64,000 bases of DNA from Martelella sp. HB161492. Its GTDB lineage: Bacteria; Pseudomonadota; Alphaproteobacteria; Rhizobiales; Rhizobiaceae. Numbering within the stretch: the stretch's first letter is position 1; each line of letters opens with the position of its first letter. Where the stretch lies: contig NZ_JAATVV010000017.1 of NCBI RefSeq assembly GCF_013184775.1, forward strand, positions 1 to 64,000, given 5' to 3'. A program made the position numbers and the translations under genes. Shown here in pieces: positions 1 through 64,000 of the stretch. The notes under the pieces are model-generated. The model did not search any database and was not told the DNA's origin. It saw only the letters and a list, made by a program, of their open reading frames with translations.

Positions 1-93
1 TGCAGCCGTCAGCGACGTCTTGCCATGGTCAACGTGACCGATCGTACCGATGTTGACGTGCGGCTTCGTGCGCTCAAATTTACTCTTTGCCAT
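1..93 (-). CDS. tuf: Elongation factor Tu, N-terminal fragment (cut by window edge)
   Basis: Translation of the minus strand begins [20 protein letters not shown] and continues into [12 protein letters not shown], the G1/P-loop region of EF-Tu, the GTPase that delivers aminoacyl-tRNA to the ribosome. Only 31 codons are inside the window; the gene runs off the left edge. A clear Shine-Dalgarno sequence (AGGAAG) sits about seven bases before the ATG. In many proteobacteria tuf follows tRNA-Tyr and tRNA-Gly directly; here about 6 kb separates them. Confidence 0.97.
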
Positions 94-418
94 TTGAATG
101 CTTCCTGTAACTGGTAACACGGATGACCCGGCGAACCGGTTTAGTGCCGCCGTTTAAGGCTTTCGCGCCCAAGAAGCAAGACCAAATCCAAGACTTTTGC
201 CCATGCGTTCGGTCAAACACACGACGTCGCGCCCCTGAGCGGGCATCTGCAGCGGCCGACCTCTTGAATTAACGCGCGCAACTTTGCCTCAACTCTGCTA
301 CTCGCCATCCGACATTCGCAGCGCAGCCGCAGATATTTTCGCACGAGAAAACCTCACCCGCCCTATTTTCGGCCCAAGCGCCGATCAGGAAGAGTGAAAC
401 GAAGAGGGAGAACACGGA
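94..418. other. Intergenic region upstream of tuf
   Basis: This 325-base gap separates two divergent genes and should hold the tuf promoter. Reading the minus strand, CTTGCT and TTAAAC spaced by 17 bases, about 50 bases before the tuf ATG, are a possible but weak -35/-10 pair. I see no gene, strong hairpin or repeat here. Confidence 0.4.
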
Positions 419-931
419 ATGGAAAGTCAGCAATTCGGCACCTTGAAAATGCCGTCATTCATCCTTGCGGCCGCTTCCGCCGTGGCAACCCTCGTGCTGT
501 TTGTTGCCGGCATCTACGCCGATAACTGGTTCCTCGCCTATAATCGCGACGTGCTGCATAATGACACGTTCACATCGCAGAGCGCCGTCACCCATGCGCT
601 GACGGCGCACAGCCCGGTGATTGCGGCCTGCCTGGCCGGACTTTTCGTCCTCATGACGATCATCAACACGGCCTGGCAACAGACCAAGCTGATGCTGCTG
701 TCGACCTTCGTCTACGCGGCGACATTTGCCGCCATCCTGTTCCAGAACCGCTTCTTCTTTGCGCGCGACGTATTCCGCACCATGACGCCCGACCACCAGC
801 TGGTACTCAACCCGATCGCCATCATGCTCTATCCGATGCTGATTTCCGTGGGCGTGGCAATCGCTCTCACCGGCGCAATCTTCCTGCTGCGCATGGTCAA
901 GCAGTCCCTCTCGCCCGACAGAAAACACTGA
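419..931 (+). CDS. Small membrane protein of unknown function
   Basis: A 170-residue protein with four hydrophobic segments, at about residues 12-34, 66-84, 90-108 and 132-157, so probably an inner-membrane protein with both ends in the cytoplasm. No catalytic motif was recognised. The start is preceded by GAGGGAGA at a suitable distance. It lies alone between tuf and a repeat element. I do not recognise the family and assign no function. Confidence 0.6.
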   Translation: MESQQFGTLKMPSFILAAASAVATLVLFVAGIYADNWFLAYNRDVLHNDTFTSQSAVTHALTAHSPVIAACLAGLFVLMTIINTAWQQTKLMLLSTFVYAATFAAILFQNRFFFARDVFRTMTPDHQLVLNPIAIMLYPMLISVGVAIALTGAIFLLRMVKQSLSPDRKH

Positions 932-1029
932 GCCCAATCTGGACGGGACGGAACGGCCTTCACGGACCGTCCATCAGCGCGAAGCAGAGGGCGCATTGCC
1001 GAAACTTGCGGACATGCAGCTTCATCACG

Positions 1030-1172
1030 GCATCGGGCGAAAAAGTGGTTGCCGGTTTTTCGATAACCCGACGCGGAATTGGAAAAAACGGGATTATCGG
1101 ACGCTCTAACTTATTGAATCTGCGCATCGTTCTTTCTGAAAATCGATTCCGGTTTTCGAGCCGATGCGCTAG
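1030..1172 (+). repeat. Mosaic palindromic repeat, copy E
   Basis: The left part, GCATCGGGCGAAAAAGTGG followed by CCGG and a run of T, resembles a module found again at 50114-50149. The right part (GACGCTCTAA, TTGAATCTGCGCATCG, then CGATTCCGGTTTTCGAGCCG ending GCGCTAG) matches the repeat at 52654-52755. It fills most of the gap between two convergent genes, ends in CTAG, and looks like a degenerate composite of several short palindromes. Confidence 0.75.
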
Positions 1173-1237
1173 ATCAAGCGCCCGATGACCCTGGGTCGTT
1201 GGCGCACCGCCTTCAGCTCCGCATGGGCAAACGGGAT

Positions 1238-2401
1238 TCAAAGCCCGAAGACGAATGCGGGATCTTCACCGGTTGTCGGCGCCGTTGCGCTGACAACCCG
1301 GTCCCGGCCGATACGCTTGGCCTCATAAAGGGCCTGGTCGGCGAGCCGGTAGAGCGAATCAAACCCGGCCTTGGTTTCAAGATCGCCGACACCGATCGAG
1401 CAGGAAAGCCTGAGATCCGCGTCAATGCCAGCAACCGTACTTGCGGAAAATTGCCGGCGGATCCGTTCAGCCATTGCAACAGCCGCACGCGCATCAAGTC
1501 CGGGCGCGATGATTGCGAATTCGTCACCGCCAAAGCGACCGACGATATCCATCGACCGCGACTGGCTGGACAGGATCCGGCCGAACTGCCTCAGCACGGC
1601 ATCGCCAGCCGGATGCCCGCGCGTATCGTTGATCACCTTGAAATCATCGAGATCGAGCAGGATCAGCGCGGTCATTGGCGAATCCGGGGCTGCGAAAAAA
1701 CGGTGCATGGCCCGCTCGAATCCGGCGCGGTTCAAAACGCCGGTCAGGTGGTCGCGATCGCGCTGACTGTTCAGGCTGTCGAGTGATTCGACAAAATGCG
1801 ATGCCAGCACTTCAAGGGCCAGCACCATGGCGAACAGCAGGATATAGACCTGCATGAACTGCCAGAAGATGGATTTCGGATCGGCAATATCCGGAGTCAC
1901 CAACACGCCGAATGTCCGGACCGAATGCATGACGCCAAGCGCCACCAGCGTCCAGAAGATCAGCTTGTCATGAATGCTGTCATCACGCCTGATCCAGAAA
2001 CGGAACACGGTCAGCGTCATGAAGGCAAAAAGGCCGACATTGATGGCCATGGTTCGCGACGTGATGGTGCCGAACAGGTAGAAGCCATAATAGAGCGTAC
2101 ACAATGCGATGAAGGATGACAGATTCAGCAATATGCCGAATGTTTTGCCGCGCCGTTGCAGCAGCGCTTCGCCGAGCAGGATCTGCGTTGCGATAAACAT
2201 GAAATTGGCGGCCGGCAGAACCACATCCTTGGACACGTAGTCTCGCAGCAGCATCGTGCAGAAGGCGCAGGCAAGCATGATATAGGCGGCTGACAGAATG
2301 AGAAGGTAGGTTCGCCGCGCGCCGGTAAACCAAGCAACAACAAAACTGCCGGCGAGGATAATCAACCCGCCCGGCACCATCAGAGATTGCATGTCTACCA
2401 C
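1238..2401 (-). CDS. Membrane-bound diguanylate cyclase (GGDEF domain)
   Basis: This 387-residue protein has about six hydrophobic segments in residues 1-200 and a C-terminal GGDEF domain from about residue 215. The active-site motif GGDEF is intact at residues 291-295. RSMD at 282-285, five residues upstream, is a canonical RxxD inhibitory site, so an active, product-inhibited cyclase making cyclic di-GMP from two GTP is expected. No EAL domain is present. The start is GTG with GGAGG about ten bases upstream; an ATG three codons later is an alternative. The signal sensed by the membrane part is unknown. Confidence 0.9.
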   Translation of the reverse strand: MVDMQSLMVPGGLIILAGSFVVAWFTGARRTYLLILSAAYIMLACAFCTMLLRDYVSKDVVLPAANFMFIATQILLGEALLQRRGKTFGILLNLSSFIALCTLYYGFYLFGTITSRTMAINVGLFAFMTLTVFRFWIRRDDSIHDKLIFWTLVALGVMHSVRTFGVLVTPDIADPKSIFWQFMQVYILLFAMVLALEVLASHFVESLDSLNSQRDRDHLTGVLNRAGFERAMHRFFAAPDSPMTALILLDLDDFKVINDTRGHPAGDAVLRQFGRILSSQSRSMDIVGRFGGDEFAIIAPGLDARAAVAMAERIRRQFSASTVAGIDADLRLSCSIGVGDLETKAGFDSLYRLADQALYEAKRIGRDRVVSATAPTTGEDPAFVFGL

Positions 2402-2798
2402 TTGCCGCGCGCCTCCGACACCGGCGCTCCCCTATTTTGCCCCGCCCACCATCGGACACCCGATCATACGCTGCTGAGGTGAAACATCAGTTTACGTTAA
2501 GCCCATATAGATCGTAGCAAATCTGGCCGTGAGGGGGAAATGAAAAGATCGTCACTTTGACCGTCTTCCGAGCATGGCTGAAACGGATAGCGGCAATCGC
2601 ACCTGCATATTCAGCATGGCAGGCTGACTAACGCATCAATCTTTACAGGACAGCTGTTTCACTCAATAGCGGCTTCATGTCAATCCGCTCTGCACTGCTT
2701 TTCTGGACCTCGTCACCCGCATCCGTTTCCACGTCAATCCGCGACGCTTCAGGCCGGCCGACAATTCGCGTTGATCCCAGACCAATGATGCATCGCCA
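2402..2798. other. Intergenic region with tRNA remnant
   Basis: A gap of about 400 bases between the diguanylate cyclase start and the end of the glycosylation operon. Apart from the tRNA-Gly-like fragment listed separately I see no gene here. Open frames in the part next to the GtrA gene are out-of-frame shadows. Confidence 0.6.
2579..2626 (-). pseudogene. Degenerate tRNA-Gly 3' fragment, possible attachment-site remnant
   Basis: These 48 bases align without gaps to 6291-6338 of the intact tRNA-Gly gene, in the same orientation, with 39 identical positions. The match covers the anticodon arm through the 3' end and stops abruptly at the 5' side of the anticodon stem. The T-stem pairing is broken, so it cannot be a working tRNA. 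Its extent is typical of the tRNA segment duplicated when an element integrates into a tRNA 3' end. Confidence 0.65.
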
Positions 2799-3185
2799 TC
2801 AGTTCCGAAAGACATAGTGTCTGGACAGCGCAAAGTTGAACACCATGCCGCTAATCGTCCCGAGAGCGATCGCGATGACAGGATAGGCCTGCACCAGTTC
2901 GGGAAGCATGAACGACATCCCGACCGAGACGGCATAATTGACGCCGCCACCGATCAAATTGGCCGAAAGATATTTCAGCCATTGCCGAACCAGTGTCCCA
3001 TGACGACTTTTGAACGTCCATATCCGGTTCATGATCCATGCGCTGCTTGCCGCAACGACATAGCTCCCTGCTCGGGCTGCGAAGAACGGAACCCCCAGCC
3101 GCAACAGGACAGACAGGCTGAGCCAATCGATCACAAATGCGATCGCACCGACGACGGCGAACCGGATAAACACGAAATCAGGCAC
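2799..3185 (-). CDS. GtrA-family membrane protein
   Basis: A protein of about 128 residues with four hydrophobic segments and the family features FIRFAVVGAIAFVIDW near the start, MNRIWTF in the middle and FNFALSRHYVF at the end. GtrA-like proteins are thought to flip or hand over undecaprenyl-phosphate-linked sugars across the inner membrane. I chose GTG at 3185, which overlaps the stop of the upstream glycosyltransferase gene by eight bases; the frame can also start at a TTG at 3218. It is the last gene of a three-gene operon. Confidence 0.85.
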   Translation of the reverse strand: MPDFVFIRFAVVGAIAFVIDWLSLSVLLRLGVPFFAARAGSYVVAASSAWIMNRIWTFKSRHGTLVRQWLKYLSANLIGGGVNYAVSVGMSFMLPELVQAYPVIAIALGTISGMVFNFALSRHYVFRN

Positions 3186-4125
3186 CCCGAATGAGAGAAT
3201 GAATAGAGGCGATCGCAAGATAGCGCATCCGCTTGGCCTCGCGCCGACTGAGCGTCACCGTATCCAGGATCAAACCACAGAAAAGTGAAAGCGCCCCGAG
3301 AATTCCGCCTCCGGTCGCCAACATGACGGTCGGGAACCGCGGAACCAGGCCTGTCTGGAAATAGGTCAGAAACACCGGCACCATAACCACCAGAGAAAAC
3401 AGGAAAAGAAATAGGGCGATCAGGGAGAAGAACTGGAACGGACGCTCGTCCCGCACCAGCAGCATGATCGTCCTGAGAATCCTGAAGCCGTCGTGGAAGG
3501 TGCGAAGCTTGCTTGCGGACCCCTCCGGGCGTTCCTTGTACGGCGTGCCAACCTCCGCTGTCGGCATCCGCAGTTCCAAAGCATGCACCGTCAGCTCCGT
3601 CTCGATTTCAAATCCCATCGCAAGCGCAGGAAAGCTTTTCACAAATCGCCGCGAGAAGACGCGGTAACCAGAGAGCATGTCGCTGAACTCGTTGCCGAAG
3701 ATCATGGACACCAGACCAGTAAGCAATCTGTTTCCGAACCGATGTCCGGGTCTGTATGCTTCAACTTTCCCGCCGTCGCGACGTCCGTTGACCATGTCCA
3801 GGCCCTCGGAACACAGCACCTCGACAAGCTTCGGCGCCGATGCCGCATCATAGGTATCGTCACCATCAACAAGGACATAAACATCCGCTTCAATATCAGC
3901 GAACATACGCCTCATCACGTTGCCCTTACCCTGCCGCTTCTCCAGCCGCACGACAGCACCAGCTTGCGCTGCACATTCGCATGTCGCGTCGGTCGAATTG
4001 TTGTCATAGACATAGACCGTGGCACCGGGAAGCGCGGCCCTGAAATCGGAAACAACCTTCGCGATTGTAACTTCTTCGTTATAGCACGGCACCAGGACCG
4101 CTACAGATAGGTTCTCTATTTCCAT
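3178..4125 (-). CDS. GT2 polyprenyl-phosphate glycosyltransferase (GtrB/DPM1-like)
   Basis: A 315-residue family 2 glycosyltransferase: nucleotide-binding start AVLVPCYNEE at 9-18, DNNSTD at 41-46 and a DGDD metal-binding motif at 87-90. Two hydrophobic segments near the C-terminus anchor it to the membrane. Relatives of this architecture load a sugar from a nucleotide donor onto undecaprenyl phosphate. Coupling to a GtrA-type gene that overlaps it and a large membrane glycosyltransferase upstream matches the layout of O-antigen glucosylation operons. The sugar and acceptor cannot be read from the sequence. Confidence 0.88.
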   Translation of the reverse strand: MEIENLSVAVLVPCYNEEVTIAKVVSDFRAALPGATVYVYDNNSTDATCECAAQAGAVVRLEKRQGKGNVMRRMFADIEADVYVLVDGDDTYDAASAPKLVEVLCSEGLDMVNGRRDGGKVEAYRPGHRFGNRLLTGLVSMIFGNEFSDMLSGYRVFSRRFVKSFPALAMGFEIETELTVHALELRMPTAEVGTPYKERPEGSASKLRTFHDGFRILRTIMLLVRDERPFQFFSLIALFLFLFSLVVMVPVFLTYFQTGLVPRFPTVMLATGGGILGALSLFCGLILDTVTLSRREAKRMRYLAIASIHSLIRGA

Positions 4126-4168
4126 GGATCTCTCGAATCTCGCAAAATTCTATTTGCCGCGAATATGA

Positions 4169-5776
4169 TCAGTTCGCAGAATGAACCGCCGACTTGATCA
4201 ACTTACAAGATTTCAGTCTCTCGACGTTGTTTTCAATATAGAAACAGCCATCGTCCGCCAGTTTCAGACCAAAGGTGGCGAGAGCGGCGCTGGAGGATTT
4301 TTCGTCGAAAGATTCAGGCGACAAGGTCATAATCGGACCATCGTGCGCGGCAACGATATCTCGGATGCGCTTGCCCAAACCGTCGTCTGCAGAGATTGGC
4401 AGATTGCCTTCAAACCGGACAAAGCGGTCCGTTGCTGGCAAATAGGGAATGACATAGGCCATCGGTTCGCCTGAGAGCATCACAAAAAGCTGATCTCCTG
4501 CCTGCAACTCCGGTGGAAATGCCAGCTCGAACCAGCTGTCCGAGAATTTTGCCTTACCCCAATTGGCAGGAACCGTCGTGACGAGCAGCAACGCGACACT
4601 CGCGAAAGACATGATCAGCAATCTGCGCACATCCTGAGTGATCACCGCCAGCAGGCCGATCGTGCAGAGGGGAATGAGCTGCTCCAGTGCCACGGCATAT
4701 CGGCCAATGCCAAACATCAGCCCCCACAAGAGCAAACTTGTAATAACAAAAATCAAGAGCAGGAGCAGCTTCTTCGAGTCAACAAGACTGGCCTGAGAGA
4801 CCGACCTGCGACCACGGAGCAAAAGAGAGTCCAGAAAAACAAGAACAAAAATAGAAAGGAAAATAGCGAAAACTAAATATCGCAAATCAACCATACCGAC
4901 TTCCGTCGTCGGATGCGCCCCCGCTGCAATCTCAATAAACTTCGAAAAAAAGTCATCCACGCCGTGAAAGAGGAAACGAGTATCCTTCAAGGCGACTGCC
5001 GGATAGAGATCCGATTTGAAGATGTCATTGTACAGCGGCATCACCGGGTTATCGAACAGCCTGTACATGTACACCATCCATATCGCACCGAACGGAATGA
5101 AGGTGACCAGGAAGCCGCCTGCCGCTGCGAGGGCCTGCCTATGGAACCGCCTCGGATTCAGCACAAGTACAGCAAGAGCCAAGCCCGGGATATAGATCAA
5201 CGCCGTCAGCTTCAAAGCGACTGCCAGCCCCAGACACAACCCCGACCAAAAGAATTGCCGGACAGCGGAATCATCCCGAATAGCGAAGTAAACGGCGGCC
5301 AGAAGAAAGGCAGCGACCCAATTGTCATTCATCGTGACTCCGATAAGTGACAAAAATACAGGCCCGGCACCTGCGGCAAGAGCGCAAAGAATAGAGAGAA
5401 ATTGAACTGCCCAGCGCCGACCGCTTAATGACTGCCGGAATAATTCGGAGGCAATGAGATAGACGAGCAGAATGTTGACCGCAGAACAGGCCGCCATGAT
5501 AACCGAGCCGATCACCGGCCTGGTGAACATCACGGCGAAATACGGCAGCAATACACCGAAAGGATTGGTCCAGGTCTGACGCTGACCGGGCGCCACATCA
5601 TAAACCAAGCGGTCATGCAAGAATGCGTAGACCGAATATACGTGATAATTGCGCAGGTCCCAGTTGATATCCAAACCGACATGCAACGCATAGTAAACAC
5701 AAAAAAGCACCGCACTTCCCAAAACGACAAGCGGCATGATGAGAGACTCGAAAGAGCCCCGAAATTTACTCAGCAT
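4169..5776 (-). CDS. Large membrane glycosyltransferase-like protein (GT-C type)
   Basis: This 535-residue protein has roughly ten hydrophobic segments and a shorter soluble C-terminal part from about residue 405. The first external loop contains INWDLRNYHVY, with acidic and aromatic residues placed as in GT-C enzymes that use polyprenyl-phosphate sugars. As first gene of the operon it is the best candidate for the enzyme that transfers the sugar to its final acceptor, equivalent to the variable third gene of gtr operons. Exact family and substrate are uncertain. Its sequence looks more AT-rich than neighbouring housekeeping genes. Confidence 0.65.
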   Translation of the reverse strand: MLSKFRGSFESLIMPLVVLGSAVLFCVYYALHVGLDINWDLRNYHVYSVYAFLHDRLVYDVAPGQRQTWTNPFGVLLPYFAVMFTRPVIGSVIMAACSAVNILLVYLIASELFRQSLSGRRWAVQFLSILCALAAGAGPVFLSLIGVTMNDNWVAAFLLAAVYFAIRDDSAVRQFFWSGLCLGLAVALKLTALIYIPGLALAVLVLNPRRFHRQALAAAGGFLVTFIPFGAIWMVYMYRLFDNPVMPLYNDIFKSDLYPAVALKDTRFLFHGVDDFFSKFIEIAAGAHPTTEVGMVDLRYLVFAIFLSIFVLVFLDSLLLRGRRSVSQASLVDSKKLLLLLIFVITSLLLWGLMFGIGRYAVALEQLIPLCTIGLLAVITQDVRRLLIMSFASVALLLVTTVPANWGKAKFSDSWFELAFPPELQAGDQLFVMLSGEPMAYVIPYLPATDRFVRFEGNLPISADDGLGKRIRDIVAAHDGPIMTLSPESFDEKSSSAALATFGLKLADDGCFYIENNVERLKSCKLIKSAVHSAN

Positions 5777-6290
5777 TGAACGGCCCCAATCACTCTGATT
5801 AGCGAAAAGACTCTTACCTGGCCGTCCTGACGGCTCTTTGAGGTAACGCCCTTAGCAACAATCGCCAACCTTTTCTAGGGTGAGGTCACGGTGATCGGAA
5901 CCGGAAAATGCCGGCTTCATTGAGGCCGTTGGCAGACAAGGGACCGGCGAAGATCGGTCCTGGCGCGTCCAAAGGGATGCACGGCGCTCTAGACGAAGAT
6001 TTTCGCCAAGATCCACAAGGCAGCCGGCGTGCGGGGGAAGATTTGGGTGATGGATTAGCGTGCCGGAGCCGTCTCTGAAACGCTTTCGGCAACAGGATCG
6101 ATTGACCAGCCACAGCGTCCTGCGACACATTCAAGTGCCAGACCGAGCGCCCCCTGGTCGCATGGCGATGGTGTGGACGAATCGCGCAAGGTGGCAAAAG
6201 CCCGCGCGGGCAATCCATCCGCAACAGAAGACCTGTGAAACAAGGTGAAACGCGTGAACCGGAAAGACCGCGACGTCATGGAAAAAAGAC
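5777..6290. other. Intergenic region between tRNA-Gly and the glycosylation operon
   Basis: About 510 bases that should contain the operon promoter and the end of the tRNA transcript. It holds one partial mosaic repeat (listed separately). The open frames here have no homology I recognise and no convincing ribosome-binding sites. A CTAG at 5875-5878 and another at 5989-5992 may mark the two ends of a degraded repeat copy. Confidence 0.5.
5954..5992 (-). repeat. Mosaic palindromic repeat, partial copy D
   Basis: On the minus strand it reads CTAGAGCGCCGTGCATCC, then TTTGGACGCGCCAGGA, a close match to the hairpin module of copies A, B and C. The match is lost afterwards. It ends in CTAG but does not touch the end of any gene. 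Confidence 0.7.
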
Positions 6291-6364
6291 TGGAGCGGGT
6301 AGCGGGAATCGAACCCGCGTATTCAGCTTGGAAGGCTGCTGCTCTACCATTGAGCTATACCCGC
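6291..6364 (-). tRNA. tRNA-Gly (anticodon TCC)
   Basis: A 74-base gene whose minus strand starts GCGGGTATAGCTCAATGG and ends with an encoded CCA. The anticodon loop CTTCCAA gives TCC. Acceptor, D, anticodon and T arms (GCGGGTTCGATTCCCGC) all pair. It follows tRNA-Tyr and is probably co-transcribed with it. The same Tyr-Gly(TCC) order before tuf occurs in E. coli. Confidence 0.97.
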
Positions 6365-6385
6365 GGATCAGTCAGTTGCTGGTGG

Positions 6386-6470
6386 TGGTGGAGGAGGTTG
6401 GATTCGAACCAACGTAGACTAAGTCAACGGATTTACAGTCCGTCCGTTTTAACCACTCACGCACTCCTCC
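6386..6470 (-). tRNA. tRNA-Tyr (anticodon GTA)
   Basis: An 85-base class II tRNA with an extra arm; the minus strand starts GGAGGAGTGCGTGAGTGG, contains ACTGTAAATC at the anticodon (GTA) and ends CTCCTCCACCA with the CCA encoded. It is 21 bases upstream of tRNA-Gly in the same direction. Confidence 0.97.
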
Positions 6471-6575
6471 AGTACCAGCCTGGATGGCGCTTGCCATCTC
6501 TCGACGCTTGCTTGGCCTTGACCTTCAGGCGCTTGCCTTGGGGCGACTGCTTCGGTTGCGTCGATCTGCGCCGCG

Positions 6576-6604
6576 TATATGACCGGCTGATCACGCTCTG
6601 TCAA
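6576..6604 (-). promoter_or_regulatory. Promoter of the tRNA-Tyr/tRNA-Gly operon
   Basis: On the minus strand TTGACA (6604-6599) and CATATA (6581-6576) are separated by exactly 17 bases, a near-consensus housekeeping promoter. It lies about 105 bases upstream of tRNA-Tyr, implying a processed leader. Confidence 0.7.
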
Positions 6605-6719
6605 CACGCCTTCGCAGAAAAAAATGACGAATTCATAACATTGAAACTGTCCCCCTCATTTGTCGCCCCATGCCGCACGGGGGACTAGGCGGACGCCAAG
6701 CCGCGACGTATAAGGCGTT

Positions 6720-7595
6720 ATGAGCAAAAGAGACGACGATACTGGCAGCGCCAAGGATGCGCATTACGCAAAACTGCGCCGAAACCACCGCGACGCCAAA
6801 CGTGCGCGTGGCGAATTGCCGCCGCAGCAGCCCGCCCACCGCAAGGCAGCCGCCGCGACGCGCGGCATCACGCCGCCAGCGGACGAGGTCTATCTTTACG
6901 GCCTTCATACGGTGCGTGCGGCAATCGACAATCCTGAGCGCACCCTGCTTGGGTTGAAGGTGACACAGAATGCACTGGCGCGGCTGACGGCAGACAAACC
7001 CTTGCCGGAAACGCTTACCGTCGACATGGTGCGGCCGCAGGAGATTGATGCGATACTCGGCTCGGACGCCATTCATCAGGGGGTCATGCTCGTCACGCGC
7101 CCCCTGCCCGTGCGCCGCTTCGAGGCGCTGAAGGACAGCCCCTTGCTGCTCGTGCTCGATCAGGTCACCGATCCGCACAATGTCGGAGCCATCCTGCGCT
7201 CAGCGGTCGCCTTCTCCGCCGGCGCCGTGATCACGACCATGCGCCACAGCCCGACCGAATCGGGTGTCATGGCAAAATCGGCCTCGGGCGCACTGGAAAT
7301 GATCCCCTATATCCAGATCACCAATCTGGCCAACGCGCTGGAAGAATTGCACGGACTTGGCTTTTTCAGTGTCGGCCTTGATTCGGAAGGTCCCGCGCCG
7401 CTTGAAGACACCATGCGTGGCGGCAAGATCGCGCTCGTGCTGGGGGCGGAAGGCAAAGGCCTCCGGCAGAAAACCCGGGAGACGGCAAGCGCGCTTGCAA
7501 GGCTCGACATGCCCGGCGAAATCAAATCACTCAATGTCTCCAACGCGGCCGCCATTTCGCTTTACGCAGCCAGACAGTTTCTCATGCGCAAATGA
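6720..7595 (+). CDS. rlmB: 23S rRNA 2'-O-ribose methyltransferase RlmB (SpoU/TrmH family)
   Basis: A 291-residue SpoU-family enzyme expected to methylate the 2'-O of guanosine 2251 in 23S rRNA using SAM. The first 55 residues are basic and disordered, followed by the substrate-binding domain (VYLYGLHTVRAAI) and the knotted catalytic domain with all three motifs: DQVTDPHNVGAILRSA, LVLGAEGKGLR and SLNVSNAAAISLY. It is transcribed away from the tRNA operon. A second, different SpoU protein lies at the right end of the window. Confidence 0.93.
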   Translation: MSKRDDDTGSAKDAHYAKLRRNHRDAKRARGELPPQQPAHRKAAAATRGITPPADEVYLYGLHTVRAAIDNPERTLLGLKVTQNALARLTADKPLPETLTVDMVRPQEIDAILGSDAIHQGVMLVTRPLPVRRFEALKDSPLLLVLDQVTDPHNVGAILRSAVAFSAGAVITTMRHSPTESGVMAKSASGALEMIPYIQITNLANALEELHGLGFFSVGLDSEGPAPLEDTMRGGKIALVLGAEGKGLRQKTRETASALARLDMPGEIKSLNVSNAAAISLYAARQFLMRK

Positions 7596-7678
7596 TTCCG
7601 GCCGCAAGGCCGGAACCAAAATGCCACCGAAGCGTTTTTCAAAGCGGTTCTCCACCCTCGCCAGAAAGAGCCTCGATC

Positions 7679-8440
7679 ATGAAACTTGTCTTTTCCGATC
7701 TCGACGGAACCCTGCTCGACCACGAGACCTATGATTTTGCGCCGGCCCTGCCTGCCCTTCAGCGGCTGAAGGCGCTGGATATTCCGCTGATTCTCGCCTC
7801 AAGCAAAACCGAGGCCGAAATGCGCCCTATTGCCGCAGAGCTGGGCTGCGACGGGCCGATGATTGTTGAAAACGGTGCAGGCATTGCCGGCTCGGATCCC
7901 GGACATGATGTCAGCACGTACAGGCGCCTGCGCCAGTGCCTTGACCAGATGCCGAAGGATCTGCGCGCCCGTTTTCAGGGCTTCGGTGACTGGAGCGTCG
8001 AACAGGTTGCCGAACGCACCGGCATGACGCAGGAAAAAGCAGCGCTTGCCCGCAGCCGCGCCTTTTCCGAACCGGGTCTGTGGTCCGGATCCGATACCGA
8101 GAAGGCCGCTTTCGAGGCCATTCTGGGCGAAAACGACTTCCAGGCCGTCAAGGGTGGACGCTTCTATACGCTGATGCCGAAAACGTCGAAAGCCGAGCGT
8201 ATGGCCGAGATTAAGGCAGCGTATCAGCGCATGAGCGCCGGCCCTGTGATCACCATCGCGCTCGGCGATGCACCGAACGACCTGGCGATGATCGAAGCGG
8301 CGGATCACGGCGTCATCATCGCCAATCCGGCCCATGCTCCATTGCCTGAAACCGAACGCGAACGGGACGGCTTCATCCAGCGCTCGGAAAAAACCGGCCC
8401 CGCTGGCTGGAATGACATGATCTTGCAATTGCTTGGATAG
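7679..8440 (+). CDS. HAD phosphatase of the mannosyl/glucosyl-3-phosphoglycerate phosphatase family
   Basis: A protein of about 253 residues with the HAD nucleophile motif FSDLDGTLL near the N-terminus and the metal-binding motif GDAPNDLAMIEAAD near the C-terminus. The overall layout matches mannosyl-3-phosphoglycerate phosphatases. The next gene is a probable glucosyl-3-phosphoglycerate synthase, so the likely reaction is dephosphorylation of glucosyl-3-phosphoglycerate to the osmolyte glucosylglycerate. The frame is open further upstream, but ATG at 7679 is preceded by AGAAAGAG and fits the family length. The sugar specificity is inferred from context. Confidence 0.8.
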   Translation: MKLVFSDLDGTLLDHETYDFAPALPALQRLKALDIPLILASSKTEAEMRPIAAELGCDGPMIVENGAGIAGSDPGHDVSTYRRLRQCLDQMPKDLRARFQGFGDWSVEQVAERTGMTQEKAALARSRAFSEPGLWSGSDTEKAAFEAILGENDFQAVKGGRFYTLMPKTSKAERMAEIKAAYQRMSAGPVITIALGDAPNDLAMIEAADHGVIIANPAHAPLPETERERDGFIQRSEKTGPAGWNDMILQLLG

Positions 8441-8529
8441 TATAGTTTTTTTGGTGCAGGGCATGAGCCCCTTCTGTGCAGCGCCCCGGCGCAACCTGGC
8501 ACCAAATATAACAACATGGAGCGCTTCAT

Positions 8530-9750
8530 ATGGCTGATTTTCACCAAAATGGTGTCGTTGCGACACTACACAACCTGAGAGAGCGTTCACTGCACCGCGT
8601 CGAACGCGAACTGACCAGCTTCAGCGCGACACGGCCAATCACGCTGATCCTTCCATCGCTCTTCTCCGAGCTGGAAGCCGATGCGCTGGACAATATCGTC
8701 AATCACCTGACGGAAGTCCCCTATATCTCCAACATCATCATCGGCCTCGATCGCGCCAATGAGGAGCAGTACCGCTATGCGCTGAACTATTTCAGCCGCC
8801 TGCCTCAGAATCACGCCGTCTTGTGGAATGACGGGCCGCGAATGCAGGCCATCCACAATCGCCTCGACGACGCCAATCTCGCACCGGAAGAGCCCGGCAA
8901 GGGCCGCAATGTCTGGTACTGCATCGGCTATGTGCTCGGTGCACGCAATTCATCGGTCGTGGCACTGCATGACTGTGACATCGTCACCTATTCGCGTGAA
9001 ATGCTGGCAAGGCTCGTCTACCCCGTTACCAATCCCGCCTTCCCCTACGTCTTCGCCAAGGGCTACTACCCGCGCGTAGCCGGCGGTTCGCTGAACGGAC
9101 GGGTAACCCGGCTGCTGGTCACGCCGCTGCTGCTGGCGCTGGAAAAAACGATCGGGCATCAGCCCTATATCGACTACCTCAAGGCCTTCCGTTATCCGCT
9201 CGCTGGCGAATTTGCCATGCGCACCCACATTCTCCCCGACATCCGCATTCCCTTTGACTGGGGCCTCGAAATCGGCGTTCTCTCGGAGCTTTGGCGCAAC
9301 TATTCCAACAGCGCCATCTGCCAGGTCGACATTTCCGATGGCTATGACCATAAACACCAGCCCCTTTCGGCAGAAGATGCCGCCAAGGGCCTGTCGCGGA
9401 TGTCAACGGATATCTGCAAGGCTGTATTCCGCAAGCTCGCCACCGATGGCGTCACCTTCTCGCAGGAGACCCTGAGAACGGTCAAGGCATCCTATTTCCG
9501 CACCGCCCTCGATCTGGTCGAGATCTACCACAATGATGCACGGATGAATGGCCTTTCCACCGACAGGCACAAGGAAGAGCAGGCGGTCGAGCTGTTCGCA
9601 CGGAACCTGATCGAGGCCGGGAATAGCTTCCTTGATGAGCCGGACGCCACGACCTTGATGCCGCGCTGGAACCGCGTCCTGAGCGCATTGCCGGACATTC
9701 TGGACGAAATGCAGGCTGCTGTTGCCGCCGATATGGCCGAAAATCGGTGA
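8530..9750 (+). CDS. gpgS: Glucosyl-3-phosphoglycerate synthase-like glycosyltransferase (GT81)
   Basis: A 406-residue soluble GT-A glycosyltransferase. ITLILPSLFSELEADAL at 37-53 resembles the start of GpgS catalytic domains, and HDCDIVTY supplies a DxD-type metal site at 148-150. The enzyme would join a nucleotide-activated hexose to 3-phosphoglycerate. It lies 89 bases after the matching phosphatase gene, making a two-step compatible-solute module. It ends before a strong palindromic terminator. Glucose versus mannose cannot be decided from sequence alone. Confidence 0.7.
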   Translation: MADFHQNGVVATLHNLRERSLHRVERELTSFSATRPITLILPSLFSELEADALDNIVNHLTEVPYISNIIIGLDRANEEQYRYALNYFSRLPQNHAVLWNDGPRMQAIHNRLDDANLAPEEPGKGRNVWYCIGYVLGARNSSVVALHDCDIVTYSREMLARLVYPVTNPAFPYVFAKGYYPRVAGGSLNGRVTRLLVTPLLLALEKTIGHQPYIDYLKAFRYPLAGEFAMRTHILPDIRIPFDWGLEIGVLSELWRNYSNSAICQVDISDGYDHKHQPLSAEDAAKGLSRMSTDICKAVFRKLATDGVTFSQETLRTVKASYFRTALDLVEIYHNDARMNGLSTDRHKEEQAVELFARNLIEAGNSFLDEPDATTLMPRWNRVLSALPDILDEMQAAVAADMAENR

Positions 9751-9794
9751 CCTGACCGGGGCTCCGGCCCTCAAGCGTAAGCCACAGACAACTG

Positions 9795-9833
9795 ATATTG
9801 TCCGCCGTCAAATGGCTTGACGGCGGACAATAT
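9795..9833 (+). terminator. Perfect 17-bp hairpin after gpgS
   Basis: ATATTGTCCGCCGTCAA pairs perfectly with TTGACGGCGGACAATAT around a five-base loop, followed by ATTTTATTG. The short T tract fits a rho-independent terminator 44 bases after the gpgS stop, although the stem is unusually long and symmetric. Confidence 0.7.
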
Positions 9834-10347
9834 ATTTTATTGACTGACGTAAATTTTGACGATTTCAGCAATTACGCCCTTGTATCTGGCGCCTTTCACA
9901 TGGCTTCAAAAATATATAACGCCACCGCACTGGAATTCTTCTCTTCAAGCCAATCCCCAAAAATTCACCATAGACTTACATCACAAGCTATGAATATTTC
10001 ATTATAATCTAGACAATGTAAGTAAATATTCTTAATTTATATATGAATAAATTTCATACTACTTATTTTTCTGTAGATTCTCATTCAGAAACCTGATAGA
10101 TCCAGTAAAACTACAAAACTGGGGAGAGTGTCTTGAAGCAGAATCTGGGTTAATAAGAAGTATCGATATTTTCTTTTTTCAAAATTGCGGGTCAGGCAGG
10201 CCACGAACAATGAATAAGGCTCTGCAACCTGCAACAATCTGATTAAACTTATGATACGGACCGTGAGAAACGGTAACCGCGCTCAGGACGAGTTGCGAAC
10301 GATTTGTCGCGCCATCAGGTCCATATCGAGCATAGGTAGGCAAATAC
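9834..10347. other. AT-rich intergenic region upstream of the mucR-like gene
   Basis: About 510 bases, visibly much richer in A and T than the rest of the window, especially from 9900 to 10180. No gene, RNA or clear -35/-10 pair was recognised. Ros/MucR proteins favour AT-rich DNA with T-A steps and many regulate themselves, so an extended autoregulatory control region is plausible. Acquired DNA is the alternative. Confidence 0.45.
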
Positions 10348-10815
10348 ATGTATTCCAAAATCCAAGATCCAATGCCGGAGAACATTTCATCGCTCACCGC
10401 CAACATCGTGACAGCCTATATCAGTAGAAATGACGTGGCGGCCGATGAGCTGCCGGCCCTCATTGCCAGCGTTCAACGTGCACTCGGGCAACCAGAGCAA
10501 GGTTCCAGGGACTCCAGCGCCGATGCATGGCCGCAATCCAATAGCGGCCAGACGCCTGCAGTGCCTGTCGCACAGTCGCTTGAAACCGACTACATCATAT
10601 GTCTGGAAGATGGCCGCAGATTTCGCTCTCTGAAGCGGCATCTGAAATCACAGTATAACATGACCCCCGATGAATATCGGATCAAATGGGGACTGCCGCC
10701 CGAATATCCGATGGTGGCACCGTCTTACGCTGCCCGGCGCTCGCACATCGCCAAGGATATCGGCCTTGGCGTCACGGTGTCCAAGCGCACGCCGCGGCAG
10801 GAAGACAAATCCTGA
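10348..10815 (+). CDS. MucR/Ros-family transcriptional regulator
   Basis: A 155-residue protein: N-terminal region likely to oligomerise (1-45), a variable linker (46-78) and the Ros/MucR DNA-binding domain, with CLEDGRRFRSLKRHL at 85-99 followed by YNMTPDEYRIKWGLPPEYPM. These proteins silence or activate exopolysaccharide, motility and symbiosis or virulence genes at AT-rich targets. The zinc site is atypical: Cys85 and His98 are present, but position 88 is Asp and positions 102-103 are Gln-Tyr where a His is usual. AGGTAGG precedes the ATG; a second ATG eight codons later is possible. Confidence 0.88.
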   Translation: MYSKIQDPMPENISSLTANIVTAYISRNDVAADELPALIASVQRALGQPEQGSRDSSADAWPQSNSGQTPAVPVAQSLETDYIICLEDGRRFRSLKRHLKSQYNMTPDEYRIKWGLPPEYPMVAPSYAARRSHIAKDIGLGVTVSKRTPRQEDKS

Positions 10816-10827
10816 GTAGAGAGCAAG

Positions 10828-10853
10828 AGGCGGGGATTTTCCCCGCCTTATCT
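10828..10853 (+). terminator. Terminator of the mucR-like gene
   Basis: AGGCGGGG pairs with CCCCGCCT around ATTTT, followed by TATCT, 12 bases after the stop codon. Confidence 0.75.
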
Positions 10854-10894
10854 GCATGACGGGATGGCGCCCACCCCCACCTTCCGGGCGCCCC

Positions 10895-11476
10895 TCACCC
10901 TTGAGCGCCAGCGGACAGCAAACGCGCGCGCCGCGCCGCCTGCAGCATGATCAGCGCATGAATGATGACGGCAATGGCGAGCGCGAACACATGATGATAG
11001 ATGGTGACACCGGGCGTCTGCCGCGCCAGCAGAAGCGTCGCCAGGCTCAGCGGCAAGAACAGCACAATCGCCGTCACCAGCCCCGGATTGTAGCAGCGCA
11101 GACGGATCGTCGTCACCAGATGCAGGATGGCGTTGACGAGCATGAGATAGGGTGCAGCAAGCCCCAGGCCAGGCGAAATCAGCAGCGCGGCATAGAAGGA
11201 AATGAGGTTGACGCCCCAGACCACCGGAAGATTGACGATAATGACATCGACCGGCCGCAGCGCCTCGACACCCCGAAACAGCGTGACATTGGTAAAATGG
11301 CGAAACCTGTCACCGGCATGTTCCTCGACCTGATGGAACATATAGATCGGCAGATGCAGATAGATCAGGACGAAGAAACCGGCAAAAGAAACGGCCATGG
11401 CTGGGCCAAGCAGCAGAAAACCGACCGCCATGAACAGGGCCGCCGATACCCAGCGTTTTGCCAGCCAGTTTACCAC
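10895..11476 (-). CDS. HXXEE-family membrane protein
   Basis: A protein of about 193 residues with around six hydrophobic segments. HQVEEH in an early loop and RCYNPGLVT later identify it as an HXXEE-domain protein; the function of that family is unknown. The frame extends far upstream over the TetR gene, but GTG at 11476 is preceded by GGGGAGG five bases away and begins VVNWLAKRW, so I take it as the start; an ATG at 11497 is the alternative. It lies 76 bases downstream of the tetR gene in the same direction and may be controlled with it. Confidence 0.72.
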   Translation of the reverse strand: MVNWLAKRWVSAALFMAVGFLLLGPAMAVSFAGFFVLIYLHLPIYMFHQVEEHAGDRFRHFTNVTLFRGVEALRPVDVIIVNLPVVWGVNLISFYAALLISPGLGLAAPYLMLVNAILHLVTTIRLRCYNPGLVTAIVLFLPLSLATLLLARQTPGVTIYHHVFALAIAVIIHALIMLQAARRARLLSAGAQG

Positions 11477-11552
11477 GCACGCCTCCCCGCACGACATGTT
11501 GCCAAGCTCCGTTGGCAGGTTGAACGAAGCCCTGAGCAAATGCAAGCCAGGT

Positions 11553-12167
11553 TCACGCCCCCGGCTCCCGCCTCTGCGGCAGATCGCCACAATCGCGAAA
11601 GATCTCCGCGGCAATCGCGCTGGCAAATCCGGCTCCGACGCACTTTCCATTGAGCAGGCGATACCAGAAGACGCCATGGATCATTTCTGACAGGAAAGCA
11701 GGATCCCGTGCAGCAGACAGCTCGCCCCTTTGCTGCGCTTGTTGCAAGAGCGCCGTAACGATCGCTTCGCGCGGCTTGACGAAACGCTCGCGGAAAGCCT
11801 CACGAAAGCCCGGCGTTTCCTGGGCCGCGGCAATCAATGCCCGCAATGTATCGCCATCAGCACGCACATGCGCAAAGACCCTCATCAGAAAAGCCTCGAG
11901 CTGGTCGCGGATCGGCACATCCGCCGCAAGATCAGGCGATGACACCTGACGATTGGCTTCATCGAACACCGCATCAAGCACAAGATCGGCCTTGGTCTGC
12001 CAGCGATTATAGAGGGTCTGGCGCGCGACCCCCGCCTGCGCCGCAATCATTGCGATTGAAACATGACCGTAACCATGCCTGCGCACCAGATCGAGCGCAG
12101 CCGTCTTCAGCGCGCGTGCCGCTTCCAGGTCGCGTGGCCGGCCGCTGCGCTTGCCAGCATCATCCAT
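11553..12167 (-). CDS. TetR/AcrR-family transcriptional repressor
   Basis: A 204-residue regulator with an N-terminal helix-turn-helix (ALDLVRRHGYGHVSIAMIAA, then QAGVARQTLYNRWQTKADLV) and a helical ligand-binding domain. It is divergent from a Bcr/CflA-type efflux gene across a 143-base gap that contains a perfect TAGACT-AC-AGTCTA palindrome. That arrangement indicates local repression of the pump, and probably of itself, released by a drug-like ligand. The ligand is unknown. Confidence 0.9.
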   Translation of the reverse strand: MDDAGKRSGRPRDLEAARALKTAALDLVRRHGYGHVSIAMIAAQAGVARQTLYNRWQTKADLVLDAVFDEANRQVSSPDLAADVPIRDQLEAFLMRVFAHVRADGDTLRALIAAAQETPGFREAFRERFVKPREAIVTALLQQAQQRGELSAARDPAFLSEMIHGVFWYRLLNGKCVGAGFASAIAAEIFRDCGDLPQRREPGA

Positions 12168-12211
12168 CGATCATCCCCCGACAGTCCGTTCACAGTCCGA
12201 ATTATATGACG

Positions 12212-12268
12212 GATTGATTTTTAGACTACAGTCTACTAATTAAACAGAGCTCAGTCCAAAAATCAATC
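12212..12268. promoter_or_regulatory. Operator region between tetR and the Bcr-type pump gene
   Basis: TAGACT-AC-AGTCTA at 12222-12235 is a perfect palindrome of the size bound by TetR dimers. Around it, GATTGATTTTTAGACT (12212-12227) is repeated in inverted form as AGTCCAAAAATCAATC (12253-12268), matching at 15 of 16 positions. The two symmetric layers suggest a primary operator plus a second site. Confidence 0.6.
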
Positions 12269-12310
12269 AAGGCGACAATTTCACACCTCACCGCCCAGCA
12301 GGATCCCCTT

Positions 12311-13564
12311 ATGTCAGCGCATCAGGAAACAGCCCAGGTTACGCTGGGCCGTGCCAGAGCCATTACCGGCGTTCTGGCGCTTTTGTCGATCTTCCCGCCA
12401 CTTGCGACGGATATGTATCTGTCCGCGCTCGGCGACCTTGCCAGCGCCCTGAATGCGAGCCCAGAAGAGACAGGTCTTTCGCTTTCGCTGTTCTTCTTTG
12501 GCCTGTGCATCGGCCAGCTGATCATGGGGCCACTGATTGACGCGTTCGGGCGCAGAACACCGCTGCTGCTGGGGACGCTGCTGTTCACGCTCACCTCCGC
12601 GGCTCTGCTGATGGTCGACAACATCGCGATTTTTAACGGTCTGCGGCTGTTTCAGGCTCTTGGCGCCTGCGCCGGCATGGTGGTTTCGCGCGCCGTGATC
12701 AACGATCTTTACGATGACAGACGTGCCGCCAAGGCGCTGGGTGTCCTCGTCATGCTGATGACCATTGGCCCGATCATCTCGCCGACGCTCGGGAGCCTGC
12801 TTCTGGAGGCCTTTGGCTGGCGCTCGATTTTCGTCACCATGCTGCTGGTGGGAATTGCGGCTCTCTTGCTGTCCTATCTGATCATCCCGGAAACATTGCC
12901 GCGCAGCAAACGCGCTGATGCGCCGTTCCGGACGGCCGGACGCAATGCGCGTCATCTGGTTACCCTGCCAGGCTTCATGGCGCCTGCGGTCGTCGCCGGC
13001 CTCGTTCAGGGCGGCATGTTTGCCTTCATTACCGGCTCATCCGGCGTCTTTCAGGGCGTCTTTGGATTGAGCAGCCTCGCCTACGGCCTCGTCTTTGCGG
13101 CCATTGCCATGGCTCTGGTCCTGTTCACCCAGTTCAACAACAGACTTCTCGACCATTTTGCGCCGCAGCAGATCATGGCGGTCGGACTTCCGTTCTACGT
13201 CGTGGTGACCGCCTTAACGGCTGCGGCTTCGGCAAGCGCGTCGATCTGGCTTTTCACAGCCCCCTTGTGGATTGCCATCGGCATGGTCGGCCTGCTTTCG
13301 GCCAATGCCATGGCCGTGACCATGGCGGCAGCGAAACAGGGCGCCGGCATCGCTTCAGCCCTTCTCGGCGGCATCCAGTTTGCGCTCGCCTTCGCTGTGT
13401 CATCCTGCGTGGCAATGGGCGGCAGCGACACGCCGCTGCCGATGAGCCTTGGCCTGCTACTGCCGGCCGTTCTTGCCTGGCTGCTCTGGTTCGCCAGTCG
13501 CCGCAACTCTGCCGTTGCGAGCAAAGCCGCGAGGAAGCAAGACGAGCAAGATCATCCGGCCTAG
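12311..13564 (+). CDS. Bcr/CflA-family multidrug efflux transporter (MFS, 12 TM)
   Basis: A 417-residue major facilitator protein with about twelve membrane segments. LSIFPPLATDMYLSAL in helix 1 is typical of Bcr/CflA drug:H+ antiporters, and GPLIDAFGRRTPLL is the MFS loop 2-3 signature. It should export drug-like compounds using the proton gradient. Expression is probably controlled by the divergent TetR gene. The stop codon TAG is formed by the first bases of a mosaic repeat. Confidence 0.92.
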   Translation: MSAHQETAQVTLGRARAITGVLALLSIFPPLATDMYLSALGDLASALNASPEETGLSLSLFFFGLCIGQLIMGPLIDAFGRRTPLLLGTLLFTLTSAALLMVDNIAIFNGLRLFQALGACAGMVVSRAVINDLYDDRRAAKALGVLVMLMTIGPIISPTLGSLLLEAFGWRSIFVTMLLVGIAALLLSYLIIPETLPRSKRADAPFRTAGRNARHLVTLPGFMAPAVVAGLVQGGMFAFITGSSGVFQGVFGLSSLAYGLVFAAIAMALVLFTQFNNRLLDHFAPQQIMAVGLPFYVVVTALTAAASASASIWLFTAPLWIAIGMVGLLSANAMAVTMAAAKQGAGIASALLGGIQFALAFAVSSCVAMGGSDTPLPMSLGLLLPAVLAWLLWFASRRNSAVASKAARKQDEQDHPA

Positions 13565-13625
13565 AGCGCCTTGTGTCCATTTGGACGCACCAGGACGCTC
13601 TATCCTGTTGAAGCTGCGATCGTGC
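13561..13625 (+). repeat. Mosaic palindromic repeat, copy C
   Basis: Begins CTAGAGCGCC, continues TTGTGTCC, ATTT, GGACGCACC and ACGCTCTATC, then TGTTGAAGCTGCGATCG. It aligns with the reverse complement of 52690-52755. Its CTAG overlaps the stop codon of the Bcr-type pump gene, and it lies between that gene and the convergent radical SAM gene. Confidence 0.8.
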
Positions 13626-13667
13626 TTTGCCAGAACCGGATCCGATCGGGCGCCCGGCAGCGCCGCG

Positions 13668-15482
13668 TCAGTGGGCAGCAGCAGATGCTTTCTCGCGGAT
13701 ATCATCGCTGCGTTTCTTGCGTGCCAGCGCCGCCTCGCCACCGGTTGTGGCGTGATAGAGCGACAGCTGCTCAAACTCATCCTCCTCCGGCGGTGCAATG
13801 GCGATGTCATTGTAATTATAGCGTTCCGGATCGGCGATGACCTGATCGTAGGACTTTTTGACGCCGGCATAGAAGCGCCAGTATTTCCAAAGCTTGATGA
13901 CCGTTCCGCCCCAATATTTCGGATAGAACACGAAAGGCGATTCCAGCTTCATGCCGTGGCGGCGATCGCGCCGTGATTTCAGCCGCAACGCCCCGCCTTC
14001 AAGCGGATGAACGCCCTCATGATCGATCATCAGCTTGAACCAGAGCATGGTCTTGAAGACCTTCTTGGGGCGGCCATTGGGAATCTGCGCGGCGCGCTTC
14101 ATCACGGTTCGCATATGATCGGCGCTGTAGAACGTGTCCCAGGCCAGCTTGTAGGCCTCTTCCCATTCCGTGTCGGACATTTTCGAATGATGCGTCACAC
14201 GGTGATTGAGGTCATATTTGTTGATATCGCCATCCATCCATTCACCACGCGCCACCATATTCTTGTGATCTTCCGAGCCGGGAAGCGGCGTCAGGATGAA
14301 GAATTCGAGCAGGTCGACGGGCAGCTCGCGTTTGATGATCTCGATGTCGCGAACAATGGTTTCCTTGGTGTCGGCCGGGAAACCGAGAATGTAGCCGGCA
14401 TAGGTGACAGCGCCATGGGCGCGCCATTTCTGCAGCATGGCGCGATATTCGGTAATCTTGTTCTGCCGTTTCTTGGCTGCGATCAGATTGTCCGGATTGA
14501 CGTTTTCCAGCCCGATAAACACGGTTCTGGCGCCAGCCCGCGTCGTCTTCTCGATGAAATTCGGGATCTTGTGGCAGAGCGTGTCGACCTGAATGGTGAA
14601 ACCGACCCTGATCCCCTCCTCTTCGCGCAGCTTGATGACGCGATCCATCAGGATTTCCCAATCGCTGTTGCGGGCGAAATTGTCATCGGTGATGAAGAAG
14701 CGCTTGATCCCCTGCGCGACATTGACGCGGATGATGTTCTCCAGATCATCCGGCGTGCGGAAACGGCTCTTGCGCCCCTGAACATTGATGATGGTGCAGA
14801 AAGAACACTGATAGGGGCAGCCGCGACCTAGATCGATGCTCGAATAGGTGCCCGACGTGCGCTCCACATGCTTGCGTGGCAGGATGGGCGCCGGCTCGCC
14901 ATTGAGCGCCGGCAGCTGGTTCATGAAGTTGTAAAGCGGCTCCATGCGGTCATGATAGGCATCGCGCAGAACGTCATCGAGCCGGCCCTCCTCCGTCTCA
15001 CCGGCAAAGAGCGAGATGCCGAGCGCCTGCGCTTCTTTCAGTTCCGGCGTCAGTTCGGGCAGCATGGCAATGCATCCGGAAACATGAAAACCGCCAATGG
15101 CAACCGTAAGCTCCGCCTCCCGGAACTGACGCGCAAGATCGAGCGCACGCGGATATTGGTTCGACTGAACACCGACAATGCCGATCAGCGCCTTGCCACC
15201 ACGCCGCCTCAGATCACGGATAATCCGCTCCGGATAAACCCGGCGATTGGTCTCATCATAGGTCTCGATCTGAATATCAACCGTTTCACCAAGAACGCGC
15301 CTGCTCCGAGCATCTTCTGCAAGGCCGTTCATGCAGGCGAGCGTGTTGGATGGCAGGGCCGAGCGAAACCACTGAATGGGATAGCCTTCATCGTCATAAT
15401 GCGTCGGCTTCACCAGCACCAGCGTGAACGGCTCATCAACAGCATCCGCGGCAACAGGCTTTTCGGTCAAACTCACATTCAT
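13668..15482 (-). CDS. B12-type radical SAM protein of unknown function
   Basis: A 604-residue protein. The N-terminal Rossmann-like part (about 20-170) resembles cobalamin-binding domains but shows no DxHxxG motif, so any cobalamin would be bound without the usual His ligand. The radical SAM core carries the cluster motif C222-x3-C226-x2-C229 in GRGCPYQCSFCTI. About 200 further residues include several conserved-looking aromatic stretches. Such enzymes methylate or rearrange unactivated carbons; the substrate here is unknown. GAGG lies four bases before the ATG. No obvious pathway partner is adjacent. Confidence 0.85.
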   Translation of the reverse strand: MNVSLTEKPVAADAVDEPFTLVLVKPTHYDDEGYPIQWFRSALPSNTLACMNGLAEDARSRRVLGETVDIQIETYDETNRRVYPERIIRDLRRRGGKALIGIVGVQSNQYPRALDLARQFREAELTVAIGGFHVSGCIAMLPELTPELKEAQALGISLFAGETEEGRLDDVLRDAYHDRMEPLYNFMNQLPALNGEPAPILPRKHVERTSGTYSSIDLGRGCPYQCSFCTIINVQGRKSRFRTPDDLENIIRVNVAQGIKRFFITDDNFARNSDWEILMDRVIKLREEEGIRVGFTIQVDTLCHKIPNFIEKTTRAGARTVFIGLENVNPDNLIAAKKRQNKITEYRAMLQKWRAHGAVTYAGYILGFPADTKETIVRDIEIIKRELPVDLLEFFILTPLPGSEDHKNMVARGEWMDGDINKYDLNHRVTHHSKMSDTEWEEAYKLAWDTFYSADHMRTVMKRAAQIPNGRPKKVFKTMLWFKLMIDHEGVHPLEGGALRLKSRRDRRHGMKLESPFVFYPKYWGGTVIKLWKYWRFYAGVKKSYDQVIADPERYNYNDIAIAPPEEDEFEQLSLYHATTGGEAALARKKRSDDIREKASAAAH

Positions 15483-16112
15483 GCTACCTCACAGGAAAGT
15501 CTCATCGTGAAAAGAGAAAAGCGTGCTCTCCGGCCAGAGCCTCACTTAGCAGTATAATTGGCAATGATCATGACTTGTAAAACAAATAAGAACAAGTTGA
15601 TCTGCCGTAACATTTCAGTTCCTGACGATTTTCCGCAAAAAGGCAGGTCGATTGCGCCGAAATTGCGCCGACGACGTGGGTATTTCGCGGCATCGTTTAC
15701 CTGAAGAGCCAGCCCCGCTCCGGCTTGGCGTAACCCGCGTCCGTCAGGTCACCGGCAATATTCACCCGTCAACATTCAGATCAGGACATGGGGCAACATC
15801 TGCATGCCCCACGAACCGGCAACCCGATTCGCCGAAGCGGACGGCGAAGGCAAGCGACCCTTGCCGCTACAGCGGACCCACATTGTTCAGGCCCTGGAGC
15901 GCGAGAGCGGCAATTTCGCATTCGATCTGATGGCGATACATGAATGACGGCGAATACCAGCTCCGCCGGCGCCTATGACGATGCGCCCGGCATGGCACTG
16001 AAACCGGCATTTGCGAACTCTTTCCGAAAAGTCGGCGAGAACGGACTTCAGCCGGCAGATTTATTCTTGCCGTTCAAGGTGTTGATGCAGATTTTCGGCT
16101 GAGAAAGAGAAA
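15483..16112. other. Intergenic region between radical SAM gene and tRNA-Arg
   Basis: About 630 bases. The first 130, AT-rich, should hold the radical SAM promoter. Two short open frames (about 15800-15947 and 15944-16102, sharing ATGA-like overlap) are present on the plus strand but lack convincing ribosome-binding sites and recognisable products; I do not call them genes. Confidence 0.5.
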
Positions 16113-16189
16113 TGGCGCACCCGAAGAGATTCGAACTCCTGACCCCCAGATTCGTAGTCTGGTGCTCTATCCAGCTGAGCTACGGGTGC
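16113..16189 (-). tRNA. tRNA-Arg (anticodon ACG)
   Basis: A 77-base gene: the minus strand starts GCACCCGTAGCTCAGCTGG, has CTACGAA in the anticodon loop and ends CGGGTGCGCCA with CCA encoded. All arms pair. The A at anticodon position 34 would be converted to inosine by TadA. Confidence 0.97.
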
Positions 16190-16413
16190 TTGCCTTTTTG
16201 CGACCGCCGCGTCGTCTGCGGGGTGCGAGACGGCTTCTACGGGTTTCGCATTTGGAATGCAAGAGACTTTGCGAAGTTTTTTGTCATTTTCCCGAAACAA
16301 ATGTGAGAACCGAAGCCAAAGAGGCATCTAACCCATTGATTTTAAAACTCTTATGAAAGACACCACAGCATGTGAATGTCGACCGGGACCGATATTGCGC
16401 CGCGGGCAGAGGC

Positions 16414-17919
16414 TCAGTGAAAGCTGCCGGCGGAGCTGCTGCGATAGCGCTCCAGCGAAACCGGACGGTCGGGAATCTCGATCCTGAAAAGCGTCCCCTG
16501 CCCCGCCTTTTCGACGAGGGCGATCGTGCCGCCATGGGCGAGCACGATTTCGCGGGCAATCGCCAGCCCAAGTCCGGTCCCGCCCGAACGGGCTGAGCCA
16601 CGGAAAGCGGCGAAGAGGTTCTCGCGCGCCTTTGCCGGCATGCCTGGTCCGGTATCATCCACCGTCAATGCGACAACGGTTCCGTTCCGCTGCGCTGCCA
16701 CGACCAGACAGCACAGCGCCTCCGGCACGTCTGCGGCCTGCTGACGCAGCGCCTCGGTGGCATTGCGGCAAAGATTGAAGATGACGCGAAACAGCTGGTC
16801 AGGATCAGCATCGACCTCCAGATCATCCGGCACCTGATTGATCCAGTCGATTCCGGCATCGCTGCCGATCCCGAGATAGCCATACACGTCCTCCACCAGC
16901 AGGCGCAGACGCAGCGCCCCGCGCTTCGGCTCGGCTTCCGAGGCCTGGCCATAGGACAGCACCGCCCGCGAATAGCCGGCGGCCCGGTCGATCGCACGCA
17001 GCAGCTTCGGCGCAATCCGCTTGACGACCGGGTCATCCGCATCTGCCAGACGGTCGGACATCAGCTGCGCCGAGGAGAGGATGTTGCGCATGTCATGATT
17101 GATCTTCGAAACGGCAAGCCCCAGCTCGGCAAGACGCTTCTGCTGCTTCAGCGTCTTCTGCAGATCCGACTGCATCTCGGCCAGATGCCGGCCGGCAACG
17201 CCCAGCTCATCCTCGGTCGCCTGCGGCCGAAACACCGATTCAGCGGCTTCCGGCTGTTCGGAGAAGGTCTGCATATTGGCGACAAGCTGCCGCAGCGGGC
17301 GCACCAGCAGCACATTGAGCCGGAAATAGATCAGCATCGCCGTGACCGAGGCAAGCAGCACGGAAAGCAGGAAGACATTGCGCGCATAATGCAGGAGCGC
17401 GGTTCTCAGTCCCTCATCCGAGGTCACGAGCTCGATGATCGCATCGCTGTCGCCGACAGGGCCGAAGAATCGAATGGTTCGGTCACCGCCAAAGAGCAGT
17501 TCGTCAAAGGCATCCAGCACCGCCTCCAGCGGTCCGACATCGCCGAGATCATACTGGCGGTCGACGCTGGGCGGCATGTCAGCCATGGCAAGGAGCTGCG
17601 ACATACCGTCCTTGCGCAGCACGATCGCCTTGGTCCCCGTCGCCATCAGCGTCTCGTCCTGCAATGCGCGTGGCAGGGTCAGCGGCTGAAGACCGTCAAT
17701 CACCGTCACGGCGCCGGCGGCCGAGGCAAGACGGTCCTCAAGATAACGCAGCCGCATGCCGGCGACCGATGGCACAAAGACAATAACGGCTGCCAGCATG
17801 ATGATAGCCACCGTCAGGACAAGAATCTTGCCCGAAAGCCCGGCAAGCAGTCCCGGCATGGCCGGGCGCCCCGCCTGCTGTCTGCTCTCCGCTCCCCGAT
17901 CATCCCGTCGCCAATGCAT
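16414..17919 (-). CDS. Membrane sensor histidine kinase (orphan)
   Basis: About 501 residues from ATG 17919; the longer frame begins with TTG and is less likely. Two hydrophobic segments (about 30-50 and 180-200) flank a periplasmic sensor region, followed by a HAMP-like linker, a dimerisation/phosphoacceptor helix with VSKINHDMRNIL (His about 275) and an ATPase domain with NLCRNATEAL, DDTGPGMP and GGTGLGLAIAREI. It would autophosphorylate on His and pass phosphate to a response regulator, but none is encoded nearby. Divergent from rpmH. Confidence 0.9.
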   Translation of the reverse strand: MHWRRDDRGAESRQQAGRPAMPGLLAGLSGKILVLTVAIIMLAAVIVFVPSVAGMRLRYLEDRLASAAGAVTVIDGLQPLTLPRALQDETLMATGTKAIVLRKDGMSQLLAMADMPPSVDRQYDLGDVGPLEAVLDAFDELLFGGDRTIRFFGPVGDSDAIIELVTSDEGLRTALLHYARNVFLLSVLLASVTAMLIYFRLNVLLVRPLRQLVANMQTFSEQPEAAESVFRPQATEDELGVAGRHLAEMQSDLQKTLKQQKRLAELGLAVSKINHDMRNILSSAQLMSDRLADADDPVVKRIAPKLLRAIDRAAGYSRAVLSYGQASEAEPKRGALRLRLLVEDVYGYLGIGSDAGIDWINQVPDDLEVDADPDQLFRVIFNLCRNATEALRQQAADVPEALCCLVVAAQRNGTVVALTVDDTGPGMPAKARENLFAAFRGSARSGGTGLGLAIAREIVLAHGGTIALVEKAGQGTLFRIEIPDRPVSLERYRSSSAGSFH

Positions 17920-18049
17920 CGCGCGCGCATTCCTGTTCAAAACCACCGCTATTCTAGCGCAAGCGCTCAAAATTGCGAAACAGGGCCGACTTTTACCACA
18001 GAAATGACGAAAAAGAGGCGAGTCACGGCCATGGGCGGAAGATCGAAGA

Positions 18050-18079
18050 TTGACACTTTGCCACCGCTTCCCTTATAAG
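18050..18079 (+). promoter_or_regulatory. Promoter of the rpmH operon
   Basis: TTGACA at 18050-18055 and TATAAG at 18074-18079, spaced by 18 bases, form a near-consensus housekeeping promoter about 127 bases before rpmH, as expected for a highly expressed ribosomal gene. Confidence 0.75.
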
Positions 18080-18205
18080 CCGCGCAGTTTCAGCGCCCGC
18101 TATCAAGCGTTTTCGCATGCGGATGCTGCAAGCCAATCACCAAGTCGCTGACTGCTCCCTTGAAGGAGCACATCAAGAAGGGCCGCACACCGCGGTATTA
18201 AACAA

Positions 18206-18346
18206 ATGTCGACGAAGCGTACATACCAACCTTCCAAGCTGGTCCGCAAGCGCCGCCACGGCTTCCGTGCGCGCATGGCAACCAAGGGCGGCCGTGCCGT
18301 TCTCGCAGCGCGCCGCACCCGCGGTCGCAAGCGTCTTTCGGCCTGA
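18206..18346 (+). CDS. rpmH: 50S ribosomal protein L34
   Basis: A 46-residue, highly basic protein starting [20 protein letters not shown] and ending [11 protein letters not shown], unmistakably L34. It follows a strong promoter and is the first gene of the rpmH-rnpA-yidC-engB cluster, 16 bases before rnpA. It is slightly longer at the N-terminus than the E. coli protein. Confidence 0.97.
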
Positions 18347-18362
18347 GGCCTTCTAGGCCGTT

Positions 18363-18776
18363 ATGGCCGGGTCAGACCCGAAAAAGCTGAAGAAACATGC
18401 TGTCGGACGGCTGAAAAGCCGTCCGCAGTTTTTGGCTGTTCAAAAGGGCGAGCGCCGCAAAGGGCGTTACTTTCTTGTGGAAGTCCTTGATCGCCATGAA
18501 CCGGACGAAGAAGCCCGGGTCGGCTTCACCGTCACGAAACGCCAGGGGAATGCCGTCGAGCGCAACCGCATGCGTCGACGCCTGAAAGAAGCCGTGCGTC
18601 TGGACGCCGGATTTGCAATGCGCCCCGGTTGCGATTATGTCGTAGTGGCCCGACGGGACAGCCTCAATGCGCCTTTTGAAAAGCTTTCGGCAGCATTGCG
18701 GGAACGTGTCCGTCAGGCGCCGAAAACCGGACAAAGTTCCACGGTGTCTGCACCAGGAAGAGAAGATGGAAAATAA
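18363..18776 (+). CDS. rnpA: Ribonuclease P protein component
   Basis: A 137-residue basic protein that assists the RNase P RNA in removing tRNA 5' leaders. The signature [18 protein letters not shown] (RNR motif) is intact, preceded by [10 protein letters not shown] and followed by [14 protein letters not shown]. It overlaps the start of yidC by 11 bases, indicating translational coupling. Confidence 0.95.
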
Positions 18777-20565
18777 CCGCAATTACATCATTGCGATCGC
18801 GCTTTCGGTGGTGATCGTGCTGGGCTGGCAGGTCTTCTTCATGGGCCCGCGCGTCGAAGCCCAGAGGCAAGCACAGGAGCAGGCCGCCGCCGAACAGGCC
18901 GCCCAGCAGCCGGCGAAAACCGACACGACTTCGGGCGACAGCAATTCCGCCTCTTCCGGTGCCACCGACGGCAGCGGTACGGGGATCACCAGCACGGCCA
19001 CCCAGACTGCCAATGCGCCGCGTATCCCGCTGGAAACGCCTTCGCTTGAAGGCTCGATCAATCTGGCCGGCGCGCGCGTCGACGATGTCAAGCTCAAGGA
19101 TTACCACGTCACCGTGGACAAGACGAGCCCGATCGTCACGCTGTTCAGCCCTGCCAACACGCAGGATGGCTATTTCGCCGAACTCGGCTTCGTCCAGGGC
19201 GACAACTCCGGCAAGGTTCCCGGTCCCGATACCGTCTGGACGCTGGAAAAGGGCGACAAGCTGACCCCGGATACGCCGGTCACCATCAGCTACACCAATG
19301 ACGCCGGCCTCACCTTCCACCGCGAAATCGCCATTGACGACAAATATATGCTGACCTTCAAGGATAGCATCACCAATGACAGCAGCAAGGATGTCACCAT
19401 CTCGCCCTATGGCCGCATCACCCGGTTCAACAAGCCGGATGAGCCGAGCGCATGGGTGCTGCATGAAGGCTTTCTCGGCGTCTTCGGCCAGGATGCGGGC
19501 GTCACCGAGGACACCTACAAATCCGTCGACAAGGAAAACGAAAGCTATTCCGACGCCACCGGCGGCTGGTTTGGCGTGACCGACAAATATTGGGGCACTG
19601 CGATCATTCCGCAGCCCGATGTCGCCTTCGACACGCGTTTCTCGCATTTCAATGATGGCCGCGCCCGCTATCAGGCCGATTACAGCGGCGTGAAGCCGAT
19701 CACGATCGCGGCTGGCAAGACCGGTGAACTGACCACGCGCGTCTTTGCCGGCGCCAAGGAAGTGCCGGTTCTGGACCGCTACCAGAAGAGCTACAACATT
19801 CCTCATTTCGACCGCATGATCGACTGGGGCTGGTTCTTCTTCATCACCAAGCCGCTGTTCCAGCTGATGGACTTCATCTATCGCCATGTCGGCAATTTCG
19901 GCGTCGCGATCCTGATCACCACGGTTATCATCAAGCTGATCTTCTTCCCGCTGGCCTCGAAGCAGTATGCCTCCATGGCCAATATGAAGCGCGTTCAGCC
20001 GAAAATGACCGAGCTGAAGGAACAGTATGGCGATGACCGCATGGGCCTGCAGAAGGCCATGATGGAGCTGTACAAGAAGGAAAAGATCAATCCGGTCGCT
20101 GGCTGCTGGCCGGTGCTGTTGCAGATCCCGATCTTCTTCTCGCTCTACAAGGTTCTCTACGTCACCATCGAAATGCGCCATGCACCGTTCTTCGGCTGGA
20201 TCCAGGACCTTTCCGCGCCTGATCCGACCACGGTGTTCAACCTGTTCGGCCTGCTGCCCTACAATGTCCCCGCAGCGCTGCATATCGGCGCCTGGCCGCT
20301 GATCATGGGCTTCACCATGTTCGTCCAGATGCGCATGAACCCGACGCCGCCGGACAAGACCCAGGCGATGATCTTCAACTGGATGCCGGTCGTGTTCACC
20401 TACATGCTGGCCAGCTTCCCGGCAGGTCTGGTGATCTACTATTCGTGGAACAACTCGCTCTCGATCCTGCAGCAGAGCATCATCATGAAGCGCCACGGCG
20501 CCAAGATCGAACTGTTCGACAATCTGAAGGGCATCATCAAACGGAAGAAACCAGCTTCCGAATGA
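18766..20565 (+). CDS. yidC: Membrane protein insertase YidC
   Basis: A 599-residue insertase. It starts [20 protein letters not shown], a membrane segment followed by an Ala/Gln and Thr/Ser-rich linker, the periplasmic beta-sandwich domain (about 110-340) and the conserved core of five membrane helices with a charged coiled hairpin between about 410 and 450. It inserts and folds inner-membrane proteins alone or with SecYEG. The upstream in-frame extension is rejected because ATG 18766 has a strong AGGAAGAGAAG ribosome-binding site and the family start. Confidence 0.97.
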
Positions 20566-20580
20566 GCCTCTGATCCAAGT

Positions 20581-20617
20581 AAAGCCCCGGCCCCTTGATC
20601 AGGACCGGGGCTTTCTT
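20581..20617 (+). terminator. Terminator after yidC
   Basis: AAAGCCCCGG pairs with CCGGGGCTTT around a 14-base loop, followed by CTTC, 15 bases after the yidC stop. Confidence 0.8.
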
Positions 20618-20628
20618 CAATCTGGCGC

Positions 20629-20661
20629 CCGGAGCATGTCTGTCAAAACGTCATGCTCCGG
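20629..20661. repeat. Short palindrome upstream of engB
   Basis: CCGGAGCATG is repeated in inverted form as CATGCTCCGG around a 13-base loop (TCTGTCAAAACGT). Hairpins of the type GGAGCATG/CATGCTCC are common between genes in rhizobial genomes; it may be an mRNA-stabilising or repeat element. Confidence 0.6.
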
Positions 20662-20732
20662 CGTATTCTTTTCAGTCATTGCCAATGCAAGGGTGATTGC
20701 CACTTGCCGGACTTGCCCGAGGATGAAGCCCG

Positions 20733-21392
20733 ATGACATCACAGACCTCAAACGCGACGGACGCCAAAGGCATGTTCGAACGCCCGTGGATCTTCATTCG
20801 CGGCGTGCCCTCGATGAAGTTCCTGCCGCCGGAAGGCCCGCCGGAGATCGCCTTTGCCGGACGTTCCAATGTCGGCAAGTCATCGCTGATCAACGCATTG
20901 GTGCGCCAGAAAGGTCTGGCCCGTACCTCCAACACGCCCGGACGGACGCAGGAACTGAACTATTTCGTCCCCGATGGCTATTCCGGTGCCGGCGACGATC
21001 TGCCACCCATGGCGCTGGTCGACATGCCGGGCTATGGCTATGCCCAGGCGCCGAAGGAACAGGTCGATGCCTGGACGCGGCTGGTCTTCGATTATCTGCG
21101 TGGCCGCGCTACGCTGAAGCGGGTCTATGTGCTGATCGACAGCCGCCATGGCATCAAGTCCAATGACGAGGACGTCCTGTCTCTGCTCGACAAGGCCGCC
21201 GTCTCCTATCAGATCGTTCTGACCAAGACTGACAAGATCAAGCCGCCGGCCGTCACCAAGCTTCTGGCGGCAACAGCGGAAAAGATCCGCAAGCGTCCGG
21301 CCGCCTATCCGGAAATATTGGCAACCTCGTCGGAAAAGAATGACGGTCTCGACACGCTGCGTGAAGCCATCGCGCTCACCGTCAGCCTCTGA
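20733..21392 (+). CDS. engB: Ribosome biogenesis GTPase EngB (YihA/YsxC)
   Basis: A 219-residue single-domain GTPase needed for 50S subunit assembly. G1 is GRSNVGKSS at about 43-51, then [11 protein letters not shown] (G2), DMPGYGYA (G3), LTKTDKIK (G4) and ATSSEKNDG (G5). It belongs to the rpmH-yidC cluster but is separated from yidC by a terminator and a palindrome. Confidence 0.96.
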
Positions 21393-21410
21393 GCCGCCGC
21401 ACAGACACAA

Positions 21411-21439
21411 AAAAAGGGCCGCTCCGGGGAGCGGCCCTT
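21411..21439 (-). terminator. Terminator of the fasciclin gene (possibly shared with engB)
   Basis: AAGGGCCGCTCC and GGAGCGGCCCTT form a 12-base-pair stem with minimal loop. On the minus strand it is followed by a run of seven T, typical of a rho-independent terminator; on the plus strand the T tract is short. Confidence 0.85.
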
Positions 21440-21464
21440 GTCGTTCCAGACGGACAAGCGCGGC

Positions 21465-22022
21465 TTAGCTCGCCGGCAAGAGAACCTTGTCGATGACGTG
21501 AATGACGCCGTTGGACTGCTCGACATCGGCAATCGTCACATGAGCCACGCCGCCGGTTTCATCCGTCAGCGTGATCGTTCCGTCCATCTCGCTGGCTTTC
21601 AGAACGCAACCGCCAACGGTCGGCACATCATGTTCACCGCCGTCATCGGCGATCATTTTCTCGATCGCGGATGACATCGCATCGGCCGCGACCACATGGC
21701 AGGTGAGGATCTTTACCAGCTGATCCTTGTTTTCCGGCTTCAGCAGCGTTTCTACGGTCCCGTCCGGCAGTGCGGCAAAAGCCTCATCGGTCGGCGCAAA
21801 CACCGTGAAAGGGCCTGGCCCTTCCAGCGTATCAACCAGACCGGCAGCCTTGACGGCAGCGACAAGCGTGGTGTGGTCGTTCGAATTGACGGCATTTTCG
21901 ATGATGTTCTTGTCAGGATACATCGCCGCACCGCCGACCATCGGATTGTCGGCAAATGCTGCTGTCGCACTCATGGCGATGATTGCGGATGCGGCCAGGC
22001 TCTTCAGGGTCATCGATCTCAT
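21465..22022 (-). CDS. Secreted fasciclin-domain (FAS1) protein
   Basis: A 185-residue protein with a signal peptide (cleavage predicted after TAAFA, about residue 24) and one FAS1 domain covering about 36-184, with GPFTVFAPTDEAFAALP and the C-terminal NGVIHVIDKVLLP hallmarks. FAS1 proteins act in adhesion or in polymer and heme binding; the role of single-domain bacterial forms is mostly unknown. AGGAGG eight bases before ATG supports the start. It sits in opposite orientation between engB and argB. Confidence 0.93.
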   Translation of the reverse strand: MRSMTLKSLAASAIIAMSATAAFADNPMVGGAAMYPDKNIIENAVNSNDHTTLVAAVKAAGLVDTLEGPGPFTVFAPTDEAFAALPDGTVETLLKPENKDQLVKILTCHVVAADAMSSAIEKMIADDGGEHDVPTVGGCVLKASEMDGTITLTDETGGVAHVTIADVEQSNGVIHVIDKVLLPAS

Positions 22023-22317
22023 TTCTGCGTCCTCCTTCGACGTCTCTCACTTCCTTCGTCACCCCTGAAAGGCCGTCCGACCAGATCAGGGACTTGCAAG
22101 TAACTACGGCGCCCGGGTCCATGAGGATTGACCAAGAGGCGGACTTTCTTTCCAAGTCGCTGAATTAGCTTAATGATATATTTTATCCTCAGGTCTCGCT
22201 GCCCGCATAATCGTCCGATTGAGCAGCCCACGGCCACCTGCTGCCGCCTTCGCTATTCACAGAGCGGCTGCTATGGGCTAAGAAACCGCGACCTCCTTAG
22301 ACAGACAGGGACCACTG

Positions 22318-23205
22318 ATGGAATTGTCGGAAAGCGAAGTTCAGGCGCGGCTTCTGGTGCAGGCCCTGCCCTATATGCAGAAATACGAAAACAAGACGAT
22401 CGTCGTGAAATATGGCGGCCATGCGATGGGCGATGTCGAACTCGGCCAGGCCTTTGCCAGTGACATTGCGCTGCTGAAGCAGTCGGGCGTCAACCCGATC
22501 GTCGTCCATGGCGGCGGCCCGCAGATCGGCAATATGCTGAAGCGCCTTGGCATCGAATCGAAGTTTGAAGGCGGCTTGCGCGTGACCGATCAGGCGACTG
22601 TCGAGATCGTCGAAATGGTGCTTGCCGGATCCATCAACAAGGAAATCGTCGCGCTGATCAACCAGACCGGCGAGTGGGCGATCGGCCTTTGCGGCAAGGA
22701 CGGCAATATGGTTTTTGCCGAAAAAGCCAGCAAGACGATGATCGACCCGGATTCCAATATCGAGCGCGTTCTCGATCTCGGTTTCGTCGGTGAGGTTGTC
22801 AGCGTCGATACCACTCTCCTCGACCTTCTGGCCAAATCCGAAATGATCCCCGTCATCGCCCCCGTCGCGCCGGGCAAGGATGGGCATACCTACAACATCA
22901 ATGCCGACACCTTCGCCGGCGCCGTTGCCGGTGCGCTTCGGGCCACGCGCCTGCTGTTCCTGACCGATGTTCCCGGCGTGCTCGACAAGAATGGCGAGCT
23001 GATCAAGGAACTGACCGTCGAGCAGGCGCGCAAGCTGATTGCGGACGGCACGATTTCCGGCGGCATGATCCCGAAGGTCGAGACCTGCATAAGCGCCATC
23101 GATGCCGGTGTCGAAGGCGTTGTCATCCTGAACGGCAAGGTCAAGCACTCGGTCCTTCTGGAAATTCTGACCAAGGGTGGCGCAGGCACTTTAATGACCC
23201 GCTGA
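22318..23205 (+). CDS. argB: Acetylglutamate kinase
   Basis: A 295-residue amino-acid kinase that phosphorylates N-acetyl-L-glutamate with ATP in arginine synthesis. Seen: [11 protein letters not shown] near residue 30, [13 protein letters not shown] at 59-71 (acetylglutamate and ATP site), [16 protein letters not shown] and the C-terminal [10 protein letters not shown]. Arginine-sensitive forms carry an N-terminal helix like the one here (first 25 residues). The engB-argB neighbourhood is conserved in rhizobia, apart from the fasciclin gene. Confidence 0.96.
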
Positions 23206-23229
23206 CACCATCGGCTCCGGACCTTTTGA

Positions 23230-23263
23230 GGCCGCGTCTCAGTGAAGCTGAGGCGCGGCCTTT
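23230..23263 (+). terminator. Terminator of argB overlapping the convergent MFS gene end
   Basis: GGCCGCGTCTCAG pairs with CTGAGGCGCGGCC (one G-T pair) around TGAAG, followed by TTTC. The convergent DHA2 gene's stop codon and last residues lie inside the hairpin, so one sequence serves as coding end and terminator. Confidence 0.75.
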
Positions 23264-24750
23264 CGCATATCGGCACCACTTTTCCTCGTGCCGTTGCCCG
23301 GCGCGCCCTTGAGCAGCAGCGCCAGGAGAACAACGGCGCCATAGGCACACAGGCTGTAGATGATCGCCTGGGCGAATGCATCGCTATAGGCCAGATGCGG
23401 ACCGCTGCCGTCGGCCGTCATCGTCGCGATCCGAAGGAAAAAAATGCCGCTCGAAATGGTGATTCCGAAAGCGCCGCCAAGCTGCTGTACCGCCTGCAGC
23501 GCGCCGGAGGCCGCGCCTGCATCCTGATGCGGAACGCCGGCCAGAATGGTCTGGAAGATCGAGGCGATCGCCACACCGAGACCGAAACCCGAGACGAAAA
23601 GCGGTGCGGCAAGCTGAAGCGCGGGAACGACGTCGCCGATCTTCATCACTTCATTACGCACCCAGAAAAGTCCGACGGCGAGCACAATGGTCCCGCCGAT
23701 CACCCTCAGCTTCGAGGGAATGCGCCCAAGCCTTCCTCCCAGGAAGGAGGCAATGAAGACGCCGATCGAAAACGGCACCGTTGTCAGGCCCGAATGCAGG
23801 GGCGTGAATTCGAACCCGACCTGAAGGAAGAGCGCCATGCAGAAAAAGAAGCCTGGAATGGTCGAGAAGAAAAACACCGACATCGCGGCGCCGGCGACGA
23901 ATTCGCGGCTTTTCATCAGCGAAAAGGACAGAAGCTGCGGTCCGTCGCGGCGGGCCTGACGGCGTTGCCAGAGGATGAAGATCACCAGAAGCGGCAGAGC
24001 GGCAAACATCATGGCGAAGCACCAGAGCGGCCAGCCGAAGCTGCGGCCCTCCACCAGCGGAAAGATCAGGCAGAACATGGCCAGCGCCACCAGGACAATG
24101 CCCAGATAGTCGTTGCGCATGCCGGCACGGCGCGGCGCATGCGGGATAAGCCGGCGCCCGGCGATCACGGCAAAGACGCCGATCGGCAGGTTGATCAGAA
24201 AGATGGCCCGCCAGCCAAGCCCGAAGACATTGTAATCGATCAGCAATCCGCCGATAACCGGACCCAGCACGGTGGCAAGTCCTGCCGTCATGCCAAACAT
24301 GCCGAAGGCGCGCGGGCGCTCATGCGCGGAAAACATCACCGTCGCCAGCGCCAGAACCTGCGGTGTCATGATCGCCGCGGATAGCCCCTGGAAGAAGCGG
24401 GCCGCAACCAGAAGGTAAGTGGTGTGCGAAAGCCCGCAAAGACCGGATGCGATGGTGAAAAGCGTAACTCCCACCAGAAAGATCCGGCGGCGGCCGATAA
24501 TGTCACCGAGCCGGCCGAAGGGCAGAAGACCAAGCGCGAAGACAAGGACATATCCCGCGACAATCCACTCGATCGCACTGTCAGATGCCTTCAGTCCCTG
24601 CTGGATCGACGGTAGGGCAACATTGACGATTGTTACGTCCAGCAGATTCATGAAGCTTGCACATAACAGTACAGCCAGAGCCGCCCAGCGCCCCTTCAGC
24701 GCTTCCGGCTGCGCCTCATGCTGTGCCATATCATTCGAGGCAGAGTTCAT
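23239..24750 (-). CDS. DHA2-family drug exporter (EmrB/QacA-like MFS)
   Basis: A 503-residue transporter with about fourteen membrane segments. LLDVTIVNVALPSI in helix 1 (motif D1) and GRLGDIIGRRRIFL in loop 2-3 are DHA2 signatures. It should export drugs, dyes or organic acids by proton antiport. The ATG has GGAGAG nine bases upstream. The start overlaps the end of the tetR gene by 20 bases, so the two are one transcription unit. Confidence 0.93.
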   Translation of the reverse strand: MNSASNDMAQHEAQPEALKGRWAALAVLLCASFMNLLDVTIVNVALPSIQQGLKASDSAIEWIVAGYVLVFALGLLPFGRLGDIIGRRRIFLVGVTLFTIASGLCGLSHTTYLLVAARFFQGLSAAIMTPQVLALATVMFSAHERPRAFGMFGMTAGLATVLGPVIGGLLIDYNVFGLGWRAIFLINLPIGVFAVIAGRRLIPHAPRRAGMRNDYLGIVLVALAMFCLIFPLVEGRSFGWPLWCFAMMFAALPLLVIFILWQRRQARRDGPQLLSFSLMKSREFVAGAAMSVFFFSTIPGFFFCMALFLQVGFEFTPLHSGLTTVPFSIGVFIASFLGGRLGRIPSKLRVIGGTIVLAVGLFWVRNEVMKIGDVVPALQLAAPLFVSGFGLGVAIASIFQTILAGVPHQDAGAASGALQAVQQLGGAFGITISSGIFFLRIATMTADGSGPHLAYSDAFAQAIIYSLCAYGAVVLLALLLKGAPGNGTRKSGADMRKAAPQLH

Positions 24751-25366
24751 CGACGTTCTCTCCAGACGACGGTGCCAGAACCGAACGAATAAGCGCGGTG
24801 AAGATGGCCGTCATGTTTATTGCACCGCCCGTTGCGGCGATGTCGGAATCAAAGGAAATCAGCACGGAGACAATGATTGTTGCGAAGGCCGGAGCATCGA
24901 GATCCGCCCGGAACGTCCCCTGTTCCCGCCCGGCTTCAAGGATCGCCTCGAAACGGGCGCGCCAGCGGCTCCGCATCGGCCGCAGAAAGGCCGCGACCTT
25001 TTCATCGCGCGCGGCATGGCGGGTCAGTTCGAGAAGCGCTGCGATCTGTTCGCGATTACCCTGCCTGAGCTGCTGATAGGCCACGAACTCGGCGCGCAAC
25101 CGCTCCAGAGGCGTCAGATCCGCCTTCAGCGTTTGCAGATGCGCTTCGGTGAATTCATCGCGCAGCTGCTCGGTCACAAGCTGCACCAGACCATCCTTGG
25201 AACTGACATGATAATGCAGCGTCGCAATATTGATGCCGACCCGCTCGGCAACCGCGCGGGTTCTCAGCCCCTCAAGGCCGCGTTCGGCAATCAGCGACCG
25301 GGCCGCGAGCGCAATCTCACGCCGCCGCTCTTCACCCGCTTCATGTCTGACCGTTTGCTTTTCCAT
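24731..25366 (-). CDS. TetR-family regulator of the adjacent exporter
   Basis: A 211-residue TetR protein with helix-turn-helix region LRTRAVAERVGINIATLHYH followed by VSSKDGLV. The C-terminal domain is helical and of unknown ligand. It is the first gene of the pair with the DHA2 exporter. ATG at 25366 has no visible Shine-Dalgarno sequence, and an operator-like palindrome and TTGACA lie just upstream, so the transcript may be leaderless or have a very short leader. Confidence 0.9.
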   Translation of the reverse strand: MEKQTVRHEAGEERRREIALAARSLIAERGLEGLRTRAVAERVGINIATLHYHVSSKDGLVQLVTEQLRDEFTEAHLQTLKADLTPLERLRAEFVAYQQLRQGNREQIAALLELTRHAARDEKVAAFLRPMRSRWRARFEAILEAGREQGTFRADLDAPAFATIIVSVLISFDSDIAATGGAINMTAIFTALIRSVLAPSSGENVDELCLE

Positions 25367-25370
25367 CAAT

Positions 25371-25403
25371 CAATCACTTGATTGGTAATCGCTTACTTGT
25401 CAA
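25371..25403 (-). promoter_or_regulatory. TetR operator and promoter
   Basis: CAATCA-CT-TGATTG at 25371-25384 is a perfect palindrome. On the minus strand TTGACA (25403-25398) is placed so that the -10 region would fall within the palindrome, the classic layout for autorepression. No good -10 hexamer is visible. Confidence 0.55.
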
Positions 25404-25435
25404 GACGCAAAGCCGGCCCGCCGGCACCGCAGATT

Positions 25436-26923
25436 TCAGAGCAGCATCAGCCCCGCCTCACCATCTTCATTGCCCGGCTGCTGACCGGGGCGGACGGCTG
25501 GCAGGAACCAGGCGGCGAGAAACACCGCCGCAGTCACGGCGACCATATAGGTCAGGCAGGCGGTAAAGCCGGCAACATAGGCATCTTCAGTTGCGGCACC
25601 TGCGGCCTGTCGGGTGGCAATCGTGGCAAAGAAGAGCTGGCTGGCAATGGCAATGCCGAGCGCGCTTCCCGCCTGCTGGATCGCCTGCAGTGCCCCCGAA
25701 GCCGATCCCGCGTCAGGGCCAGGGACATCTGCCAGCATCGACTGGAACAGCGGCGAGACGGTGAAGCCGAGCGAAAAGCCACCGATCAGCAGACCGGGCG
25801 CAAAGGTAAAGACACCGGGTGTGCCGGAATGGCGCCAGACGATGAACAGTATCAGCGCCAGCCCCGACGTCATCAGTGCCGCACCGATGAGAATGCGCCC
25901 TTTCATGAAATTGTCGGACAGCCTGCGATTGCTGAAGGCAGCCATGAAGGCGCCGAGCGGAAAGGGAATGGTGGCAAGACCGGCCTCCAGCGGCGTGAAG
26001 CCGAATCCCTGCTGCAGAAAGATCGCAAAAGTCATGAACAGACCGGCCGGCGTGGAATAAAACAGGAAGGAAATGACCCCGCCCAGCAGATAGGCATGGT
26101 TGTGCATCAGCGACACGGGCAGCAGCTGCTCCCGTCCGGCCTTCGCCCGATGCGTCTCCCAGACGTAAAATCCAGCAAACAGCGGCAGCGAGGCCAGAAG
26201 CATCACGAAGGTCCAGAAAGGCCAGTCATACCGGCGCCCCTCGACCAGGGGAAAGATCAGGAACAGAAAGGCAAGCGCGACAATCAGCACGCCCGGCTTG
26301 TCGAGCCTGAGCGTGCGTTGCCCGGGAAAGCGCGGGATCAGCACGCTGCCGGCAATCACGGCAACAATGCCGACCGGCACATTGATGTAGAAGATCGAGC
26401 GCCAGCCCATATCAAAGACATTGACCGCAATCAGCCAGCCGCCGATCAGCGGCCCGCTGACAATGGCAATTCCGCTGGTGATGCCGAACATGGAAAGCGC
26501 GGCCGAACGCTCTTTCGACACAAACATATCCTGCACCAGCGAGAGAACCTGGGGCGCCATGATGGCGGCACCGAGCCCCTGCATCAGCCGCGCGACGATG
26601 AGAAACTCAATATTGGGCGCGACGCCGGACAGGGCCGATGACAGCGTGAAAAAGCCTACGCCGCCGAGAAACATCTCTTTCTTGCCATAGATGTCGCCCA
26701 GCCGCCCGCAGGGCATCAGCGCCAGCGCGAAAACCAGGACATAACCGGCAACGATCCATTCGATCGAACTAGAATGTGCGTTGAGATCCTTCTGGATCAC
26801 CGGCAGCGCCACATTAACGATTGTCGCATCAAGCAGGTTCATGAAGGCGGCGGCAATCAGCACGCCCATCGCCACCCAGCGTCCGGGATAGCCCTTCGTC
26901 GCTTGCGGTTGAGCTGTCGGCAT
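25436..26923 (-). CDS. Second DHA2-family drug exporter
   Basis: About 495 residues from ATG 26923, which is preceded by AGGGGGG; the longer frame adds an unlikely N-terminus. LLDATIVNVALPVI and GRLGDIYGKKEMFL are the DHA2 motifs, with about fourteen membrane segments. It is clearly related to the exporter downstream, suggesting an old tandem duplication with divergence. It ends about 70 bases before the tetR start and may be a separate unit. Confidence 0.92.
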   Translation of the reverse strand: MPTAQPQATKGYPGRWVAMGVLIAAAFMNLLDATIVNVALPVIQKDLNAHSSSIEWIVAGYVLVFALALMPCGRLGDIYGKKEMFLGGVGFFTLSSALSGVAPNIEFLIVARLMQGLGAAIMAPQVLSLVQDMFVSKERSAALSMFGITSGIAIVSGPLIGGWLIAVNVFDMGWRSIFYINVPVGIVAVIAGSVLIPRFPGQRTLRLDKPGVLIVALAFLFLIFPLVEGRRYDWPFWTFVMLLASLPLFAGFYVWETHRAKAGREQLLPVSLMHNHAYLLGGVISFLFYSTPAGLFMTFAIFLQQGFGFTPLEAGLATIPFPLGAFMAAFSNRRLSDNFMKGRILIGAALMTSGLALILFIVWRHSGTPGVFTFAPGLLIGGFSLGFTVSPLFQSMLADVPGPDAGSASGALQAIQQAGSALGIAIASQLFFATIATRQAAGAATEDAYVAGFTACLTYMVAVTAAVFLAAWFLPAVRPGQQPGNEDGEAGLMLL

Positions 26924-27041
26924 TTGGCGCCCCCCTGGCACTTCGTGTCGCAGGTGACAGACCAAGATCTTGCCTGTCACCCGTCAATTTCCCCTTTCTA
27001 TCCTTTGGCGAGACTTCGATGTGAAGTCAACCTTGACGGCA

Positions 27042-27956
27042 TCAGGTCAACAGCAGGGCCAGAACGCCGGAGACGATCAGAAGACAGCCGAAAAGCTCGG
27101 CCCTCGTGATTTTCTCCTTGAAGATGAAGACCGAGGTCGCAAAGGTGAAGAGCATTTCGACCTGCGCCACCGCCTTGACGATTGCCGCTTGCTGCATCGT
27201 CATCGCAGAAAACCAGCCGAATGAGGCCGTCGCCCCGACGAAACCGACGGCCAGCGCCGGTTTCCATGCCTTGAGAACCCGAACAAGCTCACCGCGATCG
27301 AAGATCAGCATCCAGGCCAGCATGGCCGCCGTCTGAACCACGATGACAATGGCGAGCGTGAAAGAGGCCTGCATGATGCTGTCAGGCGCAGGCAGGCTTG
27401 GCGCAAGCGACAGCGAGGCGGCACGATAGGCCACCGCTGAAAGGCCGAACAGCGTGCCCGAGAAGATGCCGATCGCCGCGGTTCTCGAGAAAACCGCACC
27501 GGCAATCGCTTTCACGCTGAGTGCGCTGCGCGAAAGCGAGATCAGCACCACACCGGCAATCGAGATCAGGATGGCGATGACCGCACCGGTGGAAATCCGG
27601 TCGCCAAGAAACACAAAGCCGATAACCGCCGCCTGCGCCGGTTCGGTCCGCGAATAAGCCGTGCCGACGGCAAAGTTGCGAAAGGAGAACATATAGACGA
27701 GCAGAAAGGTCGCAGCGATCTGCGCAAAGGCACCGACAAGCGCCCAGACGGCAAAGGTTGCGTTCAGCGATGGCACCGGACGGGCGAGCGGTCCGGCCAG
27801 CACGAAGAGGTAGATAAGCGCGAAAGGCAGGCCGAAGCCGAAGCGGGTGAAGGTTGCTCCCAAAGTGGCCATCCGGCCCTTCAGGTATTTCTGCAGGGTC
27901 GAGCGCATATTCTGCAGAAATGCGCTTCCCAGCGTGATAATGACCCATAATTCCAT
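27042..27956 (-). CDS. EamA/DMT-family transporter
   Basis: A 304-residue protein with ten membrane segments arranged as two EamA repeats (about 1-140 and 155-304), ending EKITRAELFGCLLIVSGVLALLL. Members export or import small metabolites such as amino acids or nucleotide sugars; no substrate can be deduced. It is transcribed toward the DHA2 exporter. Confidence 0.85.
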   Translation of the reverse strand: MELWVIITLGSAFLQNMRSTLQKYLKGRMATLGATFTRFGFGLPFALIYLFVLAGPLARPVPSLNATFAVWALVGAFAQIAATFLLVYMFSFRNFAVGTAYSRTEPAQAAVIGFVFLGDRISTGAVIAILISIAGVVLISLSRSALSVKAIAGAVFSRTAAIGIFSGTLFGLSAVAYRAASLSLAPSLPAPDSIMQASFTLAIVIVVQTAAMLAWMLIFDRGELVRVLKAWKPALAVGFVGATASFGWFSAMTMQQAAIVKAVAQVEMLFTFATSVFIFKEKITRAELFGCLLIVSGVLALLLT

Positions 27957-28027
27957 GGGAAAGTCCTTGCTATTCAGCCATCCGCACCGCCTTCAATGCG
28001 GCCGGATCATCATCGGTCGAACGAAAA

Positions 28028-28050
28028 GAGCCGCCAGACAGGCGGCAATC
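28028..28050 (-). terminator. Terminator of the 40-residue small gene
   Basis: On the minus strand GCCGCC-TGTCT-GGCGGC is followed by TCTTTTCG, a compact rho-independent terminator starting a few bases after the stop codon of the small gene. Confidence 0.7.
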
Positions 28051-28055
28051 AGCGA

Positions 28056-28178
28056 TCAGACAAGACGACCGTGGCTGGAGCCGGTGAAAAAGGCGGCAAA
28101 GCGCTGCGGCATGCGTCTGCGGTCGTGCAGGACGACGCAGGTAATTCCGCATTCTGCTGTGCGCGTGAGCTTGGACAT
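28056..28178 (-). CDS. Probable small protein, 40 residues
   Basis: An open frame beginning MSKLTRTAECGITCVV and ending GSSHGRLV, rich in basic residues, with two Cys at 10 and 14. AGGAAAG lies six bases before the ATG and a terminator follows the stop, so it has the full layout of an independent gene. It is divergent from the pyrimidine nucleotidase gene. I do not recognise the family; expression is unproven. Confidence 0.5.
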   Translation of the reverse strand: MSKLTRTAECGITCVVLHDRRRMPQRFAAFFTGSSHGRLV

Positions 28179-28303
28179 GACATCTTTCCTATCAGCTTTT
28201 GCCGATCCGCAAAAGGTGCAAGATGCGACGCCGTGCCGCAAGGCTGCGGGCGGTTGAAAATTGGCATTTTCCAATTCGTCGGCCTCTGCCATAACTGGGA
28301 ACC

Positions 28304-29026
28304 ATGACAGATCTTGCAAAAATGCCGGCCAAAGCCGATTTCGCCCATATTGAAGACTGGGTCTTCGATCTCGATAACACGCTCTATCCGCACGAGATCA
28401 ATCTTTTCGCCCAGATCGACCGCAACATGACCGCCTATGTGGCGGCGCTGCTGCAGCTTGACCCTGTGGCCGCGCGCCGGCTGCAGAAGGACTATTACCG
28501 CGATCACGGAACAACGCTCCAGGGCCTGATGATCCATCACGGCATCGACCCGAATGATTTCCTCGAAAAGGCACATGCCATCGACTATTCGGTCGTACCC
28601 GCCAATCCGGCGCTGGGCGAAGCGATAAGGGCCCTGCCCGGCCGCAAGCATATTTTCACCAATGGCTCCGTCGCCCATGCCGAAAAGACCGCGGCCGCAC
28701 TCGGCATTCTCGATGATTTCGACCGTGTTTTCGATATCGCCGCCAGCAATTTCGTTCCGAAACCAGCTGAAGCCGCCTATGCCGCCTTTCTCAGCAATAG
28801 CGGCATCGATACTCGCCACGCCGCCATGTTCGAGGATCTGCCGCGCAATCTCGCCCAGCCCAAGGCACTTGGCATGACCACGGTTCTTGTCGTTCCGCAG
28901 AACCTCGATTACGGCTCATCCCAGGCCTTTGAGCGTGCGACCGGCGATACCAACCATATCGACTATCTGACCGACAACCTCGCAGGCTTCGTCGGCGCCG
29001 TGGCGCAGCTTGTCAGTCATGGTTAA
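28304..29026 (+). CDS. HAD pyrimidine 5'-nucleotidase
   Basis: A 240-residue HAD hydrolase with the nucleophile motif WVFDLDNTLYPHE at 19-31, FTNGSVAHAEK (motif II), FVPKPAEAAYAAFL (motif III) and MFEDLPRNLAQPKALGMTTVLV (motif IV). The layout is that of the SDT1-like pyrimidine 5'-nucleotidases that dephosphorylate UMP, CMP or related compounds. It lies upstream of dapD in the same direction but separated by another gene. Confidence 0.88.
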   Translation: MTDLAKMPAKADFAHIEDWVFDLDNTLYPHEINLFAQIDRNMTAYVAALLQLDPVAARRLQKDYYRDHGTTLQGLMIHHGIDPNDFLEKAHAIDYSVVPANPALGEAIRALPGRKHIFTNGSVAHAEKTAAALGILDDFDRVFDIAASNFVPKPAEAAYAAFLSNSGIDTRHAAMFEDLPRNLAQPKALGMTTVLVVPQNLDYGSSQAFERATGDTNHIDYLTDNLAGFVGAVAQLVSHG

Positions 29027-29138
29027 GAATCCGTGAATGAGTGAAGCGTAAGTCTACCTTTCCAAACCTTAATTGGCGGGACCTCGCCCGCAGCTCTAAC
29101 GTGATGATGCCGAGAGGAAACCGAAGAGGAAACCGTCG

Positions 29139-29948
29139 ATGAATGCGCAACGTTTTGCCTTCACTGCCTTTCTTGCTACCGCCGCCCTTGGGGCGCTGAC
29201 CCTGCCGGGCTTTGCCGACCAGGGAACAGAGCGCGCCATCAGCCCGCAAAGGCAGGATGAGGCCTTTATCTTTCTCCTGAAAAATGCCGATACCGACAAG
29301 AATGGCCAGATCACCAAGGATGAAATGGATGCCTGGCGCGCCGCGACCTTCGCCAAGATCGATGCCAATGGCGATGGCGTGATCACGCCTGGTGAGTTTT
29401 CCGACTATCGCAAGGCACAGAGACAGGCCTTCCGTGATGCCCATCCGAAACCGGGACCCAACATCTCAGATGGCACAGACAAGGCGACCGCCGACGCAGC
29501 GCCCCCCGCTGAGGGCACGCCGCCGCCACCTGCAGCAGACCAGCAGGCTGACGCGACCATGCCACCGCCGCCGCCGTCCGGGATGATGGCCAGGCGCGGC
29601 GCCGGCCCGGATGGCATGCCACCGCCCGGCGCCCATATGCCGCACCGCATGATGATGGCCGATGGCGATGAACGCGGATATCCGCAGCGCGGCTGGCATC
29701 ATGGCGGCATGGGCGGCTTCGGCCCGGGGACCATGCATCCGATGGCGCCAGATGATCATGACGGGATGAAGCAGCACCATCACGCCATGATGGGGCATAT
29801 CTTCTTTGCCCGTGCCGATGTTGACCGCTCCGGCCAGGTCAGCAAGGAGGAGTTCATGGCACTTGGCGATGCCATGTTCGCCCGTCTCGACAGCAATGGC
29901 GATCTTGTCATCACCGTTGATGATCTTCCCGACAGGCCCTGGCACTGA
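29139..29948 (+). CDS. Exported EF-hand protein with a Pro- and His/Met-rich middle
   Basis: A 269-residue protein with a signal peptide (cleavage about residue 26). Four EF-hand loops are visible at 51-62, 75-86, 227-238 and 251-262, arranged as two pairs with Asp at position 1 and an acidic residue at position 12. Between the pairs, residues 120-220 are rich in Pro, Gly, Met and His, with clusters such as MKQHHHAMMGH. Calcium binding in the periplasm is likely; the middle could also bind copper or nickel. Its biological role is unknown. Confidence 0.85.
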   Translation: MNAQRFAFTAFLATAALGALTLPGFADQGTERAISPQRQDEAFIFLLKNADTDKNGQITKDEMDAWRAATFAKIDANGDGVITPGEFSDYRKAQRQAFRDAHPKPGPNISDGTDKATADAAPPAEGTPPPPAADQQADATMPPPPPSGMMARRGAGPDGMPPPGAHMPHRMMMADGDERGYPQRGWHHGGMGGFGPGTMHPMAPDDHDGMKQHHHAMMGHIFFARADVDRSGQVSKEEFMALGDAMFARLDSNGDLVITVDDLPDRPWH

Positions 29949-29979
29949 AACGACGGTGCCAAGAGCACCCAGAACAGGA

Positions 29980-30015
29980 AAACCGCGCCTTTCTTGTGAA
30001 AGCGCGGTTTTTCCG
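29980..30015 (+). terminator. Terminator after the EF-hand gene
   Basis: AAAACCGCGC pairs with GCGCGGTTTT around a 13-base loop and is followed by further T, about 30 bases after the stop codon. Confidence 0.85.
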
Positions 30016-30067
30016 TGACGCCGGTCAAAAGGATGAGCTTTTTGCCGTCACCGTTTGCGGGCGAAGA

Positions 30068-30096
30068 TTGACGCATCGCCGAGCCTCGCTTAGACC
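30068..30096 (+). promoter_or_regulatory. Possible dapD promoter
   Basis: TTGACG (30068-30073) and TAGACC (30091-30096) are spaced by 17 bases, about 83 bases before the dapD start. The -10 is only a moderate match. Confidence 0.4.
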
Positions 30097-30179
30097 GATT
30101 TCAACGGCCGAAGCAGTGAGACCGCGCGTTCGGAACGAATTGCGGTCCAGCCTGCCTGCATGACAACAAAGGAATTGAG

Positions 30180-31031
30180 ATGACCGACCTGACCGCACTT
30201 GAACACACGATCGAGGCCGCTTTCGAAAACCGCGCCGAAGTGACCATCAGCACCAAGGGCGAAATTCGTGAAGCAGTCGAGGAATCGCTGAACCTGCTCG
30301 ATGGCGGCAAAGCCCGCGTGGCAGAAAAGCTTGAAGGCGGCGAATGGAAGGTCAATCAGTGGCTCAAGAAGGCGGTGCTGCTGTCCTTCCGGCTGAACGA
30401 CATGGACGTCGTCAAGGGCGGACCGGACAATGCCACCTGGTGGGACAAGGTTCCCTCCAAGTTCGACAACTGGGGCGAAAACCAGTTTCGCGCCGCCGGC
30501 TTCCGTGCCGTGCCGAACGCCGTCGTCCGCCGCTCGGCCTATATCGCTCCCGGCGTCGTGCTGATGCCCTCATTTGTCAATCTCGGCGCCTATGTCGATG
30601 AAGGAACAATGGTTGATACCTGGGCAACCGTCGGCTCCTGCGCCCAGATCGGCAAGCATGTTCACCTGTCCGGCGGTGTCGGCATTGGCGGCGTGCTGGA
30701 ACCCATGCAGGCCGGCCCGACCATCATCGAGGACAATTGCTTTATCGGCGCCCGTTCCGAAGTGGTTGAAGGCTGCATCGTGCGCGAAGGCTCGGTTCTC
30801 GGCATGGGTGTTTTCATCGGCAAGTCGACCAAGATCGTCGACCGCGCCACCGGCGAGATCACCTATGGTGAAGTTCCGCCCTATTCGGTCGTGGTTGCCG
30901 GCACGCTGCCTGCCGCCAAGCCGATGGGCAATGGCCAGCCTGGCCCTGGTCTCTACTGCGCCGTGATCGTCAAGCGCGTCGACGAGCGCACCCGCTCCAA
31001 GACCGGCATCAACGAATTGCTGCGCGACTAA
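30180..31031 (+). CDS. dapD: Tetrahydrodipicolinate N-succinyltransferase
   Basis: A 283-residue enzyme that succinylates tetrahydrodipicolinate in lysine and diaminopimelate synthesis. The N-terminal helical domain (1-105) is followed by a left-handed beta-helix of hexapeptide repeats, with [20 protein letters not shown] and [27 protein letters not shown] precedes the ATG. dapE follows 103 bases downstream, giving successive branches of the succinylase pathway. Confidence 0.97.
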
Positions 31032-31052
31032 ACCACGGCCTTTCCGGCTTTT

Positions 31053-31092
31053 GCCCTTTCAGTCTCAGCCAATTCAGGCAGACTGAAAGGGC
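31053..31092 (+). promoter_or_regulatory. Inverted repeat between dapD and dapE
   Basis: GCCCTTTCAGTCT pairs perfectly with AGACTGAAAGGGC around a 14-base loop. There is no T tract afterwards, so it is more likely an mRNA-processing, stabilising or attenuating hairpin than a strong terminator. Confidence 0.5.
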
Positions 31093-31134
31093 TAAACAGA
31101 ACCGCTTCCGCAAGTCAGCTACCAGATTGAACGC

Positions 31135-32331
31135 ATGACCGTGACAGATCCCGTCAAAAATCTCGCCGCTCTGATCCGCTGCCCGTCGGTAACACCGGCC
31201 GAAGGCGGCGCACTGACCGCCCTCGAGACAATGCTGAGCCCGCTCGGCTTTGACGTGACGCGCATGGTCGAGACCACACCCGGCACGCCGGATGTGGAAA
31301 ATCTCTATGCCCGTCTCGGTTCTGAAGGTCCGCATCTGATGTTTGCCGGACATACCGATGTCGTTCCGCCAGGCGCGGAGGCCTCTTGGACCCACCCGCC
31401 CTTTGCTGCCGAGATTGCCGATGGCAGGCTTTATGGCCGCGGCGCCGTTGACATGAAGGGCGGCATCGCCTGCTTCGTTGCAGCCCTTGCCCGCGTCATC
31501 GACCGTCATGGCCCCCTGCCCGGCTCGGTCTCACTGCTGATCACCGGCGACGAGGAAGGTCCCTCGATCAACGGTACCGACAAGCTTCTGCAGTGGGCGG
31601 CCGCGCGCGGCGAAACATGGGATGGCGCCCTTGTCGGCGAGCCGACCAATCCGGACACGCTCGGAGACATGATCAAGATCGGCCGTCGTGGCTCGCTCTC
31701 CGGCCGGGTCACCGTCATCGGACAACAGGGCCATGTCGCCTATCCGCATCTCGCCGACAATCCCTTGCGTGGCATGGCGGCTGTGATGACCGCGCTGATG
31801 GGCACCCCCTTTGATGCGGGCAGCGAAGACTTCCCGCCCTCCAATCTCGAGATCACCTCGGTCGATACCGGCAACCCCGCGACCAATGTGATCCCGCAGG
31901 CGGCAAGCGCGGTCTTCAACATCCGCTTCAACGATCGCTGGAACGAGGAAAGCCTGAAGGCCGAGATCATCGCCCGCCTCGACAGCGCCCTTGCCGATGC
32001 GCCGCTCAGGCCTGAGGGCATCAGCGCCGATTACACGATTGAATGGCTCGGCCGGACCAGCCAGGTCTTCCTGACGCGCGACAACCGGCTTGCCGGCAGT
32101 CTGGCCGCGGCGATTGAGACCGTGACCGGCAATATCCCGAAGCTCTCCACAACAGGCGGCACATCCGATGCCCGCTTCATCAAGGACTATTGCCCCGTCG
32201 TGGAATTCGGCCTTGTCGGCCAGACCATGCACAAGATCGACGAGCATGTCGCATTGTCCGACCTCGAAAGTCTGACGCAAATCTACGAGACCTTCATCGA
32301 CAGGTGGTTTGAGCTTGCCGACAATCGCTGA
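31135..32331 (+). CDS. dapE: Succinyl-diaminopimelate desuccinylase
   Basis: A 398-residue M20-family zinc hydrolase that removes succinate from N-succinyl-LL-diaminopimelate. Metal ligands are in FAGHTDVVPPG (His-x-Asp), GRGAVDMKGG, TGDEEGPS and the C-terminal GQTMHKIDEHV. The dimerisation lid domain occupies about 185-295. Its last 23 bases overlap the start of the following membrane-protein gene. Confidence 0.97.
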   Translation: MTVTDPVKNLAALIRCPSVTPAEGGALTALETMLSPLGFDVTRMVETTPGTPDVENLYARLGSEGPHLMFAGHTDVVPPGAEASWTHPPFAAEIADGRLYGRGAVDMKGGIACFVAALARVIDRHGPLPGSVSLLITGDEEGPSINGTDKLLQWAAARGETWDGALVGEPTNPDTLGDMIKIGRRGSLSGRVTVIGQQGHVAYPHLADNPLRGMAAVMTALMGTPFDAGSEDFPPSNLEITSVDTGNPATNVIPQAASAVFNIRFNDRWNEESLKAEIIARLDSALADAPLRPEGISADYTIEWLGRTSQVFLTRDNRLAGSLAAAIETVTGNIPKLSTTGGTSDARFIKDYCPVVEFGLVGQTMHKIDEHVALSDLESLTQIYETFIDRWFELADNR

Positions 32332-32899
32332 AATCCGGTTTTATCTCAAAGGCCTGTGGCTGCTCTTCAAGGGCAGCGCCACCGCCTATCACTATCTTGA
32401 TTTTACCGAACGGGGTTTCCGGCGTTCCTTCTGGGCTTTTGTCATCTGCCTGCCCTTCATGGTTCTCTCGAGCCTTCTGAGCCTGACCGACAGTGCCGGA
32501 AACGGCGTGGCCTTTACCGGTCTTCTCGTGTTTCGCACGATCCTGATCCAGGCTGTCAGCTGGATTGTTCCTCTGGTGGCAATCGCGCTTGTCTGTCATT
32601 TCTCCGGCCAGGCGAAGGCCTTCTTCCGCATCGTTATCGCCTCCAACTGGTTAAGCGTGCCGGTCAATGTTGTCGCCGCCGTTCTCATCATCGCCATCGC
32701 GCTGCTCGGCCCGGCGTTTCTCGTGCCCCTAATCATCCTGCTCCAGGTGGTTATCTTCGGCGCTTTTCTTTTTGAAATCAGGCTCTTCTACGTTCTTCTT
32801 GACGACCGGCCGCTGCCCACCGCCGCAACGATCCTGGCCTCGGTCGTCACCACACTGGTGATCAGTGATCTCGGAACGCGCTACATGCTTGGCGGCTGA
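32309..32899 (+). CDS. Conserved membrane protein following dapE
   Basis: A 196-residue protein with about four or five hydrophobic segments from residue 45 onward. It starts with TTG inside the dapE 3' end, or with a second TTG two codons later, implying translational coupling to dapE. No motif was recognised. In related genomes a membrane protein also follows dapE, as far as I recall, but its function is unknown. Confidence 0.75.
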   Translation: MSLPTIAEIRFYLKGLWLLFKGSATAYHYLDFTERGFRRSFWAFVICLPFMVLSSLLSLTDSAGNGVAFTGLLVFRTILIQAVSWIVPLVAIALVCHFSGQAKAFFRIVIASNWLSVPVNVVAAVLIIAIALLGPAFLVPLIILLQVVIFGAFLFEIRLFYVLLDDRPLPTAATILASVVTTLVISDLGTRYMLGG

Positions 32900-32975
32900 G
32901 CCGGGGGGGAGCCCATGCTTGACAAGTGCAATCATGGCGATAAATCTCGGGCATATATTCTGAGGGGAATTTAGC

Positions 32976-33440
32976 ATGTCGAAGCCTGTTCAGCCGCTTC
33001 TTGTCTGCCTGCTGCTCGCTGCCTGCCAGGCCGGGCCGATCAATGTTCTCTACAAAGAAGGCAGCACCCGCGAGCAGCGGCAGGAGGCCTATGATCAGTG
33101 CATGATCGAGGCACTGAAGGAAGTACCGCAGAACATGGTCACCGAGATTTCGGGCGGCTATTCCGTACCGGGCTATGTCAGTTGCCAGGACAAGAATGAC
33201 AGGACCTACTGCACCGAAGTGGGCGGCTACGTCACCCCCGTGACCAGCGAGAGCCACGACACAAATGCGGCGCTGCGCTCACGCGTGATCAATCGGTGCC
33301 TGGACAAGAAGGGCTATACGTCGATCGTCCGGCCAATCTGCCCGTCGCAGCAGGAGCGCGCCATGGCTGCGAGCCAGATCGCCCAGCCGCCGCAATCGGC
33401 GATCAGCTGTGTTGCCGGTCAGTCGGTCTCGACGCTGTGA
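32976..33440 (+). CDS. Small lipoprotein of unknown function
   Basis: A 154-residue protein with a type II signal peptide: hydrophobic stretch then the lipobox LLAAC with Cys at 18. The mature part contains several further Cys (about 42, 70, 78, 108, 120, 142), suggesting disulfides in the periplasm. GAGGGGAA precedes the ATG. Its 3' end overlaps the convergent truA gene by 38 bases. Confidence 0.75.
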
Positions 33441-34194
33441 CCGGGTCTGCCGGATAATCGACCTTCATGAAATAGAGCCCTTCCGGCGGGGCGACAGGGC
33501 CGCAGGCCCTGCGGTCCCGCGCCTCCAGTGCCGCGCGCACATCGGCAGCGCTCATCTTGCCATCGCCAGCCAGTTTCAGCGTACCGGCAAAGGAGCGGAT
33601 CTGATTATGCAGAAAGCTCTGGGCCGAGGCGCGGATCTCGATCACCTCGCCATTGCGCGTGACATCCAGGCGGTCAAGCGTGCGCATGGGTGACTTGGCC
33701 TGGCAGTGAACGGAGCGGAAGGTGGTGAAATCGTGGTGGCCGACCAGTTGCTGGGCGGCCTCATGCATCGCCTCGTGATCCAGCGGTTTCGGCACCCACC
33801 AGGCCCGCTTTGCCTCCAGAGCGGGATGGGCCCGGCGATTGAGAATGCGGTAGAGATAATGTCGCTTGATGGCGGAAAAACGCGCATTGAAATCCGGATC
33901 GGCGACAAGGACCTCCGTCACTGACACCGTCTCTGCGGCAAGGCGCAGATGCGCATTGAGCGCATTGAGCAGCTGGAACGGGCTCCAGTCGCGCTGAAGA
34001 TCGAGATGAATGACCTGACCGAGCGCGTGCACGCCCGAATCGGTCCGTCCGGCCCCGCGAATGCTGACGGTCTCGCCGGTCAGCGAGAGAACCGCCCCCT
34101 CAAGCGCGCCCTGCACCGAGCGGCCATTGTCCTGGCGCTGCCAGCCAATATAGGGAGTGCCATCATATTCGACGGTCATGCGATAGCGTGGCAT
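33403..34194 (-). CDS. truA: tRNA pseudouridine(38-40) synthase TruA
   Basis: A 263-residue pseudouridine synthase acting on the tRNA anticodon arm. The catalytic Asp lies in [17 protein letters not shown] near residue 52; [12 protein letters not shown] and [13 protein letters not shown] are family hallmarks. It overlaps the fmt stop by one base and forms the def-fmt-truA unit typical of rhizobia. Confidence 0.96.
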
Positions 34195-35129
34195 CAGCCG
34201 AGCACCGTGCCCTTGGGCAAGGGATGGCCGCGCAGAAACGCTTCGGCATCAAGCGCCTTGCCGCCTGCCTTCTGCAGCCGCGCCAGCGCTACGGCGCCCG
34301 TACCGCAGGCGACAATGCCGGCCTCGGCATCGATCACTGTGCCGGCAGGACCGGATCCGGTGGCAAGCCGGGTTTCGAGCAGTTTCACGCGCTCGGGTTT
34401 GCCATCCGCAAAAGCGGTCTCGAACCAGGCACCGGGAAAGGGCGAGAGGCCGCGCACATGATTATGCACCGCTTCGGCAGGGCGTGAGAAATCGACCCGG
34501 GTCTCCCCCTTGTCGATCTTGCGGGCATAGGTCGCTCCCTCCGCCGCCTGCTCGCAAAGCTGAAGCGTGCCGGCCTCAAGCGCTGCCATGGCCTTGACCA
34601 TCAGCCTGGCGCCAACCTGCATCATCCGGTCATGCAGCGCGCCCGCCGTCATGTCGGGCGTGATCGCCACCTTCTCGGTCAGCGCCACCGGCCCGGTATC
34701 GAGCCCCTTGTCCATCTTCATCACCATCATGCCGGTCTCGCTGTCTCCCGCCATGATGGCGCGCTGCAGCGGGGCCGCCCCGCGCCAGCGCGGCAGAAGC
34801 GAGGCATGGCCATTGAAACATCCATGCCGTGTGCCGGACAGGATTGCCTCGGGCAGCAGAAGACCATAGGCCACCACCACGGCCACATCGGCTTTGAGCG
34901 CAGCGAAGGCGGCGCGATCCTCTTCCGCCTTGAAATTCAATGGTGTGCGGACCGGCAGGCCAAGCAGTTCGGCAGCCTGATGAACCGGCGTCTTGACCTC
35001 GGCGAGACCGCGGCGGCCCGCAGCGCGCGGCGGCTGGGCATAAACGCAGGCAATCTCGTGACCGGCATCGACCAGCGCACGCAATGTCGGTACGGAAAAG
35101 TCGGGCGACCCCATGAAGATTACTTTCAT
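34194..35129 (-). CDS. fmt: Methionyl-tRNA formyltransferase
   Basis: A 311-residue enzyme that formylates initiator Met-tRNA using 10-formyl-THF. The signature [20 protein letters not shown] contains the catalytic Asn and His, and the catalytic Asp is in [12 protein letters not shown]. Position between the Asn and His is Gly here where Val or Ile is usual. C-terminal OB-fold from about 210. Downstream of def and coupled to truA. Confidence 0.96.
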
Positions 35130-35193
35130 CGCCTTCAGCTCCTTCTCGCTGAGACCGTCATCAACCGACCGGAAGCCGGATCCGCCAGCTGGC

Positions 35194-35709
35194 TCAAAGC
35201 TTTTGCTGGCGCGCCACCTTGGTAAACTTGCGGATCACCCGGTCACGTTTCAGCCGCGACAGATAGTCGATGAACAGCACGCCGTCGAGATGATCCATCT
35301 CATGTTGCAGGCAGGTCGCAAGCAGGCCATCCGCCTCCACCTGCTGCTCCTTGCCGTCAAGATCCGTGTAGCGGACCGTGACCATGGCTGGCCGCTCGAC
35401 CTCGGCGAAGAAATCCGGAATCGAAAGGCAGCCTTCCTCGTAGACGGAGCGGTCGTCCGACATCGAAAGGATCGACGGGTTGATGAAGACCATCGGCTCC
35501 TTCTTGTTCTCGTCCTTGCTGACATCGAGAACCAGCATACGCCGCGGCACACCGACCTGAATGGCGGCCAGGCCAATGCCCGGCGCTTCATACATCGTCT
35601 CCAGCATGTCGCCGGCAAGCTTTTTCAGTTCATCATCGACCCGCTCCACAGGTGCTGAGACCTTGCGCAGTATCGGGTCAGGAAGAATAATCATGGGCTT
35701 TGTCGTCAT
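35194..35709 (-). CDS. def: Peptide deformylase
   Basis: A 171-residue Fe/Zn hydrolase that removes the N-formyl group from new proteins. All three motifs are present: [17 protein letters not shown] and QHEMDHLDG (HExxH). It is the first gene of the def-fmt-truA unit and is divergent from rmuC. Confidence 0.97.
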
Positions 35710-35780
35710 GGCTCACCCCATAGCGCAAGTTTCGCTCTTGTGAAACGAAAAGATGATGAAGGGTCACAACAGGGCCGGCG

Positions 35781-35801
35781 AAATTGACCTTCCGTCAATT
35801 T
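35781..35801. promoter_or_regulatory. Inverted repeat in the def/rmuC divergent promoter region
   Basis: AAATTGAC-CTTCC-GTCAATTT is a perfect 8-base inverted repeat in the 138-base gap between divergent genes, containing TTGAC on both strands. It could be a regulator site or overlapping -35 elements. Confidence 0.4.
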
Positions 35802-35847
35802 GTTCATGATTTGATCTTCATCTTCCAGTAAAATCTGCTAGGCTGAC

Positions 35848-37047
35848 ATGATGGAACAAAGCACAAACACTTTCCTGACCGCTCTCACCGGCGCATTTGG
35901 TGGCGCCTTGCCGTTTGCTGTCGCGGTGATCGGCGTGCTGACGCTTGCTCTCAGCGTTTTCCTGTTTCTGGCCGGCAGGCGAAACCGATCCGGCCAGGAC
36001 CATGCACTTGCCGAGCAGCTGAACGGGCTGATGCGCAGCCAGATCGAGATGCAGGGGCGCATGGCAACCATGGCAGAACTGTTCGGCACCCGCCAGGCTG
36101 AGCTGAATCAGGCGCTCGGCAGCCGCCTTGACGGACTGTCGCAGCGGCTCGGCAGCTCGCTGAATGAGCAGACGCGCGCCACGCATGCCAATCTCGCCCG
36201 GCTGCAGGAACGTCTGGCCGTGATCGATGCGGCGCAGAACAACATTCAGTCGCTTGCCAAAGATGTCGTCGGACTGCAGGCCATTCTCTCCAACAAGCAG
36301 ACCCGCGGTGCCTTTGGCCAGTCGCGGATGGAAACCATCATCGCCGATGCCCTGCCGGCCGGCAGCTACCGGTTTCAGGCTGGTCTTTCCAATGGCACAC
36401 GCCCCGACTGCCTGATTTCCATGCCCAATGCCATGCCACCGCTGGTGATTGACGCCAAGTTTCCGCTTGAGGCCTGGAACGCCATGAATGATGCCGAAGA
36501 CGATATGGCCGTCCGGCAGGAGGCGCAGCGTTTTCGCCGGGATTTCGAGACCCATATCCGCGACATTGCGCAAAAATACCTGATCGCGGGCGAGACCCAG
36601 GATACAGCCTTTCTTTTCATCCCTTCCGAATCGATTTTTTCCGATGTCCACGAGCGATTCGAAGGTCTGGTGCAAAAGGCACATCAGGCGCGCGTCGTCA
36701 TCGTCTCGCCAACCCTTCTGCTGCTGTCGATCCAGGTGATCCAGGCGATGCTCAAGGACCAGCGGATGCGGGAACAGGCACATCTGATCCAGAGCGAGGT
36801 CGCCCATCTCCTCGGCGATCTTGGCCGCCTCAATGACCGCGTTGCCAAGCTGCAGAGCCATTTCGGGCAGGCACGGCAGGACGTCGAGCAGATCCAGATT
36901 TCATCGGCGAAGATCCTGCGCCGCGGCGAACGTATCGGCGGCCTCGAATTCGAAAAGAACGTGGATGGCGGCGACGAAGCGGCATCACCTTCAAACCCCT
37001 TGTCGGAGCAGGGAAAACTGAAGCTGCGCATCGTTGAGGAGGATTGA
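35848..37047 (+). CDS. rmuC: DNA recombination protein RmuC homologue
   Basis: A 399-residue protein with an N-terminal membrane anchor (about 17-40), a long coiled-coil region (45-150) and the RmuC nuclease-like domain (about 155-340) containing LPPLVIDAKFPLEAW-type and FIPSESIF motifs. RmuC limits DNA inversions at short inverted repeats and belongs to the PD-(D/E)XK nuclease superfamily. It is divergent from def, a linkage I recall as common in rhizobia. Confidence 0.92.
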   Translation: MMEQSTNTFLTALTGAFGGALPFAVAVIGVLTLALSVFLFLAGRRNRSGQDHALAEQLNGLMRSQIEMQGRMATMAELFGTRQAELNQALGSRLDGLSQRLGSSLNEQTRATHANLARLQERLAVIDAAQNNIQSLAKDVVGLQAILSNKQTRGAFGQSRMETIIADALPAGSYRFQAGLSNGTRPDCLISMPNAMPPLVIDAKFPLEAWNAMNDAEDDMAVRQEAQRFRRDFETHIRDIAQKYLIAGETQDTAFLFIPSESIFSDVHERFEGLVQKAHQARVVIVSPTLLLLSIQVIQAMLKDQRMREQAHLIQSEVAHLLGDLGRLNDRVAKLQSHFGQARQDVEQIQISSAKILRRGERIGGLEFEKNVDGGDEAASPSNPLSEQGKLKLRIVEED

Positions 37048-37173
37048 GCTGCAGCACCATCATCGCAATCTGGACAGATGCCTGCCAATCGGCCATTGAT
37101 GGCGGCATCCATGCAGCGGCCCGCTCTCATTGCCAGGCGCCGCGCCTAACGACCTTCGATGAAAGGACGCGCG

Positions 37174-38073
37174 ATGATCACTGTCTTCGGTTCCATCAAT
37201 ATGGACCTGATCGCCACCACAGACAGGTTGCCCGAGCCAGGCGAAACCGTGACCGGCAAGAGCTTCTACACCGCTCAGGGGGGCAAGGGCGCCAACCAGG
37301 CACTTGCTGCCGCCCGGGCCGGTGCGACGGTCAGGATGGCAGGGGCCGTCGGAACGGACGAATTCGCAGACGCTGCGACCGCCCTTCTGGCTGATGCAGG
37401 CGTCGATCTTTCGGCAACCAAACATGTCGCCGGCCCCACGGGCACGGCAATGATCCTGGTTGGCGGCGATGGAGAGAATGTCATCGTCATCAATGCCGCC
37501 GCGAATGGCACGCTGACGCAAGACGATGCACTGGCAGCGGTCAACGCCATGGCGCCCGGCGATACGCTGCTTCTTCAGCTCGAGATCCCGGCCGCGTCAA
37601 TTCGCACAGCCCTGGCAGCCGCACGCGACAAGGGCATCAGGACCGTCCTCAACACCGCCCCGCTGACGGCCGAGGCTGCCGAGCTTGGCCGCCTGGCCGA
37701 TATCGTCATTGCCAATGAAACGGAATTCGAGCTTCTGACCGGAGCCGATGCGCTTGGCAGCGAAGGTCGGATCAACGTGCTGAAATCCTATCACGATGAA
37801 ACCGGCCAGACCGTGGTGATCACGCTTGGGGCCGAAGGCGTCATCGCCATGGAAAATGGCGTTTTTCATCGTATTGACAGCATGAAGATCGAGGCCGTGG
37901 ACACGGTTGGCGCCGGCGATACCTTCTGCGGCTATCTTGCCGCCGGCCTCGATGCCGGTCTCGACTTTGCCGCCGCGGCGCACCGTGCCGCCATTGCCGG
38001 AGCACTGGCCTGCCTGAAGCCCGGCGCCCAGCCCTCAATACCGGTCGCGAGCGACATCGACGCACGGCTCTGA
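37174..38073 (+). CDS. rbsK: Ribokinase
   Basis: A 299-residue PfkB-family kinase that phosphorylates D-ribose. GSINMDLI near the N-terminus, the first signature GGKGANQALAAARAGA and the second signature DTVGAGDTFCGYLAAGL with catalytic Asp are intact. ATG 37174 is chosen over an upstream ATG because AAAGGA lies eight bases ahead and it fits the family start. Next to a nucleoside hydrolase gene, suggesting salvage of ribose from nucleosides. Confidence 0.93.
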   Translation: MITVFGSINMDLIATTDRLPEPGETVTGKSFYTAQGGKGANQALAAARAGATVRMAGAVGTDEFADAATALLADAGVDLSATKHVAGPTGTAMILVGGDGENVIVINAAANGTLTQDDALAAVNAMAPGDTLLLQLEIPAASIRTALAAARDKGIRTVLNTAPLTAEAAELGRLADIVIANETEFELLTGADALGSEGRINVLKSYHDETGQTVVITLGAEGVIAMENGVFHRIDSMKIEAVDTVGAGDTFCGYLAAGLDAGLDFAAAAHRAAIAGALACLKPGAQPSIPVASDIDARL

Positions 38074-38261
38074 AGCCGCAAGCGCGGTTCGGGGTGCTGG
38101 ATCAGATCGCCCCCCCCATGCCCCATCTGTCCTGACCACATGAACCTCTTGAGCCTCACCTCGCGCCGGTCGGATTATGCCCTGGCGCCAAAAAGAAACC
38201 GGCGCTTTTCGCCGGTTTCGTTGTCTCGGTCCACAGCGCCTCGCGCGACTGCGGCAAATAA

Positions 38262-38325
38262 GCCGATGCGTAGATTCAACAAGATAGAGAGTCCCGGTGC
38301 GTCCAGAAGGACACACGGCGCTCTA
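38262..38325 (-). repeat. Mosaic palindromic repeat, copy B
   Basis: Plus strand GCCGATGCGTAGATTCAAC then AAGATAGAGAGTCCCGGTGC, GTCC, AGAAGGAC and ACACGGCGCTCTA, matching 52692-52754 of copy A except at a few bases. The first palindrome is truncated to its right arm. Its last three bases form the stop codon of the nucleoside hydrolase gene. One edge reads CTATAG rather than CTAG. Confidence 0.85.
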
Positions 38326-39267
38326 TAGCCGCGCCAGACGCTCGGTCAGCAGCGCGAAGAAGCCATCGGCATCGGCCTTGCCGATAACCGTGGCGTTCGG
38401 CTTGCGATCGGTGACCTTCCACCAGTCGACGACCGTTGCTCCAAGCGTCAGTTCAGACTGGGTCTCGATCGCGACATTGCAAAAACGACCGGAGAAAAGT
38501 TCCGGCTTGAGCAGATAGGCAATCACCGACGGGTCATGCAGCGGTCCGCCGTCGGAACCATATTTCTCGACATCGAAGCGCTCGTAGAACAGCAGCATCT
38601 CCGCCATTGCCGTCGCAGCCGGCCGGCCGATAGCGGCAATCTTGTCAACACGGGACTTGAGGCAGAGCAACTGATGGGTCACATCAAGCGGCATCATCAC
38701 CAGCGGTACCCCCGCCGAAAAGACAATATCGGCAGCCTCGGGGTCGACATAGATGTTGAACTCGGCGGCGGGCGTGATATTGCCGCCTTCAAAATAGCCG
38801 CCGCCCATCAACACGATTTCCTGAACCCGTTCGACAATGTCGGGTGCCTTTTTGAAGGCGGTGGCGATGTTTGTCAGCGGCCCCAGCGGGCAAAGCGTTA
38901 CCGTACCGGCGGGTTCGTTCCGCAGCGTCTCGATGATGAAATCCACCGCATGCTGTGGCTGAAGCGGCATGGTCGGCTCGGCCAGATCCGGTCCATCGAG
39001 CCCGGTCTTGCCATGGACATGTTCCGCCGTGACCAGCGGGCGGGCAATCGGCCGGTCGCAGCCGGCGAAGACGGGCACATCGCTACGCCCGGCAAGCTCG
39101 GCGATGATACGGGCGTTGCGCTCGGTCAGACTGAGCGGAACGTTACCGGCGACGGCGGTAATGCCGAGCACGCAAATGTCCTCGGGACTGGCGAGTGCCA
39201 GCAGAATTGCGGCTGCATCGTCCTGTCCGGGATCGGTATCGATGATGATATTACGGGCCTTGCTCAT
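38323..39267 (-). CDS. Ribonucleoside hydrolase (inosine/uridine-preferring type)
   Basis: A 314-residue nucleoside hydrolase that splits ribonucleosides into base and ribose. The calcium-binding Asp cluster DTDPGQDDAAAI begins near residue 10; LCPLGPLTN and HDPSVIAYL complete the site. ATG 39267 has AAGGAACCC upstream; the longer frame is rejected. Convergent with ribokinase, consistent with nucleoside catabolism. Its TAG stop is supplied by the mosaic repeat. Confidence 0.92.
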   Translation of the reverse strand: MSKARNIIIDTDPGQDDAAAILLALASPEDICVLGITAVAGNVPLSLTERNARIIAELAGRSDVPVFAGCDRPIARPLVTAEHVHGKTGLDGPDLAEPTMPLQPQHAVDFIIETLRNEPAGTVTLCPLGPLTNIATAFKKAPDIVERVQEIVLMGGGYFEGGNITPAAEFNIYVDPEAADIVFSAGVPLVMMPLDVTHQLLCLKSRVDKIAAIGRPAATAMAEMLLFYERFDVEKYGSDGGPLHDPSVIAYLLKPELFSGRFCNVAIETQSELTLGATVVDWWKVTDRKPNATVIGKADADGFFALLTERLARL

Positions 39268-39435
39268 GGGTTCCTTCTTTTTCTTGAGGAGCTGCGGCTG
39301 ATTGCCATTGATGAAAAAACAAGGCTTGGAGCCTGCCACAATTCTTGTCAAGCTGCCATGCGGCTGGGTGGGACGGTCAGGGCTTGCGATCCGGATCCGA
39401 AAAAACCATATGGTCGACAGTCAAAGGAAGTGAAG

Positions 39436-39834
39436 ATGGCACGCATAGATCTCAGACTCGACCCGCTTGATATGACCAGCGAGATGCTTGCTGCGCTGTC
39501 GCGCGGCAGCGGCGGCTACCCCCCCTTCGACATCGAATATCTGCATGGCGCAGGCGCCTATCTGCGCATCACGGTCGCCGTGGCGGGTTTCGAGGCGGAA
39601 GAGCTGGATGTCACGACGGAAGGGCATCAGCTGGTGATCCGCGGCAGCCAGGACGACAAGCCTGATGGCGACTTTCTCTATCGCGGCATCGCCGGGCGGC
39701 AGTTCCGGCGGATTTTTCTTCTGACAGAGGCCATGGAAGTCACCCGCGCAAGCCTGCAAAACGGTCTTCTCGCCATAGAAATCGCGCGCCGCCCCGCAGA
39801 CGTACGGAAAATTAACATTTCCGTTTCAGATTAA
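39436..39834 (+). CDS. Hsp20-family small heat shock protein
   Basis: About 132 residues with an alpha-crystallin domain (about 30-125): YLRITVAVAGFEAEELDVTTEG, a variable loop and LQNGLLAIEIAR near the C-terminus. ATP-independent holdase chaperone. The I-x-I-type tail appears as INISV. Ribosome-binding site AAAGGAAGTGAAG is strong. The next gene encodes a DUF1150 protein, a pairing common in alphaproteobacteria. No ROSE-type thermosensor was evident by eye. Confidence 0.92.
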   Translation: MARIDLRLDPLDMTSEMLAALSRGSGGYPPFDIEYLHGAGAYLRITVAVAGFEAEELDVTTEGHQLVIRGSQDDKPDGDFLYRGIAGRQFRRIFLLTEAMEVTRASLQNGLLAIEIARRPADVRKINISVSD

Positions 39835-39897
39835 GGTTAATCGCGGCTAAAGCCTGAAACAGCCGCGCAGACAATGCCTGATGCGCCGGAGAATGAC

Positions 39898-40155
39898 ATG
39901 AGCCTCAAGATTGCCGACTGGTCCCGAGATCCAGAGATTTTTGCAGCACTCGGCAATGGTGAATTATGCTACTTCCGCCAGCTCGGCCGCAGCGAGGCGC
40001 TGGCAAGCTTTCCTGAAGCCGTGAATATCCGTGCCGATGCCACGCTCTGGGCGCTGTTTGCCGCCGATGGAACGCCGCTGCTTCTCACCGAGAACCGCGC
40101 CAGCATCTTCTTCAAGGCCATGGAAGACGATATCCGCACCGTCACGCTGCACTGA
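39898..40155 (+). CDS. DUF1150-family protein
   Basis: An 85-residue protein with LCYFRQLGRSEA, LWALFAADGTPLLLTENR and a C-terminal acidic helix, typical of DUF1150. ATG 39898 with GGAGA five bases upstream is preferred to an ATG eight codons earlier. Located 63 bases after the Hsp20 gene and probably expressed with it. Function unknown. Confidence 0.88.
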   Translation: MSLKIADWSRDPEIFAALGNGELCYFRQLGRSEALASFPEAVNIRADATLWALFAADGTPLLLTENRASIFFKAMEDDIRTVTLH

Positions 40156-40172
40156 ACGGAAGCAACCGTTTT
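40153..40172 (+). terminator. Weak terminator after the DUF1150 gene
   Basis: AACGG-AAGCAA-CCGTT followed by TTTCT directly after the stop codon. The stem is only five pairs. Confidence 0.4.
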
Positions 40173-40174
40173 TC

Positions 40175-40882
40175 TCACACCTTCAAAAAGGTCAGATAGG
40201 CGCTTTTGCGGCCTTCACGGCGTGCCTTTGCCTCGTAACGCGTCGACGGCCAGTTGTCATAGGGTGACGTCCAGTCCTGCGCCTCACGCGCCTGCCAGGC
40301 AAAACCGCCATGCTTTCGGCAATGGAGCAGCGTCCAGTTGACATAGGTATCGATATCGGAAGCGAAACAGAAGCGCCCGCCGGGCTTCAACACCCGATGG
40401 AACCGGTCGAGATTGGCTGCGGAGACAAAACGGCGCTTCCAGTGTTTCTTCTTCGGCCAGGGATCGGGATAGAGAAGATCAATGTGATCAACACTGCCGT
40501 CCGGCATCCAGTCCAGCACTTCGACCGCATCATCGTCATGCAGGCGGATATTGGTCAGCCCCTGCTGCTCGATCGTGCCGAGCAGCTTGGCCATCGAATT
40601 GACGAAGGGCTCAACGCCGATGAAACCGGTATGCGCAAACTCGGCGGCGCGGTGGGCAAGATGCTCTCCGCCGCCGAAACCGATCTCAAGCCGGATCTGA
40701 GTGGTGCCTTCGGGGAAAAGAGCCCTCAGGTCATCAGGCGCATCGGACGCGAGATCCAGCGCGAAATGCGGCAGCATCTCCTCCAGATTATGCGCCTGAC
40801 GGGCGCGCAGGGGCTTGCCCTTGCGCCGCCCGAAAAAGGCCTTGCCCTGGCGGTCACCAAACTCGGCTTCGTCCGTCATCAT
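40175..40882 (-). CDS. trmB: tRNA (guanine-N7-)-methyltransferase
   Basis: A 235-residue SAM-dependent enzyme that makes m7G46 in tRNA. SAM-binding motif [15 protein letters not shown] near 84-98 and the TrmB signature [17 protein letters not shown] near 156-172 are intact. It lies ten bases downstream of metK, which makes its SAM cofactor, and is probably co-transcribed. Confidence 0.96.
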
Positions 40883-40891
40883 CCGTGTCCG

Positions 40892-42130
40892 TCAGCTCTT
40901 CAGTGCAAGCTTCAGCGGTTTGACCAGATCAAGCTTCTCCCAGGAGAAGGAGCCGTCGCGGCCGGCCTTGCGGCCGAAATGGCCATAGGCGGATGTTTTA
41001 GCATAGATCGGCTTGTTCAGCGACAGGTGACGGCGGATACCCGATGGCGACAGATCCATGACCTGACGGATCGCCTTCTCGACCGCATCCTCATCCACCT
41101 TGCCTGTGTCGTGAAGGTCGACATAGACCGACAGCGGCTGCGCCACGCCAATGGCATAGGAAAGCTGAATGGTGCATTTGTCTGCAAGCCCTGCAGCAAC
41201 GACATTCTTGGCAAGATAACGCGCCGCATAGGCCGCCGAACGGTCGACCTTGGTCGTATCCTTGCCCGAGAAGGCACCGCCGCCATGAGGAGCAGCGCCG
41301 CCATAGGTATCGACAATGATCTTGCGGCCCGTCAGGCCGGCATCACCATCAGGACCGCCAATGACGAATTTGCCGGTCGGGTTGACATACCAGACACAGT
41401 CTTCGGCAATTGGCAGGTCCGCCAGCGCTTCGCGGATATAGGGTTCGACAACGCTGCGGACCTTGGCTGAATCCCAGCTCTCATCGAGATGCTGCGTCGA
41501 CAGAACGATGGAAACGGCCTCGCTCGGCTTGCCATCGACGTAACGGACCGTGACCTGGCTCTTGGCGTCGGGTCCAAGCTTGGCAACTTCGCCCTCGCCG
41601 GCCTTGCGGGCATCGGCAAGGGTCTGCAGGATACGGTGCGAATAATAGATCGGCGCCGGCATCAGCTCCGGCGTTTCGCGGCAGGCAAAGCCGAACATGA
41701 TGCCCTGGTCGCCGGCACCTTCATCGCCCTGGCGGTCAGAAGCATTGTCGACGCCTTGTGCGATATGGGCGGACTGGGCATGCAGCAGCACGTCAATGCG
41801 CACATTCTTCCAGTGGAAGCCATCCTGTTCATAGCCGATATTGCGGATCGCCCGTCGTGCCGCCGACTTGAATCGCGACGGATTGACGACCTCGTTGCCA
41901 TTCTTGTCTTTCTTCATCAGACTTTCGGGCAGACGAACCTCGCCGGCAATCACAACGCGGTTGGTGGTGGCCAGCGTCTCGCAGGCAATGCGCACTTTCC
42001 AGGGATCGACGCCTGTCTTGGTGGCTTCGCGATATACGAGATCGACTATCTCGTCTGAAATGCGGTCACAGACCTTGTCCGGATGCCCTTCGGAGACGGA
42101 TTCACTGGTAAAGAGATAATTGCTGCGCAT
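40892..42130 (-). CDS. metK: S-adenosylmethionine synthetase
   Basis: A 412-residue enzyme that makes SAM from methionine and [17 protein letters not shown] near the N-terminus, [10 protein letters not shown] and the P-loop-like GGGAFSGKD are present, with [15 protein letters not shown] near the end. ATG 42130 gives the usual start [12 protein letters not shown]; the upstream extension of 22 codons is rejected. Located between praR and trmB. Confidence 0.97.
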
Positions 42131-42281
42131 CGGGATTCCCCACATAGAAATTAGCTTGATTTTGTTAGACACTTCACCAGCAAATGACAAGGACACAACA
42201 ATATAAATATGTCTTTATGCGGATAAGCAGCCTTGCTGTGAACGCATGGCTCACCGCGGAAATGCGGCGTCCCGAAACGCA

Positions 42282-42307
42282 AAAAGGCAGCCCGGAGGCT
42301 GCCTTTT
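42282..42307 (-). terminator. Terminator of praR
   Basis: AAAAGGCAGCC and GGCTGCCTTTT form an 11-base-pair stem around CGGA, with further T on the minus strand, 21 bases after the praR stop and upstream of metK. Confidence 0.88.
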
Positions 42308-42327
42308 CGCAATGATATCCGATTAAC

Positions 42328-42741
42328 TCACTCTGCCTCTGCGGCCAGAGATTTGACGAGGTCGACCAGTCTGCGGCGCACTTTCGGATCATTGATCTTG
42401 ACGAAAGCGCGGTTGAGCTGCAGCCCTTCGGAGGACGACAGGAAGTCGACCACATAGCTGGAGCTCGACGCTTCTGCCATACCGGTGGCAGCGCCTGAGC
42501 GCTCACCCGGTGCGTCTTCGAAGAAGAAGGATACCGGGACGTTCAAGATCGTCGAGATGTTCTGAAGACGGCTGGCACCAACACGGTTGGTTCCCTTCTC
42601 GTACTTCTGAATTTGCTGAAAGGTAATCCCCAGGCTTTCACCAAGTTTTTCTTGGCTCATGCCCAGCATGGTACGGCGCAACCTGATCCGACTCCCGACA
42701 TGAATGTCGATCGGGTTCGGCTTCTTTTTGTTTTCTGTCAT
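42328..42741 (-). CDS. praR: XRE-family regulator PraR/PhrR
   Basis: A 137-residue regulator with an N-terminal helix-turn-helix (VGSRIRLRRTMLGMSQEKLG, then ESLGITFQQIQKYEKGTNRV) and a C-terminal region that ends RRRLVDLVKSLAAEAE. The rhizobial homologue PraR (PhrR) represses quorum-sensing and biofilm genes and was first described next to the acid-tolerance gene actA/lnt, exactly the context here. ATG 42741 has AGGAACAAAA ahead of it. Its promoter contains palindromes that suggest autoregulation. Confidence 0.87.
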   Translation of the reverse strand: MTENKKKPNPIDIHVGSRIRLRRTMLGMSQEKLGESLGITFQQIQKYEKGTNRVGASRLQNISTILNVPVSFFFEDAPGERSGAATGMAEASSSSYVVDFLSSSEGLQLNRAFVKINDPKVRRRLVDLVKSLAAEAE

Positions 42742-42853
42742 TTTTGTTCCTATTCTCATTAACCCATCGCCACACCAGGCCTGCCGCTTCACAGAGTGAT
42801 TTTACAACCATCGGATTTTAGCATTGCAGGCCCGACGAGAATGCCAAGGCAGC

Positions 42854-42884
42854 CCACTATGCAATTTTAGGGTATAGTGGTCAA
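42854..42884 (-). promoter_or_regulatory. praR promoter with overlapping operator
   Basis: On the minus strand TTGACC (42884-42879) and CATAGT (42861-42856) are 17 bases apart. An inverted repeat CCACTAT/ATAGTGG (42854-42860 and 42874-42880) overlaps both hexamers exactly, as expected of an autorepressor site. Confidence 0.6.
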
Positions 42885-42904
42885 TTGTGGAGGATTTCCA
42901 AAAC

Positions 42905-42922
42905 CATTACGTGAATGTAATG
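42905..42922. promoter_or_regulatory. Palindrome upstream of the praR promoter
   Basis: CATTAC-GTGAAT-GTAATG, a perfect 6-base inverted repeat about 21 bases upstream of the -35 hexamer. It could be a second regulator site. Confidence 0.4.
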
Positions 42923-42990
42923 TTTTTCCTCGTGCCGCTTTAGTCCGACCTTTTACGCGCTAGAGAACAGAAAACTCGCAATGAATCAAC

Positions 42991-44496
42991 CTAGGGTATG
43001 AAAACCGCAACGTCAAGGTAGCCTTTTTCCCCGAAGGACAACCGGCCAACGGTTCTACCATAGGCATCAACCACCGCTGAAACACCGTTTTCACCGACGC
43101 GAATCAGCGGCTTTCCTGCAGCCACAGCCTGTAAACGGGCCTCGGCAAAGTGCTGAAATGGGCCAGGTGTCCCTGAAAACCAGCTGTCAAAACTGACATT
43201 GAGAAGCGCGTCTGACAGGCCGGACTGCGCACCAACTATGCCGGGAAAAATGGCTTCATAGCAGACAAGCGGGAAAAGCGTCGTCCCATCTGGAAGCAAC
43301 AGAAGGTTGCGTTCAACCCCTGGCACGTAATTACCCGCAATCGTTGAAAAAAAAGTGAGCCCGAGTGCCTTCAGCGTCTTCGCAAAGGGTAGATACTCAC
43401 CGAACGGGACCAGATGAACCTTGTCAGATGCCGAAACGATCTGACCATCATCATTCAGAACGACGATGGAATTGTGAAATTGCGGCGCACCATCCCCATC
43501 ACGACCGGCAAAGCGCGTCGCCCCGGTGATCAGGGTTTGCCCTGATTTCAGCATCTCGCCGATCGCCGTGCGTGCATCCGCCCGATCGTCGATCAGAAAG
43601 GGCAGCGCGGTCTCAGGCCAGACGATGATGTCAGGCGCCCGTGACGCACCTCTTGGCGGTGCGGAGGACAAAGCGATCAGCGCGGAAAAGGCCGCCTGCT
43701 GCCCCTCGAGACTGCCCCAGCTCGCAAGATCGCTGGCCGGCTGAACCAGCCGCACGATGGTTTCCTTTCCCGGCGGCGATGCCGGCGCATTCCAGAGACG
43801 GATGCCGCCATAGGCGATATCGGCCACGAAAAGAGCAAGCGCCACAGAGAAGACCAGATAGCGCCGCTCAAGCCACATCAATGGCGCGGCAAAGACAACC
43901 ACACAGAGGGCGCTCAGTCCGAAAAGTCCGACGATATGCACGGATTGCATGAGAAGCGGCACAGGAACAGCCGTGTAGGCAAGCGCATTCCAGGGAAAGC
44001 CTGTGAAAACATGGCCCCTGAGCCATTCTCCAAGCCCGATCGCCAGCGCCAGCGCCAGAAAACGCAGACTGCGCCAGCGGAACAACGGCGCCGCCAGCGC
44101 CAGCGCAAGTCCGTAATAGAGCGCAAGATAGGTAGGAAAACCGAGAACGGCAAAGGGAATGGCCCAGGCGAAGTGCACGGCATCCTGCAGCAGTGCGGCA
44201 GCCAGCCACCAGAGGCCAAGAACAAAGTAGCCGAAACCGAAACACCAGCCAGCGGCAAAGCCGCGCTTGACGGCGCTGAAGCCGGTGCGCGCGCCGATGA
44301 AGCCGTCAGCCAGAAGAAATAGCGCCGGGACAGTGACAAACATCACCGGAGAAAGGCCAAAAGGCGCAAGCGCAAATGTCGACAGCCCCCCGCAGGCCAT
44401 CAGCGCCAGCGCCTGAGCACGTCCGCTCAGCCGCCCGACTCTTTCCCGAAGCTTCAGCAACAGGCTCGGATCATTCGTGATGGCGTTGTCAGGCAT
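42991..44496 (-). CDS. lnt: Apolipoprotein N-acyltransferase
   Basis: About 501 residues from ATG 44496; ATGs or GTGs further upstream are also open and none has a clear ribosome-binding site. Five or six N-terminal membrane segments are followed by a nitrilase-type domain with the catalytic Glu in WPETALPF, Lys in DKVHLVPFGEYLPF and Cys in PLVCYEAIFPG. It adds the third acyl chain to outer-membrane lipoproteins. The rhizobial gene is also known as actA, needed for acid tolerance. Confidence 0.94.
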   Translation of the reverse strand: MPDNAITNDPSLLLKLRERVGRLSGRAQALALMACGGLSTFALAPFGLSPVMFVTVPALFLLADGFIGARTGFSAVKRGFAAGWCFGFGYFVLGLWWLAAALLQDAVHFAWAIPFAVLGFPTYLALYYGLALALAAPLFRWRSLRFLALALAIGLGEWLRGHVFTGFPWNALAYTAVPVPLLMQSVHIVGLFGLSALCVVVFAAPLMWLERRYLVFSVALALFVADIAYGGIRLWNAPASPPGKETIVRLVQPASDLASWGSLEGQQAAFSALIALSSAPPRGASRAPDIIVWPETALPFLIDDRADARTAIGEMLKSGQTLITGATRFAGRDGDGAPQFHNSIVVLNDDGQIVSASDKVHLVPFGEYLPFAKTLKALGLTFFSTIAGNYVPGVERNLLLLPDGTTLFPLVCYEAIFPGIVGAQSGLSDALLNVSFDSWFSGTPGPFQHFAEARLQAVAAGKPLIRVGENGVSAVVDAYGRTVGRLSFGEKGYLDVAVFIP

Positions 44497-44629
44497 CGGC
44501 GCGCACTCATTCATCAGATTTGCCGGGACACCGCGAAGCGACCGACTTTCCCGCTTCAGGACACGAAAGCCAGCGCCCGGCACAACTGCCGGCGCTGGCT
44601 TCCTCTATGCTGGAAGACGCGGCAGATGC

Positions 44630-45868
44630 CTACCGCGGCGAACCGTCGCTTTCGGCGCTGGCACGCTCCGGCGGATTTCCGGCCGTATCCTTGATCACAA
44701 GGTTCGTCTCCGGCGGCGATGAAGGTCTCGCCGCCTCGACAGGCTCGGCCTCATGGCGCAGCGCGGCCGCACGACGCCGAACGGGCGCGCGCCGCCTCAG
44801 GATGCGTACCCGGCGGATGCGCCGCGGATCGGCATCGAGAATATGCACCTCGAAACCCGGAAGCGACTGGATCACCTCGCCGCGGGCCGGAATGCGGCCG
44901 ATGGCGGAGAAGATCAGCCCGCCCAGCGTGTCCACATCCTCGGCATGATCGGAAATGTCGAAATCCGGACCAATCGCCTCGGCGATATCCTCAAGCTCGA
45001 CGCGGGCATCGGCAACGAAGACATCATCGGACACGCGTGTGAACATCGCCTCTTCGGAATCATGCTCGTCATCGATATCGCCGATAACCATCTCGACGAT
45101 ATCCTCATGTGAGACGAGCCCGTCCGTCCCGCCATATTCGTCAATCACCAGCGCCATCTGCGTCCGGCTCGCCTGCATGCGCTGCAGAAGATCGGACGCC
45201 AGCATGGACGGGGGAACGAACAGAACCGGGCGAATGATGCCGGCGTCGGCAACGCTCTTGTCGAGATTGACACGCCCGAGGTCGAGCCCGCTGCGATGGG
45301 CGCGGCTGGTCTTTTCCGCCGCCGGCGCCTTTGCCGTGGTTTCAGCCCGGCCACCAGCCTGTGCGGCGGTGCGTGTCAGATTACGGCGGCGACCGCGCGC
45401 CTGTTTGGACAGGTAGGCAAGAAGGTCGCGAATATGCACCATGCCGCGCGGATCATCCAGCGTCTCGGAGAAGACCGGCATACGCGAATGACCGCAATTC
45501 TCGAAGATCAGCAAGAGTTCGCCGAGCGAAATGCTCTGGTCCACGGCGTCGATATCGGCGCGCGGCACCATGACGTCCTCAACACGAACTTCGCGGAAGC
45601 GTAAAATGTTATTGAGCATCGCCCGTTCTTCGGGCGAAAAATCACTGTCCCCTGCACCGTCTGCCGACAATGCATCTTCGAGGTCCTCACGCAGCCTTGA
45701 GGCCGTGTGCCCATTGCGCTTCAAGCGCATGAAAAAACCCCTGATGGGAGAACCGTTCTTTTCAGTGTGGCCGTTTTGCGGCCCCGTACTGTTGGGTTCG
45801 TCGAGTGCAGAGCCGTCTTCGGCGTCCTGCCCGCTTTCTCGCAGCGGTACGATCTGTTGCTGGTTCAT
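44630..45868 (-). CDS. CorC/HlyC-family CBS-domain protein
   Basis: A 412-residue protein. After a disordered start come FREVRVEDVMVPRADIDAV and two CBS domains (about 95-270) with VIDEYGGTDGLVSHEDIVE, then a C-terminal transporter-associated domain. A low-complexity insert of about 35 residues rich in Ala, Arg and Thr separates the two CBS repeats, longer than usual. There is no membrane DUF21 domain, so it is the soluble CorC type. Often linked to ybeY and lnt and implicated in magnesium/cobalt handling. Confidence 0.9.
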   Translation of the reverse strand: MNQQQIVPLRESGQDAEDGSALDEPNSTGPQNGHTEKNGSPIRGFFMRLKRNGHTASRLREDLEDALSADGAGDSDFSPEERAMLNNILRFREVRVEDVMVPRADIDAVDQSISLGELLLIFENCGHSRMPVFSETLDDPRGMVHIRDLLAYLSKQARGRRRNLTRTAAQAGGRAETTAKAPAAEKTSRAHRSGLDLGRVNLDKSVADAGIIRPVLFVPPSMLASDLLQRMQASRTQMALVIDEYGGTDGLVSHEDIVEMVIGDIDDEHDSEEAMFTRVSDDVFVADARVELEDIAEAIGPDFDISDHAEDVDTLGGLIFSAIGRIPARGEVIQSLPGFEVHILDADPRRIRRVRILRRRAPVRRRAAALRHEAEPVEAARPSSPPETNLVIKDTAGNPPERASAESDGSPR

Positions 45869-45881
45869 CTTTCCTTAGGTG

Positions 45882-46391
45882 TCAAACCGGGTCACTACCC
45901 TGATAAGGATCAGATAGGTTAAGTGTGGCCAAAATGCGAGTCTCAAGTCCTTCCATGAGCTCCGCATCGGTGTTTTCAATGTGATCGTAGCCCAAAAGAT
46001 GCAGGAATCCATGCACCAGCAGATGCGTCAGGTGCTCCTCGAAGGGCTTGTCGAGCGCCTCCGCCTCGCGCCTGACCGTCTCATAGGCCACGACGATATC
46101 GCCGAGCATCGGCCCCGGCATGTCGCCGGGCGCGATCGGAAAGGCGGGAAAGGACAGGACATTCGTCGCCTTGTCCATATTGCGCCATTCCGCATTGATG
46201 ACCCTTATCGCCGCGTCATCGGTGAAGACCAGTGACAACTCCGCTTCCGGCTCGAAGAAGGGCTGCCCCTCCTCCTTCGCCAGATAGTCGGACGCAGCAG
46301 AAATCGCCCGATAGATGAGGGCTTCGAGGTCGGCAACAGCATCCCACGCGTCGGCCTCGACGGTGATCTGGTAGTCAAATTCTGCCATCAT
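45882..46391 (-). CDS. ybeY: Endoribonuclease YbeY (rRNA maturation)
   Basis: A 169-residue metalloprotein with the zinc motif LLVHGFLHLLGYDH (HxxxHxxxxxH). YbeY is needed for 16S rRNA 3' end maturation and ribosome quality control; in S. meliloti it also affects small-RNA regulation. The gene overlaps the phoH stop by one base and is 13 bases from corC, giving a phoH-ybeY-corC operon. Confidence 0.96.
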   Translation of the reverse strand: MMAEFDYQITVEADAWDAVADLEALIYRAISAASDYLAKEEGQPFFEPEAELSLVFTDDAAIRVINAEWRNMDKATNVLSFPAFPIAPGDMPGPMLGDIVVAYETVRREAEALDKPFEEHLTHLLVHGFLHLLGYDHIENTDAELMEGLETRILATLNLSDPYQGSDPV

Positions 46392-47452
46392 CAGGCGTCA
46401 CTGGCCTCGCTGGCTTCACCGGCGCTGCGGCTCTCGCCATCATAGGCGGCGACGATACGCGCCACCAGCGGATGACGCACCACATCCGTATCGGTAAAGC
46501 GGATGATTGAAATGCTTTCCACGCCCTTGAGGATGCCGAGCGCCTCGACCAGACCGGACTTCACGCCGCGCGGCAGGTCGATCTGGCTCGGATCGCCGGT
46601 AATGATCATCCGCGAATTCTCGCCGAGACGGGTCAGGAACATCTTCATCTGCATCGATGTCGTGTTCTGCGCCTCATCCAGAATAACGGCGGCATTGGCA
46701 AGCGTGCGCCCGCGCATGAAGGCGAGAGGCGCAATCTCGATCACACCGGCGGTTATCGCCCGTTCGACCTTGTCGCCCGGCATCATGTCGTAAAGCGCAT
46801 CATAAAGCGGACGGAGATAGGGATCGACCTTCTCCTTCATGTCGCCGGGCAGAAAGCCGAGGCGTTCGCCCGCCTCAACGGCCGGACGCGACAGGATGAT
46901 CTTGTTGACCACACCGCGCTCCAGAAGCTGCGCTGCATAGGCAACCGCCAGATAGGTCTTGCCGGTACCGGCAGGACCGGTGCCGAAAACAAGCTCATTG
47001 CGCTCCAGTGCACGGATATAGGCGTCCTGGGCCGGCGTCCGGGCCGCGATCGACTTCTTGCGGGTCGAAATCTGCGACATGGACAGCTTAGCCTTGCGCT
47101 CCAGCGTCGGCAGGCTCAGCTGGTCGTCGGTGGCAACAGCCATCCGGATGGCACCTTCAACATCGGATTTTTCCACATGACCGCCATTCAGAAGCTGGCT
47201 GTACAGGAAATCAAGCGCCCTGCGGGCCTGATAGGTGGCCACCGTCTCGCCGCTCAGCGCAACGGAATTGCCGCGCGGCACGGCTTTGACCTTCAGCCTG
47301 TCTTCCAGCAGTTTCAGATGCTCGTCGAACTGACCGAACAACTCGCTGGCATAGCGGTTGTTCTCAAAAGTAAGGACGAAATGACTCGCCTCATCCTTGG
47401 TGTTGGGACGCGCGCCCTGCGCGGTTTCGGCAACCAGTTCTGTTACGTTCAA
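46391..47452 (-). CDS. phoH: PhoH-family ATPase
   Basis: About 353 residues from a TTG codon. AGGAG lies nine bases upstream, and the resulting start NVTELVAETAQ matches the usual length; the in-frame extension of 106 codons looks like untranslated leader. Walker A is FGTGPAGTGKTYLA and Walker B VILDEAQNT. PhoH proteins are RNA-helicase- or nuclease-like ATPases, probably working with YbeY in RNA metabolism. First gene of the phoH-ybeY-corC unit. Confidence 0.93.
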   Translation of the reverse strand: MNVTELVAETAQGARPNTKDEASHFVLTFENNRYASELFGQFDEHLKLLEDRLKVKAVPRGNSVALSGETVATYQARRALDFLYSQLLNGGHVEKSDVEGAIRMAVATDDQLSLPTLERKAKLSMSQISTRKKSIAARTPAQDAYIRALERNELVFGTGPAGTGKTYLAVAYAAQLLERGVVNKIILSRPAVEAGERLGFLPGDMKEKVDPYLRPLYDALYDMMPGDKVERAITAGVIEIAPLAFMRGRTLANAAVILDEAQNTTSMQMKMFLTRLGENSRMIITGDPSQIDLPRGVKSGLVEALGILKGVESISIIRFTDTDVVRHPLVARIVAAYDGESRSAGEASEASDA

Positions 47453-47792
47453 GCGGTCAAGCTCCTGAGAAAAAGACGACGACACCTCTGATCGGCACCG
47501 GAGTGTTGATCCGCCCTGACAAACGAGCGAACGAGCCCCGCGCTGTTGAGACGGCAAGTCCGCAGGCGGCGCGCATTGAAACGCCCGTCCGGCCGACATG
47601 CAAACCGACCCGTTGAAACAACCATATTTGCGTGAAACATACGAAGCCGGTCGGCCCTTGAACGTCTTTGCCGCTGAACTGACTGAGTCTCTTTGAGGTC
47701 GCCAAGCTTCATGAACAAAGGCTAAACGCGATCCGCCATTTTGTGAAGCGATTTGTCTTTCGCAACGCACTTTTCATCGCGGTGTCACAAAA
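47453..47792 (-). other. Leader region between miaB and phoH
   Basis: About 340 bases between the miaB stop and the phoH TTG start. Two minus-strand frames are open through it, one in frame with phoH, but neither gives a recognisable protein. It presumably carries the phoH promoter; no convincing -35/-10 pair was seen. Confidence 0.5.
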
Positions 47793-49181
47793 TCACAGCC
47801 GCTCGGCGGCAAGGCTGTTCGGGCCGGCAGCAGTGATGCGCACGCGCACCATATCGCCGATTGCGGCATCTCCGCCCAAAACCACGACGGACTGAAGCCA
47901 TGGCGAGCGGCCGATCAGCTGGCCGTCCTCGCGGCCCGGCTTCTCCAGCAGGATATCCATTTCACGGCCGACACAGGAGGCGGCAAATTCACGCTGATGG
48001 CGGGTGAGAAGCGCCTGAAGCCTTGCCAGCCGCTCGGTCTTGACGTCTTCGGGCACCTGGTCTTCCAGCTCGGCGCCCGGCGTTCCCGGCCGCGTCGAAT
48101 ATTTGAATGAGAAGGCCTGCGCGTAACGGACCTTTTCCACCAGATCGAGCGTCGCCTGGAAATCCTCTTCGGTTTCACCGGGAAAGCCGACGATGAAATC
48201 GCCGGACATGGCGATATCAGGCCGGACCGCGCGAATGCGGCCGATCAGCGCCAGATATTCTTCCGCCGTGTGCTTACGGTTCATCGCCTTCAGGATCCGG
48301 TCGGAACCGGACTGAACGGGAAGATGCAGATAGGGCATCAGCGCAGGCAGATCGCGGTGGGCCGCCATCAGCCTGTCATCCATATCGCGCGGATGGCTGG
48401 TGGTGTAGCGCAGCCTTTTGATGCCATCGATCGCAGCCAGATGGAACAGAAGGTCGCCGAGCCCCCATTCGGTGCCGTCGGGTCCGTTGCCATGCCAGGC
48501 GTTGACGTTCTGGCCCAAAAGCGTGATCTCGCTGACACCGTTCTCGACCAGCCGATGCGCCTCGTCGACAATCTGGTTCAGCGAGCGCGACACTTCCGCA
48601 CCCCGCGTATAGGGCACGACACAGAAGGTGCAGAACTTGTCGCAGCCTTCCTGCACAGTGAGAAAGGCCGAGACATTTTTCGGGCGGTTGCCGCGCTCCT
48701 TCTTCGGCAGATAGTCAAACTTGTCCTCCACCGCGTAATCCGTATCGACCACACGCTCGCCGGCCTTGGCGCGCCGCAGGGCCTCGGGAAGACGGTGATA
48801 AGTCTGCGGGCCGATCACCACACTGACATCCGGCACGCGGCGCAGGATCTCCTCGCCTTCCGCCTGGGCAACGCAGCCGGCAACGCCGATCAGCATTTCG
48901 CGGCCTTCTCTGGCACGTTCACGCTTCATGTCACGCAGACGGCCCAGAGCGGAATAGACCTTCTCGGCGGCCTTTTCGCGAATATGGCAGGTGTTGAGCA
49001 GCACCAGATCGGCATCATCCATCGTCTCGGTCGGTTGATAGCCATCGCTTGCCAGCGCCTCGCCCATCCGCTCGGAATCATAGACATTCATCTGGCAGCC
49101 ATAGGTCTTGATGAAAACCTTGCGCTGATTGCCCGTCGCCGATGCCGTCATATCTGTCGTTCCAGTGGTCTCTTGCGTCAT
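47793..49181 (-). CDS. miaB: tRNA-2-methylthio-N6-dimethylallyladenosine synthase
   Basis: A 462-residue radical SAM methylthiotransferase acting on A37 of tRNA. The N-terminal UPF0004 domain has Cys in [23 protein letters not shown] and [11 protein letters not shown] for the auxiliary cluster. The radical SAM motif is [17 protein letters not shown], and a TRAM domain ends the protein. Alternative ATG ten codons downstream. Confidence 0.97.
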
Positions 49182-49265
49182 GGCGGGCCTTTTAACCTGC
49201 TTTGAAGCGCATGAAAAACGGAAAATGCACGCATTTAGGTGCTTTTGTCGGGGATCTTGTCCGTC

Positions 49266-50051
49266 TCAACGCCCGCGCAGACGCTCCGAAAGCAGATCGC
49301 GCATGCGCGCCTCGATTTCGGCGGCCGCCTGCTTTCGCTTCGTCTCAGCGGTAAATTCGACGCTTTCGCCGAAACAGACATCGATATCGAAACTGCCGGC
49401 GCGAATGACACCGGCAAGCGAGGGCAGCATCTCGACATCACCCGGCCAGGCAATCACGGGGCGAAGCGCCCTGCCCATCGGCAGACCGCCAATGCCGGTA
49501 TAGGCAACAGCCACCGGCTGAACATAGACACGGCCCGTGGGTGAGAAAGGCACCGCCGAGGAGGCTGCGCCGAACAGCGAATATTTCAGCGGCAACAGCC
49601 GGTTGCCATCCGACGTCGTTCCTTCGGGAAAGAGCACGATGATCTCTTCGCCGACAAGCCGTTCAGCAATGCTGTTGACCTGATCGCCCGTCCCGCGCCG
49701 GTCAGCCCGTTCAATGAAGACCGAATTCTGCAACCGCGCGAACAGGCCGAAGACCGGCCAGTCGCGCACTTCCGACTTGGCAATGAAGGCAAGATCGGCG
49801 ACCCGGCCCAGAACGACGATATCCAGCCAGGAGGTGTGGTTGGACGATAGCAGCAGCGGGCGGCGCTTATCCGGCGCACCATGCACATGAATGCGGATAC
49901 CAAGCACGAAACAGGCGACCATGTGCCAGTAGCGCGGCAGCTTGCGCGCCAGAGGCCAGCCACGCCAGAGACAGAGGATCTGCACGGGAGCCAAAAGGAT
50001 GGTGGCGAGAAACAGCGCAAGCGTGACATAGCTGTAACGAAGATATCTCAT
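49266..50051 (-). CDS. olsA: 1-acyl-glycerol-3-phosphate-type acyltransferase, probable OlsA
   Basis: A 261-residue PlsC-family acyltransferase with an N-terminal membrane segment, NHTSWLD (HX4D, His 72 and Asp 77) and FPEGTTSDGN near 147. In S. meliloti the gene in this position (after miaB) is, as I recall, olsA, which O-acylates lyso-ornithine lipid; general phosphatidic-acid synthesis is the alternative. The partner olsB lies about 11 kb further on. ATG 50051 replaces a 76-codon extension without family similarity. Confidence 0.8.
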   Translation of the reverse strand: MRYLRYSYVTLALFLATILLAPVQILCLWRGWPLARKLPRYWHMVACFVLGIRIHVHGAPDKRRPLLLSSNHTSWLDIVVLGRVADLAFIAKSEVRDWPVFGLFARLQNSVFIERADRRGTGDQVNSIAERLVGEEIIVLFPEGTTSDGNRLLPLKYSLFGAASSAVPFSPTGRVYVQPVAVAYTGIGGLPMGRALRPVIAWPGDVEMLPSLAGVIRAGSFDIDVCFGESVEFTAETKRKQAAAEIEARMRDLLSERLRGR

Positions 50052-50113
50052 CGGCCTTACATTTCCGAAGCCCTGCACCGGCGGTGGAACCGCCCGGCGC
50101 ATCGCGCTTTCGC

Positions 50114-50149
50114 GAAATCCGGTGTCCACGTTCTCGCCCGATGCTCTAG
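50114..50149 (-). repeat. Mosaic palindromic repeat, partial copy F
   Basis: Plus strand GAAATCCGGTGTCCACG then TTCTCGCCCGATGCTCTAG. It corresponds to the reverse complement of the left module of copy E (GCATCGGGCG, TGG, CCGG). The terminal CTAG contains the stop codon of rimI. Confidence 0.65.
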
Positions 50150-50646
50150 CCCAGTTCCCGCCGCATAACAAGCGCGCTCGACCGGCTGCCATCGGCATGT
50201 GCGTAATAGGCCTTGCGCCGCCCGACTTCGACAAAACCGAGCTTGCGGTAAAGCCCGATTGCCGGTTCGTTGATCGCATCCACTTCCAGCAGCATGAATT
50301 CGGAGCCCCTGATCCCGGCTTCCTGCAGGGCCGCCACCATCAGCCGCCAGCCAATTCCGACGCGCGAAAAGCCTTCGGCGACGCAGATTGTCAGGATTTC
50401 GGCCTCATCCGCCACGGCACGCGCCAGCACGAAGCCTGCCAGCGGCGAGCCGATCCAGGCATTGGTCTGGTGCATGACAAAGCCGAAGACGGGGCCCTGG
50501 CTCAACAGGTTATGGATCTCGTCGGCGCTCCAGGGATGGAAGAAACGGCTGTGATGCAGATCCGCAGCCGCCTCAAGTTCATCGACCGTCAGCGCCGAAA
50601 CCTCGAATTCAGGATTGCGCCTGAAGAAGCCAGCCATGCCGGTCAT
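50146..50646 (-). CDS. rimI: Ribosomal-protein-alanine N-acetyltransferase RimI
   Basis: A 166-residue GNAT acetyltransferase. The acetyl-CoA loop is ICVAEGFSRVGIGWRLM (Q/RxxGxG/A type) and the C-terminal LYRKLGFVEVGRRKAYY is typical of RimI. It acetylates the N-terminus of ribosomal protein S18. The start overlaps the tsaB stop by four bases. Its TAG stop coincides with the edge of a mosaic repeat. Confidence 0.92.
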   Translation of the reverse strand: MTGMAGFFRRNPEFEVSALTVDELEAAADLHHSRFFHPWSADEIHNLLSQGPVFGFVMHQTNAWIGSPLAGFVLARAVADEAEILTICVAEGFSRVGIGWRLMVAALQEAGIRGSEFMLLEVDAINEPAIGLYRKLGFVEVGRRKAYYAHADGSRSSALVMRRELG

Positions 50647-51296
50647 GCCCGCGCCACCTTGAAGCCACCCTGCGGCTTGGCATCAGGGCCGCGCAGATAA
50701 AGCGGCGACACCGCCTTGCCAGCAGCCATATCCGCCGCCAGCGCGGCAATGGTTTCAACCCGCACGCCGGCGAGCGGCATGCTGTCCGACAGCCCCGCAG
50801 CCGTGGCGCCGGAACCGGCAATGATGGCCTCATGCGCACCGGCAAGGCCCTCAAGCGCTTCATAGGCATAGGCGGCAGGCTCAACAAGCAGACGGCCATT
50901 GCCGTCATAGAGTGCGCAATAGGCCTCGCCGCGCCTGGCATCCATGGTGATCAGAACATTGTGGCCCGCCACCTCGCCTCTTGACTGGCGCGCCAGAACG
51001 TCAAGCGTCGTCACGCCAACGCATGCGACCCCGAGCGCCAGCGCCAGCGCCCGCGCGGTTGCCACACCGACACGAATGCCGGTAAACGAACCGGGACCGA
51101 TATCAACAGCGATCCGGTCAAGCGCAGACAAAGGCAGGCCGCTGTCGCGCACCACCTCATCGATCATCGTCATCAGCCTCTCGGCATGGCCCTTGCCGAT
51201 GGTTTCGCTCACCGCAGACAGAACGCGCCCGCCATCGCTGTCAAAAACGCAGGCTGCACAATCGGCGCCTGCCGTTTCGATTGCCAGAATGATCAT
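50643..51296 (-). CDS. tsaB: tRNA t6A biosynthesis protein TsaB
   Basis: A 217-residue ASKHA-fold protein beginning MIILAIETAGADCAACV, with IAVDIGPGSFTGIRVGVATA as the conserved core. TsaB partners TsaD and TsaE to make threonylcarbamoyladenosine at tRNA position 37. Coupled to rimI, a frequent pairing. Confidence 0.95.
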   Translation of the reverse strand: MIILAIETAGADCAACVFDSDGGRVLSAVSETIGKGHAERLMTMIDEVVRDSGLPLSALDRIAVDIGPGSFTGIRVGVATARALALALGVACVGVTTLDVLARQSRGEVAGHNVLITMDARRGEAYCALYDGNGRLLVEPAAYAYEALEGLAGAHEAIIAGSGATAAGLSDSMPLAGVRVETIAALAADMAAGKAVSPLYLRGPDAKPQGGFKVARA

Positions 51297-51317
51297 CTGC
51301 GATGCCCTGCCTTGAGG

Positions 51318-51881
51318 TCAAACGGCCTCGACATGCTCGACCTCGGGAACGAAATGGTGCAGCAGGTTCTGCACACCATGCTTCAGCGTTGCCGTGGAGG
51401 ACGGGCAGCCGGAGCATGCGCCCTTCATGTTGAGAAACACCGTGCCCTCGCGATAGCCGCGGAAGGTGATATCGCCGCCATCCTGTGCAACGGCCGGGCG
51501 GACGCGGGTCTCAAGCAATTCCTTGATGGTGGCGACAATGGTCTCATCACCGGCATCGAAAAACTCCTCGCCGGTATCGAGATCCTCATGCGAGGCTTCG
51601 CCTGCCATGGTTGGCGCACCGGACATGAAATGCTCCATGATCGCACCGAGAATGGCGGGCTTCAGATGCTGCCATTCATAATCGCCACGGGTCACGGAGA
51701 CGAAATCATAGCCGAACATCACCCCTTCGACACCGGGAACGGCAAAGAGCCGGGTCGCCAGCGGCGAGATAATCGCATCGTCTGCCGAGCGGAATTCGGC
51801 ATTGCCGCGTTCCAGCACGATCTTGCCCGGAAGAAATTTCAGGGTCGCGGGGTTGGGCGTGGTTTCGGTCTGGATGAACAT
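51318..51881 (-). CDS. Nfu-type iron-sulfur scaffold protein
   Basis: A 187-residue protein with the Nfu N-terminal domain (MFIQTETTPNPATLKFLPG onward, about 1-88) and a NifU-like C-terminal domain carrying C156-S-G-C159. It would carry and deliver Fe-S clusters to apo-enzymes. GGAGACGAAA precedes the ATG; the 22-codon extension is rejected. Located just upstream of tsaB. Confidence 0.93.
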   Translation of the reverse strand: MFIQTETTPNPATLKFLPGKIVLERGNAEFRSADDAIISPLATRLFAVPGVEGVMFGYDFVSVTRGDYEWQHLKPAILGAIMEHFMSGAPTMAGEASHEDLDTGEEFFDAGDETIVATIKELLETRVRPAVAQDGGDITFRGYREGTVFLNMKGACSGCPSSTATLKHGVQNLLHHFVPEVEHVEAV

Positions 51882-52024
51882 TTTCGTCTCCATCATCGCC
51901 CTGACCGGGCCTGAGGCCACGGGAAAAGGGCTGTTTCGCTGAGGCACGGTTCAAGGTCGTGCCGCGGTGAATCATTCTAATAGCGAGAAGCTAGGCGCCA
52001 GCGCTCTGGCTTTCAAGAGAACGC

Positions 52025-52516
52025 TTAGCAAAGCGCATCAATATCGGCTTCGCTCAACCCGTCCGGCAGCACCGTTACGGGAATGGAAAACGCCTTGCCG
52101 CGCCCGGCAAGAAGCGAAACCAGCGGCCCCGGCCCCTCCTTGGCCGAACCAGCGGCCAGAACCAGAATTGCAATATCGCGGTCATCCTCGACCACAGCAT
52201 TGATTTCTTCGGCGACACTGCCCTCGCGCACCACGATCTCGGCATCGATACCAATGCTTGCACGCACCTCTTCCGCCGCCTTGGAGACGGCAACTTCGGC
52301 CTCCTCGCGGGCCTCGGCGCGCATATATTCCTGCACACCGATCCACTGCTGCACATCATGCTGCGGGATGACGAACAGCAGAACCAGGCCGCCATTGGAA
52401 TTCTTCGCCCGCCGTGCGGCATAGCGAACGGCAAGGCTGCATTCGGGCGTGCCATCCACGATCGCAACGAATTTTCGCCGGTGACCGGCCTCGCCGGAAA
52501 GACGCTTGGAAACCAT
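52025..52516 (-). CDS. Universal stress protein (UspA family)
   Basis: About 163 residues. FVAIVDGTPECSLAVRYAARRA near the N-terminus is the usual Usp start, but the ATP-binding motif GxxGxGPLV appears only as AGSAKEGPGPLVSLLAG. Start chosen at ATG 52516 with GGAGATTTT upstream. Stress-related nucleotide-binding protein of unclear target. Confidence 0.88.
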   Translation of the reverse strand: MVSKRLSGEAGHRRKFVAIVDGTPECSLAVRYAARRAKNSNGGLVLLFVIPQHDVQQWIGVQEYMRAEAREEAEVAVSKAAEEVRASIGIDAEIVVREGSVAEEINAVVEDDRDIAILVLAAGSAKEGPGPLVSLLAGRGKAFSIPVTVLPDGLSEADIDALC

Positions 52517-52653
52517 ATCAGAAAATCTCCATCTGCCGGGAACGGAATGGACCTCGTCCGGCCAATCGCACGCAACATAGCACGGCATGGCCGGTCAGGA
52601 CCATTCTGGGCACGCAGCAATAAGGAAAGGTGGCTGACACCGCCCTTTCCGCC

Positions 52654-52755
52654 CTAGCGCATCGGCTCGAAAACCGGAATCGATTTTCGAGCCGATGCGT
52701 AGATTCAACAAGATAGAGCGCCCCGGTGCGTCCAAGAGGACGCACGGCGCTCTAG
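52654..52755 (-). repeat. Mosaic palindromic repeat, copy A (complete)
   Basis: The most complete copy: CTAG at both ends. Module 1 is a perfect 16-base inverted repeat (CGCATCGGCTCGAAAA / TTTTCGAGCCGATGCG, 52658-52673 and 52684-52699). A spacer TAGATTCAACAAGA follows, then module 2, AGAGCGCC-CCG-GTGCGTCC / GGACGCAC-GGCGCTCT (52716-52753), a hairpin with a three-base bulge. The last bases form the trpS stop codon. Confidence 0.9.
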
Positions 52756-53813
52756 AGAAGGCCGACGATCTCGTGAACGTCCTTCATGGTGCGCTCGGCA
52801 ATGGCGCGGGCACGGCCTGCACCGTCCTTCAGGACGGCGTCAATATGGGCCGGATCGTCAAGCAGACGACGCATCTCCGCATTGATCGGCGACAGAACCT
52901 CCACGGCAAGCTCTGCGAGCGCCGGTTTGAACACCGAGAACTGCTGACCGCCGAATTCCGCCAGCACATCTGCCTTGGTACGATCGCTAAGCGCGGCATA
53001 GATTCCGACGAGATTATCGGCTTCCGGACGCCCCTTAAGACCATCGGTTTCACTCGGCAGCGCGTCGGGGTCAGTCTTTGCCTTGCGGATCTTGCGGGCC
53101 ACCGTCTCGGCATCGTCGGTCAAATTGATGCGCGACAGATCCGACGGATCCGATTTCGACATTTTCTTCGAACCGTCCTTCAGGCTCATCACCCGCGGTG
53201 CCGGCCCGTCGATGATCGGCTCGACCATCGGGAAATAGGCATGGACCGGCTCGTCACCGACGGTGGTATCGATGCCCTTGCCGGCGTCACGAATCTTCTC
53301 GGCGAAGTCCATGTTGAACTTCATCGCGATATCGCGGGTCAGCTCCAGATGCTGGCGCTGGTCGTCTCCGACCGGCACATGGGTGGCGCGGTAGACGAGA
53401 ATATCGGCAGCCATCAGTGAGGGATAGGCATAGAGCCCGAGCGAAGCCGCTTCACGATCCTTGCCGGCCTTGTCCTTGAACTGGGTCATCCGGTTCATCC
53501 AGCCGATGCGCGCGACGCAGTTGAAGATCCAGGCAAGTTCGGCATGCTGAGGCACGGCCGACTGGTTGAAAACGATATGTTTCTGAGGATCGATGCCAGA
53601 GGCAAGATAGGCCGCCGTGATGGAGCGCGTCTGGGACTTCAGGTCCTTGTGAACAAGCTGCGCGGTGATCGCGTGCATATCGACGACGCAGTAGATGCAG
53701 TCCATCTGGTCCTGCAGCGCCACGAATTTACGCAATGCACCGAGATAGTTGCCAAGGTGAAGATTTCCGGTGGGCTGAACACCGGAAAAAATAAGCGGCT
53801 TGAATTCGCTCAT
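52752..53813 (-). CDS. trpS: Tryptophanyl-tRNA synthetase
   Basis: A 353-residue class I synthetase with [14 protein letters not shown] (HIGH-like) near residue 14 and [10 protein letters not shown] (KMSKS). ATG 53813 gives the family start [16 protein letters not shown]. The protein ends [10 protein letters not shown] and its TAG stop lies in the CTAG end of a mosaic repeat. Confidence 0.97.
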
Positions 53814-53911
53814 GTTTTTTCTCTTTCGGACGGGTGGAAGGCCCGGCATTTACGGTTAAAACAAACGAGAGCGCTTATGCACGGAACAGGCACGCTCGTC
53901 AAACCGAACTG

Positions 53912-55486
53912 TCAGCTCTTGCGCCTGGTCTTGCGCTCGACCACACGCAACAGCAGTGCTCGATTGACGCCGCCGGTTGCCAGAACCAGGCCGAAATAGA
54001 CGATACTCGCCGCAAGAAGCAGAAGCATCAGCCCGCCAAGCTGGGTGAGGAAGGGCGTCTGTGGCTGGAACCAGCCGGAGAAATAATCCGCCAGAAACCA
54101 GATCGTACCGGCCATGGCCAGCGCGCTGACGATGATCAGCGGCCCGCGCCGCATCAGCGTCGCATCGACACGCAAATGCCCGCTGATGACCAGCGTGCCG
54201 CCAAGCAGCAGAACATTGGTCCAGCCGGAAACCACTTCGGCAAGGGCAATGCCGCGTTCAGCCAGAACCGGAAACAGCGAAATCGCAAGCGCGGAATTGA
54301 TCACCACCGCAATCAGCGTGAAGCGCATCGGCAGCTTGGTATTCTCGCGTGCATAAAAGGCCGGCTGCAACGCCTTGGTCAGCGCAAAAGCCGGCAGACC
54401 GAAGGCATAGACCGTCATGATCGAAGCGACCAGCGCCGTGGTCTGCGGCCCGAAAGCGCCGCGTTCGTAAAGAACACGGGTGATTTCCGGTGCGATCACC
54501 ATCAGCCCAAGGGCAGCCGGAAGCGTCAGGAACAGCACGAATTCGATCGTCCGGTTCTGCACATAGGAGGCTTCCTTGTCATTGCCGGCCTTCAGTGCCC
54601 GTGACAGTTCCGGGAGCAGCACGACACCGCCGGCAACACCAACAACGCCGAGCGGCAACTGGTAGAGCCGGTCGGAATATTGCAGTGCCGCAATCGCGCC
54701 ATCCTTGCCGGAGGCGACCGCCTGGCCGATGATCTGATTGATCTGGATGACACCGCCGGTCACCGCTGCGGGTACCGCAAGCGCCAGCAGACGCTTTATC
54801 TTCGGCGTCATCTTCGGCAGCATGAACCCGAAACGGATGCCCGCACGGCGCACATCGACATAGACGACGAGAAGCTGGATCAGCCCGGCCGCCAGCACGC
54901 CCCAGGCCAGAAGATTGGCCATTTCCGCCGGCATGGAACCGCGCCACAGACCGATGCCCAGCACGCCGATCAGGACGAAATTGAGGAAAACCGGCGCAAT
55001 CGCCGCGGCAAAATAGCGATGCATGGAATTCAGCATGCCACTCATCATCGCGAGCAGCGACATGCAGATCAGATAGGGAAACATGATGGCCGACAGGCGA
55101 ACCGCCATGTCAAACTTCATGTCGTCGCCGACGAAGCCCGGCGCAATGATGAAGCGCACCAAAAGCGGCATGGCGAGTTCCATCACCAGCGTGATCAGAA
55201 ACAGCGCCGAGAACAGCACGCCAAACACCTGCTCGGCAAAGCGCTTGGCACCATCCATGCCGTTTTCCTCGATTTCCTTGGAAAACAGCGGCACAAAGGC
55301 TGCGTTGAACGCACCTTCGGCAAACAGACGGCGGAACAGGTTGGGAAAGCGGAAGGCTGCGTAAAACACGTCCGCCATCGGTCCGGCGCCAAGCGCCGCC
55401 GCCATCAGCGTCTCACGGGCAAAGCCGAAAAGCCGGCTGGCGAAAGTGGCGCCGCCGACTGTAGCAAACTTCCCGACAAGGCTCAT
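53912..55486 (-). CDS. murJ: Lipid II flippase MurJ
   Basis: A 524-residue MOP-superfamily protein with about fourteen membrane segments. Seen: [38 protein letters not shown] and [19 protein letters not shown], all MurJ signatures. It moves lipid-linked peptidoglycan precursor across the inner membrane. The start overlaps the glnD stop by four bases (ATGA). Confidence 0.96.
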
Positions 55487-58380
55487 TGCGCGGCACCGCC
55501 GGCATTGCGGTCAGGTTCTGCAGAGGATGGCTTGAGCATGCCCTGCGGCATGCCTTCGCGGATCGCCTCGCCCTTTTCCTCAAGCACCGCCTTCAGCCGC
55601 TTGACGATGGTCGCCAGCCGGTTCTCGCTGGTGATCTTGGTGCCGAGAAGATCGGTAACGTAGAAACTGTCGATAACCTTCTCACCGAAAGTGGTGATGC
55701 GCGCCGTCTGGATATCCAGCGACAATTCCGACAGCGTCTGGGTAATATCGGCCAGAAGCCCGGTCCGGTCGAGGCATTCCACCTCGATGACGGTAAAGAC
55801 ATTGGAGAGCTTGTTCGTGACCGAGACATGCGGCTCGATGGCGAAGGCCTTGTTCTTGCGCCGCTCGCGCGAGCGCGTCGCAATCACCTCGGGCAGCGTT
55901 TTCACGCCAGACAGCACATCCTCGATCAGCCGGCCGATGGTCTTTGCCCGGCGCAGTTCATCCTCATCGCCCTCAAAGGCGCGGTTGAGCAGGATCGTGT
56001 CGAGCGCCCGGCCATCCGTGGTGGTGAAGATCTGCGCATCGGCGATATTGGCACCGGTGGCAGCGCAGGCGCCGGCGATGATCGACAGGAGGCGCGGATG
56101 GTCCGGCGCCAGAAGCGTGATCTCGGTGATCTCGTGGAACCCGTTGGTGCGCACCATGGTGGAGAACAATTTGCCGGAACGGTCAGCCTGACGGATGAAG
56201 CGGGCGTGGCGGATCTGGTCTTCCAGAGGCACGGTCAGCAGATAATTCTGGTATTGCAGCCCGACATATTTGTCGCGCTCCTTGTCGCTCCAGTCGTCAA
56301 GCGCCTCGGTGAGTGCCTGGACGGCGCGCGCGGCGCGCTCCTTGCGGGAGACGGCAGAAAAGCCGCCGGACAGCAGCAGTTCGGTCTCATAATAGAGCGT
56401 GCGCAGGAGCTGGCCTTTCCAGCCATTCCAGACATCGGGACCAACAGCGCGAATATCACACACGGTCAGGATCAGAAGCAGGTTCAGATATTCCAGCGAC
56501 TGCACCCGATCGGCGAAATCGAGAACGGTCTTGCGATCGTTGAGATCGCGCGTCTGCGACACCATCGACATCAGAAGATGATTTTCGATCAGCCAGGACA
56601 CGGTCTCCGTCTGTTTCGGCGTCAGGCCGAAACGCGGGCAAAGCTTGCGGGCCACACGGGCGCCGGCGATCGAGTGATCCTCCTGCCGGCCCTTGGCAAT
56701 ATCATGGATCAGCACGGCGACATAAAGCGCGGTGCGGTCCTCGACATTCTTCAGCAATTCGCTTGCCAGCGGGTGCAGGCTTTCCGCACCGCCCTTCTCG
56801 ATCTCCGACAGCACGGCCACCGCCCGGATCAGATGCTCATCGACGGTGAAGTGGTGATACATATTGAACTGCATCAGCGCGACGATACGGCCGAATTCCG
56901 GAATGAACCGCCCGAGCACTCCTGCTTCGTTCATGCGTCTGAGATAGAGCGCCGGATCCTTGCGCGACGTCAGGATCGACAGGAACAGCCGGTTCGCTTC
57001 TTCGTTGTCGCGGATTTCGCGATTGATCAGCGACAGCGAACGGGTCACCAGTTTCAGCGCATCGGGATGAAATTCGAGATCGTTGATCTCCGCCACATAG
57101 AAGAACCGGATCAGCGCGACCGGATCCTTCTTGAACACGTCCGGAGCGGCCAGTGCGATGCGACCGCGATCGGCGACAAATTCCAGCGAACCGGGAATTT
57201 TGCGGCGGCGCTTGGAGAACTTGTTCAGGACCCGTCCGATCACCGGCGCCGCCTTGGCCTGCTGCTCTTCCAGATCGGCGCAGAAGATACGGGTCAGGTC
57301 GCCGACATCCTTGGCGACGAGAAAATAGTGCTTCATGAAGCGCTCGACAGCGGAAAGACCGGGGCGATCCTGATAACCGAGCGCCTCGGCGATCTCGCGC
57401 TGGATTTCGAACGAAAGACGCTCCTCCGCCTTGCCGGTGAGGAAATGCATGTGGCAGCGCACCGCCCAGAGAAAATCCTCGGCGCGCGAAAAAAGCGTCA
57501 GCTCCTGGCGCGACAGCACGCCGAGCCGCACCAGCTCAGAGGTTTCGCGCACGCGGTAGAAATATTTCGCGATCCAGAACAGCGTGTTGAGATCACGCAG
57601 CCCGCCCTTGCCTTCCTTGACATTGGGCACGACGAGATAGCGCGTGTCGAAGGATTTGCGATGGCGATCATCGCGCTCGGTCAGCTTTGCGGCGATGAAT
57701 TCCGGCCCGCTATTGGCAACGACTTCCTCATCGAAGCGATGCTGCAGCGTTTCACAAAGCTGCTCGACGCCGGCGATATAGCGCAGTTCGAGGATCGAGG
57801 TCCGGATCGTCATATCGGCCTTGGACAGGCGGATGCAGTCGGCAATCGAGCGTGTGGCATGCCCGACCTTCTGGCCCAGATCCCAGAGCATGTAGAGAAT
57901 ATATTCAATCGCCTTGTGGGTTTCCTCCGTCTCCGCCCCCTTGATCAGGAACAGAAGATCGATATCGGAACCCGGTGCCAGCGTGCCGCGCCCGTAACCG
58001 CCAACCGAGGCGATGGCAAATTTCTGCCGCGTCGAGGGATGAAGAACAGTGGTGACCAGATCATAAAGGCCGATCAGCATCTGGTCCTCAAGCCAGCAGA
58101 TCCGACGGGCGCAGTCCAGCCCGCCGCCATCCTCCAGCAGGAGCCTGCGCGCCTCTTCGCGACCGATCCTGTTGACCTCTTTCAGCCGTGCCAGCACGTC
58201 AGAACGCAGCTTGTCCGGCTTGCCGGCATGCTTTTTCGCCAGCGCCTCCAGCTCAGCTGTGAGCCCCTCAGGCTTTATCAAGCCCGGCATGGCCAGCGGC
58301 ACACTGGCCTCACCGGCGCTCGCACGCTGTTCTTTCTGCCTTGGCTTTGCCGTGGCGCTCTCGGACCTAATCTGCTGCAT
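55483..58380 (-). CDS. glnD: Protein-PII uridylyltransferase / uridylyl-removing enzyme
   Basis: A 965-residue bifunctional nitrogen sensor. The nucleotidyltransferase domain has [20 protein letters not shown] near 124-145, the HD domain for deuridylylation has [14 protein letters not shown], and two ACT domains at the C-terminus bind glutamine (for example [14 protein letters not shown]). It uridylylates PII proteins when glutamine is low. Next to murJ and mutS, as recalled in S. meliloti. Confidence 0.97.
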
Positions 58381-58435
58381 GCTATCGCCTTTTCGTCCGG
58401 CCCCTGAAGCGGGACCGACGTTGTTTTAATCCATT

Positions 58436-61165
58436 TCACTCGCCGACGGAAATGGTCTCGTGCAATTTCGCTTTCAACATGTAGAGCGCATCAAGCGCCT
58501 CGCGCGGGCTCATTTCGTCGGGATTGATCGTCTCCAGCAGTGCCTCGACCTCAGACGGCTCCGGCTCAGCCGGTGCGGCGCGCATGGCGACCTGAAACAG
58601 CGGCAGATCATCAATCAGCGAGGCAGCCGGGTTCTTGCGGTCGGCGTCTTCCAGCCGGGTCAGCACATCCTTCGCCCGCTTCACCACCTTGGCCGGAAGG
58701 CCGGCAAGACGCGCGACCTGAATGCCGTAGGAGCGATCGGCGGCACCGGGACCGACCTCGTGCAGGAAGACGACATCGCCCTTCCACTCTTTCACCCGCA
58801 TGGTGGCATTGGCAAGGCGCGGCAGCTTTTCCGGCAGAACGGTCAATTCGTGAAAATGCGTGGCAAACAGCGCCCGGCAGCGATTGACATCATGCAGATG
58901 CTCAACCGTTGCCCAGGCGATCGACAGACCGTCAAAAGTCGCCGTTCCGCGACCAATCTCGTCCAAGATCACCAGCGCATGCGGCCCGGCCTGGTTCAGG
59001 ATCGCCGCCGTCTCGATCATCTCGACCATGAAGGTAGAGCGCCCGCGCGCCAGATCGTCAGATGCGCCGACACGGGAAAACAGCCGATCGACAATGCCGA
59101 TATGCGCGCTTTGCGCCGGCACATGGCTGCCGATCTGTGCCATGACGGCGATCAGCGCATTCTGGCGCAGGAAGGTCGATTTACCGCCCATATTCGGCCC
59201 GGTCAGAAGCCATAGCTGTCCATGCTCGCCGCCCTTCGGCGACAGCACGCAATCATTGGCGACGAAGGGACCGGATGATTGCTTTCTCAGCGCCTGCTCG
59301 ACCACGGGATGGCGGCCGCCGGCAATCTCGAAGGCGGTTGTTTCATCGACTTGCGGCCGGCAATAGGCCTCCGCCTCCGACAAAACGGCAAGACCGGCCG
59401 AGACATCAAGAACGGCCAGCGCATGGGCGCCCTTCTTCAGCGCCTCGGCCGCACCGGTCACGGCAGCGCGCATGTCTTCGAAGGCGGATAGTTCCAGCGC
59501 CAGCGCCTCGCCCGCGGCATTGGCAATCCGGCTTTCCAGATCGGCAAGCTCGGCCGTCGTGAAACGCATGGCATTCGCCATGGTCTGGCGATGGATAAAG
59601 CGCGCCTTCAGCGCATCCGTGCCGGTCAGCGCGGCCTGGTTGAGACTGGTCACCTCAATGAAATAGCCAAGCACGTTATTATGCTTGATCTTCAATCCCT
59701 TGACGCCGGTTTCTTCAGCATATTGGGCCTGCAGGCCGGCGATCACCCGGCGCGACGTGTCACGCAGGCCGCGTGCCTCGTCAAGCGCTGCAATCGCGCC
59801 TTCGCGGATGAAGCCGCCATCGCGCTTCAACAGCGGCAGCTCATCATCCAGCTTCTGCGCCAGCGCCACCTCAACGCTTTCCGGCAGGGCTTGCAACGCG
59901 TCAAGCGCGCCGACAAGTTCGTCCGGCATTTCGTTCATCGCCAGCATGCCGGCGATCTCACGCGCGGCGGCAAGACCGGCGAGAATGGCACCGAGATCAC
60001 GCGGACCGCCGCGATCGAGCGAGAGCCGAGAAAGCGCGCGCGGCATGTCCGGAACCTGTTTCAGGCAATCACGGATGCCGAAGGAAAGCGCCGGGGCTTC
60101 GAGAAAGAAATCGACCGAATCAAGACGCGTGCGGATCGGTTCGGGATGCGTCAGCGGCGACATCAGCCGCTCGGCGAGAAGCCGCGCCCCGCCGCCCGTT
60201 ACGGTGCGGTCGATGGCCTTTAGCAGCGTGCCATTGCGCTCACCGGAAAGCGTGCGCACCAGTTCCAGATTGGCGCGGGTCGCCGGATCGATGAACATGG
60301 CGCCGGCCTCACCGTCATGTTCGGGCACGCCGAGCGGCGGACGATTGTTGATCTGGGTCTTTTCGACATAGGCAATGGCGGCGGCCGCAGCCGACATTTC
60401 CGCCCTCGAGAAACGGCCGAAACCATCCAGCGTCGAGACATCGAAATAGCGCGCGATCCGGTCCCTTGCGGTCGCGCTGTCAAACATCACCGCGGGCTGA
60501 GGCGAGACGACACGCCCGAGAGTATCAAAGACCGGCTTCAGCTTTTCTTCGGCAAACAGCGTGTCGGCGACGATCAGCTCGCGCGGTTCGATGCGGGCAA
60601 TATCGGCGGCAAGCCGGGTCTCGTCGGTCGAATAAAGCCTGAATACACCGGTGGAAATATCAATCCAGGCAAGGCCGTAGCTGCCTTCGCCCTCGCCCTT
60701 CACCCGCGACAGCGCCATCAGGAAGCTGCTCTCGCCCGGCTGAAGCAACTTGTCCTCGGTCACCGTGCCGGCCGTCACCAGCCGGATCACATCGCGTTTG
60801 ACCACCGATTTGGTGCCGCGCTTCTTGGCCTCGGCCGGATCCTCGACCTGCTCGCAGACCGCAACCCGGTAGCCAAGCGCAATCAAGCGCTGCAGATAGT
60901 CGTCGGAGGCATGAACCGGAACGCCGCACATGGGAATGTCGCGGCCCAGATGCTGGCCGCGCTTTGTCAGCGTGATCGACAGCGCCCGCGAGGCCTCAAC
61001 CGCATCGTCGAAGAACAGTTCATAGAAATCGCCCATGCGATAGAACAGCAGGAGATCCGGGTTGTTGGCCTTGATCTCGATATATTGCTCCATCATCGGC
61101 GTGGCCGTCGCACGACTTTCCTCGGAGATGAGTTCTTCGGTTGTAAAGGCTTTATCCTGGGTCAC
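58436..61165 (-). CDS. mutS: DNA mismatch repair protein MutS
   Basis: A 909-residue ATPase that binds mismatches. The N-terminal mismatch-binding region ([20 protein letters not shown], with the Phe-x-Glu wedge at DFYELFF) precedes the lever and clamp domains. The ATPase has [15 protein letters not shown] (Walker A), [15 protein letters not shown] (Walker B) and ATHFHELT. The start is GTG. Followed downstream by glnD. Confidence 0.97.
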
Positions 61166-61340
61166 GGGCGTCCGTCACGATGCTTGGGGAACGGCAGCAT
61201 CCCTTTCGGAAGGCCCGCCCGCTCCGGTGTCTTGAGCGCTTGCCCGAGACCTTCGCATGCAGCCCAGGCAAAGCTGATTGTTCAATCATGTGTCACACAT
61301 CCGGGGTAACCGAAAGAGCGAAGCACGATAAAGCTGGGCA

Positions 61341-61374
61341 AAAACAAAAACGGCCTCCGGGCGCCGGAAGCCGT
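61341..61374 (-). terminator. Terminator of olsB
   Basis: On the minus strand ACGGCTTCCGG pairs with CCGGAGGCCGT and is followed by TTTTGTTTT, about 30 bases after the olsB stop. Confidence 0.75.
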
Positions 61375-61402
61375 GTCACCATGAGGCATCAGCCCCGGAT
61401 GC

Positions 61403-62311
61403 TCAGGCCGAGAAACGCCCGGCATCAGCCCCATAATAATTGATGTAGCGATCAGAGATTGCCGCAATGGGCAGCACCACCAGCACATCGGTGGTGTTAA
61501 ACGCATGGTCGATCACAGCACCGTCGCCGATCATCGCGCCAAGACGCAGATAGCCCTTGATCAGGGGCGGCAGGGAAACAAGCGCCTTACGGTCGTTGAT
61601 GTCCTCGGCCGGCATGAAGTTCATGTCGACAGCCTGTTCGCTGCGGGCCGAAACCGCCCATTCACCAACCGCACGTGCCTTGTGATAGAGGAAGGACAAT
61701 GCCAGAGCATGCTGCTGCGGATCAGCGCCGTGAAACGAGGCACAGCCGAACATGGCACCGATATTGTGACGCAGCGAATAGGCCCAGTTGCCTTGCCAGA
61801 GCAGTTCCACGGTGCGCTTTCCACGATATTCCGGCAAGACACAGGACCTGCCGAGCTCCATGAAACGCATGCCTTCATGACGCGCGATCAGCGGCTCGAC
61901 ATCAAATTCCCCACTGGAATAAAAGCCGCCGCTTGCCATGGCGACATCGTGGCGCAACAGGCGGTAGGTCGCGACGATCTGATCTTCCGGCTCACCCTCA
62001 ATCTTGCGATCAAGAACGAGAAGATGATCGCAGATCGCGTCCCAGCGATCGAAATCACGCTTGATCCGCATCGCTTCGGGCGGCAGTTGCGCCTGCATTT
62101 CCTCGACGAAGACACGGTAACGCACCGATTGCGCCGCATCGATCTCGCTGTCATTGGCAGCAAGCCGCGTCTCCAGCGATCCGATACGGCCGAGAAGTTC
62201 GTTGCCCGCCTCATCGTGCAAATGTCCGACGGCGGCACCGGTCTCGGGAAGAATATAGTCAAGCGCTTCGATGGTCATGAACTGGCCCGGAAGGTTCTCT
62301 TTATCATTCAT
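61403..62311 (-). CDS. olsB: L-ornithine N-alpha-acyltransferase OlsB
   Basis: A 302-residue GNAT-like acyltransferase. SVRYRVFVEEM, DRWDAICDHLLVLDR and FMELGRSCVLPEYRGKRTVELLW match the OlsB/hemolysin-like acetyltransferase family. It attaches a 3-hydroxy fatty acid from acyl carrier protein to ornithine, the first step of ornithine-lipid synthesis. In rhizobia these lipids replace phospholipids under phosphate limitation. A PhoB box upstream was looked for but not convincingly found. Confidence 0.9.
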   Translation of the reverse strand: MNDKENLPGQFMTIEALDYILPETGAAVGHLHDEAGNELLGRIGSLETRLAANDSEIDAAQSVRYRVFVEEMQAQLPPEAMRIKRDFDRWDAICDHLLVLDRKIEGEPEDQIVATYRLLRHDVAMASGGFYSSGEFDVEPLIARHEGMRFMELGRSCVLPEYRGKRTVELLWQGNWAYSLRHNIGAMFGCASFHGADPQQHALALSFLYHKARAVGEWAVSARSEQAVDMNFMPAEDINDRKALVSLPPLIKGYLRLGAMIGDGAVIDHAFNTTDVLVVLPIAAISDRYINYYGADAGRFSA

Positions 62312-62508
62312 AAAGCACTTCTTTACGACACGGTCGTGACATGCCTGACAGTCCAGGCGGCTCGTTCACATGGCGGCCACTTACGCACCATTGCCGAACG
62401 AACCTGTTCACGCCTAGCATTGAACTGATAACCCATATTACCGCAGCCCTGCAGCACCGTCCACAATCATGGAGGGCCGTTATCGGCAGACAGGCAGCAA
62501 GGCCCGTT

Positions 62509-63012
62509 TCAGCCGTCCTTCTGCGCGTCTTTCTTGCCTGAGAGGCCCAGCAGGAACTCATCCAGAAAGACCAGAACTGCACCGATGGTGATGAAGCTGT
62601 CTGCCAGATTGAACACCGCAAAAGACCAGTTTCCGACATGGAAGAGAACGTAGTCGATGACGTGCCCATAGACAAAGCGGTCGATGATATTGCCGAGCGC
62701 ACCGGAAACGATGAGCGCCAGCCCGAGCTGCAGCAGCGACCGCCTTGCATCGCTGCGCCACCAGAACCAGCTGACAAAGGCGACAATGACGATCCGCACA
62801 CCGACGATCAGATAACCATTCGCATCGGAGAACATCGAGAAGGCTATGCCGAGATTATAGGTGCGGTAAAGCGCCAGAAAAGGCAGGATCTCGACCGGCT
62901 GATGAAAAGGCAGGGCATATTCCACGGCTGCCTTGATGACCTGGTCCAGCGCCACGGCGACAAAGACGAACAGAATGGCGACCGGCAGCCGTGACAGGGG
63001 CGAGATTTTCAT
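62509..63012 (-). CDS. lspA: Lipoprotein signal peptidase
   Basis: A 167-residue aspartic peptidase with four membrane segments. The catalytic Asp residues are in GALGNIIDRFVYGHVIDYV and FAVFNLADSFITIGAVL. It cleaves prolipoproteins before the lipidated Cys; the acyltransferase Lnt acting later in the same pathway is also in this window. The start overlaps the upstream methyltransferase stop by four bases. Confidence 0.96.
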   Translation of the reverse strand: MKISPLSRLPVAILFVFVAVALDQVIKAAVEYALPFHQPVEILPFLALYRTYNLGIAFSMFSDANGYLIVGVRIVIVAFVSWFWWRSDARRSLLQLGLALIVSGALGNIIDRFVYGHVIDYVLFHVGNWSFAVFNLADSFITIGAVLVFLDEFLLGLSGKKDAQKDG

Positions 63013-63878
63013 CGGCGCGCTTCTCTTTCATCGAGCGTCAGGAGATGGCGGCGCGCCTCGAACAGCATGACGCCTGTTGCAACGGCGAGATTGAGCGAAT
63101 CGGCCAGTCCCGCCTGCGGGATCCGCACCAGCGACCCGGCGCCATCGGCCAGGAGGTCGGGCAGCCCCTGCTGCTCATTGCCCATCAAGAGCACGACGGG
63201 ACGCCCTGAATAGTCGACCGTGCGGTAATCAACGGAACCGGCCAGATGCGTCGCGACGACATGAGCACCGGTCTTTTTCGACCAGCTGAGAAACGCCTCC
63301 GGCGATGTCTTCGACACCGGCACGGCAAAGACAGAGCCCATCGTCGCCCTGACCGTCTCGATGGAAAAAGGATCCGTGGTATCGCCGATCAGAATGACAC
63401 CGGCGGCACCGGCGGCATCTGCCGTACGGATGATGGTGCCGAGATTGCCGGGATCGCGCACCCGGTCAAGCGCCACATAGGTATCGCCATTTTTCGGATG
63501 GATCGCTTCGAGCGGCTGATAGCGGCTTTCGAAAATACCGACCACCATCTGCGGATTGTCGCGCCGGGTGATGGCCGACAGCACCTTTTCGGAAACCTCC
63601 AGCACCAGACCGCCGGACGCAACGGTGCGCGCGGCGGCCCGTTCGACCGGCGCCTTGCCCTTGGCCGCCTTGGCATAGATCAGCGTGCGGATCGACCAGC
63701 CAAGCTCCAGCGCGTCGATCACGAGTTTCAGCCCTTCGGCAAGAAAAGTGCCGCTTTCCTCGCGATGCTTCTTCTGTGAGAGCGCGCGAATATCCTTGAT
63801 GATCGGATTGGCAAGGCTTGTCACTTCCTTGACCTGCCCGACCCGCGGCGTCCGTCTTGATTCAAAACCGTCATTCAT
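63009..63878 (-). CDS. SpoU/TrmH-family RNA 2'-O-methyltransferase
   Basis: A 289-residue enzyme with an N-terminal substrate-binding domain (VTSLANPIIKDIRALSQKKH) and a knotted SAM-binding domain with LDRVRDPGNLGTIIRTADAAG (motif 1), VLLMGNEQQGL (motif 2) and IPQAGLADSLNLAVATGVML (motif 3). The target, probably rRNA or tRNA ribose, is not determined. ATG 63878 overlaps the stop of the preceding gene (ATGA), so it is coupled in an operon with that gene and lspA. Confidence 0.92.
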   Translation of the reverse strand: MNDGFESRRTPRVGQVKEVTSLANPIIKDIRALSQKKHREESGTFLAEGLKLVIDALELGWSIRTLIYAKAAKGKAPVERAAARTVASGGLVLEVSEKVLSAITRRDNPQMVVGIFESRYQPLEAIHPKNGDTYVALDRVRDPGNLGTIIRTADAAGAAGVILIGDTTDPFSIETVRATMGSVFAVPVSKTSPEAFLSWSKKTGAHVVATHLAGSVDYRTVDYSGRPVVLLMGNEQQGLPDLLADGAGSLVRIPQAGLADSLNLAVATGVMLFEARRHLLTLDEREARR

Positions 63879-64000
63879 CGGGGTAACCACCGCGCATAAA
63901 GGGAAGTCGAAAGCGCCCTGCCCGTCTCGTTGCCATCAAGGCCGCCTTCGCGGAGCACCAGTTCACCGGATTCGACCACGCCGCCAAAGCCGCGCATGGT
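63875..64000 (-). CDS. 3' end of an unidentified gene (cut by window edge)
   Basis: Forty-one codons in frame end TSLYARWLPR and overlap the next gene by four bases. The fragment contains MRGFGGVVESGELVLREGG. I do not recognise the family from this piece; the rest lies outside the window. Tight overlap suggests an operon with the SpoU methyltransferase and lspA. Confidence 0.65.
   Translation of the reverse strand, partial: TMRGFGGVVESGELVLREGGLDGNETGRALSTSLYARWLPR

Follow-up and report, generated by a model that had tools for sequence, protein, structure and literature searches.

Remnant of a probable prophage-like insertion enclosing a glycosylation operon at tRNA-Gly(TCC) of Martelella sp. 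HB161492

The window analysed here, a 64,000-nucleotide stretch of the Martelella sp. HB161492 genome, contains a 3.7-kb insertion with exact boundaries at a tRNA-Gly(TCC) gene, closed by a repeat derived from that tRNA and harbouring an integrase pseudogene whose clade is associated with tRNA-Gly. The arrangement very probably records the entry of a prophage-like element, equipped with a tyrosine recombinase of this tRNA-Gly-specific clade, into tRNA-Gly(TCC) and its subsequent decay to a scar. A first-pass annotation of the same DNA had proposed a remnant genomic island left by integrase-mediated insertion, and an empty site in a close relative, the repeat and an integrase fragment all support that proposal.

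Results

A direct repeat of the tRNA-Gly 3' half

The intact tRNA-Gly(TCC) gene occupies 6291-6364 on the minus strand (ARAGORN; Rfam places it at 6294-6364), with tRNA-Tyr beside it at 6386-6470 on the same strand (ARAGORN). Toward the other end, at 2579-2626 and again on the minus strand, lies a decayed copy of tRNA-Gly positions 27-74, which has the same orientation as the gene and is identical to 6291-6338 at 39 of 48 bases (compared in the plus orientation). The first-pass annotation had described this 48-base copy, running from the anticodon arm to the 3' end, and our recomputation returned the same figure. Outside tRNA-Gly itself no stretch of the window matches as well, the runner-up reaching 28/48, and 200 windows simulated under a first-order Markov model peaked at 31/48; the possibility, raised together with the original proposal, that the similarity is no better than chance is thereby ruled out. 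Compared with the 3' 48 bases of other tRNAs, the same query gave 27/48 for tRNA-Tyr and 19/48 for tRNA-Arg, and the copy therefore derives from tRNA-Gly. The segment thus runs from an intact tRNA-Gly to a direct repeat of that tRNA's 3' end.

An empty site in the nearest relative

The nearest relative compared, G007 (RlmB 95% and GGDEF protein 89% identical), carries the corresponding empty site, in which tRNA-Tyr is followed by tRNA-Gly and, 176 bp on, by the GGDEF gene. In the window this gene, encoding a diguanylate cyclase (1238-2401, minus strand; PF00990, 8.5e-36), is the chromosomal gene that flanks the distal end. Window positions 2373-2626 align unbroken to G007, from the start of the GGDEF gene into the 3' half of tRNA-Gly, and the alignment ends at 2626, so that the break falls at the repeat, which we designate the distal att site. 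At the tRNA end, 6288-6480 is identical to G007 at 193 of 193 bases. Because collinearity with G007 ends at 2626 and identity covers 6288-6480, the insert measures 3,712 bp from repeat to repeat. The concern that close relatives might all carry the same genes here does not apply, G007 being an exact empty site.

Within the tRNA-Gly to tuf interval, which the first-pass annotation had singled out for comparison across related strains, the distance from tRNA-Gly to the GGDEF match is 176-376 bp in nine of 12 same-genus relatives. Two others, G011 and G012, carry large elements of 48.9 and 43.6 kb, each closing with 47 bp that repeat the 3' end of the tRNA (positions 28-74, 98%). Past the distal copy, GGDEF and tuf resume in G012, and neither was matched in the 3.9 kb examined in G011. 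The remaining relative, G002 (contig C1, 2655000-2668600, L042), has a 9.1-kb insert between tRNA-Gly and GGDEF which, judging from its ORFs, looks like an ABC-transporter operon and which contains no tRNA copy at 31/48 or better apart from the gene itself. This case counts against the tRNA insertion view, as it shows DNA entering the same interval without any repeat.

In seven loci of other genera without a known element, tuf follows tRNA-Gly at 134-783 bp in three (G015, G021, G034) and at 3.1 kb in G022; no tuf match was found within the stretch examined in G016, G019 and G029, nor a GGDEF match in any of the seven. Since the GGDEF gene is also there in the genus relatives, not all of the roughly 6 kb separating tRNA-Gly from tuf is new. 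GGDEF between tRNA-Gly and tuf is ancestral in the genus, and the new part of the interval is limited to 3.7 kb. The expectation that tRNA-Tyr-tRNA-Gly leads straight into tuf in relatives was thus borne out for some other genera and not for this one, and the insertion is smaller than the 6 kb first assigned to it.

An integrase remnant beside the tRNA

The integrase, which the first-pass annotation considered gone, survives beside the tRNA as a pseudogene fragment: a decayed tyrosine-recombinase C-terminus at 5993-6208 on the plus strand, convergent with the tRNA. By tblastn it aligns to the G011 integrase at 50% identity over 72 aa (E 7e-18 in the first 7 kb, 7e-17 in the whole window), with one in-frame stop and a tryptophan at a site where relatives carry a tyrosine, presumably the catalytic one. 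Similarity to the G012 integrase fragment extends to 6256, 34 bp from the tRNA end, and the gap between integrase and tRNA in G011 is 37 bp. The integrase ORFs of G011 and G014 also adjoin the tRNA and are convergent with it; that of G012 is truncated and stands beside ORFs identified as istA/istB-like by reading their translations. A scan of 5700-6480 detected neither promoters nor terminators.

A short dispersed repeat at about 5962-5995 abuts the start of the integrase remnant and has a 31-bp, 87% match in G002. Its 24-bp core is present in four copies in the window (at 5967, 13563, 38301 and 52730, with at most 4 mismatches) and in none, with up to 5 mismatches allowed, in a control consisting only of five mononucleotide shuffles. 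The repeat, which we take to resemble the intergenic repeats of rhizobia, may mark a deletion junction. The 24-bp core occurs also in the G002 and G009 loci.

A tRNA-Gly-associated integrase clade

The G011 integrase has matches in at least 27 of 394 family genomes, a minimum since no more than four candidates were scored per genome; the G012 integrase fragment is absent from this survey. Within the same 394 genomes, and again as a lower bound, all 13 near-full-length integrases that share 47% identity or more with the G011 enzyme adjoin tRNA-Gly or part of one, namely a complete gene in 10 (eight TCC, two CCC), a copy of positions 28-74 in two and a split match in one. An integrase fragment of G014 (C20:23024-23368) is not among the 13. 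None of 17 more distant integrases has tRNA-Gly within about 1.5 kb on each side, and some of those loci have tRNA-Arg, -Thr or -Gln within that distance. The window remnant scores 45.8-78.6 bits against the 13 Gly-site integrases and 27.7-45.4 against the 17 distant ones, groups that nearly touch (45.8 vs 45.4). In a tree built from 26 of 30 integrase loci (L099-L102 left out), the G012 fragment and the remnant, the remnant groups with the 14 Gly-site rows in a single clade (100/100) and, within it, with G011 and G012 in an eight-row subclade (100/99), placed there on a long branch with 17% of its columns filled. The distal copies of related elements start at tRNA positions 25-28 (29 at a contig edge), and the copy in the window starts at 27.

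Tracing the clade through the family revealed tRNA-Gly elements (in G011, G012, G014, G085, G228, G321 and others) with the same attachment segment and integrase clade as the scar. They differ from it in their size of 17-75 kb, in their mostly open integrases, G012's excepted, and in having no GtrA in the 11 that could be delimited. Among 11 further genomes with a clade integrase, a partial copy lies on the same contig as the intact tRNA, 41-75 kb away, in seven. G221 has its integrase beside a copy and complete genes on other contigs, the pieces in G392 are spread over different contigs, no partial copy was seen in G244, and G165 has two copies 55 kb apart, the intact gene being absent there. 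Ten proteins scanned from the G011 element gave matches to terminase, portal, head protease, tape measure, tail fibre, endolysin, NinB and integrase, with one of the ten matching none, and these phage-gene matches identify the element as a prophage. Relatives of its integrase are encoded on two viral contigs (65% and 47%); the phage collection yielded four integrase matches, all below 60%, two of them covering at least 80% at 31-33% identity.

Several of these loci are unusual in their own right. In G014 two successive partial tRNA-Gly copies lie downstream of the intact gene (contig C20, 21218-40479, L053), 17 and 19 kb from it, the inner one adjoining a second integrase fragment, at C20:23024-23368, and the arrangement looks like successive insertions at one site. 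In the three-contig assembly of G165 both element ends, at contig C1 ~992595 (L104) and 1047428 (L112, L206), are copies of positions 28-74; no 5' half of tRNA-Gly was detected at the element, the adjoining RlmB matches only partly, and the best tRNA-Tyr match genome-wide has E 0.24. The G165 element carries a tRNA-Trp (ARAGORN, L205). Its arrangement is likely an assembly error, or it may be a case akin to tRNA-dependent lysogeny. Partial tRNA-Gly 3' copies were also seen 26-29 kb from another tRNA-Gly in G008 (C8:155480) and G012 (C1:150435; L034, L035), and this second locus may be an integration site as well.

The glycosylation operon

No phage structural or packaging genes were recognised in the 3.7-kb scar, and the open genes of the insert are three glycosylation genes, co-oriented on the minus strand. 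The gene at 4169-5776 encodes a 535-aa multi-membrane-helix glycosyltransferase that is hinted to be GT-C like by Pfam GT87/PMT_2 matches below cut-off and by a structural model of poor confidence (pLDDT 55) whose best PDB matches are GT-C enzymes (E 4e-4, TM 0.31), among them ALG12, DPY19, AftD and ArnT, a hint only at that pLDDT. Next to one another stand two families with matches above cut-off: a 315-aa GtrB-like polyprenyl-phosphate glycosyltransferase of GT2 (3178-4125; PF00535, 3.9e-16), with dolichol-phosphate mannose synthase as its relative in the PDB (E 2e-13), and a 139-aa GtrA-like membrane protein (2799-3218; PF04138, 5.8e-23) whose gene overlaps the end of gtrB. If the operon acts as a gtr cluster does, GtrB would charge polyprenyl phosphate with a sugar, GtrA would flip it and GT-C would transfer the sugar to a surface glycan.

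The AT-richness attributed to the whole operon by the first-pass annotation held for one gene. Against 0.601 +/- 0.023 for 49 other window ORFs, the GT-C gene has the lowest GC content of the set, 0.519 (-3.6 SD), and is thus foreign in composition, whereas GtrB at 0.560 (-1.8 SD) is within the ordinary range and unexceptional by itself; GtrA, at 139 aa, fell below the cut-off of the comparison set (ORFs of at least 150 aa picked by a GC3 rule) and went uncounted.

The distribution of the cassette is patchy. Its order GT-C, GtrB, GtrA is found again in G054; upstream of GtrB in G012 and G002 lies a highly divergent ORF of 560 or 553 aa (22% and 25%). Four of 13 genus genomes, counting the window's own, have GtrB at 76% identity or more, each time at a different place. 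In G007 the cassette, extended by a second GT-C gene, sits at a non-tRNA place; the gene that precedes it has an orthologue in the window's genome, where no cassette follows. The GT-C proteins of the window and G007 are 83% identical, with dS 0.54, and three flanking genes have dS slightly above this (0.62-0.85); for GtrB dS is saturated and for GtrA it is 1.84. These differing dS values show that GT-C and GtrB/GtrA have separate histories, and the cassette is a mosaic.

A GT-C at 83% or more was found in two of 394 family genomes, the window's and G007, the next best being 33% (at most three candidates scored per genome, hence a lower bound). GtrB, by comparison, is common in bacterial genomes, many of the best 80 kept from at least 572 candidate stretches being Azospirillum at 68-73%, so that its presence alone is no mark of a phage. 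Neither the phage collection nor the viral contigs yielded a close phage counterpart of the gtr cassette: eight phage records showed GtrB similarity, three of them covering at least 80% at 48-52% identity, and one viral contig held a GtrB relative at 57%. As for the related tRNA-Gly elements, a GtrA-family match was found in none of the 11 delimited ones, nor on the integrase contig of three whose extent is not established, and the 11 distal ends, each covered by a locus of 13-20 kb and its ORFs of 90 aa or more, yielded no homologue of GtrA, GtrB or GT-C. The operon is therefore not the usual cargo of these elements.

Discussion

The sequence of events that would best account for the locus begins with the tyrosine recombinase of a prophage-like element recombining with roughly the final 48 bp of the tRNA-Gly(TCC) gene. 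The incoming copy of these 3' bases, which we infer to be 6291-6338, would have joined the host 5' half and rebuilt a functional tRNA, and the host's original 3' half, in all likelihood 2579-2626, would have ended up on the opposite side of the insert; no longer needed there and free of selection, it would have drifted to 39/48. Later deletions would have taken almost the whole element, broken the integrase and fixed the remainder in place, leaving the C-terminal integrase scrap, the GT-C/GtrB/GtrA operon and the decayed att site. To judge from its relatives, the original element was probably phage-sized. Because the integrase is broken and the ends are mismatched, excision by the element's own enzyme is unlikely. 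Insertion after the split from G007 fits the data; the clock offered by the decayed copy, changed at 9 of 48 positions (JC 0.22, bootstrap 0.09-0.40; flanking dS 0.62-0.85), is too wide to date the event. Two genes elsewhere have 4-fold JC of 0.18-0.19, which indicates that rates vary between regions.

The first-pass annotation regarded the operon as cargo of the island. The insertion itself stands, and that the GT-C/GtrB/GtrA operon came with the element is a somewhat better than even proposition. Such an arrival is plausible because the operon adjoins the distal att site, as gtr does in P22-like maps. A real if lesser chance attaches to the alternative that element and operon are unrelated, a prophage having decayed at tRNA-Gly and a gtr cassette having entered the leftover DNA later by repeat recombination or an insertion sequence. 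The absence of GtrA from all 11 delimited elements favours later entry, as do the cassettes of G007, G012 and G002, which sit elsewhere (G012's among ORFs read as transposases), the shuffling of cassettes implied by a GT-C dS of 0.54 against saturated GtrB and 1.84 for GtrA, and the dispersed repeat at the integrase break. On the other hand, the cassette occupies the distal att end, opposite the integrase, and this is the position that gtr has in converting phages such as P22. There is also no insertion-sequence gene among the insert's open genes; its short non-coding stretches were compared only with relatives' loci and a plasmid collection.

Two further readings are disfavoured. A tandem tRNA-Gly duplication that decayed, with genes inserted between the copies and no integrase involved, would explain why the repeat derives from tRNA-Gly and shares its orientation, but it is very improbable: the copy is confined to positions 27-74, as it is in relatives that have the integrase, no recognisable 5' tRNA sequence was seen beyond 2626 in the alignments, an integrase remnant is present, and G007 is collinear into a single tRNA. 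That the genes are ancestral and were lost from relatives, the repeat being a chance match, agrees with the open frames of the operon and the 83% related GT-C gene in G007 and is nonetheless most improbable of all, given the short interval in nine of 12 genus relatives and a repeat far above chance that lies exactly at the break.

Returning to entry of a prophage-like element at tRNA-Gly, the scar may tentatively be read, with a little less confidence than we would give an even chance, as a degraded serotype-converting prophage in which selection kept only the conversion operon by the distal att site and deletion removed everything else of a phage-sized element. If so, it would be a rhizobial counterpart of P22/Sf-type conversion, would place a conversion operon in a family whose examined relatives showed no gtr genes, and would imply that the GT-C specificity gene is swapped between cassettes independently of gtrB/gtrA.

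Parts of the published record offer points of comparison. As described for Sinorhizobium meliloti, prophages and genomic islands placed by tyrosine integrases sit at tRNA 3' ends, with hot spots that include tRNA-Thr, -Asn and -Lys (PMC11476347). The scar resembles them in its intact tRNA at one end, repeat at the other, integrase at the tRNA end and empty site, and differs in measuring only 3.7 kb, in its pseudogene integrase and in its tRNA-Gly site (PMC11476347). Mesorhizobium ICEs are reported to adjoin a tRNA-Gly (PMC8627217). The operon recalls phage gtrABC clusters and remnants, such as those of Salmonella phage epsilon34 and Shigella gtrIC, in that GtrA and GtrB, joined here by a putative counterpart of the variable multi-membrane-helix glycosyltransferase, have an integrase and a tRNA close by; gtrIC lies near an integrase and tRNA-Pro (PMC4924310). 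Its order differs, being GT-C, GtrB, GtrA here, whereas in the phage clusters gtrC lies downstream of gtrA and gtrB. The separate histories of GT-C and GtrB/GtrA resemble the variation of the specificity gene in phage gtr clusters (PMC2629481).

The scar is well supported as a clear example of a well-known process and an ordinary event. It represents a clean end-stage of tRNA-targeted integration whose earlier stages can be seen in relatives of the same family, in a decay series that runs from the G011 prophage with its open integrase, through the truncated integrase of G012 and the two att copies and second integrase fragment of G014, to the 3.7-kb scar here. It is also an indication of an integrase clade, spread across the family, that is associated with tRNA-Gly, and it illustrates how an operon for surface glycans could stay behind in a chromosome.

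Elsewhere in the window, an AT-rich intergenic stretch of about 600 bp (9751-10347) precedes a 155-aa ORF at 10348-10815, the product of which we take to resemble a MucR/Ros regulator.
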